Positions 1-64,000 of a stretch of DNA of 64,000 bases are shown one piece after another (within the stretch, counting starts at the first letter, position 1; every line of letters starts with the position of its first letter). This DNA is from an uncultured Clostridia bacterium (GTDB taxonomy: Bacteria; Bacillota; Clostridia; Saccharofermentanales; Saccharofermentanaceae). The position numbers were made by a program, and so were the translations under genes. The notes under the pieces are model-generated. The model had not been told where the DNA came from, ran no database searches, and saw only the letters and a list, made by a program, of their open reading frames with translations. The stretch covers positions 1 to 64,000 of the forward strand of contig CAMZBB010000002.1 of the NCBI GenBank assembly GCA_947304405.1, given 5' to 3'.

Positions 1-51
1 GTACGGTTCGCATCCGTAAGGTCGAGAGTTCGATCCTCTTCGTCTCCACCA
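1..51 (+). tRNA. tRNA-Ala(CGC), 3' part only (truncated by window start)
   Basis: Anticodon stem/loop TACGG-TTCGCAT-CCGTA, T-arm GAGAGTTCGATCCTCTT, encoded CCA; U70 position compatible with the G3:U70 Ala identity. Confidence 0.8.
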
Positions 52-57
52 AAACGC

Positions 58-134
58 AAAACACCTTCAGTAACTAGTTCCGCAGGTGAGCTCCGCTCAC
101 CGAGGACCTGTTCGTATGTTACTGAAGGTGTTTT
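58..134 (+). terminator. Long stem terminator-like element with nested inner hairpin
   Basis: 17-bp perfect inverted repeat AAAACACCTTCAGTAAC (58-74)/GTTACTGAAGGTGTTTT (118-134); inner GGTGAGC-TCC-GCTCACC. Confidence 0.7.
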
Positions 135-219
135 AGTTTTGATTAACAAAATCGTTACACCGGCTTTATGGTGTGCTTTCACGTTTTTCTGTAAAATTCA
201 AATACAGGGAGGAAACGAA

Positions 220-1320
220 TTGGATATTATCGGGAAGATACGTAATTATTTCTTTTACTGCGGCATTGAGAAAGATGAATACAATGCCTTGAAAAAAGAC
301 GCGTATATTTCAAACTTTAAAGTGTGGAGAATTCTTCACGTTCTTATGGCTGCAGCTTTTGGAATCTTGTTTCTGTCTTCCTTTTTTGTATCCGCGATGG
401 CTGTTAACAGGAGCTTCTATCTGACGGCGTTTGTTTATTCCGGAATTGCCATTGTGTGCTTTTTCCTTTTGAAGAAAGATTCGATCATCGCACAGTTTTT
501 CATATACCTTTCGATCTCGGTACTGTTCGTGTTCGGATGCATGCTGGCACAGAACAAGCCTGATTATCCGTCTGTAACCTTCATCGCTATCTTGCTGGTC
601 GCGCCGATGTTTATGATCGACAAGCCTTTCTTCATGACGATCGAACTCTGTGCTGCGACTGCCGTGTTCCTGATATGGATGCATGGAATAAAGACGCCCG
701 AAGCTTGGCAGGTCGATCTGCTGAATGTCATTCCATTTACGATAATCGGATGTTTTCTCAACGTCATAGCCAACTCGATCCGCATCAAGGAATTCGTCCT
801 GACCAGGCAGATCAGGATCCAAAAAGATACGGATGAACTGACGGGCATCAGTAACAAGGGTGCTTTGACGAGGGATATCAATGAGTATCTGAATGACAGA
901 ACTACCGATAAGGGCATCATGCTTCTGCTTGATTGTGATCATTTCAAATCCATCAACGATACCTACGGCCATGACGTCGGAGACAGCGTGATCCGTCAGA
1001 TTGGCCAATTTCTCGGCAAGTTGGTCAATAACGATGTGATCGCAAGCCGTTTCGGTGGAGATGAGTTTGTGGTTTTCATCAAAGGCACGAATGATCTGAA
1101 TACGGCACGTAAATTTGCGGATGAGATTGCAAACGGTATCTCCGCTAACGTTCAGCTTCCTGAAAAAGACAAGAAGATAACCATAAGCATTGGTATTTCC
1201 TTTTATAAGGGTCTGGCGAAGAATTATTCTGAGATATTCAACAGATCCGATATGGCCATGTATAAGGCGAAAGCCGATCCGAACAACAGATACTGCATTT
1301 TTGACGAATCAGAGTCTTAA
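220..1320 (+). CDS. Membrane-associated GGDEF diguanylate cyclase
   Basis: FGGDEFVVF signature, N-terminal hydrophobic helices; TTG start at 220 after GGGAGG preferred over ORF start 139, which abuts the 58-134 hairpin. Confidence 0.85.
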   Translation: MDIIGKIRNYFFYCGIEKDEYNALKKDAYISNFKVWRILHVLMAAAFGILFLSSFFVSAMAVNRSFYLTAFVYSGIAIVCFFLLKKDSIIAQFFIYLSISVLFVFGCMLAQNKPDYPSVTFIAILLVAPMFMIDKPFFMTIELCAATAVFLIWMHGIKTPEAWQVDLLNVIPFTIIGCFLNVIANSIRIKEFVLTRQIRIQKDTDELTGISNKGALTRDINEYLNDRTTDKGIMLLLDCDHFKSINDTYGHDVGDSVIRQIGQFLGKLVNNDVIASRFGGDEFVVFIKGTNDLNTARKFADEIANGISANVQLPEKDKKITISIGISFYKGLAKNYSEIFNRSDMAMYKAKADPNNRYCIFDESES

Positions 1321-1440
1321 AGATCAAGTTTCAAGCCTGATCTTTGACCTGTAAAGCACCTTGATGCTCATATATAAATACTTGTATTTATTGCGATAAA
1401 GTGTAAAATTTGCTACATATTGCGTTTTTGTGAGGATCAT

Positions 1441-2709
1441 ATGGAAAAGAAACCCTTTGTAACCAAGGAAAAGATCGAAGAAATAGTCAAGACTTATCCC
1501 ACGCCTTTTCACATCTACGACGAGGCGGGAATAAAGGCACGCTGCAAGGCTGTCAAAGAAGCATTCTCCTGGAATAAGGGCTTTTGTGAGTTTTTTGCTG
1601 TAAAGGCAACACCGAATCCGTTCATCATGGAGATCATCAGAGACGAGGGCTTCGGATTTGACTGCTCGAGCGAGGCAGAGCTTGTTCTTGCGGATGCGGT
1701 CGGAGGCCCGATCATGTTCTCGAGCAATGATACTCCTGCTGAAGAATACGCGCTTTGCGCAAAGCTCGGCGGCATCATCAATCTTGATGACATCACGCAC
1801 ATTCCTTTCCTTGAGGGCATCATCGGTCCCGAGTTCCCCGAGATCATGAGCTGCAGATATAATCCGGGCGGAGTCTACAAGCTCAGCAACGGGATCATGG
1901 ACAATCCGGGCGATTCCAAGTACGGAATGACCAAAGAGCAGCTTTTCGATGCATATGCTCAGCTCAAGGCTCACGGAGTTAAGAAGGTTGGCCTTCACGC
2001 GTTCCTTGCGAGCAACACGGTTACGAATGAGTACTATCCGAAGCTCGCGGGAGAACTTTTCGAGCTTGCTGTCGAAGCAAAGAACAAGACCGGCGTTGAG
2101 TTTGCATTTATCAATCTTTCGGGCGGCGTAGGCGTTGACTACAGGCCCGACCAGAGTGCCAACGATATTTATGAGATAGGCGAGGGCGTTAGAAAGAAGT
2201 TCGAAGAGATCCTCGTTCCTGCCGGAATGGGCGATGTAGCGATCTATACTGAGATGGGCAGGTTTATGCTTGCACCTTTCGGCGCGCTCGTTACAAAGGC
2301 GATCCACGAAAAGCACATCTACAAGGAATACATCGGTGTTGATGCGTGCGCAGCAAATCTCATGCGTCCTGCAATGTACGGCGCTTATCACCACATCACG
2401 GTCCTTGGCAAAGAGAATGCTCCCGCTGACCATAAGTATGACATAACGGGTTCTCTTTGCGAGAATAACGATAAGTTCGCGATCGACAGGATGCTTCCTA
2501 AGATCGACATGGGCGATTACCTCGTTATCCACGATGCCGGTGCGCACGGTTTCGCAATGGGATATAACTACAACGGAAGACTTTGGTCTGCTGAGCTCCT
2601 GCTCAAGGAAGACGGCTCCGTCAAGTTGATCAGACGTGCTGAGTCCCTGAACGATTACTTCTCGACATTTGATGTTACGGAATACGGTGACAAGTTGATC
2701 AGGAACTGA
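1441..2709 (+). CDS. lysA: Diaminopimelate decarboxylase family protein
   Basis: PLP-lysine region FFAVKATPNPFIM, GFDCSSEAE, LSGGVGVDY, CEN..D motif. Confidence 0.8.
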   Translation: MEKKPFVTKEKIEEIVKTYPTPFHIYDEAGIKARCKAVKEAFSWNKGFCEFFAVKATPNPFIMEIIRDEGFGFDCSSEAELVLADAVGGPIMFSSNDTPAEEYALCAKLGGIINLDDITHIPFLEGIIGPEFPEIMSCRYNPGGVYKLSNGIMDNPGDSKYGMTKEQLFDAYAQLKAHGVKKVGLHAFLASNTVTNEYYPKLAGELFELAVEAKNKTGVEFAFINLSGGVGVDYRPDQSANDIYEIGEGVRKKFEEILVPAGMGDVAIYTEMGRFMLAPFGALVTKAIHEKHIYKEYIGVDACAANLMRPAMYGAYHHITVLGKENAPADHKYDITGSLCENNDKFAIDRMLPKIDMGDYLVIHDAGAHGFAMGYNYNGRLWSAELLLKEDGSVKLIRRAESLNDYFSTFDVTEYGDKLIRN

Positions 2710-4074
2710 TCAGATCTCATCAATCTCCATATCGTTAACGATATTATTGACCCATTTAAACTGCCTGTAGCGTGCAATGACCGCAGGCAGTTTTATTATC
2801 TCGTCAAGATTGATCAGGAAATAGACTACAAGGACCGGGAGCTTGAATACGAAACCTGCAATCATGCCTACGGGTACGACAAATGCCCACATAGTCAGAG
2901 TGTCACAGATAAAACCGAATTTGGTATCCCCGCCGGCTGAGAAGATGCCGCCTATAGTCGTGCAGTTGATCGAGCGGCCCAGGATGTAATAGCTGCACAT
3001 CAGTATCATCACCATAAGGTAGTGTTCGGCCAGGGGAGTGAGGTTTACGAGCCTGATGACCAGAGGTGCGGAAGCTGCAGCGATAAGTCCGAGGAATATG
3101 CCTGATACAACGCAGAGCTTCATTAAGCGCTTGCCGTAATCTTTTGCTGTATCCAGACGGTTTGCACCGAGTTCGTTTCCGACAACGATGGCTCCGCCTG
3201 CACCCAATGCATAGCAGAAGGCCGATACCATGTCTTTGATCACGGTAACTATCGCATTTGCCGCAACGGCATCAGAACCCAAATGTCCCATGATGACGGT
3301 CATCATGGTAAAGCCGATGCTCCAGATTATCTGATTTAGGAAGAAGGGCGCGCTGTATTTTGAGAAACGCTGCCTTAAATGTATCCCGGTCTTCAGGATG
3401 TATTTGAACCTCAATGAGACTATGCGTTTTGAGATCAAGTAATAAACGCAGAAAACGAAACCGACAAATGCGGAGATGGTTGTCGCAAGAGCAGCTCCGG
3501 AAGCGCCCATCTTAGGCATACCGAAAAGCCCGTATATGAAAACTGCATTAAGGCCGATGTTCAGTATGACCATTACCGTGCTTGCGAATGTGCACTGCTT
3601 GACCAGCCCGACGTTTTTCAGAATGGCCTCGTAAATTATCGAAAGGCCCATGAAAACATAAGAGAATGAAGCTATGCGCAGATACGGAACGCCATTTGCG
3701 ATCAAGGCCGGCTCATTGGTGTAGATCGCCATTACGCCTTCCGGCATGATCATGGTGCTGCCGAAGAAAAGAACGAGGATAGGGAGGATGAGCTTGATAG
3801 AATATCCGAAAAGTCTCTCTATTGAATCTTTGTCGCCTTTGCCCCAGAACTGTGCGGCAAACATGGAACATCCCGACGAGATGGCAAGACTAAACATGCT
3901 GAACACGAACGCGACCTGGGACGCGAGCGAGACGGATGACATGGCATCCTGATCCGATACGAGCATTATCGTGTCTGACAGCGGGACAAGCGAGAACATG
4001 AAGTTCTGCAGTGTCATCGGAAGTATCAGTGATACCAGCTTTTTACGGAAAGAACTGTTTTCTGCAATAGACAT
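2710..4074 (-). CDS. MATE family efflux transporter
   Basis: Twelve-TM MATE-like sequence (SLASQVAFVFSMFSLAISSGCSMFAAQFWGKGD). Confidence 0.85.
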   Translation of the reverse strand: MSIAENSSFRKKLVSLILPMTLQNFMFSLVPLSDTIMLVSDQDAMSSVSLASQVAFVFSMFSLAISSGCSMFAAQFWGKGDKDSIERLFGYSIKLILPILVLFFGSTMIMPEGVMAIYTNEPALIANGVPYLRIASFSYVFMGLSIIYEAILKNVGLVKQCTFASTVMVILNIGLNAVFIYGLFGMPKMGASGAALATTISAFVGFVFCVYYLISKRIVSLRFKYILKTGIHLRQRFSKYSAPFFLNQIIWSIGFTMMTVIMGHLGSDAVAANAIVTVIKDMVSAFCYALGAGGAIVVGNELGANRLDTAKDYGKRLMKLCVVSGIFLGLIAAASAPLVIRLVNLTPLAEHYLMVMILMCSYYILGRSINCTTIGGIFSAGGDTKFGFICDTLTMWAFVVPVGMIAGFVFKLPVLVVYFLINLDEIIKLPAVIARYRQFKWVNNIVNDMEIDEI

Positions 4075-4168
4075 ACGGGTATTATATCAAAAGGACCGGA
4101 CGGTTCTTGATATATCTGTTTGAATCCGTATGATATAATTCACGAAAAATCTTAACCGAGGTATATGA

Positions 4169-4972
4169 ATGAAAAGACCGATCAGAATAACTACGGCAGT
4201 CTTGCTTTCTTTGGGCGTGCTGGTCCTTCCTTCGTGCGGCAAAAAGGAGAAAGAGACACTGCCGACTGGTACGATACCTACATCGGCCTCAAAGGCTTCT
4301 TCTGCCGCTTCATCTGATGCCAAGGAGACGGATGATACCGCTCCGTCTGAATCCGGAACACTTCCGGCTCCTGTCTTTGCTTATACGGGACAGCTTGAAG
4401 TGATAGCGGCTGCAAAGAGCACGTGGTATGTTGAAGGTGACGGCGATATGCGTTATGCGATCACGGATCTCGACATGAACGGCCGGTATGAGATCACCGC
4501 GGCAAAGAAGAACAAAGCTTTCACCATGTATGAAGTGTCAGCAGACAACAGCGGGATCGCTAAGGTCAGGACTCCTTTCGAGGCCGGTTCTCCGGGTCCT
4601 TACATGGAAGAGGAATACAAGCTCAGGATGAATTCCGACGGCGAATATCTTTATGTGGCCAGAGAGTACGATGATGCGCTCAATGAGGGAGAGGAAACGA
4701 TCTATTACTACGTCGTGTCGCTTGCTAACGGCGTTTTAAGGGCAAATCAGGTTGCTACCGAGATAAAGATCACTGACGATTCGGGAAATGTCACATCAAG
4801 ATACGGTGATGACGAGTTCGAGACGTCTGCGGAAGATTTCAAGGTTAAGACAGATACCGGACTTCCGAAGATTGAGCATATACAGAAAGTGTCATGGGGT
4901 GACGGCAATTCCGTGGCCGGCATGAATGACGCGAAATCGTTGGAAGCCATCTGCTTCAAACTCACGAAATAA
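4169..4972 (+). CDS. Putative secreted lipoprotein, unknown function
   Basis: Lipobox LVLPSC after signal peptide, Ser/Thr-rich linker. Confidence 0.6.
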   Translation: MKRPIRITTAVLLSLGVLVLPSCGKKEKETLPTGTIPTSASKASSAASSDAKETDDTAPSESGTLPAPVFAYTGQLEVIAAAKSTWYVEGDGDMRYAITDLDMNGRYEITAAKKNKAFTMYEVSADNSGIAKVRTPFEAGSPGPYMEEEYKLRMNSDGEYLYVAREYDDALNEGEETIYYYVVSLANGVLRANQVATEIKITDDSGNVTSRYGDDEFETSAEDFKVKTDTGLPKIEHIQKVSWGDGNSVAGMNDAKSLEAICFKLTK

Positions 4973-5060
4973 AAACGGTGTTGTTGTAAAAGTGACGATG
5001 CCGCTTCGTTGTGAGTCTTCCATAAAAGTCCGGAAAAGGCTGGCGACTTACTAAACACGG

Positions 5061-5162
5061 GAAAAACTCATTTTCGTAAGTGCGTTTTCATGATATTTGC
5101 TCAATTTCTAAAGAACTGCACTTACGAAATAAGAAAACAGCGAAAAGGCTTTTTTCGTAAGT
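5061..5162. repeat. Small intergenic repeat cluster, TTTCGTAAGT(GC) in three copies
   Basis: TTTCGTAAGTGC at 5072-5083, inverted GCACTTACGAAA at 5118-5129, TTTCGTAAGT at 5153-5162; flanking GAAAA..TTTCGTAAGT direct repeats offset by 81 nt. Confidence 0.75.
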
Positions 5163-5189
5163 CAACGCTTGCCGGATTAGTTTAAAAGC

Positions 5190-5230
5190 AAAAGGGCTGT
5201 TGCATTTTGTTTTGCAACAGCCCTTTCTTT
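5190..5230. terminator. Intrinsic terminator, probably bidirectional
   Basis: AAAGGGCTGTTGCA / TGCAACAGCCCTTT 14-bp stem. Confidence 0.85.
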
Positions 5231-5245
5231 ACGGAAAGTCATAAT

Positions 5246-5627
5246 TGGTGGAGATGAGGAGAATCGAACTCCTGTCCGAAACCGTCTCGGCCCAGACAAT
5301 CTCCGGGTGCAGTCAGCGGTTAAGATATTCCCCTTGCGCATGAGCCCGCTGACGGGCTAAGGTTCCGGTAGCTTCATAGGGGGATTATAGTCGCGGATCC
5401 GGCTCAAAGCTTTGCCGGGAGGACTGCCTGCTTAACCTCTCTCAGGTGAGGTCTGCGGTGTACGTACACCCATGTGAGCAGATACACACGGGGACGGTAG
5501 CCTTAGGCTGCTACGAGCTCAGTGTTGTCTGCAATTACTTGCAATTTCCCGTTTTTTAAGGAGGCCAACGAGAATCCTCCACCCGCTTTCCGGGCTTCGG
5601 CGACCCCGTCGAAACCGGTACATCCCC
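5246..5627 (-). ncRNA. ssrA: tmRNA
   Basis: Minus strand 5' GGGGATGTACCGGTTTCGACGGGG and 3' GGACAGGAGTTCGATTCTCCTCATCTCCACCA; tag ORF GCA GAC AAC ACT GAG CTC GTA GCA GCC TAA = ADNTELVAA*. Confidence 0.95.
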
Positions 5628-5656
5628 ATAGGGACTTTCCGCAAAGCAGACTGATA

Positions 5657-6250
5657 TTATATATTCTCGTCCTCGAAATTCAAGTCCTTGGAAACGTCGT
5701 AGGGCTGATACTCGCGGTCAAGGATCTCCTTGGCATTTGCGATCTCGTCCTCTTCGCTCTGAACCTGTCTCTGTTCATAGTTCTCAGGCTTGCTGTGTTC
5801 GTCGAGCTCTTCAGATGTAGCTTTATCGGGCCTGTACTCGATTTCTTCGGGATCAAGTCCGTCATACTTCATGAAAGGGTTGCAGAGGAATTCGGTGCCG
5901 CAATAGTAGCACTTGAGAGTGAAGGGAACCTGTTCGAGTTTCTGCATTCCCTTGCCGCAGGAAGGGCAGTTGATGCTGTTCTTGAAGTCTTTACGGAGAC
6001 TCAGCTGGGAAGCTTCCTTTAAGTGAAGGTTGAACTCAACATTGGTAAACCCGTGTTCCTTGAGCATGAGCCACATAGCGTGGAGCAGGATCTGCTGCTG
6101 GTTTACGGTATCTCTGAGGATCTCAACCTCTTTGATCGACTGGAATTCGTTCTTGATACTGCCATCGGAAGAGAGAGCCGCGTCAACCTCGTCGACATTC
6201 TTCATTTTTGACAGCTGCTTTAAAGTGTTCAGGTCTAAGTTCTCGCTCAT
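5657..6250 (-). CDS. Hypothetical protein with zinc-ribbon (CPSCGK..CYYCGT)
   Basis: Long ORF with two CxxC motifs. Confidence 0.65.
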   Translation of the reverse strand: MSENLDLNTLKQLSKMKNVDEVDAALSSDGSIKNEFQSIKEVEILRDTVNQQQILLHAMWLMLKEHGFTNVEFNLHLKEASQLSLRKDFKNSINCPSCGKGMQKLEQVPFTLKCYYCGTEFLCNPFMKYDGLDPEEIEYRPDKATSEELDEHSKPENYEQRQVQSEEDEIANAKEILDREYQPYDVSKDLNFEDENI

Positions 6251-6316
6251 GGCAGTACCTTCTTTCTTTTTTGTCTATGAGATTCAGATTATATTAGATT
6301 TGTCAAAAAAACAATA

Positions 6317-7543
6317 CTAACCCTTTTTGAATGTGGCACAGAACGTAGCGATGGCCGCGCACATCTCGTATCTGTTGTTGGGATCGGCAAGCCTCTGGTC
6401 ATCGTCTTTGTGTGAGAGGTAACCTAATACTATCTGGTAGGATCTGATGCTCTTGGCATAGTTCAGACCAGTATATTTGTTGGTTGCCTTGCTTCCTCTG
6501 AAATTGGTTTTGCCGGCCTTGGCCACAAGCCTGCCCAGCTTGTTTGCATATGTCTTTTTGTTCAGTTTTCCGGCGTTGGGATAATATACGCGAACGCCTT
6601 TTACTTTGCTGTTGTATCCTGCATCTGCGTGAAGCCTTAAGAAAAGTGTGGGCTTTGCTTTGACGGCGATGTTTGCACGTTCCTTGTTTGAGATGTTTAC
6701 GTCATTCTCGGATCTTGTGAGGATAACGGTGGCGCCGCATTGCTCCAGATAATCCTTGAGCATAAGGGCGGTATCCAAAGTGAGTTCATATTCCTTCTGA
6801 TTGGTGACAACGCCTGTGGTTCCCGAAGTGCAGCGGGGCTTGCCTGTTTTTGTGCCTTTTTTGAAAGGTTCTTTTTTGTAATCGGTCTTAGCCTGATGTC
6901 CGGGGTCGATCACGACCTTTATGCCCTTAAGGTTAGGGGCGTTGCTCTTGAGCGGAACGGAAGTCGGCTTCGGGGCTTCCGTAGGTTCGGAAGTCGTCTC
7001 GTCGGGTTCTTCTGCACGCGTGGGGAGAGGTGCAACGGTCGGCTGCGTGGTTGTCTCTGATGAAGAAGGCTGCTCGCTTTCTGTCTGTGAAACGGTTGCC
7101 GTAGTCTCAGACATGGTGGGAGCGGGCTTTGTTCCGGGGATCTTGCCGGTGACAAATGCAAATACGAGACCGCCTACAAGACCGAGAGAGAGCAGGGAAG
7201 AGATTATCACGACCGGAGCCTTGCTCTTTTTCTTCTTGACGGTATGGATCGGTGCCGCAGAAACTGTACCGGGCTTCACGGCTTCGGGCTGTCTTGTGAC
7301 AACGGGAAAATCAGGAGTGTTGCTCTTTGGTGCGACGGGTGTTTCCTTGCTTGTCTGGGAGGGCGCAGGCGCTTTTTCTTGCGCGATCTTCTTTATTGAT
7401 TCGTACTCGGCGATGACTTCCTTGACGAAAGACTCGCGCTCTTCCTCGGTAAGGGTTTTTAAATGATTCTCTAATATCTCGCGCTTCACGCGGGGAAGTT
7501 CAGATAATATCTGTTCAAGCTTGGAATTGTTATCGTCCGGCAT
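6317..7543 (-). CDS. Membrane-anchored N-acetylmuramoyl-L-alanine amidase (Amidase_3)
   Basis: VVIDPGHQ motif, RSEND, single TM segment and Pro/Thr-rich linker. Confidence 0.8.
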   Translation of the reverse strand: MPDDNNSKLEQILSELPRVKREILENHLKTLTEEERESFVKEVIAEYESIKKIAQEKAPAPSQTSKETPVAPKSNTPDFPVVTRQPEAVKPGTVSAAPIHTVKKKKSKAPVVIISSLLSLGLVGGLVFAFVTGKIPGTKPAPTMSETTATVSQTESEQPSSSETTTQPTVAPLPTRAEEPDETTSEPTEAPKPTSVPLKSNAPNLKGIKVVIDPGHQAKTDYKKEPFKKGTKTGKPRCTSGTTGVVTNQKEYELTLDTALMLKDYLEQCGATVILTRSENDVNISNKERANIAVKAKPTLFLRLHADAGYNSKVKGVRVYYPNAGKLNKKTYANKLGRLVAKAGKTNFRGSKATNKYTGLNYAKSIRSYQIVLGYLSHKDDDQRLADPNNRYEMCAAIATFCATFKKG

Positions 7544-7623
7544 GGGTGAATCTCTCCTTTAAAGAAGATAATATCATTAAATCATTTTGAGAACAAAACG
7601 ATGTTTGGTAATATTCAAAAAAT

Positions 7624-7663
7624 AGTATTGCACAATGAATAGTAGTGTGCTATATTCAATACT
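7624..7663 (+). promoter_or_regulatory. Promoter embedded in a dyad upstream of padR-like gene
   Basis: TTGCAC-17 nt-TATATT with TGn extended -10; overlapped by AGTATTG(7624-7630)...CAATACT(7657-7663). Confidence 0.6.
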
Positions 7664-7731
7664 GACATGGGAAGAATAGCTGATGACGTGTTAGTTTTTG
7701 TCCGTGTCATTTTCGAATAAGGGGGAATAAT

Positions 7732-8064
7732 ATGAACAATCAGTTCAAGAAAGGAGTACTTGATCTGTGCGTGCTTGCGTTCCTTGACAAGGGCGACAGC
7801 TACGGCTACGACCTGGCTGACAGCCTTACGGCGAAGATGAACATTGCAGACGGAACGGTTTATCCGATCCTGCGCAAACTGGCAGCTGAAGGAAGCGTAT
7901 CCACGTATCTCAAGGAATCTCAGAACGGACCGCCCAGGAAGTATTACCACCTCACGGACGAAGGCCGTAAGAGACTGCAGAGTGACAAAGCAGAATGGAA
8001 AGAGTTCTCTAAAGCAGTCGACGGCATCATCAATGAGAAACAGGGGGAAGAAGCAGATGAATAA
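7732..8064 (+). CDS. PadR family transcriptional regulator
   Basis: YGYDLADSL..GTVYPILRKL..GPPRKYYHLTDEGR. Confidence 0.9.
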   Translation: MNNQFKKGVLDLCVLAFLDKGDSYGYDLADSLTAKMNIADGTVYPILRKLAAEGSVSTYLKESQNGPPRKYYHLTDEGRKRLQSDKAEWKEFSKAVDGIINEKQGEEADE

Positions 8065-8632
8065 AAAAGAATATCTTGATACGCTCGGGAAAGCTCTCGG
8101 CGCTATGCCTTATAAAGATGTAAATGAGATCCTTTATGAGATCGGAACTCATTTTTCCGAGGGCGCGCTCAAGGGCAAGACCGAGGAGGAAATAGCAGAA
8201 GGACTTGGCGATCCCGATGAACTCGCAACTCTGTACAGGGAAGGAATGAAGCTCCCTGAGATAATGAAGAAGCGCAGCAACGCTTTTACGGATACCAAGA
8301 CCGGAGCTGACGGCAGAAGCAAACTCTTCGTGGTTCTTTTCAATGCGTTTGTCGGTATTGAAGTTTGGCTGTTGATCCTTTTCGCTATCTTCGTAGCGGT
8401 CGGCCTTCTGGTATCGTCGGTCGGCGGGATCGTTGCCATCATCACGGGAATCTGCACCGGAGGCATTACATACTACATGGTTCCGTTTATATTCCTGGCA
8501 GTTACCTTGCTGTTCTTTGCAATATTCCTTTTCATCCTCGTGATACTCGGAATCAAGTACTTCGCAAAGGGAACAAAGGCATATGTCAACTGGAATAAGC
8601 GGATCTGGAAAAAAGGATTCGGGGAGGCATGA
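8057..8632 (+). CDS. DUF1700/HAAS domain membrane protein
   Basis: MNKKEYLDTLGKAL...LGDPDELATLYREG; overlaps padR stop by 8 nt; typical PadR partner. Confidence 0.8.
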   Translation: MNKKEYLDTLGKALGAMPYKDVNEILYEIGTHFSEGALKGKTEEEIAEGLGDPDELATLYREGMKLPEIMKKRSNAFTDTKTGADGRSKLFVVLFNAFVGIEVWLLILFAIFVAVGLLVSSVGGIVAIITGICTGGITYYMVPFIFLAVTLLFFAIFLFILVILGIKYFAKGTKAYVNWNKRIWKKGFGEA

Positions 8633-8814
8633 ATATGAGCAAAGGTGATATTAAGTTACTCATAACAGGTGTTATCTCACTGTTCCTGGCAATGGTAATG
8701 GGAGTGGTTACGCTTATAACGTTCGCTTTCGGATTTGGCGGGAAATTAAAGGAGATAGACTGGAGCAAGAAATTCGGCTGGAATAAGCAGGCTATTGAAC
8801 AGCCTGTGGACTGA
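8629..8814 (+). CDS. Small membrane protein
   Basis: ATGA overlap with preceding gene, one TM segment. Confidence 0.55.
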   Translation: MNMSKGDIKLLITGVISLFLAMVMGVVTLITFAFGFGGKLKEIDWSKKFGWNKQAIEQPVD

Positions 8815-8864
8815 AGATAAAAGGATAGATTAGAAAACTTCCGGATAAGGGATTTGAGTAAGAG

Positions 8865-8899
8865 AGATGAGGCTGCCTCGAATGAGACAGCCTCTATCT
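8865..8899. terminator. Bidirectional terminator between convergent genes
   Basis: GAGGCTGCCTC / GAGACAGCCTC stem. Confidence 0.8.
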
Positions 8900-9675
8900 T
8901 ATTTTCCGTCATAATTGGTCTCGGGATCCCAGTGCATGTCTTCCTGGCGGTGCATCCATTCGGACAGGGCTTCGGTCATTTTGTGAGCATCATTGTCAAA
9001 ATCCTTGCCGTAAAGCGGTTCACCGACGTAGATCCTGATCTTCCTTCTGTGAAAACCGTTGAGAGGGTGAGGGTGCTTTGAAGTGCGGGGCCAGATCTGA
9101 TAGGCGCCTGCGATATAAACGGGAACGAGAGGAACATTTGCCTTGATGGCAAGGTAAGCAGCGCCGTCTTTCATCTCGGCGAGCTTTCCGGTGTGAGTTC
9201 TTGTTCCTTCAGGGAAAACGAAGCAGATGTTGCCCTGTTCGACTTCCTTTTTTGCTTTGATGAGACCTCTGACGGGGTTACCGTAACGGTCAACAGCTAT
9301 ACCGCGGCCGACGCGCATGATAAGGCGGCCGAGTTTGCCGTGGTCAGTCTCGAGATCTGAAGCGGCCAGGCAGCACATCCATTTGAAATGTCCCTTCGGC
9401 AGATAGTCGATGATGAGGACTCCGTCCGGATAGCTCTGGTGGTTGGAAGCGACGACATATGGGTTATTGGCGGGAAAATTCTCTTTCCCGATGCATTTCA
9501 TGTCACACAAGATATGAGTGAGAAGAAGGAAGCCGTTCTTGGCAACGACATCCCAAAAACCTCGTTTGGTGGGATATTTCTCATCAAGCTGGCGATGGTG
9601 CTCAGCGTGGGACAGCTTCTTTTCGCCGGCATTCTCCTGAACGGATGATGCGGTATCCTTTATGTTCTCAGACAT
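8899..9675 (-). CDS. 1-acyl-sn-glycerol-3-phosphate acyltransferase (PlsC family)
   Basis: NHQSYPDG and FPEGTRTHTG motifs. Confidence 0.85.
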   Translation of the reverse strand: MSENIKDTASSVQENAGEKKLSHAEHHRQLDEKYPTKRGFWDVVAKNGFLLLTHILCDMKCIGKENFPANNPYVVASNHQSYPDGVLIIDYLPKGHFKWMCCLAASDLETDHGKLGRLIMRVGRGIAVDRYGNPVRGLIKAKKEVEQGNICFVFPEGTRTHTGKLAEMKDGAAYLAIKANVPLVPVYIAGAYQIWPRTSKHPHPLNGFHRRKIRIYVGEPLYGKDFDNDAHKMTEALSEWMHRQEDMHWDPETNYDGK

Positions 9676-9832
9676 TCATTACCCCTCTTTGGCTTAATTG
9701 TCTGTAAATAAATATACCTCAGAAAGTGCCAATGTTCCAACTGATTATTCTAAACAACGATTTGTTGTAAAAAATCTAATAAGTATGTTATATTTTCTAA
9801 TGCGCCAAAATGCATATGCGACGGAGGAGACT

Positions 9833-11695
9833 ATGAATCCCGTAAAGGGCACAGCAACATATACGGCAGACAAATTTACCGATATAAGGGATCTTGTCGT
9901 TAAGACTTGCGCCAAATTCCCTGAACTTGATGCCTTTATCTTCAGAAGATCTCCGAAACTTTCCGAAGTTCACAGGACATTCTATGAATACGGCAATGAC
10001 ATTACCGGTCTTGCCACGTACATTCTCAACAGCGAATACGCAGGCGGAAGGCTTGCCGTAGTAGGCGAGAATGCATATGAGTGGTTCGTTTCCTACAATG
10101 CGATCCTTTCTTCCGGCGCAGTCGGCGTTCCTCTTGACAGAGCTCTGCCTGAGGAAGAGTTGATACAGCTGCTCGTAAGATCCAAGAGCAGGGTCATCTT
10201 CTACCAGCACAGGCATCACAAGATGATGCTTTCGATCGCTGAGAAGATCAAGACCGGCGAGCTCGACATTCCGCTCGAAAAGTTCGTGATCTTCTACAAA
10301 GACGGCCTTACGGGCAAGAAACCCGAAGATACATGGCCTGAGGACGATGACAGGTTCTGCGACATCTACGACTGGATCAGGGAGGGTAACGAACTCCGTG
10401 AGAAGGGCGACACCAAGTTCGAGAATACCGAGATAGACGTTAAGGCTGCGAAGATCATACTTTTCACGTCCGGTACTACCTCGATGAGCAAAGGCGTACT
10501 GCTCTCACATGACAACATCTGTTCCAACGTCTATGCGATCTCGCAGACATTGGACGTAAGAAGGGGAGACCGTGCGTTCTCCATCCTGCCTTTGCATCAT
10601 ACATTTGAGAATACCTGCGATTTCTTTATCCTTTCGTGCGGTGCGTGCATCTGCATGTGCGACGGACTCCGATACATCGTCAAGAATATGGAAGAGTGGA
10701 AGCCGAATGTCTGCATCTCGGTGCCTCTGCTTTTCGAGAACATATACGAGAAGATAGAAGACGGCATCAAGGCATCCGGCAAGGAGAAGGCCATAGCAAT
10801 AGCCAGGCCCGTAACAAGGTTCCTCAGGCGTATCGGCATTGATGTCAGACGTAATGTGTTCCGCGACATCCTTGATAAGCTCGGAGGCAATTTCCGCATG
10901 ATCGTAATCGGCGGCGCGGGAATAGACAAGAAATACATCGATGCTTTCACTGATTTCGGACTTCAGTTCTTCATGGGCTACGGCCTTACGGAGACGTCAC
11001 CTGTTATTTCCGTAACCAATGAGGTCTGCAACGTCCATGGCTCGGTCGGCCGTCCGCTGCCCGGCATCACGGCTGCGATTGACGCGGAAGGCAAAGGACC
11101 GAAGGCTGTCGGCGAGATCCTTACGAAGTCCGACTGCGTTATGCTCGGATATTTCGAGAATGAAGAAGCGACGGCTGAGGCTATCGATTCTGACGGGTGG
11201 TTCCACACCGGCGACATGGGATATATCGACAAGACAGGTTCGATCCATATTACAGGACGCGTTAAGTCCATGATCGTTCTCACAAACGGAAAGAAGGCTT
11301 TCCCCGAGGAGATCGAGGCCGTCATTACTGAGATCAAGGGCGTTTCCGAGGCGTTTGTCTGGGGCAATAAGAATGACCGTGAAGCGATCGACATCTGTGC
11401 AAAGCTTCTGATCGACCGTAAGGCCATCGGCGCCGAACTTGGTCTCAAGACAGAACCTGATGATTCCCAGGTCGAGACATACCTTAATGACAAGATGCAT
11501 GAGGCCAACCGCAAGATGCCTCAGTATAAGATCGTACGTAATTATGTATTCTCTGAAGAGGACATGATCAAGACGACTACTCTCAAGATAAAGCGTCCCA
11601 AGGAACAGGAGCATATCGAGGGACGTCTTTCTGAGTGCGGACGCACGATGTACGAGATGAACGGTAAGAATTTCGATAAGATGATCAAGGCGTGA
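9833..11695 (+). CDS. AMP-dependent long-chain acyl-CoA synthetase-like
   Basis: FTSGTTSMSKGV, GYGLTETSPV, GWFHTGDMG; ATG 9833 after GGAGGAG. Confidence 0.85.
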   Translation: MNPVKGTATYTADKFTDIRDLVVKTCAKFPELDAFIFRRSPKLSEVHRTFYEYGNDITGLATYILNSEYAGGRLAVVGENAYEWFVSYNAILSSGAVGVPLDRALPEEELIQLLVRSKSRVIFYQHRHHKMMLSIAEKIKTGELDIPLEKFVIFYKDGLTGKKPEDTWPEDDDRFCDIYDWIREGNELREKGDTKFENTEIDVKAAKIILFTSGTTSMSKGVLLSHDNICSNVYAISQTLDVRRGDRAFSILPLHHTFENTCDFFILSCGACICMCDGLRYIVKNMEEWKPNVCISVPLLFENIYEKIEDGIKASGKEKAIAIARPVTRFLRRIGIDVRRNVFRDILDKLGGNFRMIVIGGAGIDKKYIDAFTDFGLQFFMGYGLTETSPVISVTNEVCNVHGSVGRPLPGITAAIDAEGKGPKAVGEILTKSDCVMLGYFENEEATAEAIDSDGWFHTGDMGYIDKTGSIHITGRVKSMIVLTNGKKAFPEEIEAVITEIKGVSEAFVWGNKNDREAIDICAKLLIDRKAIGAELGLKTEPDDSQVETYLNDKMHEANRKMPQYKIVRNYVFSEEDMIKTTTLKIKRPKEQEHIEGRLSECGRTMYEMNGKNFDKMIKA

Positions 11696-11708
11696 GGCCT
11701 AATTTACC

Positions 11709-12287
11709 GTGAGTACTACCAGGATAATAGATATTGGCGGCCGTGCCGTCATTGCCTGTTTTGAACGCAAAAGGGTCAGGAATATCAATGTCCGCGTCAG
11801 GCGTGACGGGACTCTTTATGCATCCATGCCTTATTGGGTAAGTTACGCAGAGGCTGAAAGATTCATTTTGTCCAAGTCTTCGTTTTTCATAAAGGCTTTA
11901 GACGAAATATCCAGAAGAAAAGACGAAGAAGACGAGTGGAAGAATATCGACAGGGAATCTGAAGAGAGATTCAGGGAACTGATCTCGGAACTTATCAGAT
12001 TTCACATGCCCTATTTTGCGGCAAGGGGAGTCTCATCTCCTTCAAAAGTGGTCATCGGGCATTACAGGTCCTTTTGGGGAGAATGCCTTAACAAGAGGGG
12101 CATATTGAAGTTTTCCACGAGGCTTATCGGTAAGGATGAAGACCTGATCGAATATGTTGTCGTCCATGAACTTGCCCATTTTCTCGTGCCTAACCACTCG
12201 GAAGCGTTCTGGAATATTGTCGGAAGCATTATTCCGGACTATAAGACGAGAAGAAAGAGACTGAATGGAAAAGGCGTAAAAAGATAA
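11709..12287 (+). CDS. YgjP-like (DUF45) metallopeptidase family protein
   Basis: VVHELAHFLVPNHSEAFW. Confidence 0.8.
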   Translation: MSTTRIIDIGGRAVIACFERKRVRNINVRVRRDGTLYASMPYWVSYAEAERFILSKSSFFIKALDEISRRKDEEDEWKNIDRESEERFRELISELIRFHMPYFAARGVSSPSKVVIGHYRSFWGECLNKRGILKFSTRLIGKDEDLIEYVVVHELAHFLVPNHSEAFWNIVGSIIPDYKTRRKRLNGKGVKR

Positions 12288-12338
12288 AAAATAAGTGCGT
12301 TTTTAGTATATAATTCTCTTGTATCGGAGGATGTGCCC

Positions 12339-15300
12339 ATGGCTGAAAATACTAATGACAGAGCTTCTGTAAAATTCGATCTGTGGGAGCGAAAGCTTCT
12401 TGACCTTAGTACCCGCAACAGTCTTCTCAACTTGAAGATCAAGGGTTCATGTGTTCCTTTGTTCGTGCCCGCATTGGGCGAACTGGAAGATACGCTTGTT
12501 GAAAATAAGGAATACCGCATAATTCCGAGAAAGAGTCCTGAGAAGAAAGCTGCAAAAGAGGAAACAAAGCCTGAGAATGAGGGCAGTTCCGAAACCAAGG
12601 CAATAGAACCGGTCTCCGAAGAAAAGCCTTTGGAAGAGGCACCCGCACTTCCTAAGACTGCCGCTCCGGCAGAGCCTTTGACTGAATCCGAATCAAAGCC
12701 TGAAGTATCGGGTATCCCGGCACGCGACTATTCAATTGAAGATATCGCTAATACTGAAGAATTCAAGGAATACATCACCACGGAAACAAGCAAGGGCAAG
12801 CTTTGCTCTTCGCTTACTTCTTCTGAACTTGGCGATAAGGTCAAGAGCCTTTACCGAGCCGCAAAGACTTCCATCGAAGAGAACGGTGCGAGCACTTTGT
12901 ATCTGGCGGTCGGCTTTATCAAGTGGTTTGAAAAGGATAAGCCGGATGCCTTCTACGCTCCGATAATCCTTATCCCGGTCGAACTCATAAGGAAATCTAT
13001 CCTTCTCGGATATGCAATGCGCAAAAGAGATGAGGATTCCCTTATCAACATTACGATCCTCGAGAAGCTCAGACAGGATTTCGATATAGACGTTTCCGAG
13101 CTTTTGGGGGACCTTCCGACTGATGAGCACGGTATCGACGTTAACGAGGTAATGAAACTCGTTGAAGCACACATAGCCGGAATGAACGGATGGAAAGTCA
13201 TCAGGTCGTGCGTGTTGGGCAATTTCTCGTTCTCGCAGTTTGTTATGTGGAATGACATGCACAGCCACCGCGAAACCATTGCCAAGAACAAGGTCGTCGA
13301 TAGCCTTATCAACGGATCGCTTACATGGGATGCACGCAATCTGTCGGCTATGGAAGATGTTAATGAGAGTGAAGTGCTTCTCCCGATCACGGCTGACGGT
13401 TCACAGCTCAAAGCAATTGCGGCCGCTACGCCAACTGAGAGCTATGAGGGAGAGAGCTTTGTCCTCCACGGCCCTCCGGGAACGGGCAAGTCTCAGACGA
13501 TCACTTCTATAATCGCCAACTGCTTGGCCAACGGCAAAACGGTCCTTTTCGCTGCCGAAAAGAAGGCCGCTCTCGATGTTGTCTATTCGCGTCTCGACAG
13601 GATCGGCATTGCTCCGTTCTGTCTTGAGCTTCATTCCAACAAGGTCAGAAAGAGCCACGTGCTCAATCAGCTTAAGGAAGCAAGTGAGGTAAGGTCCAAG
13701 CTGCCTTCGAGCGAGGATTTCGAAAAGCAGCTGGCTGACATAACTGCAAGAAGGAATGAACTCGACAAGTACGTGAAAGAGCTTCACGTCAGGCGCGGTT
13801 GCGGAATGTCGCTTTTCGAGCTCATTAACATGTTCGCTGCGAATGAGAATGCTCCTGATATAGCGCCTTTCGACCAGGGATTTGTAAATGAGGCCTCGGA
13901 GGCCCGCGTCAACGAGATCGAAGCTGGCTTGGGCGAGTTAGTTGCCGCGTCAGGAGATCTCGGAGGAAAGCTCTCTTTCGTCAAAGCAACCGAATTCTCT
14001 CAGGAAGCCAAGCAGAATCTCGGCAGATCCTGCGAAGCCTTCTACAACGCATATTCGCAGTTTGACGCTGCTCTCACCAATTTCATGCAGTGGACGGCTC
14101 AGGCTCAGTGCTCTGTTATGGGTGCTGAAGACACCAACCTCAAAAAGAAGACATACTTGAGGCTTGCTTCGGCTATCTATGGATTATCAACCATGGGACT
14201 TCCTGCTTCATGGCTCGGATGCCGTGACTTCAGGTCGCTTTCCGTCAGGCTTGATGCGCTTATTGCCGCAGGCAGTTCCTATCTGCAGCAGAAGAATGCT
14301 CTTTCGGCCGGTTGGGCTGACGGTTTCTTTTCCTGTGACGGCTTAAGGCTCCAGGCAGAGTTCAATGCCGCCAATTCGAAGGGCGGATTGGGAAGGTCGC
14401 TCGGTATCGGCGGCGTCTATAAACAGGTCAAGGTCTTTGATAAGACCGGTGCCGGAAAGGACAATCTTGGTCCTGCTCTTGATGCACTCGTTGCTTTCCA
14501 GAGGACGGAAGCTTCGATCAGACAGGGACTTGCGCAGGATGCCGTCTATCTGGGAGGACTTTACAATCCCCAGGCTCCATTGCCGTGTTTTGACATGAAT
14601 GCCGTTCAAAGTCTTAATCAGAGGAGCCTTGCTCTCATGAACGAGGCTGATTCCTGCGATATTTCTGGTAATGCAAGATGCGTTCTTGCCGCAAACCAGG
14701 GAGCATGCGCTTGTGCATCAGCCCTTATGGCTGCAGGACAAAACCTTGAAGCGGCATACAATGTGTTAAGACAGACATACGGTTTTGAAGATGAAGTCTT
14801 CATGCCCGACAACGGTCTGCTGATCGACAAGAAGGCCATGGTCAATGAACTTGCAGAAAATGCCGATCTGTTAAGAACGAAGATCACATTCAACAGGGTT
14901 TCTTCTAAATGCCTGAACTATAAGATAAGCGGATTGATAAAAGACTATGAAGAAGGCAGGATAGAGGGCAGCCTGCTCGTTCCCGCTTTCAGAAAACAAT
15001 ATGCCAAGATGCTTGTAACCCTGATGATCGACAGTTCTGAAACATTCAGGGACTTCAGCGCTTCATTGTTCGAAGAGAAGATCGCAAGACTTAATGCTCT
15101 GGGAAACGAGTTCGAGAAGCTTACCCGTCAGGAGATCTACTTAAGGATCGCCAAGACACTTCCCAATCTTACAAAGGATGCCAATGCAAAGTCTGCGCTC
15201 GGCATATTGCAGCACGCCATAAAGAGCGGCGGAAGGGGAGTATCCATCAGAACGCTGTTCTCAAAGATAGGCAACATAATGCTCAAGCTTTGCCCGTGCG

Positions 15301-16766
15301 TTCTCATGAGCCCTCTGTCTTGTGCGCAGTATCTTGCGCCTAACGAGGATTCGCCGTTTGACGTCGTTGTTTTCGACGAGGCTTCGCAGCTGCCTACATG
15401 CAAGGCTGTCGGCGTGATCGCAAGAGGCAAGAATGCCGTTATCGTGGGTGACCCCAAGCAGATGCCGCCTACGTCATTCTTCCGTGAAATGGTCTTTGAT
15501 GATGAGAATTATGAGATCGAAGACTTAGAGAGCATCCTTGATGACTGCCTCGCGATCGGAATGCCCGAGCTTCATCTGCTCTGGCACTACAGGAGCCGTC
15601 ACGAGAGCCTTATCACGTTCTCAAACAAGCTCTTCTATGAAGGAAAACTCTATACTTTCCCGTCGGCCGATGACCGTAATTCCATGGTTACGCTGGAAAT
15701 GGTGCAGGGAACCTTTGACAGCGGCAATTCAAGAACGAACAGGGCAGAGGCGGAGGCTGTCGTCAATGAGATGGCTGCAAGATGCCACGATCCGATACGT
15801 TCTAAACAGACTTTGGGCGTCGTAACCTTCAACATCCAGCAGCAGTCGCTTATCGAGGACCTCCTTGATGAGAAGTGCAAGACAGATCCCGAGCTTGAAA
15901 GCTGGGCGTTCAATGGTGAGGAACCCGTATTCATCAAGAACCTTGAGAACGTACAGGGTGATGAAAGGGACGTTATCCTGTTCTCTGTCGGATACGGCCA
16001 GGATGAGACGGGAAGGATGATAATGAACTTCGGTCCGCTGAACCGTGACGGCGGATGGAGAAGATTGAATGTTGCCGTTACGCGTTCGCGTCTCGAGATG
16101 AAGGTGTTTTCGTCGATTACGGCTGACCAGATCAGGATCAGCGAATCATCCTCGGAGGGCGTAAGGGCTCTCAAGCGGTTCCTGCAGTATGCTGCGGGAA
16201 GCGAAGCTTGGGATGCTATGGCTGACGGAGAGAACGTCAACACTGCATCATCCACGCCTTTGATCGACAGGAGCCTTAAGTTTACCGGCATCGCGGATGA
16301 CATCTGCGACAGGCTTGCCAAACTCGGATATCAGACTGACCGTAACATCGGAAAGTCGGGTTTCAAGGTTGATATAGGCGTTGTCTCGCCTTCGGATCCG
16401 GGCAAATACTGCCTCGGCATCCTTCTTGACGGCAAGAGCTATGCTGAAGCCGGAACGACGACTTCCCGTGAGATCTCGCAGATCTCCGTGCTGAAGGGAT
16501 TCGGTTGGAACGTTGTCAGAATATGGTCTCTCGAATGGTGGGAGAACCCGGATATTGTCATTTCGCAGTGCATCGAGAAGATAGATGCCGCCGAGAATGC
16601 ATCTAAGCAGGCAGAAGCTACGGAAGAAACTGTTCCGGAAAAGACGGCTGAGCCTTCTGAGCCTGAGATCCCGATAATCGACGGGACCGGTCCGATAGTT
16701 GAGGAGGAGACTCCTGCTTCTGAGGATGAGGAGCAAAAAAAAACACTGAATCCGGAACAGGACTGA
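12339..16766 (+). CDS. DUF4011-type large superfamily 1 helicase with C-terminal nuclease-like domain
   Basis: Walker A GPPGTGKSQT, Walker B VVVFDEASQLP, LWHYRSRHESLI, VTRSR; C-terminal VDIGV..GILLDGKSYAEAGTTTSRE like MTES_1575-type nuclease. Confidence 0.8.
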   Translation: MAENTNDRASVKFDLWERKLLDLSTRNSLLNLKIKGSCVPLFVPALGELEDTLVENKEYRIIPRKSPEKKAAKEETKPENEGSSETKAIEPVSEEKPLEEAPALPKTAAPAEPLTESESKPEVSGIPARDYSIEDIANTEEFKEYITTETSKGKLCSSLTSSELGDKVKSLYRAAKTSIEENGASTLYLAVGFIKWFEKDKPDAFYAPIILIPVELIRKSILLGYAMRKRDEDSLINITILEKLRQDFDIDVSELLGDLPTDEHGIDVNEVMKLVEAHIAGMNGWKVIRSCVLGNFSFSQFVMWNDMHSHRETIAKNKVVDSLINGSLTWDARNLSAMEDVNESEVLLPITADGSQLKAIAAATPTESYEGESFVLHGPPGTGKSQTITSIIANCLANGKTVLFAAEKKAALDVVYSRLDRIGIAPFCLELHSNKVRKSHVLNQLKEASEVRSKLPSSEDFEKQLADITARRNELDKYVKELHVRRGCGMSLFELINMFAANENAPDIAPFDQGFVNEASEARVNEIEAGLGELVAASGDLGGKLSFVKATEFSQEAKQNLGRSCEAFYNAYSQFDAALTNFMQWTAQAQCSVMGAEDTNLKKKTYLRLASAIYGLSTMGLPASWLGCRDFRSLSVRLDALIAAGSSYLQQKNALSAGWADGFFSCDGLRLQAEFNAANSKGGLGRSLGIGGVYKQVKVFDKTGAGKDNLGPALDALVAFQRTEASIRQGLAQDAVYLGGLYNPQAPLPCFDMNAVQSLNQRSLALMNEADSCDISGNARCVLAANQGACACASALMAAGQNLEAAYNVLRQTYGFEDEVFMPDNGLLIDKKAMVNELAENADLLRTKITFNRVSSKCLNYKISGLIKDYEEGRIEGSLLVPAFRKQYAKMLVTLMIDSSETFRDFSASLFEEKIARLNALGNEFEKLTRQEIYLRIAKTLPNLTKDANAKSALGILQHAIKSGGRGVSIRTLFSKIGNIMLKLCPCVLMSPLSCAQYLAPNEDSPFDVVVFDEASQLPTCKAVGVIARGKNAVIVGDPKQMPPTSFFREMVFDDENYEIEDLESILDDCLAIGMPELHLLWHYRSRHESLITFSNKLFYEGKLYTFPSADDRNSMVTLEMVQGTFDSGNSRTNRAEAEAVVNEMAARCHDPIRSKQTLGVVTFNIQQQSLIEDLLDEKCKTDPELESWAFNGEEPVFIKNLENVQGDERDVILFSVGYGQDETGRMIMNFGPLNRDGGWRRLNVAVTRSRLEMKVFSSITADQIRISESSSEGVRALKRFLQYAAGSEAWDAMADGENVNTASSTPLIDRSLKFTGIADDICDRLAKLGYQTDRNIGKSGFKVDIGVVSPSDPGKYCLGILLDGKSYAEAGTTTSREISQISVLKGFGWNVVRIWSLEWWENPDIVISQCIEKIDAAENASKQAEATEETVPEKTAEPSEPEIPIIDGTGPIVEEETPASEDEEQKKTLNPEQD

Positions 16767-16786
16767 CTCCGAATGCCCAGACATAC

Positions 16787-17374
16787 ATGAGGCTGGGCGT
16801 TCCGCTTAAGCCCATGTCGTCACAGACTTTCTGTGATCCTTTGTATACCAAGGCCCTGACTGAACTTGCCGTCAGGCTTGTTCAGGCTGAATCTCCCATC
16901 AGTTCTGACGTTATTGCCTCTGAAATGCTTGAAATGCTCGGGATAAGCAAGTCTACGGCTAAACTGAAGGCCAGATGCGACTATCTGATAAAGAATACCA
17001 GGCTGCCTTATACGGTTCAGGAGCTTGACGGGGATGAAACGCGCGAAGGAACAAAGATCTTCTGGGCTGACCGTGAATCCTCAAACGGCATATGTCCTTT
17101 CTACAGAGTGCCCGCCATTGGCGGAAAACCCAGAAAGGCAGCTGACATAGCGGTTCAGGAAGCTGCCAGGGCAGTGATAGACGTCGCCGAAGAGCAGATG
17201 GGGCTTCCGCGGGAAAGTCTCATAACCGAGGCTGCCAAGGCTTTGGGATTTGCCAGAGCGGCATCAAACACGGACTGCTACAAGCTCTGCGGGCAGGCGG
17301 TTGACTATGCTTTCGGGCTGGGGGCCTTGAAAGTGGACGACAACGGCTTCATAACGCCTTCCAAAACAAATTAA
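16787..17374 (+). CDS. DUF3320-like C-terminal portion of the DUF4011 helicase, in -1 frame (frameshift or split gene)
   Basis: LAVRLVQAESPISSDVIASEMLEMLGISKSTAKLK winged-helix-like; -1 frame open from the A9 run (16735-16743); no clear SD before ATG. Confidence 0.65.
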   Translation: MRLGVPLKPMSSQTFCDPLYTKALTELAVRLVQAESPISSDVIASEMLEMLGISKSTAKLKARCDYLIKNTRLPYTVQELDGDETREGTKIFWADRESSNGICPFYRVPAIGGKPRKAADIAVQEAARAVIDVAEEQMGLPRESLITEAAKALGFARAASNTDCYKLCGQAVDYAFGLGALKVDDNGFITPSKTN

Positions 17375-17411
17375 TAATGTGAAAACAGTTCAAATTTAGG
17401 CCGTCTTTTTG

Positions 17412-17440
17412 TTGACTTGCCTAACCTTGAAAAGTATTAT
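17412..17440 (+). promoter_or_regulatory. Sigma-A-type promoter for fba
   Basis: TTGACT-17 nt-TATTAT. Confidence 0.7.
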
Positions 17441-17511
17441 AAAGCGGTAATAAAAAGCGGAAGCCAAATCGGCTTTCAGTTTATTAAATAATTTAAAGGA
17501 GCGTAACGCTT

Positions 17512-18480
17512 ATGGCATTAGTAACATCCAAGGAAATGTTCAAAAAGGCTTATGACGGCGGTTATGCAATCGGCGCTTTCAATGTCAACAACATGGAAAT
17601 CGTTCAGGGCATCACCGAAGCAGCTGCTGAACTCAAATCACCTGTAATCCTTCAGGCTTCCGCAGGCGCAAGAAAGTATGCTAACAACGACTATCTTGTA
17701 CACCTCGTAAAGGCTGCTGTTGAGCTTCATCCTGAAGTTCCTATGGTTCTTCACCTTGACCACGGTGCAGATTTCGAGACCTGCAAGTCCTGCATCGATT
17801 CCGGCTTCACATCTGTCATGATCGACTATTCAAGCCACAGCTTCGAAGAGAACATCGCAGAGTCCAAGAAGGTTGCTGAGTATGCTCACGATCACGGCGT
17901 AGTCGTTGAGGCTGAGCTCGGAACACTCGCAGGCATCGAGGATGACGTTAAGGTCGAGGCTGGTAATGAGTCTTACACAAGACCTGAAGAGGTTGAGGAG
18001 TTCGTTTCCAGAACAGGCGTTGACTCTCTTGCAATCGCTATCGGTACATCCCATGGCGCATACAAGTTCACACCCGCTCAGTGCACAAGAAACGAGAAGG
18101 GCATTCTCGTACCTCCTCCGCTCAGATTCGACGTTCTCGAAGAGTGCATGAAGAGAATTCCCGGATTCCCGATCGTTCTCCACGGTTCTTCTTCCGTACC
18201 TCAGGAGTACGTTGCCATCATCAACGAGTTCGGCGGCGCTATGCCTGATGCTATCGGCATTCCTGAGGAGCAGCTCCGTAAGGCAGCTCAGCTCGCAGTC
18301 TGCAAGATCAACATCGACTCTGACCTCCGTCTGGGCATGACAGCTGGTATCCGTAAGCACTTCGTTGAGCATCCTGATCACTTCGATCCCCGTCAGTATC
18401 TTGGTGACGGCCGTGCTAACGTTAAGGCTATCGTTGCTCACAAGATCAAGGAAGTTCTCGGTTCTGACAACAAGATCTGA
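17512..18480 (+). CDS. fba: Class II fructose-bisphosphate aldolase
   Basis: GAFNVNNMEIVQGI, HLDHGADFETC, LHGSSSVP. Confidence 0.92.
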   Translation: MALVTSKEMFKKAYDGGYAIGAFNVNNMEIVQGITEAAAELKSPVILQASAGARKYANNDYLVHLVKAAVELHPEVPMVLHLDHGADFETCKSCIDSGFTSVMIDYSSHSFEENIAESKKVAEYAHDHGVVVEAELGTLAGIEDDVKVEAGNESYTRPEEVEEFVSRTGVDSLAIAIGTSHGAYKFTPAQCTRNEKGILVPPPLRFDVLEECMKRIPGFPIVLHGSSSVPQEYVAIINEFGGAMPDAIGIPEEQLRKAAQLAVCKINIDSDLRLGMTAGIRKHFVEHPDHFDPRQYLGDGRANVKAIVAHKIKEVLGSDNKI

Positions 18481-18509
18481 TCTTTGGAACAAAACCAATG
18501 AATTTAAGG

Positions 18510-18537
18510 CCCGGCAGAGATTTTTCTGCCGGGTTTT
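18510..18537 (+). terminator. Intrinsic terminator of fba
   Basis: CCCGGCAGA-N6-TCTGCCGGG-TTTTGTT. Confidence 0.85.
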
Positions 18538-18552
18538 GTTATAATTCCACCT

Positions 18553-19092
18553 ATGAAATCTAAGAAGAGCAGTCTTAAACCTTTATATGAGCGTCCCGGA
18601 AGGCTTTCGCCGGAGCGCAGCGTCCCTGTGCCCGGAAAGACTCAGCACAAGGATCTCAGGATCGATGTTCATTATGACACCGAAGAAGATATTCCGGATC
18701 CTGCTAAGGGCGTTACCCCTGAATTTACCGTCAGGTCGCTCAATGCTCTCGATCCTTTTGAAGACGAAGCACTGCTCTCGGGTGAGATCAAACCCAAGAA
18801 TACCGGCAAAAAGTCGGGCGTCGAGTCTTTTGAATCGCAGATCTTCGAGGCCGATGAGGATTTCGATGATGAAGAAGAGGAGGATCCCTCAATCTTTAAC
18901 AGGGACGGGCATACTTTCATGGTCAATTCCGACCTGATGGCAGGAGGCGCCGAGCCCGTTCACGCAAAGTCCGCTTTCGATGCGGGCAAGCCGTCTTTTT
19001 TCACCGATGGGAGAAAGCTGACTCTTTCGCTTATTGGACTGGCAGTACTGATCTTTGCAGAGTTTATCGGGCTGGTTATGCTTTTGAAGTAA
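18553..19092 (+). CDS. Hypothetical acidic protein with C-terminal TM helix
   Basis: ORF between two terminators; C-terminal hydrophobic tail. Confidence 0.5.
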   Translation: MKSKKSSLKPLYERPGRLSPERSVPVPGKTQHKDLRIDVHYDTEEDIPDPAKGVTPEFTVRSLNALDPFEDEALLSGEIKPKNTGKKSGVESFESQIFEADEDFDDEEEEDPSIFNRDGHTFMVNSDLMAGGAEPVHAKSAFDAGKPSFFTDGRKLTLSLIGLAVLIFAEFIGLVMLLK

Positions 19093-19113
19093 AGATGATT
19101 TTTCAAGAATTAA

Positions 19114-19148
19114 CAAAGGGGCTGCCTCGATGCGAGACAACCCCTTTG
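19114..19148. terminator. Bidirectional terminator
   Basis: AAAGGGGCTGCCTCG / CGAGACAACCCCTTT. Confidence 0.8.
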
Positions 19149-19169
19149 TCATTTGGGTATAAGATCAGA

Positions 19170-20615
19170 TTAGTTTTTCTTTTCTTTCTTTACGGGTTCA
19201 GACATTATTATCGAATCCTTTGAATGAGATGCGTCCGACTTTTCTTCGAAGACATAGTCTTTGCCGGGGAGGAGCGCATTGAGAACGATTCCGACGATGG
19301 AACCGATTGCCAGACCTGAGAGGGAGATGACGATCTTGCCGCAAGGAATGACGATCGCACCGGCGCTGCTATAAGTTACACCGATCGAGAGTACGAGGAT
19401 GAGAGCTGCGATGATGACATTTCTTGCCTTGCTGAAATCGATCTTGTTCTCAACAACGTTTCTGACACCGACAGCGGAGATCATTCCGTAGAGTACCAGT
19501 GAGATACCGCCTACGACAGGTGTAGGGATTGCGGCGATGCATGCTGCGAGCTTGGGTGAGACCGAGAAGCAGATCGCGAAAAGTGCAGCGAGTCTTACAA
19601 CGAAAGGATCGTAAACCTTTGAGAGAGTAAGAACGCCGGTGTTCTCACCGTATGTTGTGTTTGCGGGAGCGCCAAAGAGGGAAGCGAGCGTTGTTGCAAG
19701 TCCGTCACCCATGAGAGTTCTATGGAGTCCGGGATCCTTGATGTAGTTCCTGCCGACAGTTGAGGAGATGGCTGAGATATCGCCGATGTGCTCAACGATT
19801 GTTGCAAGGGAGATCGGAACAATAGTAAAGATGGCGGTGATGAGAAGACCCGTATCAAGGCTTTCGCCTGTGAAGATGCTGAAAACGGTCTGGTTATACT
19901 CGAAAGGAAGACCGAACCAAGCTGAGTTCTTGATGTTTTCGATACTTGCCTGTGAGAACAGCTGGAAGTTTGCATTGCCTCCGATGCAGTAGTAACCGTC
20001 AACGATCTGACCTGATGCAAGAGTAAGGATGATGCAGAGGATGCATGCGCCTATGACTCCGAGGAGGATAGGGATGATCTTGATCATGCCCTTGCCCCAG
20101 ATGTTGCAGATGACGATTACGAGGATGGCAACGATAGCTACGATCCAGTTAGTGGAGCAGCTGTTGATCGCGGTTGCTGAAAGGCAGAGACCGATCGCGA
20201 TGATGATAGGTCCCGTTACGATAGGCGGGAAGAACTTCATTACGCGGTTGACACCGAATATCTTGATGAGGCCTGCCAGAACGAGATAGACAAGACCTGC
20301 AAGAGCGACACCGAAGCAGGCATAAGGCAGGAGCTCTTTCTCACCGTGAGGTGCGATTGCGAAATAACCTGCGAGGAAAGCGAAAGATGAACCTAAGAAT
20401 GCAGGAACCTTTCTCTTGGAGAGAAGGTGGAAAAGAATCGTTCCCAAACCTGCGAAAAGAAGCGTTGCAGACACCGACAGACCGGTGAGAGCGGGGACAA
20501 GGACGGTCGATCCGAACATGGCGAACATGTGCTGGAATCCGAGCACGATAACACGGCCGGCACCCAGTGATTTCGCGTCATAGACAGCTCCATCCTGAAG
20601 ACTGGATTTACTCAT
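19170..20615 (-). CDS. uraA: Uracil-xanthine permease
   Basis: FQHMFAMFGSTVLVPALTGL NCS2 signature; divergent to upp. Confidence 0.88.
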   Translation of the reverse strand: MSKSSLQDGAVYDAKSLGAGRVIVLGFQHMFAMFGSTVLVPALTGLSVSATLLFAGLGTILFHLLSKRKVPAFLGSSFAFLAGYFAIAPHGEKELLPYACFGVALAGLVYLVLAGLIKIFGVNRVMKFFPPIVTGPIIIAIGLCLSATAINSCSTNWIVAIVAILVIVICNIWGKGMIKIIPILLGVIGACILCIILTLASGQIVDGYYCIGGNANFQLFSQASIENIKNSAWFGLPFEYNQTVFSIFTGESLDTGLLITAIFTIVPISLATIVEHIGDISAISSTVGRNYIKDPGLHRTLMGDGLATTLASLFGAPANTTYGENTGVLTLSKVYDPFVVRLAALFAICFSVSPKLAACIAAIPTPVVGGISLVLYGMISAVGVRNVVENKIDFSKARNVIIAALILVLSIGVTYSSAGAIVIPCGKIVISLSGLAIGSIVGIVLNALLPGKDYVFEEKSDASHSKDSIIMSEPVKKEKKN

Positions 20616-20731
20616 AACAAGCCCTCCGTTATGTAGTGGAATTTAGTTTATGATAGCACTCTTACGTAAAATCCAAGCAACAAATCTGACATCAGGCTGT
20701 AATAATTTTCGCGCGAGATTTGTGTGTTTTG

Positions 20732-20759
20732 TTGACTTAAAAATTCATTTTAATAAAAT
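20732..20759 (+). promoter_or_regulatory. Sigma-A-type promoter for upp
   Basis: TTGACT-16 nt-TAAAAT. Confidence 0.6.
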
Positions 20760-20809
20760 ATTCAAGAGGTTGCTTTTACCCCATTTCACTTTGGTAAAAG
20801 GAGAAAAAT

Positions 20810-21454
20810 ATGCAGTACAAGGATTTTAAGAACGTTCAGGTCATGGAGCACCCGCTCATCAAGCATAAGATCTCTCTCATGAGAAGCGTTTACACCGGCA
20901 ACTACGAGTTCAGAAAGCTCGTTGAAGAGGTTGCCACTCTTGAAGCTTATGAAGCTCTCAGGGATCTTCCTTTGAAGGATGTCGAGATCAAGACTCCTCT
21001 TGAGACGACCATGACACCCATGATCGACGGTAAGAAATTCGCCATCGTTCCCATCCTAAGGGCAGGTCTCGGAATGGTTCCCGGCGTTCAGGCGCTGGCT
21101 CCGCTTGCCAAGGTTGGTCATATCGGTCTTTACAGGGATCCTGAGACTCATGAACCTCACGATTACTACTGCAAGCTCCCTGATCCTATCGATCAGCGCC
21201 TTATACTCGTAGTTGACCCGATGCTCGCTACCGGCGGATCCGCTGTTGATGCAGTCAATTCGATCAAGAAGCACGGCGGAAAACATATCAAGTTTATGTG
21301 CATAATCGCTGCTCCTGTTGGTATTGAAAAGCTTGCAAATGCCCATCCTGACATTGAGATCTATGTAGGCAACGTTGACAGGGAACTCAATGATCACGCG
21401 TATATCCTTCCCGGATTAGGCGATGCCGGCGACAGGATCTTCGGTACAAAATAA
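20810..21454 (+). CDS. upp: Uracil phosphoribosyltransferase
   Basis: [38 protein letters not shown]. Confidence 0.95.
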
Positions 21455-21512
21455 TAACTAAGTGCTATAATGCACATGCCATTTTGATGGCAAGAAGATT
21501 TGGAGGTATATT

Positions 21513-22292
21513 ATGAGATTTTTTAAAGTAGTTGCAGCATGCCTCACTTCGGTCATGCTCGCAGTATCGCTTACTTCATGCGGCAAGTCTGCGTCTAAGA
21601 AATTCGTCGTCGGTTTCGATAACGAATTCCCGCCGATGGGTTATGTTGAGAAAGACGGTTCTTATGCCGGTTTCGACCTTGATCTTGCAAAAGAGTGCGC
21701 AAAGAGAATGGGCATGGAATATGTTGCCCAGCCTATTGCTTGGGATTCAAAGGATAATGAGCTTAAGTCCGGCAACATCAGCTGCATCTGGAACGGCTTC
21801 ACGATCACTGAAGAGAGAAAGTCACAGTACGAGTGGACTTCTGCTTACATGAAGAACCAGCAGGTAGTAGTCGTCAAGAACGATTCTTCCGTTAAGGGCC
21901 TTGCTGATCTTGCAGGTCTCAAGGTCTGTGTCCAGAAGGATTCTTCCGGTCTCGAGGCTGTTGAAGGCAAGCCTGAACTCAAGGCAACTTTCAAGGAGCT
22001 CGTACAGGTTGATTCTTACCTCAATGCAATGATGGAACTTGAGTCCGGCAGCGTAGATGCAATCGTCATGGACGAGATCGTTGCACGTTATGAGATCCAG
22101 ACATCCGGCAAGCCTTTCAAGGTCCTTGATGAAGCTATCTCTTCCGAGGAATACGGTGTAGGTTTCCTTAAGGGAAATACACAGCTCAGGGACAAGGTTC
22201 AGAAGACCCTTGAAGAAATGGCAAAAGACGGTACAATGGCTAAGATCTCCGAGAAGTGGTTCGGTTCCGACATCACAACCATCGGTAAGTAA
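21513..22292 (+). CDS. Amino-acid ABC transporter substrate-binding lipoprotein
   Basis: Lipobox LTSCGK, FDNEFPPMGYVEKDGSYAGFDLDLAKE. Confidence 0.88.
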   Translation: MRFFKVVAACLTSVMLAVSLTSCGKSASKKFVVGFDNEFPPMGYVEKDGSYAGFDLDLAKECAKRMGMEYVAQPIAWDSKDNELKSGNISCIWNGFTITEERKSQYEWTSAYMKNQQVVVVKNDSSVKGLADLAGLKVCVQKDSSGLEAVEGKPELKATFKELVQVDSYLNAMMELESGSVDAIVMDEIVARYEIQTSGKPFKVLDEAISSEEYGVGFLKGNTQLRDKVQKTLEEMAKDGTMAKISEKWFGSDITTIGK

Positions 22293-22314
22293 TCAGTATT
22301 TAACTTATGCATTC

Positions 22315-22349
22315 AAAGCCCCGTTCGTTATCTTATCGAGCGGGGCTTT
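22315..22349 (+). terminator. Hairpin between substrate-binding protein and permease
   Basis: AAAGCCCCGTTCG...CGAGCGGGGCTTT. Confidence 0.75.
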
Positions 22350-22369
22350 AGTGTGCTATAATCCGTTGT

Positions 22370-23290
22370 ATGAGTTTTGCAGGGATTTCATTCGATAATG
22401 GTATATTTGCTACTCTGACAGACTGCAGCATAGTGCTTGCGGTCGTGTGTCTTATTGTGTCTGAGATCATAATGAATTCACACAAGAAGCATTATCCGGT
22501 TGGTGCAAAGATCAAGAAACCGGCGTTCGTCGTGATATTGCATGCCGCAGCCGCGATCTTAGCCCTTCCGCTTGTTATCCGGATCATCTTGTCTTGCATA
22601 GGTCTTGTTACTGATGACAAGGAAAAGTTCTTTTCAACGATAAAGCTTTTAGGACAGGGATTCGGCTTCTCGTTTGGGATATTCTTCTTTACGATAATCT
22701 TCTCGCTTCCGTTAGGCTTGATCGTAGCGGCAGGGAAGATGTCGAAGATCAAGACGATTTCCGCATTCTTTACGGTATATGTCTCGATCCTCCGCGGCAC
22801 GCCTTTGATGCTGCAGCTCCTTCTCGTGTACTTCGGTCCTTACTATCTTTTCGGCGTAACTACAGGCAATATCGAGATAGGACCGTTCAACTACAGATTT
22901 ATTGCTTCGATTATCGGCTTCTCATTGAACTACGCCGCTTATTTTGCCGAGATCTTCAGAGGCGGGATACAGTCCATGCCCAAGGGCCAGTACGAGGCGG
23001 CCCAGGTGCTGGGATTTACCAAGATGCAGACATACTTCAAGATAATCCTGCCTCAGGTAGTCAAAAGGGTACTTCCTTCCGCGGGAAACGAGATAATCAC
23101 GCTGGTCAAAGATACTTCGCTTGCACAGGTCCTGGCAGTTACCGAAATGTTCACGCAGGCATCCGCGCTTGCATCTGCCCAGGTCTCGGTTATGCCGTTC
23201 ATTGTGGCAGGACTTTTCTATTACTTGATGAACGTGACTATCGAGACCATATTGGGCCTGTTCGAGAAATCAATGAACTATTACTCGTGA
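22370..23290 (+). CDS. Amino-acid ABC transporter permease
   Basis: RGTPLMLQLLLVYFGPYYLFG; AYFAEIFRGGIQSMPKGQYEAAQVLG. Confidence 0.88.
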   Translation: MSFAGISFDNGIFATLTDCSIVLAVVCLIVSEIIMNSHKKHYPVGAKIKKPAFVVILHAAAAILALPLVIRIILSCIGLVTDDKEKFFSTIKLLGQGFGFSFGIFFFTIIFSLPLGLIVAAGKMSKIKTISAFFTVYVSILRGTPLMLQLLLVYFGPYYLFGVTTGNIEIGPFNYRFIASIIGFSLNYAAYFAEIFRGGIQSMPKGQYEAAQVLGFTKMQTYFKIILPQVVKRVLPSAGNEIITLVKDTSLAQVLAVTEMFTQASALASAQVSVMPFIVAGLFYYLMNVTIETILGLFEKSMNYYS

Positions 23291-23299
23291 GGATATGAA

Positions 23300-24052
23300 A
23301 TGAATATTCTTGAGATGCATGACATACATAAATCATTCAATGACCTTGATGTCCTCAAGGGTATAGATCTTTCTGTTTCCCAGGGTGAAGTCGTTGCCGT
23401 GATCGGACCTTCAGGCGGCGGAAAATCAACGCTTCTGCGCTGTGCGACCACTCTTGAGAGAATTGATTCCGGCAAGATCGTAATAGGCGGAGACGTGCTT
23501 TGCGATTCTGCTGACGGTAAGATCCATTACTGCGACAAGAATATGCTCTCCGAGATCAGATCAAAGTTCGGGCTTGTCTTCCAGAACTTCAATCTTTTCC
23601 CGCATTTCTCGGTAAGAAGAAATATCACCGAGGCATTGATCCATGTCCATAAGAAATCGAAAGAAGAAGCGAATAAGATCTGTGACGGCCTTCTTGCGAA
23701 AATGGATCTGACGGCAAAGGCTGATGAATATCCGTGCAACCTTTCGGGCGGCCAGCAACAGAGAGTCTCCATCGCGAGGGCTCTGGCCACGAATCCTGAG
23801 ATTATATTCTTTGATGAGCCGACTTCGGCTTTGGATCCCGAACTTACTAAGGGCGTCCTTAAAGTAATCCGTGAGCTCGCGCAGGAAAAGATGACGATGG
23901 TCATCGTGACCCACGAGATGAGCTTTGCCCGAGACGTTGCCGACCGTATCGTCTTCATGGACGGCGGTGTTATCGTGGAGGAGGGACCTGCATATGAGCT
24001 TGTCACCAATCCGAAGCAGGAGAGGACCAAAGCATTCCTGGCTGGATATTGA
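23300..24052 (+). CDS. Amino-acid ABC transporter ATP-binding protein
   Basis: GPSGGGKSTLLRC, LSGGQQQRVSIARAL, FDEPTSALDPE. Confidence 0.92.
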   Translation: MNILEMHDIHKSFNDLDVLKGIDLSVSQGEVVAVIGPSGGGKSTLLRCATTLERIDSGKIVIGGDVLCDSADGKIHYCDKNMLSEIRSKFGLVFQNFNLFPHFSVRRNITEALIHVHKKSKEEANKICDGLLAKMDLTAKADEYPCNLSGGQQQRVSIARALATNPEIIFFDEPTSALDPELTKGVLKVIRELAQEKMTMVIVTHEMSFARDVADRIVFMDGGVIVEEGPAYELVTNPKQERTKAFLAGY

Positions 24053-24081
24053 TCTTGAAGGTGATCATTAAGAAAAACAAA

Positions 24082-24109
24082 GGGCTGCCGCTTTGATTTG
24101 CGACAGCCC
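24082..24109. terminator. Terminator
   Basis: GGGCTGCCGC / GCGACAGCCC. Confidence 0.75.
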
Positions 24110-24132
24110 GTAATTGTTTAAGACTTACTTGA

Positions 24133-25308
24133 TTATTTAGTGTTGAACTCTGAATCGTTGATCGTGATCTTGGCTATGTTATCCGTATCTACGAGTCGGT
24201 TGAACAGAACGATGAATCCTGCGTCATTTCCGCAGATATAACCGTAGCTTGCGGTGTTCTCGTTGTATACGAGGTATTCAGATCCGTCCTTATAAGTGAT
24301 CTTGAGGCTTTTTACTGAATCAAGTGCTTCGCCCTTGGGTGCTTTGCCGCCTGTGGAATCCCACTGCATGGCGATAGGGGATACCTTGAGTGTACCGTTA
24401 TCAGCTGACTTAAATGTCTTTGAGCCGAGCTTTTCTGCCACAGGGATCGTGACGGACTTTGAATCCTTGATGTAGTTTTTCTCGCCCTTTCCGGTATTGG
24501 ACTTCTCTATGTTTGCTCTTGTATCAGTGTATTCCTGACATGTGAGCGTGATGTGGTCAGTTATTGGTGATTGTACATCAGGTCCGTAAAGGGCATGGTT
24601 ATCACACATGTACTCGTAGCAATAGAGCTTCGTATCCGTTGAACGCTGAAGGTCTACCCAGATCTTGCCGACGCCTTCATCGAAGCCGAACATGATGTTC
24701 TGATCTTCGTTGAACCAGGCGCCCTTGGCCTCGTTGTCGAACTGGCTGTAATTAAAGCAGTTGACACCGGCTGCTCTCTCTACCGTGTAAGCTGCTACGA
24801 TGCCCATGCCGTCACGGACAACTGTCTCAACGGTGATAGTGGTGTCGCCGATAGTGGTTGATACAGGTTTGGTCGTGTATTTGCCTGCCAGAAGGCGTGC
24901 TGCGACTTCCGGATCCTGAGCAACGTATTCGATCTTGGGCATTGTGACTTTATTGGATACCGGATTGCCTTTATCATCGATCTTGCCGCTTTCCACAACT
25001 GTAACCTGGTGGCTCGGTACATTACGCTTTCCTTCGTTGCCCCAAAGCCTGTTAAAGAGTTCTCCGCCCATTGCGGCATTAACTACAAAAGGTGATGCCA
25101 CTACAATTGCGATAGCAGCTGCAGCGATCTTAGGGAACAAGCGGGTTGTATTTGCCTTTTTATTCTGTGTATATGATTTCATCATTTTTTCCTTCCTCGC
25201 CAGATATCTGTCCGAGAAAACATGATCTTCAACACCATCGGTGATGTGATCGAATTCTTCTATACTGATATCTCTGACATTTAACTCGTCGTTAAGATTG
25301 TTTTTCAT
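24133..25308 (-). CDS. Anti-sigma-factor-like membrane protein (DUF4179-like)
   Basis: One TM segment (IAAAAIAIVVASPFVVNAAMGG), adjacent to ECF sigma factor; start at 25308 after AAGGAGATT. Confidence 0.65.
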   Translation of the reverse strand: MKNNLNDELNVRDISIEEFDHITDGVEDHVFSDRYLARKEKMMKSYTQNKKANTTRLFPKIAAAAIAIVVASPFVVNAAMGGELFNRLWGNEGKRNVPSHQVTVVESGKIDDKGNPVSNKVTMPKIEYVAQDPEVAARLLAGKYTTKPVSTTIGDTTITVETVVRDGMGIVAAYTVERAAGVNCFNYSQFDNEAKGAWFNEDQNIMFGFDEGVGKIWVDLQRSTDTKLYCYEYMCDNHALYGPDVQSPITDHITLTCQEYTDTRANIEKSNTGKGEKNYIKDSKSVTIPVAEKLGSKTFKSADNGTLKVSPIAMQWDSTGGKAPKGEALDSVKSLKITYKDGSEYLVYNENTASYGYICGNDAGFIVLFNRLVDTDNIAKITINDSEFNTK

Positions 25309-25357
25309 AGTAATCTCCTTAAGATAAGGATTTACCTCAATTGTGAGGTTATCCGGT

Positions 25358-25876
25358 TTAAGCTTCCTTGCAGTTCTGACGCAGCAGCTTTTTGGCCCGT
25401 TCATATCGTTTTCTTACATTTGCCTCAGTGATGCCCAGTTTGTCTGCGGTCTGTCTGACCGAATACTCTCTTACGACAAGGCAATCGACGACATCTTGGT
25501 ATTTCTCAGGAAGAGAGTTGATGAGGGGAGTGCAAACAGCGCCCTCGTTTGTAGTGATGTCCGGTTCAACGGCTTCACTGCTAATGACTTCTTCAAGATT
25601 TTCAGAGTAGCTTACGATCTTGTTTTCGTTCTTTCTTTTGTTGTATATGTTGATCGAAGCGTTTTTGATCACTGTTATGATGTACCTTTTGCAATCGTCC
25701 GAATCAGCTTTGGGGAAGAATACCTTATGCTTTATCAGCTGCAGGAAAGCATCCTGTACGGCATCTTCAGCAAGCGACTCGTCGTGCAATACGGACAATG
25801 CCACACGGAACATCTTCTGTTCGTATAGTTCATAACAGTTTTCAATGAAAGAAATTCTGTTAGTCGGCAATGCCAT
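25358..25876 (-). CDS. ECF RNA polymerase sigma-70 factor
   Basis: SLAEDAVQDAFLQLIKHK (region 2), YSVRQTADKLGITEANVRKRYERAKKLL (region 4). Confidence 0.9.
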   Translation of the reverse strand: MALPTNRISFIENCYELYEQKMFRVALSVLHDESLAEDAVQDAFLQLIKHKVFFPKADSDDCKRYIITVIKNASINIYNKRKNENKIVSYSENLEEVISSEAVEPDITTNEGAVCTPLINSLPEKYQDVVDCLVVREYSVRQTADKLGITEANVRKRYERAKKLLRQNCKEA

Positions 25877-26057
25877 TTACTTTTCTCCTTGTCGTTTACT
25901 TAGGGGCCGTTTAGCTTATAGCTTTCAGGATCCTTATGTGGCCCTTCACCTCATATAACAAAACGGAATCTGATCTTGTGACAAATATCTCGTTATTTTT
26001 TTGAAATTTCCTGCCCGAAAATGAGGTTTATTAGATACAAAACCTAACTTAAGAGCA

Positions 26058-26091
26058 TAAAAAAACCTGCCGGAGTACGGCAGGCTTTGTG
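26058..26091 (-). terminator. Terminator of glnS
   Basis: CCTGCCG-TACTC-CGGCAGG-TTTTTTT on minus strand. Confidence 0.85.
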
Positions 26092-26102
26092 TTTTGAACG
26101 GT

Positions 26103-27776
26103 TTAATTCTCGGGCTTGTAGCTGTCCTTGAGCGATACCGCCATGTTGAATACAAGATGACCCGGTTTGGAGTCTTTGGTATCCGCGCAGAAGTATCCGG
26201 TCCTTAAGAACTGGAATCTGTCCTGAGGCTGTGTATTCTCTAGAGACTTCTCAAGCTTGGCGCCCTTGATGATCTTGAGTGAATCAGGGTTGATGAAATC
26301 AAGGTAATTGCAGTCTGCAAGATCAGGCTGCTCGGTAGTGAAGAGCCTGTTATAGAGCCTGACCTCTGCGTCAACGGCATTGGAAGCGTCGACCCAGTGG
26401 ATGGTAGACTTGATCTTTCTTCCGTCAGCGGGATCGCCGCCTCTGGATTCGGGATCGTAAGTGCAGTGGATTACCGTCACGTTGCCGTCTGCATCCTTGT
26501 CGCAGGATACGCACTTGACGACGTAAGCACCCTTGAGACGGACCTCGTTGCCGGGGAAGAGCCTGAAATACTTCGGGGCAGGTACTTCCATGAAGTCATC
26601 CTGTTCGATGTAGAGCTCTCTGGAGAATGTGACCTTGCGGGTGCCCGCAGTCTCGTCCTTGGGGTTGTTTTCTACAACTACTTCTTCGGTCTGTCCTTCG
26701 GGATAGTTGTCGATTACGAGCTTAACGGGGTTGATGACCGCCATGACGCGCTTTGCGTGCTCGTTAAGATCTTCTCTAAGACAGTATTCAAGGAAAGCAA
26801 AGTCAACTACGGAGTTAACCTTGGCAACGCCGTTTCTTGCAGAGAAATTATGGATGGAGGCAGGTGTGTAGCCTCTTCTCCTGAGACCGCAGAGGGTAGG
26901 CATACGAGGATCATCCCAGCCGTCAACGATGCCTGCTTCGATCATGGCACGGAGCTTTCTCTTGGAAAGAACGGTGTGAGTGATACCGAGTCTTGCAAAC
27001 TCGATCTGACGGGGCTTTGTCTCAATGGAGATGTTCTCTACGACCCAGTTATAGAGAGGCCTGTGAGACTCAAACTCAAGAGAGCAGAGGGAGTGGGTGA
27101 TGCCTTCGATCGCATCCTCGATCGGATGAGCGAAATCGTACATCGGGTAGATGACCCACTTCGTCCCGGTCCTGTGGTGGGGAAGATGGTTGATCCTGTA
27201 GATTACGGGGTCACGCATATTGAAGTTGCCTGATGCGAGGTCGATCTTTGCACGGAGCGTCATCCTTCCGTCCTCGAACTCGTCAGCTCTCATCCTTGCG
27301 AAAAGATCAAGGCTCTCTTCGATGGGCCTGTCGCGGTAGGGGCTCTGAGCGGGAGTCTGCGTGTCGCCCCTCATGTCCTTCATCTGCTCGGGCGTGAGCT
27401 CACAGACATATGCAAGGCCTTTCTTTATGAGCTCGACGGCATAACCGTACATCTGCTCGAAATAGTCGGAAGCATAGAAGAATCTGTCATCCCAGTCATG
27501 GCCAAGCCAATGGATGTCTTCCTTAATGGCTTCAACGTATTCCTCATCCTCTTTGGTGGGGTTGGTATCATCCATTCTGAGGTTGCAGAGACCACCGTAT
27601 TTCTCGGCTGTTCCGAAGTCGATCTCCAAAGCCTTGGCGTGGCCGATGTGAAGATATCCGTTAGGTTCAGGTGGAAATCTGGTATGAACTTTCTGTCCGT
27701 AGCATCTTCCACCTTCAGCTAACTCTTCGTCGATAATCTGCTCTATGAAATTCTTGCTCTCTGCCATAACAAACAC
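26103..27776 (-). CDS. glnS: Glutaminyl-tRNA synthetase
   Basis: [24 protein letters not shown]-terminal beta-barrel region. Confidence 0.93.
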
Positions 27777-27782
27777 TCCTGA

Positions 27783-29234
27783 TCAAAGTCTTGAATAAGC
27801 GTATTTAATTCTCTTAAGTGATTCTTCCTTGCCGAGAAGAAGCATTACTTCAGCGCATCCTCCGGGGGTTACGGCAACTCCTGCGGCTGCGATCCTTACA
27901 GGCCACATGACTACTGAGTTCTTGACCTCAAGGCTCTCGGCAAGAGTCTTCATTGCTTCGGTGATGGCATCTCTTTCCCAGGTGAGGCCCTCGAGAACGG
28001 GGATGGCCTTTTCGAGCATCTCTTTAGAAGATTCAAGGGTCGACTTGCTCTTTTTGTGCTCGAAAAGTTCAAGCTCAAAATCACCGTATTCCTTAATGAA
28101 GGAAAGCTTTTCGGCAATCTCGGTGAACTTGTTGATCCTGGGCTTTAAAAGCTCTGCAAGAAGCGCATAGCATGACGGATCAACACCTGCTTCATCGTAG
28201 TAGGGCTTTGCATGCGCAAGGAATTCATCGTCGGACATTGCCTTGATGTGCTCGGCATTGACCCATGAGAGCTTGTCGTAATCGAAAACGGCAGGCGATT
28301 TGGAGATTCCGTTGATGTCAAATGCCTCAATGAGCTCTTTAAGTGAGAAGATCTCTCTTGTATCCTTGGGAGCCCACCCGAGAAGGGCGATATAGTTGAT
28401 GATGGCTTCAGGCAGATAACCTTCGTTTACGAGATCCATGAAGCCTGTTGAGCCGTGACGCTTTGAGAGCTTGGAGATGACCTCTTTGCCTTCCTCGTCG
28501 ACAGACTTGCCCATGATGAGCGGCAGGTGGATGTATGTGGGGATCTCCCAGCCGAAAGCCTCGTAAAGGAGGTTGTATTTCGGCGTGGAGGAAAGGTATT
28601 CGCTTCCTCTGACGACGTGAGTGATGCCCATGGTATGGTCATCGATAACGTTTGCAAAGTTATAAGTAGGGAAGCCGTCAGTCTTGATAAGGATCTGGTC
28701 ATCCAAGTCCTCGTTTGGGAACGTGATATCACCGTAAACGAGGTCATGGTAAGAAGTGGAACCAGTAAGAGGCATCTTCTGTCTGATGACGTAAGGTATG
28801 CCTGCATCTAAGTTCTTCTGGATCTCATCAGCGGAAAGATCCCTGCAGTGACGGTCGTATCCGGTTCCTTCAGGTGCGTTCTCCTTAAGGGCTTCAAGGC
28901 GCTCCTTGGTGCAGAAGCATCTGTATGCTTTGCCTTCTTCGACTAACTTTTCAGCATAAGGCTTGTACATCGGAAGTCTTTCGCTCTGGACATAAGGACC
29001 GAATTCACCGCCGATATCAGGACCTTCATCGTGCTCAAGGCCTGCAAGCTTCATTGTGTCATAGATAACCTGAGTGGCACCTTCAACATAGCGTTCGCGG
29101 TCTGTATCTTCGATCCTCAATACAAAAGTGCCGCCTTCGTGCTTTGCAGTAAGATATTCATAGAGCGCAGTGCGCAGATTGCCGACATGCATAAAGCCCG
29201 TCGGACTCGGTGCAAAACGGGTTCTGATAGTCAT
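27783..29234 (-). CDS. gltX: Glutamyl-tRNA synthetase
   Basis: FAPSPTGFMHVGNLRTALY, KLSKRHGSTG. Confidence 0.95.
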   Translation of the reverse strand: MTIRTRFAPSPTGFMHVGNLRTALYEYLTAKHEGGTFVLRIEDTDRERYVEGATQVIYDTMKLAGLEHDEGPDIGGEFGPYVQSERLPMYKPYAEKLVEEGKAYRCFCTKERLEALKENAPEGTGYDRHCRDLSADEIQKNLDAGIPYVIRQKMPLTGSTSYHDLVYGDITFPNEDLDDQILIKTDGFPTYNFANVIDDHTMGITHVVRGSEYLSSTPKYNLLYEAFGWEIPTYIHLPLIMGKSVDEEGKEVISKLSKRHGSTGFMDLVNEGYLPEAIINYIALLGWAPKDTREIFSLKELIEAFDINGISKSPAVFDYDKLSWVNAEHIKAMSDDEFLAHAKPYYDEAGVDPSCYALLAELLKPRINKFTEIAEKLSFIKEYGDFELELFEHKKSKSTLESSKEMLEKAIPVLEGLTWERDAITEAMKTLAESLEVKNSVVMWPVRIAAAGVAVTPGGCAEVMLLLGKEESLKRIKYAYSRL

Positions 29235-29329
29235 CGTGAGTCCTCTTTTACTATTAAATATATACGAGGCTTTATTTTAGCACTTTTGTGGTAATATACA
29301 AATTAGCTTTTGGAAGCCGGAGGTACATT

Positions 29330-30394
29330 TTGGACAGACTTGACTGTAACAGGAATTTTGACTGCTTCGTAGGAGCAGGTATTGCTGCTGAATTTGCGGC
29401 AGGATACATGCTCGAAGTCCTTCAGAAGGAGGAGAAGAGAGGCGGCATCAAGGTTGCCATTGTATCTGACCGTCAGGTAAGCGGATATTACTATAATCAG
29501 ATAGAGAACCAGTTTGTTCTGCGTGACATCAAGCCTTATCTGATAACCATTGATGCCCAGGATGCCAATAAGGACCTTAAGACCGTGGCAACGATAATCG
29601 CCGACCTGACCGAATTTGATTTCGGTTCCTGTGACTGTGTCATCGCTTTGGGCGGCGGAGGAGTCATTGACTGTACTGCCGCAGCAGTGTCGCTTTATAC
29701 CGGTCATCCGGGCTTTATCGTTATTCCGACGACATTGGGAGCCATGATCGATTCAGCCGTGTCGCTCAAGTCTTACGTCAATTCCGGCAAACATAAGGAC
29801 ACCGCGGCTGTGGTCAACTGCCAGAATGCCGTGTTTATCGATCCGGTTTTTCTTAAGACGGTCCCCGTCAAGTACCGTTCGAACGGTTATGCGCAGATCA
29901 TACGTTACGGCGTTCTTGCAAATCCGGCGCTTCTGGCTGACCTTTCGAAAATATCCGACAGCGCACCTTCGGACATACGTCTTTTCCTGAACAGGGTATA
30001 TGCGGCAAGAGCAGCACTTGAACGCAAGAATCCGCTGCTTCTTACTTTCGGTAATGAGATTGCATCTGCAATTGAAGGCTACTTCAGATTCATGAACTAT
30101 TCCGAAGGCGAAGCGCTTGCGATAAGTTTGTTTTCGTCGCTGCCCGCAAAGGTCAGGGCATTGCTCGCTCCCTTGTATTCGAGTCTCGGACTTTCCGTAA
30201 AGCTTGAAGGCGTATCAGGGGGTATGATCCGCAAGGCGCTTGAAGATAATCTTGCGAAAAACAAAGATAAGACTGTCAAGGTAGTCGATTACAATACGAA
30301 TGCCGACGGCAAATTGGAATGGATCATCCGTGATATCGATAAGACTGAAGCGATGAAGCTTTTTGACAAAAGGCTTTCGGTCATCAGTCTCTAG
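29330..30394 (+). CDS. 3-dehydroquinate synthase-superfamily protein, divergent
   Basis: GGGGVIDCTAAAVSLYTGHPGFIVIPTTLGAMIDSAVSLKSYVN resembles AroB; TTG start 29330 after GGAGG. Confidence 0.6.
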   Translation: MDRLDCNRNFDCFVGAGIAAEFAAGYMLEVLQKEEKRGGIKVAIVSDRQVSGYYYNQIENQFVLRDIKPYLITIDAQDANKDLKTVATIIADLTEFDFGSCDCVIALGGGGVIDCTAAAVSLYTGHPGFIVIPTTLGAMIDSAVSLKSYVNSGKHKDTAAVVNCQNAVFIDPVFLKTVPVKYRSNGYAQIIRYGVLANPALLADLSKISDSAPSDIRLFLNRVYAARAALERKNPLLLTFGNEIASAIEGYFRFMNYSEGEALAISLFSSLPAKVRALLAPLYSSLGLSVKLEGVSGGMIRKALEDNLAKNKDKTVKVVDYNTNADGKLEWIIRDIDKTEAMKLFDKRLSVISL

Positions 30395-30422
30395 TAATTG
30401 TTGATTAGAGGTTAGAACTATA

Positions 30423-31913
30423 GTGAATCGTAATATCAGGCCCTCGAAGGGCGGAAAAATAGTATCTTTGGCACTTACGGCAGCAATTGCCTTAAGCTTG
30501 ATGTCGTCTGTGCTGTTAACATCCTGCAAATCCGGTGGCGACAAGGATAAAAGGCCTGCTGATTACGGCAGTTACGGTTCGGATTTTGCAAGAAAGATAG
30601 CAGCGGATTTTCCTGACAGGAGACCTTACTCCTCAGGCGAGAAGTCTGCAGGTGAGGCAGTAAAGGCTGAGATGATCAATCTCAAATATGAGCCGGTAGA
30701 GCAGTCTTTCAGCGGCAATGGCGGATCTTCTGTCAATTATGTCGTAAAGATCCCCGGCACCGGTTTTTATGATGTCGGTGATGACGGGAAGGTGTCGATG
30801 AAGCACAGGATCGCCATAATCGGAGCTCATTATGACAATCTTCCTCCGGATACGAAAAAAGTTACTTCAACCGCCAAGACTGCAACAAAGACGACGGATA
30901 AGAACGGCGATAAAACTACCGAAGTGCTTGAATATTCATATGACGGTATTTCCGATAATGCATCCGGAACCGCATGCCTGCTTACAGCCATGAAGGCTTT
31001 CAAGGAATATCCGGCTTTTGCTTATGACGTTTATTTCGTTGCCTTCGGAGCGGGTAACGATGACTATGCGGGAGCAAGGGCGTTCTATAAATCGCTTTCT
31101 CCCGAAGAACAGGGCCAGATCGACGTAATGTACTGTATGGAGAGCCTTTATGCCGGAGATAAGGTGTATGCATCTTCCGGTTATCAATCGCTCGACGGCC
31201 AGAAAAAGTACAAGATGAGAAGAAAGCTCTATCAGGCTTACGATGTTTGCTTTGCCAACACTTTATATACCAACTACGGATTTGATCTTTATTACAACGA
31301 ATCCGGCGTAAAAGCCGACCTGAACGGCGACAAGAAGGAAGATATCTATAATGAGGTATCTGCAAACAAGTCGGATTACGTGGTTTTCGATGAGGCGGGA
31401 ATACCGATAGTCTTTTTTGACAGTTATGAATACAACTTTACAAAACTCGAAGACATGAAGGAGACCAAGAACCTGAATCTGCAGAATTACGGCGGCATCA
31501 TCAGAAGAACACATGACGATTCCACGGCTTTCCTTGATTCCATGCTGGTCGAGCCCGACTATGACAGAAACAATGACGGCGAGATCGACTGCAGCGGCGA
31601 CAGGCTTCAGATAAGGATCAACGCGGTTGCCTTCATTATCGTTGAGTCACTTCTCAAAGGCTCCGATTATGGTATGACACAGGCACAGTACGACGAGTAT
31701 CTCCAGAAGAAAGAGAAGGAAGCGACTGCTTCCTCAACGGAGGCTTCCGGAAAGGTTACTGCTAAGCCGACAGCCAAAACATCGGAGTCCGTAACTGAGA
31801 CTGACGAGGCAGAAACAACGGCTGAGACAACAACCGCAGCCACCACAAAGAAGAAAACTACTACAACAACTACAAAGAAAAAGACCTCTGCAACGACCAA
31901 AAAGAAGAAGTGA
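30423..31913 (+). CDS. M28-like peptidase lipoprotein with Thr/Lys-rich C-terminal tail
   Basis: GAHYD, SDNASGTACLL, HDDSTAFLD; lipobox LLTSCK. Confidence 0.7.
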   Translation: MNRNIRPSKGGKIVSLALTAAIALSLMSSVLLTSCKSGGDKDKRPADYGSYGSDFARKIAADFPDRRPYSSGEKSAGEAVKAEMINLKYEPVEQSFSGNGGSSVNYVVKIPGTGFYDVGDDGKVSMKHRIAIIGAHYDNLPPDTKKVTSTAKTATKTTDKNGDKTTEVLEYSYDGISDNASGTACLLTAMKAFKEYPAFAYDVYFVAFGAGNDDYAGARAFYKSLSPEEQGQIDVMYCMESLYAGDKVYASSGYQSLDGQKKYKMRRKLYQAYDVCFANTLYTNYGFDLYYNESGVKADLNGDKKEDIYNEVSANKSDYVVFDEAGIPIVFFDSYEYNFTKLEDMKETKNLNLQNYGGIIRRTHDDSTAFLDSMLVEPDYDRNNDGEIDCSGDRLQIRINAVAFIIVESLLKGSDYGMTQAQYDEYLQKKEKEATASSTEASGKVTAKPTAKTSESVTETDEAETTAETTTAATTKKKTTTTTTKKKTSATTKKKK

Positions 31914-31917
31914 TCTT

Positions 31918-33042
31918 ATGCTTCGACTGACGAACATCAGGCTTTTTGACCGGACGGTCATCCCGGATATTGAAGTTGATGACGGAAAAGACGCGGTTGA
32001 AGATCGCGATATGGGCGATCTTACAGCTGTTCCCGGTTATTTCGATTCACATATTCACGGTTCATTCGGATTTGATTCTTCTGACGGCAGGGCAGAAGAC
32101 ATAGTTAAACTTGCTTCAATGCTTCCCGGTTTCGGCGTGTCGGACTTTCTGCCGACGCTTGTGACTCTTGATGAGGACCGTATCCTGAAAGCTGCGGGAG
32201 CGGTAGCGGAAGCCTCTGATAAACTCGGCAGTTTTGAAGGCCCGCATGCAAACATAGCCGGCGTGAGACTTGAAGGACCGCTTCTTTCTCCCGGAATGGC
32301 GGGAGTTCAAAATCCCGAATATCTTGTATCTGCGGATAAGTTCTCATTGATCTTAGAGAAACTGGAGAATGAATATCCCGGCCTGGTCAAAATGATAGAC
32401 ATCGCGCCTGAGATCGAAGGGGCGATGGATCTTGTCCATAGGTTCAGTGACAGATATGTTTTCTCACTTGCCCATTCGGACTGCGACTTTCAAAAAGCGC
32501 TGGAATTCCTAAGCTCCGGGGGAAAGTCTTTAACTCACGCTTTGAATGCCATGAGGCCCTGTCTTAAAAGAGATCCCGGACCGCTAGGCGCTGCTTTTGA
32601 TAATGAAGATTCATATGTTGAGGTGATCTGTGACGGCATCCACGTTGATCCGGTCGTGTTAAAGATGATGTTCAGGCTCTTTGACGGACGGATAATAGTT
32701 ATTTCGGATGCTGTCAGGGCAGCCGGCATGCCTGACGGATATTATGATCTCGGCGGCATATCCGTGGAATCGAGGGGAGGGAGGACGTTTTTCGGTCCTT
32801 CCGGCAATCTGGCGGGTTCGGTTACCTCTATGTCACAGGAAGCCGAAAGGCTATATTCTTTTGGCATTGATAAGGAGACGATAATCAGATCGATGACATG
32901 TACTCCGAGAAGAAGGCTTGGCATCTCAAAAGACAATGATCCGGGGGCTTTGAGACGCAATCTGAATTTCGTTGACGATGAAATGCGGTTAATGTGCGTG
33001 ATTTCTCAAGGGAGGCTTGTATCCCCCTATGTTATGTTATAA
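31918..33042 (+). CDS. nagA: N-acetylglucosamine-6-phosphate deacetylase
   Basis: PGYFDSHIHGSFGFD, LTHALNAM, VICDGIHV, ISDAV. Confidence 0.85.
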   Translation: MLRLTNIRLFDRTVIPDIEVDDGKDAVEDRDMGDLTAVPGYFDSHIHGSFGFDSSDGRAEDIVKLASMLPGFGVSDFLPTLVTLDEDRILKAAGAVAEASDKLGSFEGPHANIAGVRLEGPLLSPGMAGVQNPEYLVSADKFSLILEKLENEYPGLVKMIDIAPEIEGAMDLVHRFSDRYVFSLAHSDCDFQKALEFLSSGGKSLTHALNAMRPCLKRDPGPLGAAFDNEDSYVEVICDGIHVDPVVLKMMFRLFDGRIIVISDAVRAAGMPDGYYDLGGISVESRGGRTFFGPSGNLAGSVTSMSQEAERLYSFGIDKETIIRSMTCTPRRRLGISKDNDPGALRRNLNFVDDEMRLMCVISQGRLVSPYVML

Positions 33043-33080
33043 TTATTTAGTTATATAAGTTTTCCGAAGGAGCCTGATTG

Positions 33081-34520
33081 ATGTCGACCACCACTTTTAT
33101 CAGTCAGATAATCGAGTTTTTAACCGAGCTTATAAACTCTCTCAAAAGTGGTACTTTGTTCTTCGGAAGTTTTTGGGATTTTATCCGTTATACAGCTGAT
33201 ATACTGCTGGTAACTTTCCTTTTTTACACGATCCTTCTCTTCATAAGACAGACCCGTGCATGGCAGCTCATTAAAGGTATCGTGCTGATAGTCATATTCG
33301 TTATGTTCTGCGGCGTCATGGGACTGGACATGGTCGGCTTTATCTTCAACAGGATGCTTTATGTTGTTGCCATCCTGTTCGTCGTGTTGTTCCAGCCTGA
33401 ATTGAGACGTGCTCTTGAGACTGTCGGTCTTCGTACTTCTTCGAGGTTTACTGATCCGTTCAGACATCAGGAGAAGCTAAACAGCACAGAGTTGTCGGCG
33501 TTTATCAATGAGATCTGCCTTGCCTGCAAGGAGATGGGCCGTTCCTATACGGGTGCGCTCATCCTTATCGAAAGAAAGACAAAGCTTGATGAGCTCCTTT
33601 CACAGGAGAATGTCGTCAGGTTTGATTCGTCTGTCACGAGTTCCGTCCTTCAGAGCATTTTCTATAAAGGGTCGCCTATGCATGACGGCGGCCTCCTCAT
33701 AAGGGACGGAAGGATAATCGCTGCACGCTGCCATGTTCCGCTTTCGGTTACCATGCATGCGCTCGAGCGTTCCGGAACAAGGCACAGAGCTGCCATTGGC
33801 GCAAGCGAGATGGGCGATACGGTTGTAGTCGTTGTATCCGAAGAGAGAGGAAAGACTTCGATTGCTGTTAACGGCAGGCTTTTCGAGATGCATGACACGA
33901 AAGAACTCGAGGCCAATCTTTCTTATCTGCTCGGCCTTACCGCAAGTGAGTCGGGTAAGAGTGGCATTTCCAAGATCTTCGGGAGATTCCGCAGACGTCC
34001 TGCAACTGCAGAAGCAGTAGAGACCGATACCAAATCCGAACAGACGGTCAGCCAGGGTACAGAAGAGCAGCAGAATGTGTCTTCGCCTCTTATCATCAAG
34101 ACGAAAGAAGCTGATCAGACAAGTAATGCACAGCGCGTCAGCGTTTCGACCAGGGTTATATTCCTGATACTTTCGTTGTTCCTTTCGCTGTTCCTCTGGC
34201 TTTATATCCAGATCGACAACAACCCTGTTGTCAGCAGGAACATCAGCGTTCCGATCTCATATCCCGAAGAACAGAATATCCGTATATCGTTCCCTATCGA
34301 AGAAGTGGAACTCAAGATCGTCGGACGAAGGAACACCATTAACTCGCTTACTTCTAAGGATATCGTAGCTACCATCGATTATGCGTCGATACCTGATGAT
34401 AAGGAAGGAATCGTTGAAGTTCCCGTTGTGGTAACGAGTAAAGACAAGAACGTGTATTTCCGTGTAGACAACAAGGTCCCCGGTACACTTAAAGTAGTTA
34501 AATTCAAGTCACAATCTTAG
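33081..34520 (+). CDS. Diadenylate cyclase CdaA fused to C-terminal YbbR/CdaR-like domain
   Basis: CdaA N-terminal TMs, FQPELRRALE, MHDGGLLI, GTRHRAAIG; then TM + VSRNISVPISYP...VELKIVGRRNTINSL YbbR-like. Confidence 0.85.
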   Translation: MSTTTFISQIIEFLTELINSLKSGTLFFGSFWDFIRYTADILLVTFLFYTILLFIRQTRAWQLIKGIVLIVIFVMFCGVMGLDMVGFIFNRMLYVVAILFVVLFQPELRRALETVGLRTSSRFTDPFRHQEKLNSTELSAFINEICLACKEMGRSYTGALILIERKTKLDELLSQENVVRFDSSVTSSVLQSIFYKGSPMHDGGLLIRDGRIIAARCHVPLSVTMHALERSGTRHRAAIGASEMGDTVVVVVSEERGKTSIAVNGRLFEMHDTKELEANLSYLLGLTASESGKSGISKIFGRFRRRPATAEAVETDTKSEQTVSQGTEEQQNVSSPLIIKTKEADQTSNAQRVSVSTRVIFLILSLFLSLFLWLYIQIDNNPVVSRNISVPISYPEEQNIRISFPIEEVELKIVGRRNTINSLTSKDIVATIDYASIPDDKEGIVEVPVVVTSKDKNVYFRVDNKVPGTLKVVKFKSQS

Positions 34521-34526
34521 TGAACC

Positions 34527-34549
34527 AATGCGGCTGCCGCCGCATTTTT
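34527..34549 (+). terminator. Short hairpin terminator-like element
   Basis: AATGCGGC-TGCC-GCCGCATT-TTTA. Confidence 0.55.
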
Positions 34550-34565
34550 ATTGGAGGATAAAGGT

Positions 34566-35234
34566 ATGTTTGAAACAAAAGAACTGATCGATCTGAGCCA
34601 TACCATTGCGGCTCCGCTGTTCGAGGGTAAACAGTATCCCTGGGAAGTGCTTCCTCTCATCAAGGATTTTATTCTTAAGATAGGCCCGACCCTTGATCCC
34701 GAGGTCTATGAGAAGAGGGGAGAGGACATCTGGATCGCAAAGAGCGCCAATGTCTATGAATCAGCATATATTAAGGGCCCTGCGATCATCGGACCCGAGA
34801 CCGAAGTCAGACACTGCGCATTCATCAGGGGCAATGCCATCGTCGGTACCCACTGCGTCGTAGGCAACTCGACCGAGCTCAAGAATGTCATACTCTGTGA
34901 TAACGTTCAGGTTCCTCATTATAACTACGTCGGCGATTCGGTCCTCGGTTATAAGGCTCATTTAGGTGCAGGTTCGATCACTTCCAACGTAAAGTCTGAC
35001 AAGAAACTGGTAAACGTTCATTATGAAGGCGGCGACATCGAGACCGGACTTAAGAAGTTTGCGGCTATCGTCGGCGATAACGTTGAGGTCGGATGCGGAA
35101 GCGTTCTTAATCCCGGAACCGTAGTCGGAAGAGGATCAAGAGTATATCCTTTATCAATGGTAAGAGGCGTAATCCCCGAGAATTCCATCTATAAGAAGGC
35201 CGGAGAAGTCGTAATGATCATTTGCGATAACTGA
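34566..35234 (+). CDS. Left-handed beta-helix sugar acyltransferase/GlmU C-terminal-like protein
   Basis: Hexapeptide repeats (IIGPETEVRHCAFIRGNAIVGTHCVVG, HLGAGSITSNVK). Confidence 0.7.
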   Translation: MFETKELIDLSHTIAAPLFEGKQYPWEVLPLIKDFILKIGPTLDPEVYEKRGEDIWIAKSANVYESAYIKGPAIIGPETEVRHCAFIRGNAIVGTHCVVGNSTELKNVILCDNVQVPHYNYVGDSVLGYKAHLGAGSITSNVKSDKKLVNVHYEGGDIETGLKKFAAIVGDNVEVGCGSVLNPGTVVGRGSRVYPLSMVRGVIPENSIYKKAGEVVMIICDN

Positions 35235-35260
35235 ACCGGAAGTAAAAACAAACAAACTAA

Positions 35261-35283
35261 AAGGCCGTACGCTGTACGGCCTT
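35261..35283. terminator. Bidirectional terminator
   Basis: AAGGCCGTAC-GCT-GTACGGCCTT. Confidence 0.8.
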
Positions 35284-35300
35284 TATAATTCATTACTTAA

Positions 35301-35642
35301 TTAGACTACGGTGTCTTTGAGACTGTCGAAAGCGGCTTTTGCAACTTGCCTTACATTAGGATCGGAATCGGCAAATGCGAGCTTCTTGACATACTCTTCG
35401 CAATGCTTTGCGTGGATCTCGGCAGCGGCGGTAGCGGCAGCGGCACGTACTTGAGGTGAAGCATCGCGGAGAAGGGGAATGAGAGCCATGCCTGAATCAT
35501 ATGTAGGAATAAGGCCCATGGCAATAGCAACAGCCATTCTTACATCGTCATCGGCATCGTCAGCATACTTAATCAAAGCACCAAGTTTCTGCTTGGTACC
35601 GAGCTTTTGTATCTTGTCTCTTAAAGCATCTGAACGTCCCAT
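35301..35642 (-). CDS. HEAT-repeat protein
   Basis: Repeats DDDVRMAVAIAMGLI / SPQVRAAAATAAAEI / DPNVRQVAKAAFDSL. Confidence 0.7.
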   Translation of the reverse strand: MGRSDALRDKIQKLGTKQKLGALIKYADDADDDVRMAVAIAMGLIPTYDSGMALIPLLRDASPQVRAAAATAAAEIHAKHCEEYVKKLAFADSDPNVRQVAKAAFDSLKDTVV

Positions 35643-35868
35643 AAAAAACTCCTGAATAATCTATGGTTCATCTATATTATAGTTTATTTAACAACTTTTA
35701 TTATAAATAAACTGTTTCAATTATGTTAACTGCCAGTTGTATCAAAAAAGCGATTGATTTTGTATAAGTTGCTTTATAATACAGAATGATTATACATTGA
35801 ATTTTGGAAATATGAAATACAATTTGATATTATAAATTTCAATTTTTTACTGAGGTGCAGAAAAAATT

Positions 35869-37137
35869 ATGAGATCTAAAACTGTTTCACTGTTGATCGT
35901 TCTGGCCATGTCGTTGTCTTTTGCGGCATGTTCCAAGAATCTGGGTCCGGAAACTCTTCCTTCCACAACAATACCGACTACCACTGAGACAACTGAGGCT
36001 ACCGAGACAACTGCAGAGACCGTTCCCTCAGAGACAGAACCGCTTCCGCCCGGACCTACGAGTACTTCATTGATCACGAAGAAGCCCGTAAAGACATACG
36101 GAAGTCTTATCGTATCCGGCGGAACCATAACCACCAAGAGCAAGACACCTGTAGTTCTCAGGGGCGTAAGCTCTGCTCCTCTTGACGAATGCGCAGGTTT
36201 CTTCGACGCCGAGACCATAAAGACTATTGCTGAGGACTGGGGTGCCGACGTATTAAGGATCGCCGTACCCGCAGATAAGGGTGAAGATACTTATATCAAT
36301 AATTCAGAGAAGTACTTCAAACAGACTTGCGAGATCATTGACCTGTGCATTGATCAGGGTATCTACGTTATCGTAAACTGGCATAACAGCAAGAACGGTG
36401 ACCCTAACACTTACAAAAAGAAAGCAATCTCTTTCTTTACCAGGATCGCGGGAATCTACGCGGATAAGCCGAATGTCATATATGAGATCTGCAACGAGCC
36501 TAACGGCACAAGATCCGGAGACAAGAAGAAAAGAGCAGTTGACTGGAACAATTCCGTAAAACCGTTTGCTGAAGAAGTTATTAAGTCTATCAGGACTATC
36601 GATAAGGACAACATCATTATCGTCGGTACGCCTGACTGGTGCCGTGACATCGATAAAGCAGCTGATAACCCGATCAAGGGTTCCAACATATGCTATTCAG
36701 TTCATTTCAGCGCAGCTTCTGACGGCGAGGATCTGCAGACAAAGATCTACAACGCAAGAAAGAAGGGAATCTGCGTTTTCGCTACGGAATGGAAGACCAC
36801 GGATTCTTCCGGCGTAAGTTCCGTAAGTGCTGACGGCACGTCTTCCTGGCTGGATTTCCTTGAGGAAAACAAGATTGGATGGTGTAATGCATATATTTAT
36901 GCTACAAATAATGCCACTTTTAACGGCCTGCTCTTTGACACTAACGGAAGATATTCGATCGAGGATATCTTTACAGGCCATTGGCCGGACGGATTGATCT
37001 CGGATTCAGGCATAATCGTACGTGACCGTCTCCTCGGAGCAAAGGGCACCAAAAAGCCTGAAGTCGTTGATGAACCTGATGAGCCGGATAAGCCGGATAA
37101 TCAGGATGAACCCGATCTTCCGGACCCTGAAGAGTAG
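35869..37137 (+). CDS. Secreted glycoside hydrolase family 5 (endoglucanase-like) lipoprotein
   Basis: LRGVSSAPL, VIVNWHNSK, YEICNEPNG, FATEWKTT; lipobox FAACS; Thr/Glu linker and PDEPDKPD tail. Confidence 0.8.
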   Translation: MRSKTVSLLIVLAMSLSFAACSKNLGPETLPSTTIPTTTETTEATETTAETVPSETEPLPPGPTSTSLITKKPVKTYGSLIVSGGTITTKSKTPVVLRGVSSAPLDECAGFFDAETIKTIAEDWGADVLRIAVPADKGEDTYINNSEKYFKQTCEIIDLCIDQGIYVIVNWHNSKNGDPNTYKKKAISFFTRIAGIYADKPNVIYEICNEPNGTRSGDKKKRAVDWNNSVKPFAEEVIKSIRTIDKDNIIIVGTPDWCRDIDKAADNPIKGSNICYSVHFSAASDGEDLQTKIYNARKKGICVFATEWKTTDSSGVSSVSADGTSSWLDFLEENKIGWCNAYIYATNNATFNGLLFDTNGRYSIEDIFTGHWPDGLISDSGIIVRDRLLGAKGTKKPEVVDEPDEPDKPDNQDEPDLPDPEE

Positions 37138-37143
37138 GAAGCG

Positions 37144-37734
37144 ATGGACTATCTTATCGCTCAGAAACGTTTCAAGGGCGAGATGCTTGCGATAGAGACT
37201 GACAGGCTCAGGCTGTCAGTACTCCGCAAGAGTGAAACTGCCAGAGTTACTGAATATCTGATAAAGAACCGCGATTTCCACAAACAGTTCTCGCAGACGC
37301 ACCCCGATTCGTACTTTACGGTGTCGGAACAGCGCAAATACCTCGCGTTTGATTGTGATTCCTTTTTATCAGGAAGCCTCGTTCCTTTCTGGATCACCCT
37401 GAAGGGCAGCAATGACATCATCGGCAGGGTATCTTTCTTCAATCTTGCATACGGCGGGATGATGAATTGCGCCACCGGATATCATCTCGATCAGGATCAT
37501 ACCGGCAAGGGATATATGACTGAAGCTCTGAACGCCTCATGCAGCTTCATGTTCAAGGAATACAAAATGCACAGGATAGAGGCTTTTATCCTTCCCGAGA
37601 ACGTTCCTTCGTTAAAGCTGATAGAACGCGCCGGGTTTGTAAAAGAGGGCAGCAGGGCATCTTACATGCATATCAACGGGCAGTACAGAGACCATGAAGC
37701 ATACTATCTTCTTGAACCGGATTACCGTTTCTGA
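37144..37734 (+). CDS. GNAT acetyltransferase (RimJ/RimL-like)
   Basis: GYHLDQDHTGKGYMTEAL, AFILPENVPSLKLIERAGFVKEG. Confidence 0.85.
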   Translation: MDYLIAQKRFKGEMLAIETDRLRLSVLRKSETARVTEYLIKNRDFHKQFSQTHPDSYFTVSEQRKYLAFDCDSFLSGSLVPFWITLKGSNDIIGRVSFFNLAYGGMMNCATGYHLDQDHTGKGYMTEALNASCSFMFKEYKMHRIEAFILPENVPSLKLIERAGFVKEGSRASYMHINGQYRDHEAYYLLEPDYRF

Positions 37735-37839
37735 TGAGCCGAAAAGCCTTGAGGTTTTGTTTGTAACAAAATTAATACATTTTTTAAGAGAAAGTATGTA
37801 ATAATATAAAAAATCGAGAATTCTGCGGAGGTGATTATC

Positions 37840-38271
37840 GTGAACAGCAAAATGGCAGCAGCCAGGATTACAGCCGGTATGCTTATCGGTGTCATGGCTT
37901 TGAGCGCTGTTGCGTGCGGTAAGAAGTCCAAGCCGACCATCGCAACTACCACATCTTCAATGATCACTACCACAACAACTACTGCTCCCACGACTTCTCT
38001 TACAGTCTATAAGGGACCTCTTACCAACGACCAGCAGGTAACATGGAAGGAGACGACCCTTGATCAGCAGGTTACTTATTATGCAAAAGTCACCAAGGGC
38101 GAGTTCCTCAACCTCAGGAAAGGCCCGGGCACTGAATATACCAAGATCGGTACTCTTTCCAGAGGCCAGACTGTAGTAGTCGTTGCCAGAACGAGCAACG
38201 GTTGGTACAAGACCATTGACGGTTTCTATTGTTCAGAGACTTATCTTTCCAAGAAACCGCCGACGAACTGA
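37840..38271 (+). CDS. SH3b-domain lipoprotein
   Basis: Lipobox LSAVAC; EFLNLRKGPGTEYTKIGTLSRGQ..NGWYKT; GTG 37840 after GGAGGTGAT. Confidence 0.75.
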   Translation: MNSKMAAARITAGMLIGVMALSAVACGKKSKPTIATTTSSMITTTTTTAPTTSLTVYKGPLTNDQQVTWKETTLDQQVTYYAKVTKGEFLNLRKGPGTEYTKIGTLSRGQTVVVVARTSNGWYKTIDGFYCSETYLSKKPPTN

Positions 38272-38280
38272 TTTTAACAG

Positions 38281-38309
38281 TTGATTTATTTCGAACGTTA
38301 GTGTAGTAT
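38281..38309 (+). promoter_or_regulatory. Promoter for tRNA-Gly/tRNA-Arg
   Basis: TTGATT-17 nt-TAGTAT. Confidence 0.5.
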
Positions 38310-38340
38310 TACTTCGCTGAAAATTATTTCAGCGATTTAT

Positions 38341-38414
38341 GCGAGTGTAGTTCAATGGTAGAACTTCAGCCTTCCAAGCTGACCACGTGGGTTCGATTCC
38401 CATCACTCGCTCCA
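38341..38414 (+). tRNA. tRNA-Gly(TCC)
   Basis: GCGAGTG acceptor / CACTCGC, loop CTTCCAA, encoded CCA. Confidence 0.95.
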
Positions 38415-38491
38415 GGGTCATTAGCTCAGCTGGATAGAGCAACAGCCTTCTAAGCTGTGGGCCGGAGGTTCGAGTCCCCCATGGCTCACCA
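38415..38491 (+). tRNA. tRNA-Arg(TCT)
   Basis: Cloverleaf with loop CTTCTAA, TTCGAGTC T-arm, encoded CCA. Confidence 0.95.
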
Positions 38492-38492
38492 G

Positions 38493-38527
38493 AAAAGCGC
38501 TTAGCTTATTGCTGAGCGTTTTTCTTT
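38493..38527 (+). terminator. Terminator after tRNAs
   Basis: CGCTTAGC-N5-GCTGAGCG-TTTTTCTTTTTT. Confidence 0.8.
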
Positions 38528-38594
38528 TTTACGGCATAGTTATCACATTCCCTGTTTGTTATAATATTTTTGATGTTTGAATGGGGGTGATCAA

Positions 38595-39200
38595 ATGCCA
38601 CAAACACCGTTGACGGCAGATTATGTGCTGAATAATTATTCTTCCATGTCCAAGACTGAGAGCATCGAACTCTGCGACATGCTGGGGACCAAGTATTATT
38701 CTCTCGCAAAGATGCAAAGCGAGATCGATAGTATATCCAATTCTTTAAGGAATGATGCTCTTTATCAGCCCAAACGGTATTCGGCATTCCGCTTTTTCTG
38801 GCCGTATCTGATATATGGTGCCGTTTCCTTTTCGATATGTTATATCTTGGCGCTCCTGTCGTATTCCAGTTTTCCTTTGATGTGTTTCCTTCTTATAGGG
38901 TGTTTTGTGCTGCCCATAGTTTTCGTTATTGTCGGCGGCGTAAGAGCAAGGATCCTGAGAGCACAATGTACCCGCGATGCTGAAAATAATGCTTACAGAA
39001 GAAGGGTAAAAATGGATGAGGATAGGGAAAGGCTGGACGATCTTATCTCAAGCGAGAAAAAAATGCGTGCCGAGCTGGCTCTATATGACAGCATTGTTCC
39101 TGAAAACATGAGAAACAAAAGCCGTATGGGTTATGCCAGGAAAATGCTTGAGACGGATAAAGCCAAGACGTTTGAAGAGGCAATGCATTTGATCCATTGA
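38595..39200 (+). CDS. Hypothetical membrane protein
   Basis: Two TM segments; ATG 38595 after GGGGGTGA. Confidence 0.55.
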   Translation: MPQTPLTADYVLNNYSSMSKTESIELCDMLGTKYYSLAKMQSEIDSISNSLRNDALYQPKRYSAFRFFWPYLIYGAVSFSICYILALLSYSSFPLMCFLLIGCFVLPIVFVIVGGVRARILRAQCTRDAENNAYRRRVKMDEDRERLDDLISSEKKMRAELALYDSIVPENMRNKSRMGYARKMLETDKAKTFEEAMHLIH

Positions 39201-39225
39201 AGCATTGCAGAAAGGGGATAGATCT

Positions 39226-39816
39226 ATGAACTGTATTAAATGCGGAAATCCGATAGGTGACGGCGCAAAATTCTGTAATTCCTGCGGTAATCCTGTTGAA
39301 GCTGAATCCGCACCTAAACCGGAGCCGCTTCCTTATGCAGAGCCGAAGATGGAAGGCGGAAACATCATCATTCCCGTAGGAAGAAAGTACCGCATTTTTT
39401 GTCCTGACTGCAAGACCGTAAGTGACGGCATTAAAAATGATGCGTCAGCGGGTTATCCCTGTCCCTCTTGTGGAAAAGCCTATGCATACATGGGGCAGTT
39501 GCTTATATATAGGATGGGTTCTTTTCACCCTTTATATATTGCAAGGCATATCAATATTATGATAGACGGCTTGGATTACGGTTTTATATTGAATCATGAA
39601 TCCGTGAGGGTGATGCTTGCCCCGGGTTCCCATGTCTTCGGCTGCGCCAGTTATGGCCTTCGTAAACCGATGCAGTATAAGATCGAGGTATCTCCTGAAC
39701 ATAACAATTTTGCTTTTAAATTCAATCTGATCTACAACGGGCCTTTTACCTATCCCGGTAGAGGAACTTCCAATGAATTATTGCCGTGCAGACCCGAGGA
39801 GATACCCTATATCTGA
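39226..39816 (+). CDS. Zinc-ribbon protein, unknown function
   Basis: MNCIKCGNPIGDGAKFCNSCGNPV; second CPDC..CPSC pair. Confidence 0.65.
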   Translation: MNCIKCGNPIGDGAKFCNSCGNPVEAESAPKPEPLPYAEPKMEGGNIIIPVGRKYRIFCPDCKTVSDGIKNDASAGYPCPSCGKAYAYMGQLLIYRMGSFHPLYIARHINIMIDGLDYGFILNHESVRVMLAPGSHVFGCASYGLRKPMQYKIEVSPEHNNFAFKFNLIYNGPFTYPGRGTSNELLPCRPEEIPYI

Positions 39817-39841
39817 CGAGGCATCAAAAGTTTGTCAAATG

Positions 39842-39872
39842 AGGTTGTTCGATTATGCGGACAACCTTGTTT
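39842..39872 (+). terminator. Terminator
   Basis: AGGTTGTTCG-N-CGGACAACCT followed by TGTTTT. Confidence 0.75.
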
Positions 39873-39966
39873 TATTGTGGATTTGCCCTTGAAGGATATT
39901 GAAATCTTTGTGTTATAATCGAACCAAGCCTATATAAATAATTAATAATAAGGAGTCGGATCATTT

Positions 39967-41961
39967 ATGCCGAGTAAGAAGGATTACGGCAACGAGAGCA
40001 TTTCGATGCTCAAGGGCGCTGACAGAGTCAGATTAAGGCCGGCCGTTATTTTCGGATCAGACAATCTCGAAGGCTGCATACATTCTTTTTTCGAGATCCT
40101 GTCCAATTCGATCGATGAAGCGCGTGAAGGCTACGGAGACAAGATAATCGTAACGAGGTTCCCTGACGGAACGATCGAGGTTGAGGACTTCGGACGTGGC
40201 ATCCCGCTTGACTATAACGCGAAAGAGGGAAGATATAACTGGGAACTGGTATACTGCGAGCTTTACGCAGGCGGCAAGTACAACAATAACAGTTCAGGCG
40301 ATTATGAGTTTTCGCTCGGACTCAACGGCCTTGGCGCCTGTGCCACACAGTATGCTTCGGAATTCTTTGAAGTAACGGTCTTCCGCGACAAGACCAAGTA
40401 TTCGATGTCTTTTGCCAAGGGCAATCCCGTGACGGATCTTGTTACCGAGCCCTACAGATTCTTAAGGACCGGTACGATCCAGAGATGGAGGCCTGATACC
40501 GAGGTCTTTACCGAGACGATAATCCCGCTTGAGGTCTTCAAGGAGATAATCAAGCGTCAGTCTGTCATAAACAGCGGTATTGAATTCATACTCAAGGATG
40601 CAGAATCAGGTGAAGAATTCTCTTATATCTATCCCGAAGGCATCAAGGGTTATGTCGATGAACTTAGCGACATGAAGGGCTTTACCGATACATATACGTT
40701 CTCAGGTGAAGGCAGAGGCAGAGATAAGGAAGACCGTGACGAATATAAGGTCAGAGCTGAAGTTGCTTTCTGCTTCAACAATGAGATAAATGCTCTGGAA
40801 TACTTCCATAATTCAAGCTTCCTCGAGCACGGCGGTTCACCTGATAAGGCTGTCAGGAATGCTTTTGTAGCAGAGATAGACAAGCAGATCAAGCAGCGAG
40901 ACAAGTATAAAGCGAATGAGTCAAAGATCACTTTCCAGGATATTGCTGATTCTCTGATCCTTGTTACCAATACGTTCTCCACACAGACTTCATACGAGAA
41001 CCAGACCAAAAAGGCGATCAACAACAAGTTCATTCAGGACTTCATGACGCAGCTCATCAGGGACAACCTTGAGATCTGGTTTATCGAGAATAAGGATTTT
41101 GCGGCTAAGACCATCGAGCAGATCCTTATCAATAAGCGTGCGCGTGAGAATGCCGAGAAGGCTAAGGTCAACATTAAGAAGACCCTCATGGGCAAGGTCG
41201 ATATCAACAACAGGATCAAGAAATTCGTTGACTGCAGGACCAAGGATGTTGCAAAGCGTGAGCTCTATATCGTTGAGGGTGATTCCGCTTTGGGTTCTGT
41301 CAAGCTCGGCCGTGATGCTGAATTCCAGGCTGTAATGCCTGTAAGAGGTAAGATATTAAACTGCCTCAAGGCTGATTACGCGACCATTTTTAAGAGTGAG
41401 ATCATTACGGATCTTCTTAAGGTTTTGGGATGCGGCGTCGAGATCAAGAACAAACATACAAAGGATATGAGTGCATTTAATCTTGACGATCTGAGATGGA
41501 ACAAGATCATAATATGTACCGATGCCGATGTAGACGGTTTCCAGATCAGGACGCTGATACTTGCAATGCTCTACAGGCTTACGCCTACGCTTATCGAGAA
41601 GGGCTATGTCTATGTAGCGGAATCTCCGCTTTTCGAGATCACATACAGACCTAAGGGTAAGAACGCGCAGGAAGAGACTTTTTTCGCGTTTAACGAGAAG
41701 GAAAAGACCGAGATCCTTGCCAAAGTCGATCCCAAGCTCTGCACGATCCAGAGATCCAAAGGTTTGGGTGAGAATGAGCCTGAGATGATGTGGAAGACAA
41801 CCATGAATCCGAAGTCCAGAAGGCTTATCAAGGCTTGTCCCGAAGATGCGATGAGGACCGCCGAGGTCTTTGATCTTCTCCTCGGAGATAACCTCGCAGG
41901 AAGAAAACTCCATATCGAGATGGACGGCAAGAAGTATCTCGATATGCTTGATTTAGGGTGA
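39967..41961 (+). CDS. Type IIA DNA topoisomerase subunit B (ParE/GyrB-like, divergent)
   Basis: NSIDEA, VEDFGRGIP, YIVEGDSALGSVKLGRD, CTDADVDGFQIRTLIL. Confidence 0.9.
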   Translation: MPSKKDYGNESISMLKGADRVRLRPAVIFGSDNLEGCIHSFFEILSNSIDEAREGYGDKIIVTRFPDGTIEVEDFGRGIPLDYNAKEGRYNWELVYCELYAGGKYNNNSSGDYEFSLGLNGLGACATQYASEFFEVTVFRDKTKYSMSFAKGNPVTDLVTEPYRFLRTGTIQRWRPDTEVFTETIIPLEVFKEIIKRQSVINSGIEFILKDAESGEEFSYIYPEGIKGYVDELSDMKGFTDTYTFSGEGRGRDKEDRDEYKVRAEVAFCFNNEINALEYFHNSSFLEHGGSPDKAVRNAFVAEIDKQIKQRDKYKANESKITFQDIADSLILVTNTFSTQTSYENQTKKAINNKFIQDFMTQLIRDNLEIWFIENKDFAAKTIEQILINKRARENAEKAKVNIKKTLMGKVDINNRIKKFVDCRTKDVAKRELYIVEGDSALGSVKLGRDAEFQAVMPVRGKILNCLKADYATIFKSEIITDLLKVLGCGVEIKNKHTKDMSAFNLDDLRWNKIIICTDADVDGFQIRTLILAMLYRLTPTLIEKGYVYVAESPLFEITYRPKGKNAQEETFFAFNEKEKTEILAKVDPKLCTIQRSKGLGENEPEMMWKTTMNPKSRRLIKACPEDAMRTAEVFDLLLGDNLAGRKLHIEMDGKKYLDMLDLG

Positions 41962-41966
41962 TGTAA

Positions 41967-44228
41967 ATGGCACGTAAGAAAAAAGATGATTTTAATTCAG
42001 ACTCACTTAAGGCAAAGCTTACTGACAGCAATGCCAAGGACATGCCGGCAATAGACCAGCCTATTACGGAGATGCTCGAGATCAATTACATGCCTTATGC
42101 AATGAGTGTCATTGTATCCCGTGCCATTCCCGAGATCGACGGTTTTAAGCCTTCGCACCGCAAGCTCCTCTATACGATGTATAAAATGGGACTTTTGGGA
42201 GGCAACAGGACTAAGTCAGCAAACGTAGTCGGTCAGACCATGAAGCTCAATCCTCACGGTGATCAGGCTATTTACGACACGATGGTAAGGCTTACCAGAG
42301 GCAACGGTTCATTGCTGCATCCTTTTGTTGATTCAAAGGGTAACTTCGGTAAGCAGTATTCCAGAGACATGCAGTGTGCTGCGCCCCGTTATACGGAAGT
42401 CAGACTTGAGAAGATATGTGAAGAGATCTTTAAGGGTATCGACAAAGATGCCGTCGATATGATCGATAACTACGACGGCACGCTTAAGGAACCTACGCTT
42501 CTTCCTACAACATTCCCGGCAGTCCTTGTCAATGCCAATCAGGGTATAGCCGTTGGTATGGCTTCCAATATATGTTCGTTCAATCTCGCTGAAGTCTGCG
42601 CTGCTGCAGAAGCTTATCTGAGAGATCCGAACACTGATCTTTTGGAGATAATGCCGGCACCTGACTTTTCGGGCGGCGGAAAGATACTTTACGATAAGGA
42701 ACAGATGAAGGCCATCTACGATACCGGTAAGGGTACTTTTTCCGTGAGAGCCAAGTATCAGGTCGATAAGGCGAAAAACCTTATTGAGATCACCGAGATC
42801 CCTTATTCCACAAGCGTTGAGGCTATAATTGATAACATCGCTGATCTTGTTAAAGCAGGAAAGGCTAAAGAGATCGCGGATATCAGAGACGAGACTGACT
42901 TGGACGGCCTTAAGATCACAATCGACTGCAAGCGCGGTACCGACCACGAGCAGCTCATGACAAAGCTCTTCAGATTTACCAAGCTCGAAGATACTTTCTC
43001 ATGCAATTTCAATATCCTTATCGACGGTTCGCCCAGAGTATTGGGAATCGCCCAGATCCTTGACGAATGGCTCAAATGGAGAAGGACATGCGTTTGCCGT
43101 GAACTTGCTTTCAATCTTGATAAGATGAAGAAGAGGCTTCACCTGTTAGACGGTCTCGCGGTTATCCTTCTGGATATCGATAAAGCCATCAAGATCATCA
43201 GAGAGACGGAACTTGAAGCTGACGTTGTTCCTAACCTCATGAAGGGCTTCAGCATCGATGAAGAGCAGGCTGAATATGTTGCGGAGATCAAGCTCCGTAA
43301 CATCAATAAGCAGTATATCCTGAACAGGATCTCTGACAGGGATAAGCTCAAGGCGGATATCGCTGATACCGAAGATCTTTTGGGGAGCCCGAGAAGGATC
43401 AATAATCTCATTGCCAAGACATTGAAAGAAGTTGCAGAGAAATACGGCCAGCCCAGAAAATCTGAACTTGTCGGCATGGAAGAGACAGAGACATTTGAAG
43501 AGTCTGCGGTCATTCCCGATTACAGGCTTCACCTCATGCTTACGCGTCACGGCTATCTTAAGAAGCACACCATGAAATCGCTTCAGAATGCCGGAGAGCT
43601 TAAGACAAAAGACGATGACGAGATCTTCATGGGCTTTGAGTGCGAGAACAAGTCAGACCTGCTTATCTTTACCGATAAGTGCAATCTCTATAAGACACAT
43701 GTCTATGAGTTTGCAGACACGAAGCCCGGCGATCTCGGATACTTCCTTTCGAATGAGCTCGGAATGGAAGACGGTGAGAGACCTATGTTCATGATCTCTA
43801 CGACAGACTATAAGGGAATACTCTTCATTGCTTTCGAGAACGGAAAAGCTGCGAGATTCCCGATCAGCGCATATGAGACAAAGCAGAACAGAAAGAAGCT
43901 TGTAAATGCTTTCTATGACGGCAGCAGGCCGGTGGGATTCAAGTTCCTTAATGAGGATGAGGATCCGGATATGGTGGCTACCAGCAGTATAGACAAGGCG
44001 GTTGTATTCAGGTCATCACTTGTTCCTCTCAAGACGACAAGGACGACGCAGGGCGTACAGCTTTTGCTCTCAAAGAAGGGTTCAGTGTTAAAGAGTCTGT
44101 CGTTGCTCGCAGAGGTCGAAGTTGAGGATTCTGAGTATTACCGTATCCGCAAGTTGCCGGCCATCGGCTATTACATAAGGGAGAAATCCCTCGAGGCAAA
44201 GCAGATAAGCTTTGATGATCTGAAGTGA
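41967..44228 (+). CDS. Type IIA DNA topoisomerase subunit A (ParC/GyrA-like, divergent)
   Basis: DGFKPSHRKLLYTM, NPHGDQAIYDTMVRL, QYSRDMQCAAPRYTEVRL. Confidence 0.9.
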   Translation: MARKKKDDFNSDSLKAKLTDSNAKDMPAIDQPITEMLEINYMPYAMSVIVSRAIPEIDGFKPSHRKLLYTMYKMGLLGGNRTKSANVVGQTMKLNPHGDQAIYDTMVRLTRGNGSLLHPFVDSKGNFGKQYSRDMQCAAPRYTEVRLEKICEEIFKGIDKDAVDMIDNYDGTLKEPTLLPTTFPAVLVNANQGIAVGMASNICSFNLAEVCAAAEAYLRDPNTDLLEIMPAPDFSGGGKILYDKEQMKAIYDTGKGTFSVRAKYQVDKAKNLIEITEIPYSTSVEAIIDNIADLVKAGKAKEIADIRDETDLDGLKITIDCKRGTDHEQLMTKLFRFTKLEDTFSCNFNILIDGSPRVLGIAQILDEWLKWRRTCVCRELAFNLDKMKKRLHLLDGLAVILLDIDKAIKIIRETELEADVVPNLMKGFSIDEEQAEYVAEIKLRNINKQYILNRISDRDKLKADIADTEDLLGSPRRINNLIAKTLKEVAEKYGQPRKSELVGMEETETFEESAVIPDYRLHLMLTRHGYLKKHTMKSLQNAGELKTKDDDEIFMGFECENKSDLLIFTDKCNLYKTHVYEFADTKPGDLGYFLSNELGMEDGERPMFMISTTDYKGILFIAFENGKAARFPISAYETKQNRKKLVNAFYDGSRPVGFKFLNEDEDPDMVATSSIDKAVVFRSSLVPLKTTRTTQGVQLLLSKKGSVLKSLSLLAEVEVEDSEYYRIRKLPAIGYYIREKSLEAKQISFDDLK

Positions 44229-46123
44229 CGGGATTTTCGGCAGGATATCACATAAGCGAGAATGAGAAGACCGGCAGGCGCGGTTTTGGTGCCGCTGCTT
44301 TTGCCTGCGGTGCTGTGCTTATCGTTCTTGTTGTGATCATGACCGTTCTTGCCAGGCAGAATGCTTATGAGGACAGAACGATCCCGGATTTCAGCGAAGC
44401 CATAGAAATGGGCAACTATGAGGAAGCTCTCGCGATATACAGAAACGTTCAGGATGAGGTCCTTGCCGACAATCCGGATGCCAGTGACAAGACGCACGAT
44501 GAGAAGATCAAGATGCTGGACAGCATGGAGGCCATCGTAAAGACTAAGGTCGATACTATCTGCGACAGAATATTGACCAGCAGATATGTTCCTCAGCACA
44601 GTGACGTTGATTTCCTTGACTCCATGCAGGAACTTACCGCATCCGTCGTCGCCAAGCGTCTTAATGAACTCTGCGAACAGTTCCTTCTCGGTAAGATAGA
44701 GAAGCCTGACGTAATCTTTGTCTTTGATCAACTCTCGCCGATCAGTAATTTCTCGGCTATCGCGGGACCGATGCTTCGAGAGATCGACTACATCGAGACT
44801 GCTACAGGTGATGTCAGGACTGCCGAGAAAGCATTGTCCAACGGTGATTATGTAACTGCAGTGCAGAGATACCAGCTGGTTAACGGCAAGTATGAGGGCT
44901 TTGTCGGTGAGTATTCATCCAATAGGATCAACGAGATAAAGACCGCGATGTATGAGCCGATGATGGAAGAAGGCGAGCACATGCTCGAGAGATATAAGTT
45001 CTACTCTGCCGAGAAGCTTTTCTCTGATATGGCGGCGATCTTTCCCGAAGACGAGAAGATCCGTTCGGACCTTCTGGCAGCTACCGGACACACCTCAAAG
45101 ACTATCGAATACAGGGGACATGTTGAGGTCCTCTGCGTAAGATCTTTGATCGCAAACACTGATACTGCTTTCGGTGTCGAGTTCGGTAAGGGAGATACAG
45201 GTCTTTACCTTACCGGAAATGAATTCAATCAGATTCTTGAAAGCCTTTATAAGAAGGGCTATATCCTTGTCGATCCCGAGAACATGATGTCGGCTACCGA
45301 CCCGGGATTTATCCTCGAGCGCAATCTTACGATACCTGAAGGCAAGAAGCCTCTGGTGATCATCATCGAGAATCTGAGTTATGATCCTACCGCGTATGTC
45401 TGCGGAACATGCAGGAGATTGGTCTTGAACGACGAGAAGCAGGTTTGCGGCGAATACACTATAAAGGGTAAAGACGGTGCAGAAGACGCAGTCGTTAACA
45501 GGACTGCCGAAGCAATAGGCATTTTGGACGTTTTTGTCAGCAACCATCTGGATTTTACTTATGACGGCTCTAAGGGAATCGTATCCATCGGCGGACATGA
45601 TTCATGCTTCGGATACGTTGTCAGCCGAGAGCAGCTCAAAGACAGGAATTCCCAACTCAACGCCGCCAATCTTCCCCAGGAAGAATACACGGATGAAGAG
45701 ATCGAGAATAACAGAAATGCCGTGAAGAACATTGTCGAAGTCCTTAAGGATACCGGCTGGAAATTTGCTTCGTGCACTTACGGTTATCTTCCTAACGCAA
45801 GGAAGACAGACCTGGCGGGCATAATGGATGATACAAATAAGTGGCTCGAACAGATCGGTTCTTTGATCCCTGACACCCACATGATCTCCTATCCGAGCGG
45901 CAACTACATCTACGGAACTGATGAGAAGGCCGTATTCTTAAAGAATAACGGTTTCCGTATCTTCTTCGGGGCAGGCCCCAAACCGTACCATATCTACGGA
46001 GACAATTATCTGTATTTTGACAGAACGATAATAAGTCCGAACGCTATGAAGAATTACGATTTTTCGAGGCTGTTCGACAAAGACGATATACTCGATCCGA
46101 TAAGAAAGAACAGGAAACAGTGA
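44225..46123 (+). CDS. Membrane-anchored polysaccharide-deacetylase-like protein
   Basis: N-terminal TM, KKPLVIIIENLSYD, ISYPSGNYIYG near C-terminus; GTGA overlap with topoisomerase gene. Confidence 0.55.
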   Translation: MTGFSAGYHISENEKTGRRGFGAAAFACGAVLIVLVVIMTVLARQNAYEDRTIPDFSEAIEMGNYEEALAIYRNVQDEVLADNPDASDKTHDEKIKMLDSMEAIVKTKVDTICDRILTSRYVPQHSDVDFLDSMQELTASVVAKRLNELCEQFLLGKIEKPDVIFVFDQLSPISNFSAIAGPMLREIDYIETATGDVRTAEKALSNGDYVTAVQRYQLVNGKYEGFVGEYSSNRINEIKTAMYEPMMEEGEHMLERYKFYSAEKLFSDMAAIFPEDEKIRSDLLAATGHTSKTIEYRGHVEVLCVRSLIANTDTAFGVEFGKGDTGLYLTGNEFNQILESLYKKGYILVDPENMMSATDPGFILERNLTIPEGKKPLVIIIENLSYDPTAYVCGTCRRLVLNDEKQVCGEYTIKGKDGAEDAVVNRTAEAIGILDVFVSNHLDFTYDGSKGIVSIGGHDSCFGYVVSREQLKDRNSQLNAANLPQEEYTDEEIENNRNAVKNIVEVLKDTGWKFASCTYGYLPNARKTDLAGIMDDTNKWLEQIGSLIPDTHMISYPSGNYIYGTDEKAVFLKNNGFRIFFGAGPKPYHIYGDNYLYFDRTIISPNAMKNYDFSRLFDKDDILDPIRKNRKQ

Positions 46124-46246
46124 GCCAATATTAATATTGTGTTTCATTTTCCGTAAAATGACACATATATTTTGGTTTTATAATATATTTGATATAAGTT
46201 CGGTATATTTTACTGATGTGCCGGCAGATACGGAGGGATCTTAGTT

Positions 46247-46693
46247 ATGTCTAAAATTGATAGGCTTACAAATCTTACCGAAAACGAAGAGATCCTTTGG
46301 CAGGACAGAAAAAGATATCTGGGGCTTCCGTTGTCATTTACAATCTATTCTTTCAGCAAGAATAAGTTTTATCTTAAGACGGGAATCTTTAACACAAAAT
46401 CGGAAGAGATCCTGCTATACCGTATCCTCGATATAACCTACAAGCAGTCGTTTGGCCAGAAGATCTTCGGAGTGGGTTCAGTCATACTTAACACAGCTGA
46501 TAAGACCACGCCTATTCTTGAGATCAGAAGCATAAAGACACCTGACAGAGTCCGCAAGGCTTTGAGCAATCTCGTTGAACAGAGAAGGGATGAGAAGCGC
46601 GTAGCAGGCAAGGAAATGTTCGGTGCTGCCGCGACCTTCGACGATGTGGGTGATGGCGATTTTGATCTTGACGGTATTGTGGATCACCATTGA
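46247..46693 (+). CDS. Bacterial PH-domain protein
   Basis: FTIYSFSKNKFYLKTGIFNTKSEEILLYRILDI. Confidence 0.65.
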   Translation: MSKIDRLTNLTENEEILWQDRKRYLGLPLSFTIYSFSKNKFYLKTGIFNTKSEEILLYRILDITYKQSFGQKIFGVGSVILNTADKTTPILEIRSIKTPDRVRKALSNLVEQRRDEKRVAGKEMFGAAATFDDVGDGDFDLDGIVDHH

Positions 46694-46730
46694 TCACTGA
46701 CCTCGTATTTGATCTGAGTGAGGAAGTTAA

Positions 46731-47750
46731 ATGGAAACCAGGATTGACAGGCTAGGAAGCGTTAGGGAAGACAAGTTGCGTCAGCTCAAGCAGCTGATTG
46801 CTGAATCTGAATACATTGTTTTTCTTGGCGGTGCCGGTGTTTCTACTGAAAGCGGTATTCCTGATTTCAGGAGCGGTACCGGTATATACAATTCCGACAG
46901 CGGAATGAAATACAGGCCGATAGACATTATTGCCCACGACTTCTTCATGGAGCATCCTGCTGATTTCTTCGACTTTTACAAGCGTAAGCTCATATATCCC
47001 GATGCAAGGCCCAACAAGGCTCATAAGGCACTTGTAAGGCTTGAGAAGCAGGGTAAGCTCAAGGCCATAATCACTCAGAATATTGATAACCTTCATCAGG
47101 AAGCCGGAAGCAAGTGCGTCATCGAACTTCACGGTTCTGTTTTCAGGAATTACTGCATGGATTGTGGCAAGAAGTATGATCTTGAATATGTGGTTGCTCA
47201 GGAAGGCGTTCCGCACTGTGAGAAATGCGGCGGCATGGTCAGGCCTGACATCGTTCTTTATGAAGAGAACCTCAATCACAAAGACGTTGATGACGCCATC
47301 AAGGCAGTTAAGAAGTGCGACCTTCTGATCATCGCCGGAACATCGCTTACTGTTTATCCGGCCGCAACTTTTGCCCAGTTCCTTAAGCATGACAGGATAG
47401 TCATTATCAATAAGAGTTCGACTTATATGGATCTTAAGGCTTTGCTTACGATCCACGACAATGTCGGCGACGTGCTTGATGCGTGCGTTCCTAAGCGTGC
47501 AAGCAGGGCGAAGAGCGCTTCTTCTAAAACTACTAAAGCTAAATCCAAGACTGCGGCTTCAAAGACTTCTGCCAAGACTTCTGCAAAAACAAAGCCGGCT
47601 TCCAAAGCGAAAACACCGGCAAAAGAAACATCCGCCAAGACCACTGCGAAAAAAGCAGCAACTGCCAAAAAGGCACCGGCAAAGAAGGCTCCGGCAAAGA
47701 AGCCCACATCGTCTAAATCTGCAGGAAAAGTGAATGACGGCAAGGCTTAA
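46731..47750 (+). CDS. NAD-dependent protein deacylase (sirtuin) with Lys/Ala-rich C-terminal tail
   Basis: GGAGVSTESGIPDFRSGTG, ITQNIDNLHQEAG, ELHGS, CMDC..CEKC; tail KTAKKAATAKKAPAKKAPAKK. Confidence 0.9.
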   Translation: METRIDRLGSVREDKLRQLKQLIAESEYIVFLGGAGVSTESGIPDFRSGTGIYNSDSGMKYRPIDIIAHDFFMEHPADFFDFYKRKLIYPDARPNKAHKALVRLEKQGKLKAIITQNIDNLHQEAGSKCVIELHGSVFRNYCMDCGKKYDLEYVVAQEGVPHCEKCGGMVRPDIVLYEENLNHKDVDDAIKAVKKCDLLIIAGTSLTVYPAATFAQFLKHDRIVIINKSSTYMDLKALLTIHDNVGDVLDACVPKRASRAKSASSKTTKAKSKTAASKTSAKTSAKTKPASKAKTPAKETSAKTTAKKAATAKKAPAKKAPAKKPTSSKSAGKVNDGKA

Positions 47751-49596
47751 GTTTTTCGAAGACAAGAATAAAGATATTGAACAGTCAATGATGCTGCACG
47801 GGCGCAAAAGCGTTACGTTCAGCATTTTGCGTTTTGCATTATTCATTGCAGCTGTCGTATTCCTCGTCATGGCAATAACAGGGAAGAATACTGCATTCTA
47901 TTTTGTTTTTGCGGCTATTGTCATTGCTTTTACCGTTCTGTGCATCATTCACGGCAAGATCACTGCAAAGCTCAAATACTATGAAGCTTTATCAAATGTT
48001 AATTCCCGTTATATTGCAAGGATAAAGGGCGATTTTGATCTTCTTTTCGAACTTGTCTGCAAGGACCTTAAGAGGAGGGATGAGAAAGAAGAGGCCAGAA
48101 GATCTGCAGGCGGTAATGAGTTCTACATAGGCGATCACGATTACTGCATGGATCTTGACCTTTTCGGTAAGAAGTCGTTGTTCTCGCTTCTTAATGTCTC
48201 TGAAACATCATTTGGAAAAAGAGCTTTTGCAGGTGAACTCATGGGGCATGGAAATAAAGTAAGATCTGCTTCTGACATCATTGTCAGACAGGGCGCTGTT
48301 AAAGAATTATCCGATGATCCCGATTTCCTTTTGAAGTATCAGGCCACGGCTTTGTTGGGAAACATGAAAAAGGATCCGAAAGCACTTATTGATTTCGCCT
48401 CTGATAAAAAGCCCGTAAAGAAGCACTACGTTACGATATCGGTACTTCTTATTTGTCTCTGGCTTATTCCTTTAGCTTCGCTGATATTCTTTCCCGCATT
48501 TGTACGTGCTTCAGTGCTGGGCGTTCTTCTGATAAACCTTTTATCCTGGGTTTCAGGATTTAAGACAAACGCATATTATTTCACGGCTGCCGACGGTATG
48601 CCTTTGCAGGTCTCAACCATACATAAGCTTTATTCTTTGCTTGAGTCATCCGGACTTAAAGACGATTATCTGAGATCCCTTATTTCAGGAAAAGACGGCA
48701 AGGCGGTAACGTCTTCGTTATCATCGCTTTCCGTAATATTGTTCTTCTCCGGATTGAGGAGCCAGCCTTTGTTTGCTTTCCTTTTCAACAGCGTTTTGCC
48801 GCTCGATTATCTGATCTGCTATAACATGGGAAAATGGGCGGACAGTTTCGGGGACAGCCTTTATCATTCGGTTTACAATCTGGCTGAGATCGAGACTTTG
48901 ATGTGCGCATCGCAGATTTCATTTATCAGCGACGTTTGCTCTTTCCCTGAGATAGAGAAAAGTGATAATCCGGAAGACAATGCCTATTTTGCAGGAGAAG
49001 ATATCAAGCATCCGCTTCTTGCTCCGGATACCGCTGTCAGCAATTCCGTCACGATCAGATCTGACATAGCGCTTATAACAGGTTCTAACATGTCCGGAAA
49101 GACTACGCTCATCAGGACGGTCGGAGTTTGTTCTATCCTTGCTTATATGGGTTCGAAAGTTCCTTGCCGCTCTTTGTCTTTGGGAAGGATGAGGATAATG
49201 TCTTCCATGAGGATAACCGACAACTTAGGTGAGGACATGAGTACTTTCAAAGCTGAACTTGTCCGCATATCAGAGATCATTAAGAGTGCGAAAGAAGATG
49301 AGACGGCGCTTTTGTTCCTTATCGATGAGATCTTCCGCGGCACCAATTCAGACGACCGTACGGAAGGCGCACTGATCGTTCTTAAGAATCTGTCTTCTCC
49401 GCGCATCTGCGGAATGATGACAACTCATGATTACGCAATGATCGATAAGACAGTTGATTCATATAAGAATATCTGCTATTACCATTTCTCCGAAAAGTAC
49501 ACGGATACGGGTATTTCTTTTGACTATAAGCTCTCTGACGGCATAAGCCGTGAGTCAAATGCAAGATTCCTTATGAGGTTGGTTGGAATCGAATAA
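47734..49596 (+). CDS. Membrane-anchored MutS-family ATPase
   Basis: GSNMSGKTTLIRT Walker A, FLIDEIFRGTNSDDRTEGA, TTHDYAM; several hydrophobic helices; 17-nt overlap with sirtuin ORF. Confidence 0.8.
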   Translation: MTARLKFFEDKNKDIEQSMMLHGRKSVTFSILRFALFIAAVVFLVMAITGKNTAFYFVFAAIVIAFTVLCIIHGKITAKLKYYEALSNVNSRYIARIKGDFDLLFELVCKDLKRRDEKEEARRSAGGNEFYIGDHDYCMDLDLFGKKSLFSLLNVSETSFGKRAFAGELMGHGNKVRSASDIIVRQGAVKELSDDPDFLLKYQATALLGNMKKDPKALIDFASDKKPVKKHYVTISVLLICLWLIPLASLIFFPAFVRASVLGVLLINLLSWVSGFKTNAYYFTAADGMPLQVSTIHKLYSLLESSGLKDDYLRSLISGKDGKAVTSSLSSLSVILFFSGLRSQPLFAFLFNSVLPLDYLICYNMGKWADSFGDSLYHSVYNLAEIETLMCASQISFISDVCSFPEIEKSDNPEDNAYFAGEDIKHPLLAPDTAVSNSVTIRSDIALITGSNMSGKTTLIRTVGVCSILAYMGSKVPCRSLSLGRMRIMSSMRITDNLGEDMSTFKAELVRISEIIKSAKEDETALLFLIDEIFRGTNSDDRTEGALIVLKNLSSPRICGMMTTHDYAMIDKTVDSYKNICYYHFSEKYTDTGISFDYKLSDGISRESNARFLMRLVGIE

Positions 49597-49701
49597 ATCA
49601 ATAAAATAATCAAATTGCCTTTAAAAGTTACTTTTTCTGTTGATTTTAGTTCAATTAAGAATTAAATTATATTGTGAGAGGTTGTTTATAAAGGGGCAGT
49701 T

Positions 49702-51438
49702 ATGTTAGAAGAGTTAAGTGGTTATAAATCCATTTTCCTTGACTATTCAGTCCTTATAGAGTACGCAGGTACTCCGGTAATGGACGGACTTATGAGAGTC
49801 CTTGATTACGGCATGGATGTGTATGTTGATAAATCCTTCAAGGCACTTCATTATTGTACCCTGCATATAAAGGATCCCAAGGACCTCAAGGCTGCAGCTG
49901 CCATGAAGAAGATCTGTTCATATCTGCTTGCAGAGAACAGGCTGCATCTTATCAAGGAGATCGCCATCGATAAAGTCGCCGTCAATATCAATGAGATATC
50001 AGACGGTTGCTGCGTCCTGACCACGAGAAACTCGATCTTTACTAAGAGATTATATGAGAAGATGCCTTACTTGGGCTGTGATATTGCCATTATCGCAAAG
50101 GGTGTCCTCAATATCTTCGATTCGATCGATTCTTTGTGCTTCTCGTTCCCTAAGCAGGAGCCCAGCCGGCTTGCGTATAACAGTTCTTATATCGAGTCGT
50201 TCGGCAGCGCCAGCATCTCCGATGTTGTCGTTACGGATAAAGATGTCAAGTATGAGCTCGTTAAACGTCTCAGCGGCGGTGCAGAGGGCATGGTGTTTAC
50301 GACCAACCGTGAAGGCCATATCGTCAAGATATACCACAAGGGCATTATCACCCCGCTCCGTTGGGCAAAGCTCAAGAAGCTTACCGAGCTCGGAATCTCC
50401 GGTAATGGTTTCTGCATTCCCAAGGAACTTGTATATTTCCGCAATTCTCCTGTCGGTTATACGATGACTCTGGGCAAGGGAACTACGCTCGGAACTGTTT
50501 TCGACGGGCCTGATGCCATGCTCGAAGCTTTCCCGGAGTGGACGAGATGTGATGTCGTTAAGACTCTTCTTTCGCTTATTGAGAAGTATATATATCTTCA
50601 TATGCATGATGTCGTTGTAGGCGACATACAGTTGAAGAATGCGTTGATCGATACGTCTTCGGATGTTTATCTCATCGACATGGACAGCGTTCAGATCGGC
50701 AATCTTCCTTGTCCGGTCGGTACAGAAGAGTTTACTGATCAGAGATTATGGGGCAAGGATTTCTCCAAGTTCTTAAGGGAATTGAGGGATGAGGATTATT
50801 CGATCGCGATGCTTGTTTTCTCAGTCCTTTTCTGCGGGCTTCATCCTTATGCTACCCGTAATGGTGCTGAGACGCTCAAAGAAGAGATCGTAAACTATAA
50901 CTTCCCTTACAATTTCGAGAATGAATCGGAGTTCATTCCGGTTGGCGGTTACGATCACATCTGGGAATATACTTCTGACAGACTTCGTAAGATGCTCTAT
51001 GAGACGTTTAAGAACGGATGGTCATTTGACACGCTCGAATGGCTTGATGCTGTCGTTAAATACAAAGAAGATCTAGAGAACTTCGTCTACGATGATCCCG
51101 AAGCATATAAGCTTTTCCCGAAAGAGAACTATAAGCAGGCTTCAGTTGATGTGGAAGAGGCAAGAGAGAATCTGAAGCGTAATGCCGGCAAGTCCAAGCC
51201 TGCCGCACAGCCTGATCGTAATCAGGCACCTGCGCCGGTTCAGTCCGAACCTTCAGAGCCTGCAGTTTTCGGCAAGCCTATATTTGCCAGACCTGAAGAA
51301 CCTGTATCTAATGCAAATTCTCCTTTCGCGAAGAAGACTTTTGCCAATGTTCCTACGGGAAAATACATTCCCAAGGATCAGCTTCACGACCAGGATGATG
51401 AGGTTGCAAAAAAGAAGAAGTTCTTCGGATTATTCTGA
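49702..51438 (+). CDS. Protein kinase-like protein with N-terminal PIN-like domain
   Basis: N-term FLDYSVLIEYAG...DGCCVLTTRNSIFTKRL PIN-like; kinase LSGGAEGMVF, VKIYHKG, VVGDIQLKNALID, LIDMDSVQ, VGTEEFTDQR. Confidence 0.7.
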   Translation: MLEELSGYKSIFLDYSVLIEYAGTPVMDGLMRVLDYGMDVYVDKSFKALHYCTLHIKDPKDLKAAAAMKKICSYLLAENRLHLIKEIAIDKVAVNINEISDGCCVLTTRNSIFTKRLYEKMPYLGCDIAIIAKGVLNIFDSIDSLCFSFPKQEPSRLAYNSSYIESFGSASISDVVVTDKDVKYELVKRLSGGAEGMVFTTNREGHIVKIYHKGIITPLRWAKLKKLTELGISGNGFCIPKELVYFRNSPVGYTMTLGKGTTLGTVFDGPDAMLEAFPEWTRCDVVKTLLSLIEKYIYLHMHDVVVGDIQLKNALIDTSSDVYLIDMDSVQIGNLPCPVGTEEFTDQRLWGKDFSKFLRELRDEDYSIAMLVFSVLFCGLHPYATRNGAETLKEEIVNYNFPYNFENESEFIPVGGYDHIWEYTSDRLRKMLYETFKNGWSFDTLEWLDAVVKYKEDLENFVYDDPEAYKLFPKENYKQASVDVEEARENLKRNAGKSKPAAQPDRNQAPAPVQSEPSEPAVFGKPIFARPEEPVSNANSPFAKKTFANVPTGKYIPKDQLHDQDDEVAKKKKFFGLF

Positions 51439-51501
51439 TAATTTCCATCACATTATGTATATAATGGAACTGTTCAGATTGTTTTGATCGGAGGTCTTAT
51501 T

Positions 51502-52236
51502 ATGGGAGAGATGTTCAGTTCTGCGGATTTCGGTACAAGCACAAAAAGGAGACTTCCTATCTGTTTCGCGCTTGATACTTCCGGTTCGATGATGGGTAAT
51601 CCGATAAAGCAGCTCAATATGGGTTTGCAGAACTTCCTGGCATCGATAAAGAACAATGACGATACCCGTTCATCTACTGATATAGCTATCATTACATTCG
51701 GCTCAAAAGTCGAGATCGTAATGCCTTTCGGAAAGATCGCCAAGGACAAGGGCGTTCCTGAGATCACAGCATCAACTACTCTGACTCCTATCGGTGAAGG
51801 TATCCTTACTGCTTTGGAGCTCCTCAACGCACGTAAAGAGGGTTATAAGCAGATGGGTATCAAATACTATCAGCCCTGGCTGGTAGTCATTACGGACGGA
51901 GCTCCGCAGGGCCCTAATGCCATGCAGAATATGGAGCTTGCGATCAAAGCATGTAACGAGCTTGAAGCTAACGATAAGCTTGTCATTTTTAATATCGGTG
52001 TTGGTTCTGGTGTTGATTTCGATATCTTGAGGAGGCTTTCAGTTAAGCGTGAGGAGCCTATCTCGGTCAACTCTACTGATTTTGCTAAACTGTTCGAATT
52101 CCTCGGTTCGTCTTCTTCGTCCATCGTTTCTTCGGGAATGAGCGACGACGCACTTTATCACATCAATACGGCTCCTACCGGAGATGCAGTTGGTGTTGAT
52201 GATTTCATGAAGTTCATTAACGAGGATGACAACTGA
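51502..52236 (+). CDS. vWA-domain protein (TerY-like)
   Basis: CFALDTSGSMMGNPIKQLN MIDAS motif DxSxS, VVITDGAPQG. Confidence 0.85.
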   Translation: MGEMFSSADFGTSTKRRLPICFALDTSGSMMGNPIKQLNMGLQNFLASIKNNDDTRSSTDIAIITFGSKVEIVMPFGKIAKDKGVPEITASTTLTPIGEGILTALELLNARKEGYKQMGIKYYQPWLVVITDGAPQGPNAMQNMELAIKACNELEANDKLVIFNIGVGSGVDFDILRRLSVKREEPISVNSTDFAKLFEFLGSSSSSIVSSGMSDDALYHINTAPTGDAVGVDDFMKFINEDDN

Positions 52237-53321
52237 TGTATTCGGGAATCACCGTCGGCTGTGTTACCACCATCGGAAATAAGCATATCAACAGGCAGGT
52301 GCCTTGCGAGGATGCTTCTTTCGCGATGCAGAAGAACGGTGTTTCCGTTGTTTGTATTGCTGACGGCGCAGGCGGAAAGAAATATACACATGCCAGATTT
52401 GGTTCGGCTTGTGCAGTCAAGACGATTTCCGAGATACTTGCCGATCATTTTGACGCGCTGTACAGCGAGAACAGGGAAGCGGCCGTAAGATCTTATCTTA
52501 TGGCGAAGATCAGGATCGAATTTGCGGACATAATCGCAGAGAAAGAATTGGATACCCTTGATCAGCTGTCCTGCACTTTGCTGTTTGTTGCCGTAAAAGA
52601 CAGAAGAATGATCATCGGTCATTTGGGAGACGGCCTGGTAGTAAGGATATCTCCTTCGGGACTGTCGCCGTTCTCAATGCCCCAGAACGAGAAGGACGGT
52701 ACGACATTCTTCATTACTGCCGGTCACGCCGCTGATTACATGCGATTCATCAAGACTACAGTTGATGACTGTCATGCCGTTGCTCTGATGACTGACGGCG
52801 TTCAGGACAACGTCTATGATGAGGATTCCGGTCTGGTCAAACCCGTTGTGGCTAAGATGACCGAGACTTTCGCGGAAGGCCGTGAGAAGGGCGAAGAACA
52901 GATCAAAGAAATCCTTGAGAAATATATCGTCGGTTCGAGCAATGTCAGTGATGACTCCTCTTTTGGCGTTCTGCTCTTTGAGGGCACCCCGGCTCCTGAC
53001 GTTTCATCTCTTGAGAGCAGTGCCGGCAAGTTCGGTACTTCCGATGAGAACTTCAAGAGTGTTGCCATGTCGATCAAAGAGGATCTGATAAAGGCTTCTG
53101 AGATAATCAGTTCCGCTGCGTCAAAATCTGAAGAGGGCAAAGAAGAGGAAGCAAATAAAGAACCTGAGTCTGAGCCGGTTCCCGAGAAGACTGAACCCGA
53201 GCCTGCTATCGATCCTTCCGACGTTGCTGTTAAGTCGAGCAAATTTAATATTCCTGCCTTGATATTCGGCATTGCCTGTATAATAGAACTGATCATCATT
53301 GTTTTGCTGCTGGTTTTCTGA
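52236..53321 (+). CDS. PP2C-like protein phosphatase with C-terminal TM helix
   Basis: VVCIADGAGGKKYTHARFGS, GHLGDGLVV, LMTDGVQDNVYDED; TGATG coupling with vWA gene. Confidence 0.8.
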   Translation: MYSGITVGCVTTIGNKHINRQVPCEDASFAMQKNGVSVVCIADGAGGKKYTHARFGSACAVKTISEILADHFDALYSENREAAVRSYLMAKIRIEFADIIAEKELDTLDQLSCTLLFVAVKDRRMIIGHLGDGLVVRISPSGLSPFSMPQNEKDGTTFFITAGHAADYMRFIKTTVDDCHAVALMTDGVQDNVYDEDSGLVKPVVAKMTETFAEGREKGEEQIKEILEKYIVGSSNVSDDSSFGVLLFEGTPAPDVSSLESSAGKFGTSDENFKSVAMSIKEDLIKASEIISSAASKSEEGKEEEANKEPESEPVPEKTEPEPAIDPSDVAVKSSKFNIPALIFGIACIIELIIIVLLLVF

Positions 53322-53335
53322 CTTAGGAGGCTACC

Positions 53336-54193
53336 ATGAGTGACGAAAGAAAATACGAAGTACTTCCCGGCGTAGAATTACCTGACATGAAATCTATCAA
53401 TGCGGCCGCATCGGATTTCTCTGTGTCCGGAGTCTCGGATATTCAGATCAAGAGTCCCAAGCCTTCCTATACATCTGAAGGAAAGGCCGCAGACATGGCT
53501 ACGGCTGAGGAACTGGCTATGCTTCAGTCCTTGGGTGACCAGGTCGCTGCTGATGAAGCCCGTGCCGCAGCAGAGAGCCGCAGACGTATGGATAACATCC
53601 TTGCCAATGCCGTCCAGAAGCCCGAATCTATCGTTGATCTCTTGAATTACAACAGGGACAAAGTCTCCGAGGAACGTATCAAAGAGAAAGAAGAAGAGTT
53701 GAAAAAGGCTGAAGAAATCAAGAAGGCTGCTGAGGAAAAGGAACGCCAGAGAGAAGAGAGAAGACAGTTGCAGCAGCGTCTGTTGATGGAGGCTCGTGAA
53801 CGTGCCGCTGCAATGAGGGAGGCTGAAAAACGAGGGATCAAGGCTAATGAATCTCTTATCGAGAATAATGAAGGTGAATCAGAAGCTGAAAATGAATCCA
53901 AAAATGAAACCGAAACCAAGCCTAAGGCTGAACCCGAGGTTGCTCCCGTAAAAGAGACCGAATCAGAACCCGAAATGTCATTTGCTGATCCGGATAAGGT
54001 GTTTGCCTCTGCTCCTGCCAAGATCGAATCTGAAAAACCTGCACCGGAACCTGTCAAGGAACCAGAAAAGCAGCAGGAGATGCCTGCGCCTAAGAAACCT
54101 GAAAAGAAGATCGAGGAACCTGTTAAGCCTTCGATAGCATCTGCTGAAGAGACATTTGACGACTTCAGCGAATTCCTTGACGGCAACAAGTGA
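53336..54193 (+). CDS. Charged Glu/Lys-rich coiled-coil protein
   Basis: EERIKEKEEELKKAEEIKKAAEEKERQREERRQLQQRLL; acidic Pro-rich C-terminal part; 15 nt after phosphatase. Confidence 0.6.
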   Translation: MSDERKYEVLPGVELPDMKSINAAASDFSVSGVSDIQIKSPKPSYTSEGKAADMATAEELAMLQSLGDQVAADEARAAAESRRRMDNILANAVQKPESIVDLLNYNRDKVSEERIKEKEEELKKAEEIKKAAEEKERQREERRQLQQRLLMEARERAAAMREAEKRGIKANESLIENNEGESEAENESKNETETKPKAEPEVAPVKETESEPEMSFADPDKVFASAPAKIESEKPAPEPVKEPEKQQEMPAPKKPEKKIEEPVKPSIASAEETFDDFSEFLDGNK

Positions 54194-54244
54194 TCCTCTG
54201 CCATTTTATTGGCAACGGATATTTCTTTAACTTAAGAAAACCTG

Positions 54245-54272
54245 TTGACTAATCGGAAAGGTGTGATAAAAT
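54245..54272 (+). promoter_or_regulatory. Promoter for tRNA-Lys
   Basis: TTGACT-16 nt-TAAAAT. Confidence 0.7.
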
Positions 54273-54290
54273 AATCTGCGTTGTGCTAAC

Positions 54291-54366
54291 GCACCTCTAG
54301 CTCAGATGGTAGAGCAACTGACTCTTAATCAGTGGGCCCAGGGTTCGAGTCCCTGGAGGTGCACCA
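54291..54366 (+). tRNA. tRNA-Lys(CTT)
   Basis: GCACCTC/GAGGTGC acceptor, loop CTCTTAA, encoded CCA. Confidence 0.95.
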
Positions 54367-54370
54367 CAAG

Positions 54371-54404
54371 AAAGGATCTCTCACAAAGAGGTCCTTTTTT
54401 ATTT
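54371..54404 (+). terminator. Terminator after tRNA-Lys
   Basis: AAAGGATCTCT / AGAGGTCCTTTTTT. Confidence 0.85.
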
Positions 54405-54412
54405 TGTTTTTT

Positions 54413-55537
54413 TCAGTTTTGGAAATAACCCGTCATGTCGACTGTGCTGAAATCCTCGGTAAGAGGGAGCTGAACCTGACGGTTTTCTTTGGCGGATTTG
54501 TAGATGCCCATCATGGTGTCGACTGACGAATAGCCCGCATAAGCATCGGCAATAGGCTGTTTATCATTGTTTATGGAATCATACAGGTCGTTATATATTC
54601 CCATATGCGGATTGAGAGCACATTTGTAAGAGAACATGCCGCCTTCCTTGAACTGACGGCGTATGTATTTGCCGTTAAGTTTATGCGTTTTTCCGTTTTC
54701 ATCTAAAGAGTAGATGGAGATATGGGGCTTGTTGGAATCGATACCCATTGAGATCATGCCTTTTTCGCAGAAAACGGTAAAATCCGCCATGTGCTTTGAA
54801 GGGAAGGTTGCAGTAGTACCTTCTATGGATGCAAGAGCGCCGTTCTCAAGCCGCAGTACGGCCATGCCGAGATCTTCGGCTTCTATATTTCTCAGACGTT
54901 GGGAGATCATTGCTTCGGCACAGACCGGTTCGGAACCCATCAGCCAGACGAGAAGATCGATCGCATGGATCGTCTGATTCATCAAAGCCCCGCCGTCGCT
55001 TTTCCAGGTTCCGCGCCAGGCGGCACTGCCGTAGTAAGATTCATCGTGTCCCCAACGTACGTTGATGTTGCCGTGGGTTACTTTTCCGAAAACGCCTTTT
55101 GCTATATCGTCACGGATGAGACCAACTATCGGGAAATATCTGTAGATATGACCCATAGCTATCTTAGCGCCTGTTTTACGGGCAAGTTCATAGATGTCAC
55201 GGGCCTCGAACGCAGACATTGTCATTGGCTTCTCGAGAAGAAGATTGCTTCCGTGTTCCATCGCATAAGAAGCTATCTGATAGTGAAGACCCGAAGGTAC
55301 CGTAACGGATGTGATATCAGGCTTGACCTTATCTATGGCTTCTTTGTAATCGGAATAAACGGGAGTTGCGGAAAAACCCTTAACAGAACCCAAAAGGCGC
55401 TTTGCTGATTCTTCGTTAGTATCAACTACTGCAGCAAGACTAAGGCCCTTAAGTTTTGAGATAGCCTTGAGGTGTTTGACCGCAACGCGGCCGCAACCGA
55501 TGATTATTACTGATAAAGGCTTGCCGGCTTCAGCCAT
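54413..55537 (-). CDS. Gfo/Idh/MocA family oxidoreductase
   Basis: VIIIGCGRVAVKHLKAI, LLEKPMTMSAFEARD. Confidence 0.85.
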   Translation of the reverse strand: MAEAGKPLSVIIIGCGRVAVKHLKAISKLKGLSLAAVVDTNEESAKRLLGSVKGFSATPVYSDYKEAIDKVKPDITSVTVPSGLHYQIASYAMEHGSNLLLEKPMTMSAFEARDIYELARKTGAKIAMGHIYRYFPIVGLIRDDIAKGVFGKVTHGNINVRWGHDESYYGSAAWRGTWKSDGGALMNQTIHAIDLLVWLMGSEPVCAEAMISQRLRNIEAEDLGMAVLRLENGALASIEGTTATFPSKHMADFTVFCEKGMISMGIDSNKPHISIYSLDENGKTHKLNGKYIRRQFKEGGMFSYKCALNPHMGIYNDLYDSINNDKQPIADAYAGYSSVDTMMGIYKSAKENRQVQLPLTEDFSTVDMTGYFQN

Positions 55538-55632
55538 TTCGTCCTCCGGATTTTTCTTCTTGTCTGCAATAGTTTAGCACTTTGAAGCATGTTTGGGGTA
55601 TTCTTATTTATATATGTGCCTGTGAGGTAACG

Positions 55633-56982
55633 ATGATGAACATACTGGATATTATTCTTGAGAAAAGATACGGCAGGGAATTGTCCGATGAGCAGATAGC
55701 TTTTTTCGTAAAAGGCGTAACGGACGGTTCGATCCCTGATTATCAGATATCTCCTTTGCTCATGGCGATCGTCTTAAACGGCATGTCCGAGCGTGAAATG
55801 ACCACGCTGACTCTTGAGATGGCAAAGTCGGGAGATGTAAATGATCTCTCTTATCTGGAGGGCATTCCTGTTGATAAGCACAGCACTGGCGGTGTCGGAG
55901 ACAAGATCACGCCTTTGCTTTTGCCTTTGCTGGCAACTTACGGGATCCAGAGCGTAAAGCTCAGCGGCAGAGGTCTCGGATACACGGGCGGTACGGTAGA
56001 TAAGTTTGAATCTATTGAAGGCTTTGACTGCGAGATCGCAAGAGCAAGATTCCCCGAGCTCATAAAGAAGACAGGCATGGTCATTTCCGGACAGACTCCG
56101 GATCTTGCACCGGCGGACAAGATCTTATATTCGTTAAGGGACGTAACGGGAACAGTAGACTCTATCCCGCTGATCGCTTCGAGCATAATGAGCAAGAAGA
56201 TAGCAGGAGGCGCTAAAGCTCTCGTATTGGACGTTACATGCGGCTTTGGCGCGTTCATGAAAGAAGAGAGCCGCGCAAGAGAGCTTTCTGCCGCCATGAT
56301 AAGGATAGGAGAAGGTGCAGGCATCAAGACCCGTGCGGTAATAACCGACATGGATCAGCCTGTGGGTAACAGAGTCGGCAATACGCTTGAGATGCAGGAA
56401 GTCTATGACACGCTTTGCGGCAAAGGACAAAAAGACGTTGAGGCAGTCGTTACCGCGCTTGCTTTCCAACTTGTAAGACTTGCCGGAAAGGCGATGGAGC
56501 TTGATGACAACGAGCTTAAGGCGGATCTTTTGCAAAGGCTTACTGACGGCAGGGCTCTTGAAGAATACAGAAAGCTCATAAGATCCCAGGGCGGCGTGAT
56601 CGATGAGGAAGGATCGCCTAAATATGTTGACTATCCGTTTGATGTGATGCACGTCAATGCGACCGAAGACGGATACATTACTAATGTACGGGCTAACCTG
56701 ATAGGCAGGGCTTCTTGCACGATGGGCGCAGGAAGATTTGAAAAGCGCGACAAGATAGATTTCGGCGCCGGCATCATCCTGTGCGTAAAGAAGGGCGACA
56801 AGGTAAAGAAGGGTGACGTGCTCTGCGCGCTTTGCCAGGGTGAGAAAGCAGAGCTTTCCGATGACCGCCTTTACGCGGCGTTTGATCTTGCAAGTTCGGC
56901 TTTTGAGATAGGTCCGAATCCTCCGAAAGAAAAAGATCCCGTAATTGCGGTATTGCCTAAAAAGCCTTTTGGTGTAAAATAA
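55633..56982 (+). CDS. Pyrimidine-nucleoside (thymidine) phosphorylase
   Basis: DKHSTGGVGDKITPLLLPLLA, SGRGLGYTGGTVDKFESI. Confidence 0.93.
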   Translation: MMNILDIILEKRYGRELSDEQIAFFVKGVTDGSIPDYQISPLLMAIVLNGMSEREMTTLTLEMAKSGDVNDLSYLEGIPVDKHSTGGVGDKITPLLLPLLATYGIQSVKLSGRGLGYTGGTVDKFESIEGFDCEIARARFPELIKKTGMVISGQTPDLAPADKILYSLRDVTGTVDSIPLIASSIMSKKIAGGAKALVLDVTCGFGAFMKEESRARELSAAMIRIGEGAGIKTRAVITDMDQPVGNRVGNTLEMQEVYDTLCGKGQKDVEAVVTALAFQLVRLAGKAMELDDNELKADLLQRLTDGRALEEYRKLIRSQGGVIDEEGSPKYVDYPFDVMHVNATEDGYITNVRANLIGRASCTMGAGRFEKRDKIDFGAGIILCVKKGDKVKKGDVLCALCQGEKAELSDDRLYAAFDLASSAFEIGPNPPKEKDPVIAVLPKKPFGVK

Positions 56983-57011
56983 GAACAAATGTTTGAGAGG
57001 ACTGTTTTTTG

Positions 57012-57572
57012 ATGCCTGAGAAAAAGACCCAGAGGATCATCGGTATAGACCCGGGATATGCCATTACAGGTTACGGCATTATAGATAAATCAGGTAACAA
57101 GTTCTCCGTTGTTGACTACGGCGTGATCGAGACCAAGCCCAAGACTGATTTCCCGTTGAGGCTTCTTACGATAAGCGAGAAGGTTAAATTCTTGCTGGAA
57201 CAGTTTAAGCCGGACTATCTTTCAATAGAAGAGCTTTTCATGGGCAAGAACCATACGACCGTCATTGGTACGGCACAGGCAAGGGGAGCCGTCCTTGTTG
57301 AAGCTGCAAGAGCCGGCATTGATGTTTATGAATTCACTCCCGGACAGGTCAAGCTTGCGATCACGGGGTACGGCGTTGCAGAGAAAAAGCAGGTCCAGCT
57401 AATGACCAAGTCCATTCTCGGGCTTAAGGAGATACCCAAGCCGGATGATGCCGCTGACGCTTTGGCGCTTGCCATATGTCTTGCCAATACCGGAACCGGA
57501 TTTGCAGGCAAGGCAGTTTCCGGCTATCAGTACGGACGTTACGGATACAAGGACCGCAATGGATTCCGTTGA
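57012..57572 (+). CDS. ruvC: Crossover junction endodeoxyribonuclease RuvC
   Basis: IIGIDPGYAITGYGII, SIEELFMGKN, DDAADALALAI. Confidence 0.95.
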   Translation: MPEKKTQRIIGIDPGYAITGYGIIDKSGNKFSVVDYGVIETKPKTDFPLRLLTISEKVKFLLEQFKPDYLSIEELFMGKNHTTVIGTAQARGAVLVEAARAGIDVYEFTPGQVKLAITGYGVAEKKQVQLMTKSILGLKEIPKPDDAADALALAICLANTGTGFAGKAVSGYQYGRYGYKDRNGFR

Positions 57573-57613
57573 TGAACGATAATATGAGATAATATCTTCC
57601 GGAGGAAGGTTCA

Positions 57614-58246
57614 ATGTACGCATATATAAAAGGAAAGATCATATCAAGGAACGATTCCCAGCTGGTCATCGAGAACAACGGTATCGGATACCTTATCAAC
57701 TGTCCGTTCGCCATTTCTTCGGAGTTGGGTCATAACGGCGAGGATGCGACCGTATACGTATACCAGAGCGTAAGAGAAGACGATATCTCTCTTTACGGGT
57801 TTGCTTCCGCCGATCAGAAGGAGATATTCCTCAAGCTGATCACTGTATCCGGGATCGGTCCCAAAGTAGCACATAATATATGTTCCGCTCTTACACCGGA
57901 GCAGATCGCTCTTGCGGTTATGGGCAATAACGTTTCAATTCTTTCCGGAGTAAAGGGTTTGGGCAAGAAGACTGCGGAGAAGATAATAATCGAGTTAAGG
58001 GATAAGCTTAAGGGCCAGACAAAGAGCAGTTCAGGATCTTCAGGCGTGTTGATCATGGATCCTTCAAGCAAAGCAAAGACAGCCATGGGATCTGTTGCTG
58101 ATGATGCCATTGGCGCGCTCATGGTACTTGACTACAAGGAACAGGATGCGGCAGAAGCTGTTGCTGCCGCTTATGAAGAAGGCATCACATTGGAAGTGCT
58201 TATCAAGAAAGCTCTCAAGATCGCTTCGGGGAGTAAGTTCTCATGA
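57614..58246 (+). CDS. ruvA: Holliday junction DNA helicase subunit RuvA
   Basis: [39 protein letters not shown]. Confidence 0.95.
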
Positions 58247-59355
58247 TGGATAATTTCGGTTACGGCGCTGAGGAAGACCGCATCATCGGAAGGGTACAGC
58301 AGCCCTCTGATATCGATGAGAGGACATTGAGGCCTTTAAGACTTGAGGATTATGCCGGTCAGGACAAGATCAAGCAGAATCTCAAGATCTTTATCGAGGC
58401 TGCCAAGAAGCGCGGTGAATCCTTAGACCACGTTCTTTTATACGGTCCTCCGGGATTGGGAAAGACCACGCTTGCGGGCATCATTGCCAACGAGATGGGC
58501 GTGGGCATGCACATCACCACGGGACCTTCAATCGAGAAGACGGGTGATCTTGCGGCCCTGCTTACCAATCTTGAAGAGAATGAAGTGCTTTTCATCGATG
58601 AGATCCACAGACTCAACAGAAACGTCGAAGAGATCCTTTATCCTGCGATGGAGGATTACAAGCTCGATCTCATGATCGGCAAAGGTCCTGCGGCCAGGTC
58701 CATGCGACTTGATCTTCCGCGTTTTACTCTTATCGGAGCAACTACAAGGGCAGGAATGATCTCATCTCCTTTAAGAGACAGGTTCGGCATGATCCACCAT
58801 CTTGAACTGTACGAGACCCCTGAACTTATGCAGATACTTAAGCGTGATGCCGGTCTGCTTAATATAAACATCAGTGAAGACGGACTCCGTAATATCGCAT
58901 CGAGATCTAGAGGAACGCCCCGTATCGCTATCAGGCTTCTTAAGAGGATGCGTGATTTCGCGATGTACATGGAGAAAGACATCATCGATAAGGAAGTATC
59001 TGATTTCGGCTTGAAGCAGCTTGATATCGATGAGATCGGTCTGGACAATATCGACCGTAAGATGCTCATGACGATCGCCGATGTTTTCGCCGGCGGGCCT
59101 GTGGGACTTGATACGCTTGCAGCCACCACAGGAGAGGACCAGGGAACTATAGAAGATGTTTATGAGCCGTTCCTTCTTCAGAATGGTTTTATACAGAAGA
59201 CTTCCAGAGGAAGAATGCTTACAATGAGGGCTTTTAACCATCTGGGACTGACTCCGCCGACTTCATTTATTGCGGGAGGGAAGCCTTCTTCAGCGCCTTC
59301 ATATCAGAATATATCCATTGAAGACTGGCAAAGCAGCAATGGGGAAGACGTCTGA
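58243..59355 (+). CDS. ruvB: Holliday junction DNA helicase RuvB
   Basis: [41 protein letters not shown]. Confidence 0.96.
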
Positions 59356-59969
59356 TGGAAGATTTTCCTGAGACTTTGGAGATACCTTCGTTAGATCCTT
59401 CTGAATGCGGCAGGCTCCTTCTTCATTGCTGCTGCGGACCTTGTTCCATGTATCCGCTTAAGCTTTTGACTTCACAGGGGATCACGCCTGACTGTTTCTG
59501 GTTTAATCCCAATATCCAGCCCCAGTTTGAATTTGACAGGCGTTATGAGAATCTTTCCAAAGCCTGCGATTCTTACGGCCTTCGTTTGTTTAAGGAAGGC
59601 GACGCTTGTGAGGAAGAGTACTGGCGTTCCAAAGACTATCTTGATCAATACGGTTCGAGGTGTGAGATGTGCTATGACAAGCGCATGGAAGCATCTGCCA
59701 GATATTGCGCAGATCACGGGTACGATTCCTTCTGCACGACGCTTCTGGTCAGCCCTTACCAGCAGCATGACAGGATAACGGCCATCTCGGAAGAAAAAGC
59801 GTCCAAATACGGCGTTAAGTTCTATTATCTGGACTTCAGGCCCGGGTTTTATTACGGACAGAGACTTGCAAAAGAGATAGGTCTTTACAGGCAGAAATAC
59901 TGCGGCTGCTGTTTCTCTTTGGATGAATCGGAATTTAAGGAAAAGATAATCAGGAGCTTTGAGTCTTAA
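59355..59969 (+). CDS. queH: Epoxyqueuosine reductase QueH
   Basis: LLLHCCCGPCSMYPL, WFNPNIQP, RCEMCYDKRM, KYCGCCFS. Confidence 0.9.
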   Translation: MEDFPETLEIPSLDPSECGRLLLHCCCGPCSMYPLKLLTSQGITPDCFWFNPNIQPQFEFDRRYENLSKACDSYGLRLFKEGDACEEEYWRSKDYLDQYGSRCEMCYDKRMEASARYCADHGYDSFCTTLLVSPYQQHDRITAISEEKASKYGVKFYYLDFRPGFYYGQRLAKEIGLYRQKYCGCCFSLDESEFKEKIIRSFES

Positions 59970-61891
59970 GAGAGACGTTCATCAGGTTCTTTTGAATCCA
60001 CCAATACAGAATAGTAGTTCTCGTAAATGACCATGCCGGGTTTAGCGCCCGGTATTTTCTTTACGTGTGAGACCGGGCAGTAGTCGACTTCTGCCTTGAG
60101 CTTGCCGGCTCTCGAGCCTTCTGCGGCATTGTGTTCTTCCAGGATTATGCTCTTGGAGAAAAAGGCGGCGAGGGAAGCTGCTTCAAGGATCGACGAATCT
60201 GAAGGCATATCCTCGTCCGAAAAAGGCTTAAGTATTACATGTGTACCCGGAAGGCCTTTGACATGGAACCACCAGTCGGTCTTTCTGGAAGCCATGGTGA
60301 AAGTAAGCTTGTCGTTTTGTATGTTGCTTCTTCCGCATATGATCTCATGGCCGTCAGATGACTTGTAACGGCGGAAGGGAAGAGCTTTATCGGAAGATTT
60401 GGAAGCTTTGGAAGACTTCATGGCGTTTGCACGCTTTGCGGCTTCGCGAAGGGCTCTTGAAGAAGCCTTTCCCGATTTTGCGATGCCGACCATCTTGTTG
60501 GGGTCACCTGACTTAAAGTCTTTAGAGGCGGATCTGACAGAATGGGAACCGTTTACTTCGGCCTTGATCTCTTCGTTTATGGCATCGAGGTCTTCGGAAG
60601 TGGTAGCAGCATCGATCGCGGTCTTTACGGATCTCAGGTATAAGATCGCAAGATCGTCTTCTTTGATGTATTCTTCTGACATTTCAGCCTTGCGCTTTGC
60701 TTTGCGGAACTTTTTGTAATATTCCTGGGCATTTCCGGAAGCGTCTAAAGAAGGATCAAGGCTGATGGATATCTGAGAAGGCGGGTCGGTAGTGTAATCT
60801 TCGGTGTTGAGCACAGTGTCCTGAGGCTTGATCATGTACTTGTAAGTCAAGATCACGTCTCCGCAGTGTTTGTAATGGTCAGCTTTTGCGCCTTCGGCGC
60901 TGTCTGCTTCATGGACTTCCTTTTTCTTGATGACTTTTGAGAGCGCGCTGTCCGTGATCTGTCTTAACCTGTGTTTTCCGGCTTCGAGATCCATTTCAGA
61001 GAATTTGGCACCGTAATAGAGGCTTATTGCATCTGAAATCGAAGACATTTCCTTGGAACTGCTGTATCCGGACAGTTCCATCGGTGCAAATTCAGAAGGT
61101 ATCTTGCATTCGTCAAAATACACTTTCGGTATATAGGTCCCGGTGGTTATCCCGGTAAGGAAATCATCAAGCCTTGTACAGAGCCTTGTGCGTGAAGGTT
61201 CGTCAAGAAGAGCAAGCGTCTTGCGTTCATCAACATCAGACTGAAGGCAGATCTGTCTCGAAAGAACGGGCGAAAGGCCCTTGATTGAATTGATGAGAGC
61301 CTTGCCTATCGGACGCGATATCTCTTCATCGATGATCGGTAATTCTCCTGACCTGACGGTATTAAGGGCTTCGTCAGGGGTCATTTTGTTCTGTGCGGGA
61401 GGATAGCTGTATATCCTGGCAGGCATGATTTCCCTGAGCTTGGAGACTTCAAAGTCAACATGGACAGAAGAATCCAATATCTTTCCGCTCCCGTTAACGA
61501 GGATTATGTTGGAAAAACGGCCCATAAGCTCGATGATGAGCCTGTAATCTTTTACATCCCTTAATTCATCGGTATTTGTGCAGTGGATTTCTATTACGCG
61601 CTCATAGCCGGGATTTTTAACGGCCGTGATCCTTGCGCCTGCGATGTATTTCCTAAGGAGCATGCAAAAAGAGGGCGGAAGGGCGGGGTTGTCCTTGACG
61701 TCATCGGTGATCATGACCCTGGGAAGACCGGGGTCAGCGCAGATAAGGAGCTTTTTGATGCCGTTTTGCGTTCTGATGTGAAGAACGACAGAATGTCTGT
61801 CCGGCATGAAGATCTTGTCGATCCTGCAGCCTGTCAGGGTGTTGTTCAGGTCATCTGCAAGAAGCTGGCAGGTAATTCCGTCAAGAGGCAA
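59966..61891 (-). CDS. rqcH: NFACT family ribosome quality-control protein (RqcH/Rqc2 homologue)
   Basis: LPLDGITCQLLADDLNNTL, NFACT-R TDWWFHVKGLPGTHVIL; TTG start 61891 after GAGGT is the likely start. Confidence 0.88.
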   Translation of the reverse strand: MPLDGITCQLLADDLNNTLTGCRIDKIFMPDRHSVVLHIRTQNGIKKLLICADPGLPRVMITDDVKDNPALPPSFCMLLRKYIAGARITAVKNPGYERVIEIHCTNTDELRDVKDYRLIIELMGRFSNIILVNGSGKILDSSVHVDFEVSKLREIMPARIYSYPPAQNKMTPDEALNTVRSGELPIIDEEISRPIGKALINSIKGLSPVLSRQICLQSDVDERKTLALLDEPSRTRLCTRLDDFLTGITTGTYIPKVYFDECKIPSEFAPMELSGYSSSKEMSSISDAISLYYGAKFSEMDLEAGKHRLRQITDSALSKVIKKKEVHEADSAEGAKADHYKHCGDVILTYKYMIKPQDTVLNTEDYTTDPPSQISISLDPSLDASGNAQEYYKKFRKAKRKAEMSEEYIKEDDLAILYLRSVKTAIDAATTSEDLDAINEEIKAEVNGSHSVRSASKDFKSGDPNKMVGIAKSGKASSRALREAAKRANAMKSSKASKSSDKALPFRRYKSSDGHEIICGRSNIQNDKLTFTMASRKTDWWFHVKGLPGTHVILKPFSDEDMPSDSSILEAASLAAFFSKSIILEEHNAAEGSRAGKLKAEVDYCPVSHVKKIPGAKPGMVIYENYYSVLVDSKEPDERLS

Positions 61892-61895
61892 AGTT

Positions 61896-62252
61896 TTATA
61901 CCTCGGAGATGCTGTTGTCGTTCTCGTCTGAAGATCTGGACTTGTTGAAGACAAGTTTAAGGATCCATACTACGACGGCAACGAGAAGTTCAATTCCAAG
62001 GAGCTTGAAAAAACCGTTGAAATCATTCCATGTGATAAGAAGATCAATCCCGACGATAACAAGAATTACCGCGATAAAGATGATGGGCATGGACAAGCGC
62101 CTCATCAGCGGACTCGAAATGAACTTTTCGAGAAAACTGCGGCTGGGGGGCGGAGGTGTCTGCCTGGACGATCTGCCGCGTCCGGAACTGCTCTGCCTTC
62201 CGTTTCCTGCAGGTTTTCTTGTTGAAGAAGCTTTCCTGGTACCTGTTGCCAT
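61896..62252 (-). CDS. Small basic membrane protein
   Basis: Arg/Ser-rich N-terminus, two TM segments. Confidence 0.5.
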   Translation of the reverse strand: MATGTRKASSTRKPAGNGRQSSSGRGRSSRQTPPPPSRSFLEKFISSPLMRRLSMPIIFIAVILVIVGIDLLITWNDFNGFFKLLGIELLVAVVVWILKLVFNKSRSSDENDNSISEV

Positions 62253-62257
62253 ATCTT

Positions 62258-63463
62258 TTAACCGATGTTCTCCTTGGTCTTAAGGAGTTTCTTGATCTTC
62301 TCGGTAGGATTGATGAGGTTGGACAAAGATGCGTCGTGATTGATGGCATCAATGAGGAGTGCAACGAATTTGCAGAGATTAACGTCAGCGAACCAGGGAG
62401 CCTGGAGAAGTTCGGGACGTCTGTAGATGAGGTTTGTTGCGAAGACCTTTGTGATTATGCCTTCCTCGTAAGCCTGATTGAACTTGTCGATGCCTTCTGT
62501 GAAGAGACCGAAAGTAACGGCGCAGAGAACTCTGTTTGCGCCTCTGTCTTTCATTGCGCGAGCGATATCGAGAATGGAATCACCGGAAGATATCATGTCA
62601 TCGATGATGAGGATGTCTTTGCCCTCTACGGAATCACCGAGGAATTCGTGGGCAACGATAGGGTTACGGCCGTTGACTACGGTCGTATAGTCTCTTCTCT
62701 TATAGAATGTTCCGAGAGGAACGCCCAGGATCGAAGCATAGTACATAGCTCTGGAGATACCGCCTTCATCAGGGGAGATGATCATAAACTTGCCGTTAGA
62801 GAAGCTCAGGTCAGGTATCTGACGGTACATTTCCTTGATGATCTGATAGGTGGTGGGTAAGCTCTCAAAGCCTGCAAGAGGGATAGCGTTGGCAACACGC
62901 TCGTCGTGAGCATCGAAAGTAATGATGTTCGCTACGCCAAGCTCATAGAGCTCTTCAAGAGCAAATGCGCAGTCCAAAGACTCTCTGGCATTTCTCTTGT
63001 GCTGACGTCCCTCATAAAGATAAGGCATGATTACGTTAATACGTCTTGATTTACCGGAGCAGGCGAGAATGACGCGCTTTAAGTCCTGATAGTGATCGTC
63101 AGGGCTCATCCTGTTGTCCTGTCCAAACATCTTATATGTGCATGAGCAGTTCATGACGTCGCTGATCAGATAAAGGTCATGGCCTCTGACCGTGTTCTTG
63201 ACGACTGCCTTGCCTTCGCCGGAAGAGAATCTCGCGTTCTCGAGCGGGATCGTGTAGTCCTCACGGAAGAATCCGGGATAAGTGTTGACGAATTGCTCCT
63301 TCTGATACTCAGAACGTCTCTTGTGCAGATAGAAGTTGACCTTCTCGGTGAACTCCTCGCTGCCTTTGAGCGCTAAGAGGCCGATAGGACCAACCGGTGC
63401 CATCGGGTTGTCACCGTATTGATCGTAACGTGAATAAGCTCTTTCATCAGCTGCTGAGGTCAT
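62258..63463 (-). CDS. Ribose-phosphate pyrophosphokinase-like, first paralogue
   Basis: PYLYEGRQHKRNARESLDCAF, FDAHDERV, ILIIDDMISSGDSI PRPP loop. Confidence 0.85.
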   Translation of the reverse strand: MTSAADERAYSRYDQYGDNPMAPVGPIGLLALKGSEEFTEKVNFYLHKRRSEYQKEQFVNTYPGFFREDYTIPLENARFSSGEGKAVVKNTVRGHDLYLISDVMNCSCTYKMFGQDNRMSPDDHYQDLKRVILACSGKSRRINVIMPYLYEGRQHKRNARESLDCAFALEELYELGVANIITFDAHDERVANAIPLAGFESLPTTYQIIKEMYRQIPDLSFSNGKFMIISPDEGGISRAMYYASILGVPLGTFYKRRDYTTVVNGRNPIVAHEFLGDSVEGKDILIIDDMISSGDSILDIARAMKDRGANRVLCAVTFGLFTEGIDKFNQAYEEGIITKVFATNLIYRRPELLQAPWFADVNLCKFVALLIDAINHDASLSNLINPTEKIKKLLKTKENIG

Positions 63464-63499
63464 AATGTTAAGCCTGCCTTTCTTATATTGCTGTTTCCT

Positions 63500-64000
63500 T
63501 TATTCTTCGATCATACCAAGAAGATCACCGATCCTCATCTGGCTGGTAAGGTCGGTAAGTCTCGAGGTGGAGTTGATGAGGTCAAATATCGATTCGTCGA
63601 GATTCAGCGCATCGATGATCCTAGCTACATAAGGGATCATGTCAGCTTCGACAAACCATCCGCGCTTGCGCAGCTCGGGAGTCCTGTATATCAGGTTGGT
63701 GCAGCAAATGGCTTTGATCGTTCCTTTATCATAGGCGTTGTCAAAGACTTCGAGGCCTTCTGTGAAAAGACCGTAGGGAGCAAGGCAGTAGATGTCGTTT
63801 GCACCCTTGTCCTTAAGCGTCTTTGCCGTACGTAGCATAGTGTTGCCGGAGTTGATCATATCATCGATAAGAAGGATGTCCTTGCCGGTGACGTCATCTC
63901 CCAAATACTTAAACTCCTTGATGGGATGCTCTCCGTTGACCTTGACGGTGTAATCCCTGTCGCGGTAGAAGATCCCGAGGGGGAGATTCAGGTGAGAAGA
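63500..64000 (-). CDS. Ribose-phosphate pyrophosphokinase-like, second paralogue (5' end beyond window)
   Basis: ILLIDDMINSGNTM PRPP loop; reading frame stays open to window end (..SSHLNLPLGIFYRDRDYTVKVNGEHPIKEFKYLGDDV). Confidence 0.85.
   Translation of the reverse strand, partial: SSHLNLPLGIFYRDRDYTVKVNGEHPIKEFKYLGDDVTGKDILLIDDMINSGNTMLRTAKTLKDKGANDIYCLAPYGLFTEGLEVFDNAYDKGTIKAICCTNLIYRTPELRKRGWFVEADMIPYVARIIDALNLDESIFDLINSTSRLTDLTSQMRIGDLLGMIEE

Follow-up and report, generated by a model that had tools for sequence, protein, structure and literature searches.

We found that a sirtuin gene in the 64,000-nucleotide stretch of DNA analysed here (the window), which comes from an uncultured Clostridia bacterium, encodes an intact catalytic core followed by a long, strongly basic, H1-like C-terminal tail, and that a basic tail at this place is kept throughout the genus. 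The sirtuin core and such tails on other proteins are already known, and what appears to be new, judging from the open-access literature, is their combination in a bacterial sirtuin. We suggest that the tail may be a shared polyanion-binding tether that concentrates the deacylase at lysine-tailed proteins, a reading to which we give slightly less than an even chance and in which the substrates are speculative.

The tailed sirtuin and its reading frame

The gene (46731..47750, + strand) starts with ATG, stops with TAA and encodes a product of 339 aa, composed of an NAD-dependent protein deacylase core and the basic C-terminal tail. The core (46770..47486, + strand; residues 14-252) was delimited by a match to the NAD-dependent protein deacylase model NF001752 of NCBIfam, which scores 330 bits over residues 14-252 (cut-off 221), by alignment and by the predicted structure. 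The Pfam SIR2 profile PF02146 also matches, with 186 bits against a cut-off of 24 (residues 34-210). The motifs GAG (34-36), GIPDFR (42-47), (T)QNID (116-119) and HG (134-135) are present together with the zinc cysteines C142/C145 and C163/C166, and the catalytic and zinc residues are without change across a 45-sequence alignment. The initial annotation had described a complete sirtuin core with GAG, TQNID, HG and two CxxC pairs, and these motifs and the profile scores above the cut-offs bear it out. Among solved structures, the best sequence match is Thermotoga maritima Sir2 (1yc5), with archaeal Sir2 proteins close behind, and the AlphaFold2 model computed from the alignment has pLDDT values mostly above 90 in the core. 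The core is complete, with Rossmann NAD motifs, the catalytic HG, TQNID and a Cys4 zinc site, and is predicted to be a deacylase. Its pI is 6.3.

The H1-like disordered tail (47487..47747, + strand; residues 253-339) was defined by composition, conservation and the AlphaFold2 model. It has 87 residues, namely 25 K, 22 A, 13 S, 12 T, 6 P, 2 R, 1 D and 1 E, so that K, A, S, T and P make up 90% of it, with a net charge of +25 and a pI of 11.3, which agrees with the earlier description of about 80 residues composed almost only of these five amino acids. Residues 261-339 have pLDDT values of 38-49 and no predicted secondary structure, which is consistent with disorder, and the tail fits the long, K/A/P/S/T-rich, disordered and strongly basic segment of H1-like proteins (HC2, AlgP and PhaF). 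When all 30,838 sixty-residue stretches of the six-frame open reading frames of the window were scanned for composition, only 33 reached at least 85% KASTP with at least 25% K, and these overlap one another and all come from the sirtuin tail. The composition is more than chance would give.

The initial annotation had named the absence of the tail from close homologues, or frame errors creating it, as grounds for refutation, and neither was borne out. Each of the 79 genus orthologues read, which come from separate assemblies and lie at the same locus, has a reading frame that continues into a C-terminal extension, and the frame is open in all orthologues, among them YRB3002 (L097), whose record, unlike most, carries no MAG label. 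In five close pairs that align gap-free in the tail, differences at codon positions 1, 2 and 3 number 21, 9 and 63 over 359 codons, and because the third positions vary most, the tail behaves as coding sequence. The second position, which separates K from A, S, T and P, changes least; with C as the second base, first-position changes only swap A, S, T and P among themselves. A frame error or assembly artefact as the source of the tail is ruled out by the 79 orthologues together with this codon-position pattern. The last tail codons (47721..47750, + strand; ..SAGKVNDGKA) form a translational coupling zone that holds a possible ribosome-binding site, AGGAAAAGTG, and the ATG of the next gene (47734). 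The C-terminus SAGKVNDG or SAGKVNGG is common to the closest relatives, because the gene that overlaps it downstream has its start codon, and probably also its ribosome-binding site, within these codons.

Distribution of the tail and conservation of the locus

An orthologue with at least 69% core identity is present in 107 of the 115 genomes of the family, and in the rest of the order, beyond the family, the best matches to the sirtuin are 47-55% identical. We read 95 orthologues from the family, 79 of them from the genus. K/A/S/T-rich tails were found in 76 of the 95 (67 in the genus and 9 in one other genus), two of the 67 being only 20-24 residues long. Twelve family orthologues carry instead an unrelated charged tail, for example RRTPEQIKKDEKLIAKNEAREKAAREKAKLKEKG, which is probably helical as read from the sequence only, and in seven, from three other genera, the C-terminal end is short, not basic or missing. 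The replacement tails within the genus have net charges of +7 to +13 and contain 4-6 arginines. Tail length within the genus ranges from 20 to 105 residues, the net tail charge is positive in every genus orthologue read, and its median across the 95 family orthologues is +19; the sequence of the tail changes, but its lysine spacing and charge are retained. On a maximum-likelihood core tree, the distribution of the K/A/S/T label requires 6 changes, of which 5 or more fall on well supported branches. Since the replacement tail of one subgroup is still basic, it is basicity rather than H1-like sequence that is kept. The variable length, together with the short, absent or non-basic ends in sister genera, indicates that the core function does not need the tail.

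The sequence ends directly behind the core in homologues outside the family (about 46-58% identity) and in the second sirtuin of the same genome (contig C14, a 262-aa frame). These tailless proteins rule out the tail as a general sirtuin feature, and the tailed orthologues of the family rule it out as an oddity private to a single genome. A search of the open-access literature turned up no other bacterial sirtuin tailed in this way, but one may exist elsewhere.

The sirtuin lies in the order topoisomerase B, topoisomerase A, an uncharacterised 632-aa protein, bPH_2, tailed sirtuin and MutS-like ATPase, followed by kinase-like, VWA and PP2C genes. The divergent type II topoisomerase B and A subunits (39967..44228, + strand) are conserved neighbours whose best family scores are well below every gyrase/topo IV equivalog cut-off. 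The small bacterial PH-domain (bPH_2) protein (46247..46693, + strand), directly upstream of the sirtuin, is also a conserved neighbour, and the MutS domain V (MutS/KamC-like) ATPase (47734..49596, + strand), which overlaps the sirtuin 3' end, is found in the same order in all orthologous loci read. Gene order is kept around the orthologues as far as the DNA examined reaches, with some insertions in more distant genera, and this supports the orthology of the tailed sirtuins. The neighbourhood is mildly suggestive of a chromosome-related setting, no more. The kinase-like, VWA and PP2C phosphatase genes form a conserved block at 49702-54193 of the window, which looks like a Ser/Thr phosphorylation module; the kinase-like protein has weak similarity to lanthionine synthetase LanL/LanKC models.

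Similar tails on other proteins and a proposed role of the sirtuin tail

The tails of the genome were counted by pattern searches, which give a lower bound. Repeats of the KKxxxKKx type gave 24 matches in the genome against 1 for the control pattern, while the pattern KxKxxKxK gave zero and KxKxKx gave fewer than its control. C-terminal AKK/KPAA-type tails are present on glycogen branching enzyme (GlgB, C4:6951), glycogen synthase (GlgA, C4:11034-11116) and trigger factor (C4:46371-46480), that of the last being K/A/E/P-rich with KKTAAKKTTAKKAEDAEAPAEEKP repeats. N-terminal tails of like composition are carried by polyphosphate kinase (PPK, C12:11308; H1-like KPAA/AKK, as in GlgA and GlgB) and by ParB (C96:3606; L187, L279; about 60 AKK-rich residues). 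Like repeats are also carried by one probable secreted protein, in an internal segment, and by two small basic proteins (C12:18105-18319 and C74:6801), which consist almost entirely of AAKKPAAKK- or KTTSKKSS-like sequence apart from a short C-terminal domain that ends in ..G.GVDLF or ..G.SVSLF. One of the two has DUF6465 and HC2 matches just below the cut-offs, and the other is similar in layout. The single HU of the genome has no tail. The tails of GlgA, GlgB, trigger factor and PPK rule out the possibility that the tail is specific to nucleoid proteins. Those of GlgB, GlgA and PPK resemble the tails with which PhaF and AlgP anchor storage granules to the nucleoid.

The GlgB tail was found in all 30 relatives read, as was the PPK tail, which is short in two of them. 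The ParB tail is present in near relatives and absent from the genomes read that have helical-tailed sirtuins; in several more distant genus members, the ParB N-terminus is merely short (MAxxKGLGKGLGA). Across genomes, lengths correlate, with a raw Spearman coefficient of 0.63 for PPK and 0.49 for ParB frame length. However, phylogenetically independent pairs give no support for a coordinated gain or loss of tails, the independent changes being too few, and the raw correlation is unsupported once relatedness is controlled for.

The initial annotation had reasoned from an H1-like tail to DNA binding and from there to a nucleoid-tethered deacetylase. The H1-like tail and its conservation hold, but the tail is not nucleoid-specific, considering the tails of GlgB, GlgA, trigger factor, PPK and ParB and the association of AlgP with polyphosphate granules (PMC9239181). 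The description therefore needs widening to a member of a protein set with interchangeable basic tails. Because the same genome has tails on GlgA, GlgB, trigger factor, PPK, ParB and the DUF6465-like proteins and not on HU, we suggest that the sirtuin tail is best read as a shared tether. The tether is inferred from the AlgP and PhaF tails, the action of CobB1 on HupS, the activation of SIRT7 and the extensions of mammalian sirtuins taken together. According to this proposal, a cytosolic NAD-dependent protein deacylase similar to Sir2Tm and SrtN would have acquired a long C-terminal tail, disordered and polybasic, by which it is electrostatically tethered to polyanions, with chromosomal DNA the likeliest and RNA or polyphosphate as alternatives. 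Binding of polyanions by the tail is probable; chromosomal DNA as its main partner is possible but somewhat doubtful, and nucleoid tethering of the sirtuin is plausible. The tether would raise the local concentration of the sirtuin where lysine-rich acetylatable tails sit, the tailed neighbours in the polyanion-rich phase being ParB, the small basic DUF6465-like proteins, PPK, GlgA, GlgB and trigger factor. By stripping acyl groups from tail lysines, the enzyme would restore their charge and polyanion binding, and the NAD+ level would thereby be linked to how tightly the tailed proteins stay in this phase. That other lysine tails are its substrates is speculative and rather unlikely; deacetylation of such proteins would have a precedent in CobB1 acting on HupS (PMC11229371). 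The direction of regulation is likewise speculative.

The intact core, the tail in every genus orthologue, the conserved gene order, the persistent charge and lysine spacing, the basic replacement tails within the genus and the same-composition tails elsewhere in the genome are all consistent with a tether. The variable length of the tail within the genus, the short, absent or non-basic ends in sister genera, the tailless HU and the unsupported co-variation count against it, and a role confined to the nucleoid is hard to reconcile with the similar tails on trigger factor and the glycogen enzymes. It is also conceivable, although unlikely, that the tail takes the sirtuin not to the nucleoid but to a phase rich in polyphosphate, RNA or storage granules, together with PPK, GlgA and GlgB, and so couples NAD+ to storage metabolism. 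These three proteins carry like tails, genus-wide for GlgB and PPK, and the KPAA tail of AlgP goes with polyphosphate granules and that of PhaF with PHA granules (PMC9239181). However, ParB is also tailed, the sirtuin is neighboured by a topoisomerase pair and a MutS-like ATPase with no storage genes, and the granule and nucleoid readings overlap, since the AlgP and PhaF tails are believed to link granules with DNA.

The fast change in tail length and sequence, and the like tails on functionally unrelated proteins with none in sister genera, could also be explained by a nearly neutral low-complexity expansion in a lineage with a bias towards adding disordered ends rich in lysine and alanine (slippage-like repeats), which would be tolerated for solubility and have no binding role. 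We consider this somewhat less likely still than the granule phase, as every genus orthologue read has the tail, its net charge in the genus is always positive, the second codon position is conserved, and the tail stays basic where its type switches within the genus. Quite improbable is a tail that serves as self-substrate, with the core deacetylating the acetylated lysines of its own tail and the charge or binding of the tail reporting the NAD+ level. Many lysines are tethered beside the active site, and in mammalian sirtuins autoregulation and modification are known to occur at the extensions (PMC8556138), but the replacement tails hold 4-6 arginines, residues not open to this kind of acetylation.

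A bacterial sirtuin usually consists of no more than its catalytic domain and acts on a broad range of substrates. If the shared tether is real, a lineage-wide tethered sirtuin would be a simple and testable way to direct a deacylase to a compartment, and the same tether would mark a defined protein set in these cells. It would also link NAD+ status with the chromosome and with storage granules in rumen Clostridia that are abundant but little studied. The fullest form of the proposal, to which we give only a small chance, is a shared-tail system in which unrelated proteins of chromosome partition, glycogen, polyphosphate and chaperone functions and small basic proteins carry interchangeable H1-like tails, and a same-tailed sirtuin drawn to the same phase erases their acetylation, with NAD+ setting the hold. 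Such a system would be a bacterial counterpart of histone-tail deacetylation, with disordered tails in place of histones.

Comparison with known systems

The catalytic core, zinc site and NAD motifs are like those of T. maritima Sir2 (1yc5) and of Firmicutes subclass-U sirtuins such as B. subtilis SrtN, both of which, unlike the window sirtuin, have no long basic tail. Most bacterial sirtuins are without extensive regions beyond the catalytic domain, and the extensions of mammalian sirtuins serve localisation and regulation (PMC8556138). Human SIRT7, likewise a sirtuin, is activated by DNA and RNA (PMC6253933), a likeness by description and not by sequence comparison; it is a eukaryotic class IV enzyme, unlike the window sirtuin.

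The K/A/P-rich composition is shared with chlamydial HC2 and the histone H1-like family PF07382, but the tailed sirtuin has no match to this profile at E 0.001, whereas the DUF6465-like protein and the PPK tail of the genome match it weakly, both below the cut-off. The KPAA tails of AlgP and PhaF from Pseudomonas resemble the sirtuin tail in composition and predicted disorder. Peptides from KPAA tails bind to DNA in vitro, and the positioning of polyphosphate granules by AlgP depends on the AlgP tail (PMC9239181); these tails sit on granule-associated proteins, whereas the tail in the window sits on a deacylase. The sirtuin CobB1 of Streptomyces venezuelae removes acetyl groups from HupS, a protein with a lysine-rich segment, and increases the DNA affinity of HupS, so that a bacterial sirtuin is likewise tied to a lysine-rich H1-like tail and to nucleoid compaction (PMC11229371). 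There the tail is on the HU-type substrate HupS, whereas in the genome studied here HU is tailless and the tail is on the sirtuin itself.

Follow-up and report, generated by a model that had tools for sequence, protein, structure and literature searches.

In Escherichia coli, the kinase YegI is membrane-bound and autophosphorylating, and it is dephosphorylated by PphC (PMC13232886, citing Rajagopalan 2018 and 2020). According to the same source, autophosphorylation takes place on serine although the kinase is said to have no conserved motifs, and YegJ, whose gene lies between pphC and yegI in K strains of E. coli, interacts with RNase E. In the TerY-P triad, a vWA protein with a MIDAS, a PP2C phosphatase and a Ser/Thr kinase are encoded together (Anantharaman et al. 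2012, via PMC11090510); according to that source, this triad has been proposed as a metal-sensing switch, and TerY-P-like modules with a kinase–OB fusion have been reported as stand-alone antiphage systems (Gao 2020, via PMC11090510). In actinobacteria, a GAP1-N2-associated set that is part of GTPase-centred conflict systems includes an active kinase, sometimes fused to TM helices, linked to a PP2C and a stand-alone vWA (PMC7159879). Kinase–vWA–PP2C triads are widespread.

The locus described here is a four-gene cassette at positions 49702-54193 of a 64,000-nucleotide stretch of DNA (the window) from an uncultured member of the family Saccharofermentanaceae. The four co-directional genes proposed by a first-pass annotation of the sequence were found exactly there, all on the + strand, in an ORF check of the window. 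The genes and their main features are as follows:

49702..51438, + strand: gene 1, a predicted pseudo-PIN–Ser/Thr kinase fusion of 578 aa, with the kinase found in 74/75 family genomes.
49702..50121, + strand: N-terminal PIN-fold domain of gene 1, residues 1-140, with D14 kept and the other nuclease acids lost (AF2, Foldseek and residue counts).
50242..51141, + strand: kinase domain of gene 1, residues 181-480, assigned on invariant catalytic residues, the kinase fold and a YegI profile match.
51409..51438, + strand: C-terminal tail KKKKFFGLF of gene 1 plus the stop codon, at the position of the sister-genus TM helix.
51502..52236, + strand: gene 2, a vWA-domain protein of 244 aa (PF00092), with its ATG at 51502.
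51574..51588, + strand: MIDAS motif DTSGS (D25, S27, S29) of gene 2, completed by T92/T95 and D132.
52236..53321, + strand: gene 3, a PP2C phosphatase of 361 aa (PF13672).
53259..53315, + strand: C-terminal transmembrane helix of the PP2C protein, residues 342-360, mean hydropathy 3.27.
53336..54193, + strand: gene 4, a charged, helical, partly disordered protein of 285 aa with no Pfam family.
53345..53425, + strand: conserved N-terminal block of the gene 4 protein, KYEVLPGVxxPDxxxIxxAASDFS, from the alignment.
54158..54178, + strand: conserved C-terminal peptide DDFSEFL of the gene 4 protein, with F277, E279 and F280 invariant in 23 genus sequences.

The kinase stop codon is separated by 63 bases from the vWA start, the vWA stop and the PP2C start overlap by one base (TGATG), and 14 bases lie between the PP2C stop and the start of gene 4. 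The block ends with a tRNA-Lys gene (54291-54366) followed by a convergent oxidoreductase gene on the - strand. A terminator scan of the + strand detected no terminator-like site between the cassette genes and one short match inside the PP2C gene; promoter-like matches were about as frequent as in the shuffled background, and both the promoter and the terminator scans stayed near background overall. Mean column identity in the homologue alignments is 87% for the vWA, the most conserved member of the cassette, 63% for the PP2C, 56% for the kinase and 33% for gene 4, and dN/dS values evidence purifying selection on all folded parts.

The window genome (2.16 Mb in 117 contigs, 91% complete), that of a Saccharofermentans-like rumen Clostridium, has Saccharofermentans and rumen MAGs as its nearest relatives, and the distribution of the cassette was surveyed in 148 genomes of the order, including 75 of the family (53 of the genus and 22 of other genera). 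A strong kinase match was obtained in 52 of the 53 genus genomes and in all 22 of the other family genera, and the vWA was found in the same 74; the lone family genome without a kinase match, G066, is 87% complete. Within the order but outside the family, no strong match to the kinase or the vWA was detected, only weak generic ones. In the loci read, kinase and vWA are adjacent and occupy a conserved site, and wherever the locus is long enough the cassette is preceded by genes for GyrA-like, polysaccharide-deacetylase-like, PH-like, Sir2 and MutS-like proteins, in this order, with a PLP decarboxylase between the MutS-like gene and the kinase in sister genera. Oxidoreductase, DeoA and RuvCAB genes are also neighbours in many loci; taken together, the flanks comprise GyrA, Sir2, MutS-like, tRNA-Lys, oxidoreductase, DeoA and RuvCAB. 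The cassette occurs as a single copy, with housekeeping genes at its flanks, in nearly all family members examined, and the recurrence of gene order and spacing in nearly every complete locus is not explained by chance. Vertical core inheritance, not an island, is what this pattern looks like, and the check that the first-pass annotation had named, whether the four genes co-occur, came out in favour of its proposal. Strict co-transcription does not hold everywhere, since genome G053 has two-component and ABC-transporter genes inserted within the cassette.

Among the described systems, YegI–PphC–YegL is matched component by component: profiles derived from the cassette recover YegI (E 2.6e-21), YegL (E 6.5e-33) and PphC (E 2e-8), all three being homologous one for one, and the E. 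coli yeg genes are clustered, as are those of the cassette. The architectures differ, however. In YegI the kinase domain comes first, with no PIN ahead of it, and long extensions that include a hydrophobic segment follow at the C-terminus; the window kinase instead starts with a PIN fold and lacks a C-terminal domain. PphC lacks a hydrophobic segment comparable to the TM helix of the cassette PP2C, and the E. coli cluster has no counterpart of gene 4. By analogy, the cassette would work like the TerY-P/YegI triads, a known kind, and what appears to be new is the combination of a pseudo-PIN, a membrane or hydrophobic tail instead of a zinc domain, a dedicated fourth protein and family-wide core status. 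With moderate confidence, the cassette can be proposed to serve one Clostridial family as a core module for membrane-linked Ser/Thr phospho-signalling, related to the widespread kinase–vWA–PP2C lineage (YegI/PphC/YegL, TerY-P-like).

The product of gene 1 had been described as kinase-like and as a kinase fusion, and both descriptions are supported: an N-terminal PIN-fold domain precedes a kinase domain that adopts a kinase fold in the AF2 model (pLDDT 85, top PDB match PknB 5u94) and in which the G193-A-E-G196 loop, K209, D308, N313 and D326 are invariant in a 23-row homologue alignment. Single-sequence searches of the PDB gave only weak kinase matches (E of at least 0.024), so structure prediction and profiles were used in their place. 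Matches in Pfam, NCBIfam and PADLOC were sub-threshold (PF00069, 12.6 bits vs a cut-off of 31.7), and the sequence reads GDIQLKN where HRDxxxxN is expected and DMD where DFG is expected; with canonical HRD and DFG absent, we infer protein-kinase activity from sequence. These non-canonical motifs and the weak Pfam score, together with weak matches to LanL, Kdo kinase and CcrZ profiles, could also indicate that the kinase fold does other chemistry, such as AMP transfer or small-molecule phosphorylation, or mainly scaffolds. Yet the invariance of the ATP-site and catalytic residues, the consistently linked PP2C partner and the serine autophosphorylation of the matching YegI, which in PMC13232886 is said to have no conserved motifs, make this improbable.

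The vWA protein (PF00092, 54 bits, E 3.2e-14) is the only VWA match in the whole genome; its MIDAS residues D25, S27, S29, T92/T95 and D132 are invariant in 23 homologues and its dN/dS of 0.014-0.044 denotes strong purifying selection. The PP2C (PF13672, 127 bits, E 6.8e-37; in a single-sequence search of the PDB, a weak match to Stp1, E 9e-4) has D26, D43, G44, D132, D187, D239 and D240, including the metal-ligand aspartates, invariant in the homologue alignment, and its C-terminal TM helix is present in 23/23 homologues examined (mean hydropathy 2.7-3.3). The first-pass calls of a MIDAS-containing vWA protein, and of a PP2C with a C-terminal TM helix whose gene is TGATG-coupled to that of the vWA, are thus upheld. 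The suggested membrane link also gains support from the kinases of sister genera, which end in a TM helix in 7/7 examined (hydropathy 2.7-3.4). Residues 501-578 of the window kinase form a low-confidence tail in the AF2 model, ending FFGLF, and the genus kinases generally carry a short basic-hydrophobic C-terminal tail, which reads KKKFFGLF in the window clade and resembles GLFKNRR in other clades; the FFGLF tail may itself bind the membrane. The tail-anchored PP2C together with the TM or hydrophobic tails of the kinases points to the membrane as the site of the reaction. TM-bearing kinases were already described in the GAP1-N2 systems (PMC7159879), so TM anchoring alone is not new; unlike in those systems, no such GTPase was identified beside the cassette.

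With the TerY-P triad the cassette shares a vWA with a complete MIDAS, a PP2C with its metal ligands and a Ser/Thr-type kinase fold, and its vWA profile matches YegL and the triad vWAs. The likeness to TerY-P put forward initially stands for the vWA/PP2C/kinase logic. Assignment to TerY-P was rejected, since neither a zinc ribbon nor an OB-fold was found at the C-terminus of the window kinase (domain scans and AF2 model) and the locus has no Ter or restriction/DNA-processing neighbours; zinc domains on kinases appear only in distant members of the kinase alignment A5. The cassette in turn has the pseudo-PIN, the TM or hydrophobic tails and gene 4 in addition to the TerY-P components. TerD and TerC were not found anywhere in the 91%-complete window genome, which extends the absence of Ter genes noted at first to the whole assembly, and an association with TerC/TerD was rejected. 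That the cassette is a tellurite or metal-stress module acting with Ter proteins is consequently very hard to sustain: in kind, its vWA, PP2C and kinase correspond to those of the triad proposed as a metal-sensing switch (PMC11090510), but neither TerD or TerC in the genome nor a zinc ribbon on the kinase was found.

A defence role had also been suggested. In such a scheme the cassette would be a stand-alone TerY-P-type anti-phage system in which infection triggers kinase signalling leading to cell shutdown, as might be expected from the antiphage kinase–OB modules (Gao 2020, via PMC11090510) and from related PIN-kinase triads located on plasmids near transposases and transfer genes. Against this, in almost all family genomes the cassette is core, single-copy, syntenic and slowly evolving, with housekeeping genes at its flanks; it has no recognised nuclease or toxin effector, its lone nuclease fold being degenerate; and the kinase had no match in 50,697 phage records. 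In PADLOC, whose model set includes TerY, the vWA and PP2C had no match at E<=1, to the TerY model or otherwise, and the kinase and gene 4 gave marginal matches only, none of them meaningful. Location in a defence island and phage carriage were rejected on these grounds, the defence reading was not borne out, and an anti-phage system is quite unlikely.

The N-terminal domain of gene 1 was labelled PIN at first sight, and as a fold the label holds. Modelled alone, residues 1-160 reach an AF2 pLDDT of 93.1, and the best PDB matches in Foldseek are the PIN domains of Utp24 and Utp23 (pre-ribosomes) and the archaeal PIN protein AF0591 (1o4w, E 9e-4), with moderate TM-scores of about 0.5 that place the resemblance at fold level. 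The nuclease that the label implied is not supported, and the degeneracy of the site had been missed: a PIN nuclease requires three to four conserved acidic residues, and in 19/19 genus rows only the first D (D14) is conserved, the second position being H or Y and the third and fourth not conserved as acids. Relatives with a Pfam-detected PIN (L106, L140, L141, L143, L149) keep acidic residues at the active-site positions, and some sister-genus rows (L099, L104) still have an E beside the second position, where the alignment is loose; the loss of the acids may have been stepwise. In close pairs with unsaturated dS the domain shows a dN/dS of 0.07-0.09, that is, purifying selection, and judged by its sequence it is apparently an inactivated nuclease, a pseudo-PIN.

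A pseudo-PIN that binds RNA or ribosomes without cleaving could alternatively couple translation or RNA status to phosphorylation, making the cassette an RNA- or ribosome-linked regulator. The nearest folds from pre-ribosomes, the occurrence in other Bacillota of relatives with fuller PIN sites, some with IF2_N and treble-clef domains, and the YegJ–RNase E interaction in E. coli K strains (PMC13232886) are consistent with it. Nevertheless, the likeness to Utp24 is generic for the fold, and the IF2_N domain, the zinc domains and YegJ are all absent from the cassette; such a regulator is rather doubtful, if less so than the alternatives weighed above.

In scattered genomes of other Bacillota, a PIN-kinase gene is followed by vWA (sometimes two) and PP2C genes; a treble-clef zinc domain is found at the C-terminal end of most of these kinases, and IF2_N at the start of some. 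Two such triads are on plasmids, one in Paenarthrobacter sp. AT5, whose record annotates the kinase as a PIN domain-containing protein, and one in Lysinibacillus capsici (pFN9B), both near transposase, recombinase or transfer genes. Like the cassette, these triads (L106, L139-L143, L149, L150; Bacillota and Paenarthrobacter) combine PIN, the kinase family, vWA and PP2C; they differ in that the PIN acids are largely kept, most have a treble clef, some have two vWA genes, and they are scattered, two of them on plasmids, whereas the cassette is family core. Since L106-L108 are rows of A5, the E-values of the A5 profile for these three were set aside as evidence; an independent A1-based profile also finds L106-L108. 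The kinase tree places the family kinases apart from the PIN-kinase–zinc triads; because long branches dominate it and its root is not secure, no direction of evolution is drawn from it. Tentatively, the ancestor of the Saccharofermentans family might have acquired, in a single capture, an accessory PIN-nuclease–kinase–vWA–PP2C module of a kind sometimes found on plasmids, and made a housekeeping membrane switch of it, with the nuclease becoming a pseudo-PIN sensor, the zinc domain giving way to a membrane anchor and a dedicated partner protein being added. If true, a nuclease fold would have been reused for signalling and an accessory module made housekeeping.

The added partner would be the gene 4 protein, homologues of which are present in 52 genus genomes and in 10/22 genomes of sister genera, where the matches cover the N-terminal ~80 positions only. 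In the remaining 12/22 sister-genus genomes no homologue was detected; in these genomes gene 4 may be dispensable, or it may be too short or too divergent for detection. Between the two conserved end blocks the protein is helical, charged and variable in sequence. Of the sister-genus forms, the shortest (about 114-134 aa) are reduced to a diverged N-terminal block plus a little helix, and in the window protein the heptad signal is modest. Of the charged coiled coil described initially, charge and helicity stand and the coiled coil only in part. Its sequence is more suggestive of an adaptor or substrate with docking peptides than of a long coiled coil.

For the membrane-linked phospho-signalling module favoured here, it can be hypothesized that the pseudo-PIN senses a ligand or partner and that the kinase phosphorylates cassette partners, most likely the gene 4 protein and/or the vWA protein. 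The vWA would tether kinase and substrate via its MIDAS metal site, the tail-anchored PP2C would reverse the phosphorylation at the membrane, by analogy with PphC/YegI, and the output would be carried by the gene 4 protein via its conserved end peptides. For identifying the natural substrate of these triads, a family-core version that lacks the nuclease residues and the zinc domain and has a clade-specific partner offers a good starting point. Other kinase and PP2C genes of the window genome are encoded on other contigs; an adjacent kinase and PP2C on contig C19, separate from the cassette, look like the usual PrkC/PrpC pair.

Among triads of other Bacillota, the kinases at L140 (7786-10296) and L141 (1282-3816) begin with IF2_N and continue through PIN and kinase domains to a treble clef, all within a single chain; this architecture hints at a form of the triad tied to translation or RNA. 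At L107 (6105-10017), a locus of distant kinase relatives with zinc domains, a TIR–Sel1/TPR gene lies immediately 5' of a kinase–zinc-ribbon and vWA pair, an arrangement that looks defence-like. In the Lysinibacillus capsici plasmid triad (L150), the gene immediately after PP2C (9442-10098) encodes a product that weakly matches a DnaJ domain (E 9e-4).

The G053 cassette (L110) is split between the vWA and PP2C genes by inserted genes:
4305-9936, response regulator, histidine kinase, ABC-transporter ATPase and three unassigned genes

The vWA gene spans two overlapping frames in G018 (contig C165, 11683-12407), and likewise at loci L009 and L037, reflecting either a frameshift or an assembly error.

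Downstream of gene 4, about 2 kb or more of additional DNA separates it from the oxidoreductase gene at three loci:
L036, 12459-15148, extra DNA
L056, 12070-14289, extra DNA
L057, 12071-14317, extra DNA
This DNA lies near the position that tRNA-Lys occupies in the window, and the interval is a possible integration spot.

Upstream of the cassette, the Sir2 gene (46731-47750) encodes a Lys/Ala/Ser-rich, histone-H1-like C-terminal tail of about 75 residues (47500-47750), into which the match extends to varying degrees among homologues.

What the first reader, a model, noticed from the sequence alone, without database searches (positions are those of the whole stretch)
49702..50235. PIN-like nuclease domain fused to the N-terminus of a protein kinase
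The first ~170 aa (SIFLDYSVLIEY...VYVDKSFKAL...NEISDGCCVLTTRNSIFTKRLYEKM...CDIAIIAKGVLNIF) have the beta-alpha pattern and Asp placement of PIN domains, immediately before a kinase domain with GDIQLKN and DMD in place of HRD/DFG. A PIN-kinase fusion would couple a phosphorylation switch to RNA cleavage.
Basis: inference. Interest (0 to 1): 0.72.

Follow-up and report, generated by a model that had tools for sequence, protein, structure and literature searches.

The report
Kinase with a disarmed nuclease domain
A family of mostly rumen and gut bacteria carries, as a near-universal gene, a protein kinase whose front domain has the shape of an RNA-cutting (PIN) nuclease but has lost the cutting residues, while mobile relatives on plasmids keep that nuclease intact; this suggests that a mobile kinase-nuclease system was tamed into a signalling switch.

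Summary
The ORF is real (49702-51438, 578 aa): residues 1-150 PIN-like, 185-475 kinase, then a variable tail ending KKKKFFGLF. AlphaFold/Foldseek put PIN domains at the top for the N-terminus, and a family-wide profile matches the PINs of related kinases (hhalign E 2.6e-4; score above all 100 shuffles). But the acidic cluster that would make it a nuclease is gone: of four PIN acids only D14 is conserved, and 0 of 60 relatives keep all four. The domain is still under purifying selection as strong as the kinase, so it is a working pseudo-PIN, not debris. The kinase keeps its catalytic Lys, Asp, Asn, Asp; GD and DMD motifs are normal for YegI/TerY-P-type kinases. The gene heads a four-gene core operon (kinase, vWA, PP2C, ORF4) in the Saccharofermentans family (108 of 115 genomes). 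Its nearest outside relatives are sporadic PIN-kinase/vWA/PP2C cassettes, some on plasmids, with intact PIN quartets. The phosphatase (and, in sister genera, the kinase) has a C-terminal membrane anchor. Verdict: PIN-kinase fusion yes; nuclease here most likely no; a domesticated TerY-P-like triad. The mobile intact version is where to test kinase-controlled RNA cleavage.

The parts
49702..51438 (+). Whole gene: pseudo-PIN + protein kinase + variable tail, 578 aa
   Evidence: ORF; in 108 of 115 genomes of the family
49702..50151 (+). PIN-like domain, residues 1-150, degenerate active site
   Evidence: AF2 pLDDT 88; Foldseek PIN hits E 3e-4; hhalign E 2.6e-4 to PINs of related kinases
49741..49743 (+). 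D14, the only conserved acid of the PIN quartet
   Evidence: 60 of 60 sequences
49840..49854 (+). K47 to Y51: position of the second PIN acid; K47 and H50 invariant in 60, position 51 is Tyr here and Glu in several sister genera
50029..50031 (+). N110, position of the fourth PIN Asp, not conserved
   Evidence: acidic in 7% of 60
50254..51126 (+). Protein kinase domain, residues 185-475: K209, D308, N313, D326 invariant
51127..51435 (+). Variable tail ending in basic-aromatic KKKKFFGLF; possible membrane-binding end
   Evidence: fast evolving; replaced by a TM helix in sister genera
51502..52236 (+). vWA protein (TerY/YegL-like), MIDAS DTSGS...T...D intact; start at ATG 51502 more likely than TTG 51484
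   Evidence: PF00092 E 3.5e-14; sequence read
52236..53321 (+). PP2C phosphatase with C-terminal TM helix; start overlaps the vWA stop by one base
   Evidence: PF13672 E 6.8e-37; TM
53336..54193 (+). ORF4, no known domain, low complexity with a conserved N-terminal segment (LPDMKSINAAASDFS); candidate substrate or adaptor
   Evidence: synteny in 68 of 80 loci; sister genera
54368..54400 (+). terminator-like hairpin after ORF4
   Evidence: consensus scan only

Best explanation
The protein is the kinase of a vertically inherited, membrane-linked kinase-vWA-PP2C triad in the Saccharofermentans family. It shares an ancestor with mobile TerY-P-like cassettes in which the kinase carries an N-terminal PIN nuclease. 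In this family the PIN domain kept its fold but lost the metal-binding acidic cluster, so it most likely works as a docking or sensing domain (for a protein or an RNA) that regulates the kinase, not as an RNase. The kinase would phosphorylate itself and a partner (ORF4 is a candidate), the membrane-anchored PP2C would reverse this, and the vWA protein would act as a metal-dependent scaffold. Shown: domains, conservation, loss of the acidic cluster, synteny, selection, kinase phylogeny. Inferred: kinase activity, docking role, ORF4 as substrate, membrane association of the tail, domestication from a mobile ancestor.
For: PIN fold; profile match to PINs of related kinases, E 2.6e-4, above 100 shuffled decoys; same architecture and gene order kinase-vWA-PP2C in mobile relatives, against vWA-PP2C-kinase in PIN-less triads; kinase tree joins the family with PIN-kinases, 94/91; acidic quartet lost; PIN domain dN/dS like the kinase; kinase catalytic residues invariant; core and syntenic; TM on PP2C in 84 of 85 and on the kinase in sister genera.
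Against: Genus-only profile comparison was not significant; fold TM-scores are modest (about 0.4 by query length); the family sits on a long branch (1.5) in the kinase tree; no recognisable alpha-C Glu in the kinase; no experiment; direction of domestication is inferred from distribution.
Confidence: 0.68

Rival explanations
1. The N-terminal domain is still an RNase, alone with a rebuilt active site (D14, E20 and others) or as half of a composite site with another protein, and the kinase/phosphatase pair switches it.
For: D14 and S16 invariant, E20 in 92%; K47, H50 and R116 invariant; a precedent exists: SMG5 and SMG6 PIN domains form one composite active site (PMC12923823).
Against: Three of four acids not conserved; no PIN_4 partner found in this genome, which is 91% complete.
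Confidence: 0.12
2. The operon is an anti-phage defence system in its present form.
For: TerY-P modules are reported as anti-phage (PMC7699616, PMC11090510); a mobile relative lies between a recombinase and type III restriction genes.
Against: Core, single copy and syntenic through a whole family with housekeeping neighbours, unlike patchy defence genes; no PADLOC hit of note.
Confidence: 0.1
3. The N-terminus is a Rossmann-like domain unrelated to PIN, and the similarity is only of fold class.
For: Methyltransferases and NAD kinases appear lower in the Foldseek list; no sequence family hit; weak genus-only profile match.
Against: PIN domains lead the list; full-length collinear profile match above shuffles; E at the PIN Glu position in sister genera; PIN at the same place in the nearest kinases.
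Confidence: 0.1

Closest known systems
Mobile PIN-kinase/vWA/PP2C cassettes (L155, L156, L157, L158; Lysinibacillus plasmid L180, Paenarthrobacter plasmid L181)
   Same: N-terminal PIN, YegI-type kinase, same gene order kinase-vWA-PP2C; nearest kinases in the tree
   Different: PIN acidic quartet intact; most carry a zinc-ribbon C-terminus on the kinase; PP2C without a C-terminal membrane anchor; sporadic, often with an upstream HTH-PIN gene
TerY-P triad (vWA, PP2C, Ser/Thr kinase; described in PMC11090510 and PMC7699616 after Anantharaman 2012 and Gao 2020)
   Same: The three proteins and an intact vWA MIDAS
   Different: No zinc ribbon or OB fold behind the kinase, no TerD gene in the genome, PIN-type domain in front, different gene order, core rather than mobile
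E. coli YegL-PphC-YegI
   Same: Chromosomal vWA-PP2C-kinase triad; GD and DxD kinase motifs; YegI is membrane bound and autophosphorylates (PMC13232886)
   Different: No PIN domain; order vWA-PP2C-kinase; only distant kinase similarity
Inactive or composite PIN proteins (Utp23, SMG5) and kinase-RNase fusions (Ire1, RNase L)
   Same: A PIN without its own active site used for binding; kinase and RNase-type domain in one chain
   Different: Eukaryotic, other partners; Ire1 and RNase L use a KEN domain, not PIN (own knowledge)

Membership tests
PIN domain | PIN fold | tested here: met
   AF2 model, Foldseek PIN hits first; modest TM-scores
PIN domain | Sequence-profile relationship | tested here: met
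   hhalign E 2.6e-4 with family-wide alignment; not significant with genus-only alignment; no Pfam hit
PIN nuclease | Three to four clustered acidic residues | tested here: not met
   Only D14 conserved; 0 of 60 with all four, 1 of 60 with three
PIN nuclease | Metal-dependent RNase activity | not testable with these tools
   needs an assay
Protein kinase | Kinase fold with catalytic Lys, Asp, Asn and metal-binding Asp | tested here: met
   K209, D308, N313, D326 invariant in 52; Foldseek PknB and others
Protein kinase | alpha-C Glu | tested here: inconclusive
   aligned position is A, S or others; the mobile PIN-kinases have Glu there
TerY-P triad | vWA with MIDAS next to PP2C and kinase | tested here: met
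TerY-P triad | Zinc ribbon or OB fold behind the kinase | tested here: not met
   no domain after residue 475; variable tail
TerY-P triad | Association with Ter genes | tested here: not met
   no TerD in the genome
TerY-P triad | Anti-phage or stress phenotype | not testable with these tools
   needs an experiment

The most novel reading that the evidence does not exclude
A bacterial counterpart of Ire1/RNase L: PIN-kinase fusions in which a kinase-vWA-PP2C circuit switches an RNase on and off, spread as mobile cassettes and, in one bacterial family, turned into a core membrane signalling system whose disarmed PIN still binds RNA or completes a composite nuclease.
Probability: 0.2. Interest if true: 0.8.

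Novelty: new variant of a known kind. Interest (0 to 1): 0.52.

Why it matters
It offers a natural series from intact, mobile PIN-kinases to a disarmed, core version. That makes two questions testable: does phosphorylation control a PIN nuclease in the mobile cassettes, and what does the domain do once the nuclease is lost? I found no description of the PIN-kinase triad in the held papers, though single genes are annotated 'PIN domain-containing protein' and the 2012 TerY-P paper could not be read.

Tried and rejected
Pfam, NCBIfam and PADLOC scans of the N-terminus: nothing convincing. PDB sequence search with the N-terminal profile: nothing. hhalign with the genus-only alignment: P 0.18; significant only after sister genera were added. 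Viral contigs for the mobile PIN-kinase: none. TerD or a stand-alone PIN_4 in the genome: none. Idea that GD/DMD mark a pseudokinase: rejected, since the same motifs occur in YegI-type kinases and the catalytic residues are invariant. Idea that the PIN domain is decaying: rejected by dN/dS. Measuring distances between the invariant residues was not possible because model coordinates were not readable.

Full report
Observation. Named relatives are Saccharofermentans-type bacteria, mostly rumen and gut MAGs. The first 150 residues hit nothing of note in Pfam, NCBIfam or PADLOC, but they are found in 56 of 59 genomes of the genus. A profile of the whole protein finds it in 108 of 115 genomes of the family and in none of 73 other genomes of the order; the seven misses are 64-88% complete.

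Fold. With 60 relatives in the alignment AlphaFold2 gives a confident model (mean pLDDT 88); residues 1-480 together give pLDDT 91 and pTM 0.92, so the two domains are predicted in a defined arrangement. Foldseek against the PDB puts PIN domains first: chains of pre-ribosomes (best E 3.2e-4), Utp23, AF0591 (1o4w) and Utp24 (5yz4), with SMG6 lower down (the identity of some ribosomal chains as PIN proteins is from own knowledge). The best viral match is also a PIN protein. TM-scores are modest, about 0.41-0.44 by query length and up to 0.60 by target length.

Relatives that settle the identity. The closest kinases outside the family carry a recognisable PIN_4 domain at the same place. They lie in gene sets with the same order, PIN-kinase, vWA, PP2C, in 6 Bacillota genomes of 399 searched and on plasmids of Lysinibacillus and Paenarthrobacter; one copy lies between a recombinase and type III restriction genes. 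PIN-less triads read so far have the order vWA, PP2C, kinase. A family-wide alignment of our domain, including sister genera, aligns with the mobile PINs over 134 columns, hhalign E 2.6e-4. The score of 32.4 compares with a mean of 12.1 and a maximum of 21.2 in 100 column-shuffled decoys. With genus-only sequences the match was not significant. A kinase tree groups this family with the PIN-kinases (94/91) apart from PIN-less triad kinases such as YegI, on a long branch.

Active site. In the seven mobile PIN-kinases the four PIN acids are D, E, D, D, with one N at the last position. In our protein the aligned positions are D14, Y51, V94 and N110. D14 is kept in 60 of 60; acid is found at 51 in 10%, at 94 in 42% and at 110 in 7%; no sequence has all four and one has three. 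Several sister genera keep E51, so the acids seem to have been lost stepwise. K47, H50 and R116 are invariant in the 60, which suggests a new use of the surface; their clustering could not be measured. The domain is not decaying: dN/dS in close pairs is 0.015-0.085, near that of the kinase (0.016-0.058) and below that of the tail (0.13-0.21), although some dS values are near saturation.

Kinase and operon. K209, D308, N313 and D326 are invariant in 52 relatives and the fold matches PknB and many other kinases. GD and DMD replace HRD and DFG, as in YegI-type kinases (one search shows VVGDVNQN and LIDSDS in YegI); YegI is reported to autophosphorylate and to be dephosphorylated by PphC (PMC13232886). 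The vWA has an intact MIDAS and the PP2C its metal-binding acids (read). The vWA stop overlaps the PP2C start at 52236, and a terminator-like hairpin follows ORF4. vWA, PP2C and ORF4 accompany the kinase in 79, 77 and 68 of 80 loci, some of which are cut by contig ends, and in sister genera. The PP2C has a C-terminal TM helix in 84 of 85 cases. The kinase has one in several sister genera and the basic-aromatic end KKKKFFGLF in this genus, whereas the mobile PP2Cs lack the C-terminal anchor.

Interpretation. This is a TerY-P-like triad whose kinase has a PIN-type N-terminus, disarmed and kept as a core, probably membrane-linked signalling system. TerY-P is described as vWA, PP2C and a kinase with a C-terminal zinc ribbon or OB fold (PMC11090510) and as an anti-phage system (PMC7699616). 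This operon fails the zinc-ribbon and Ter-association features, so it works like a TerY-P triad but is filed as a variant.

Limits. No biochemistry, no readable coordinates, modest fold scores, a long branch in the tree, and a literature search limited to open-licence papers; the 2012 TerY-P paper itself could not be read.

Noticed in passing
L155 3529-4515; L154 3480-4340; L159 2373-3296; L188 4572-5492: Mobile PIN-kinase cassettes have an upstream gene with an XRE-type HTH and a second, degenerate PIN domain; the two PINs could form a composite site as SMG5-SMG6 do (PMC12923823).
   Followed up: partly
L155 541-9679: The PIN-kinase cassette lies between a serine recombinase and type III restriction-modification genes, a defence-island-like setting.
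   Followed up: no
window 51409-51435; L117-L119, L171, L173-L176: Kinase C-terminus is KKKKFFGLF in Saccharofermentans but a TM helix in several sister genera: two apparent solutions for membrane attachment.
   Followed up: partly
window 46731-47750: Sir2-type deacetylase with a long lysine/alanine/proline-rich tail like histone H1.
   Followed up: no
window 47734-49596: MutS domain V protein with predicted membrane segments is a conserved upstream neighbour of the triad (74 of 80 loci).
   Followed up: partly
window 53336-54193: ORF4 has no known domain but a conserved N-terminal segment across the family (like LPDMKSINAAASDFS); candidate substrate of the kinase.
   Followed up: partly
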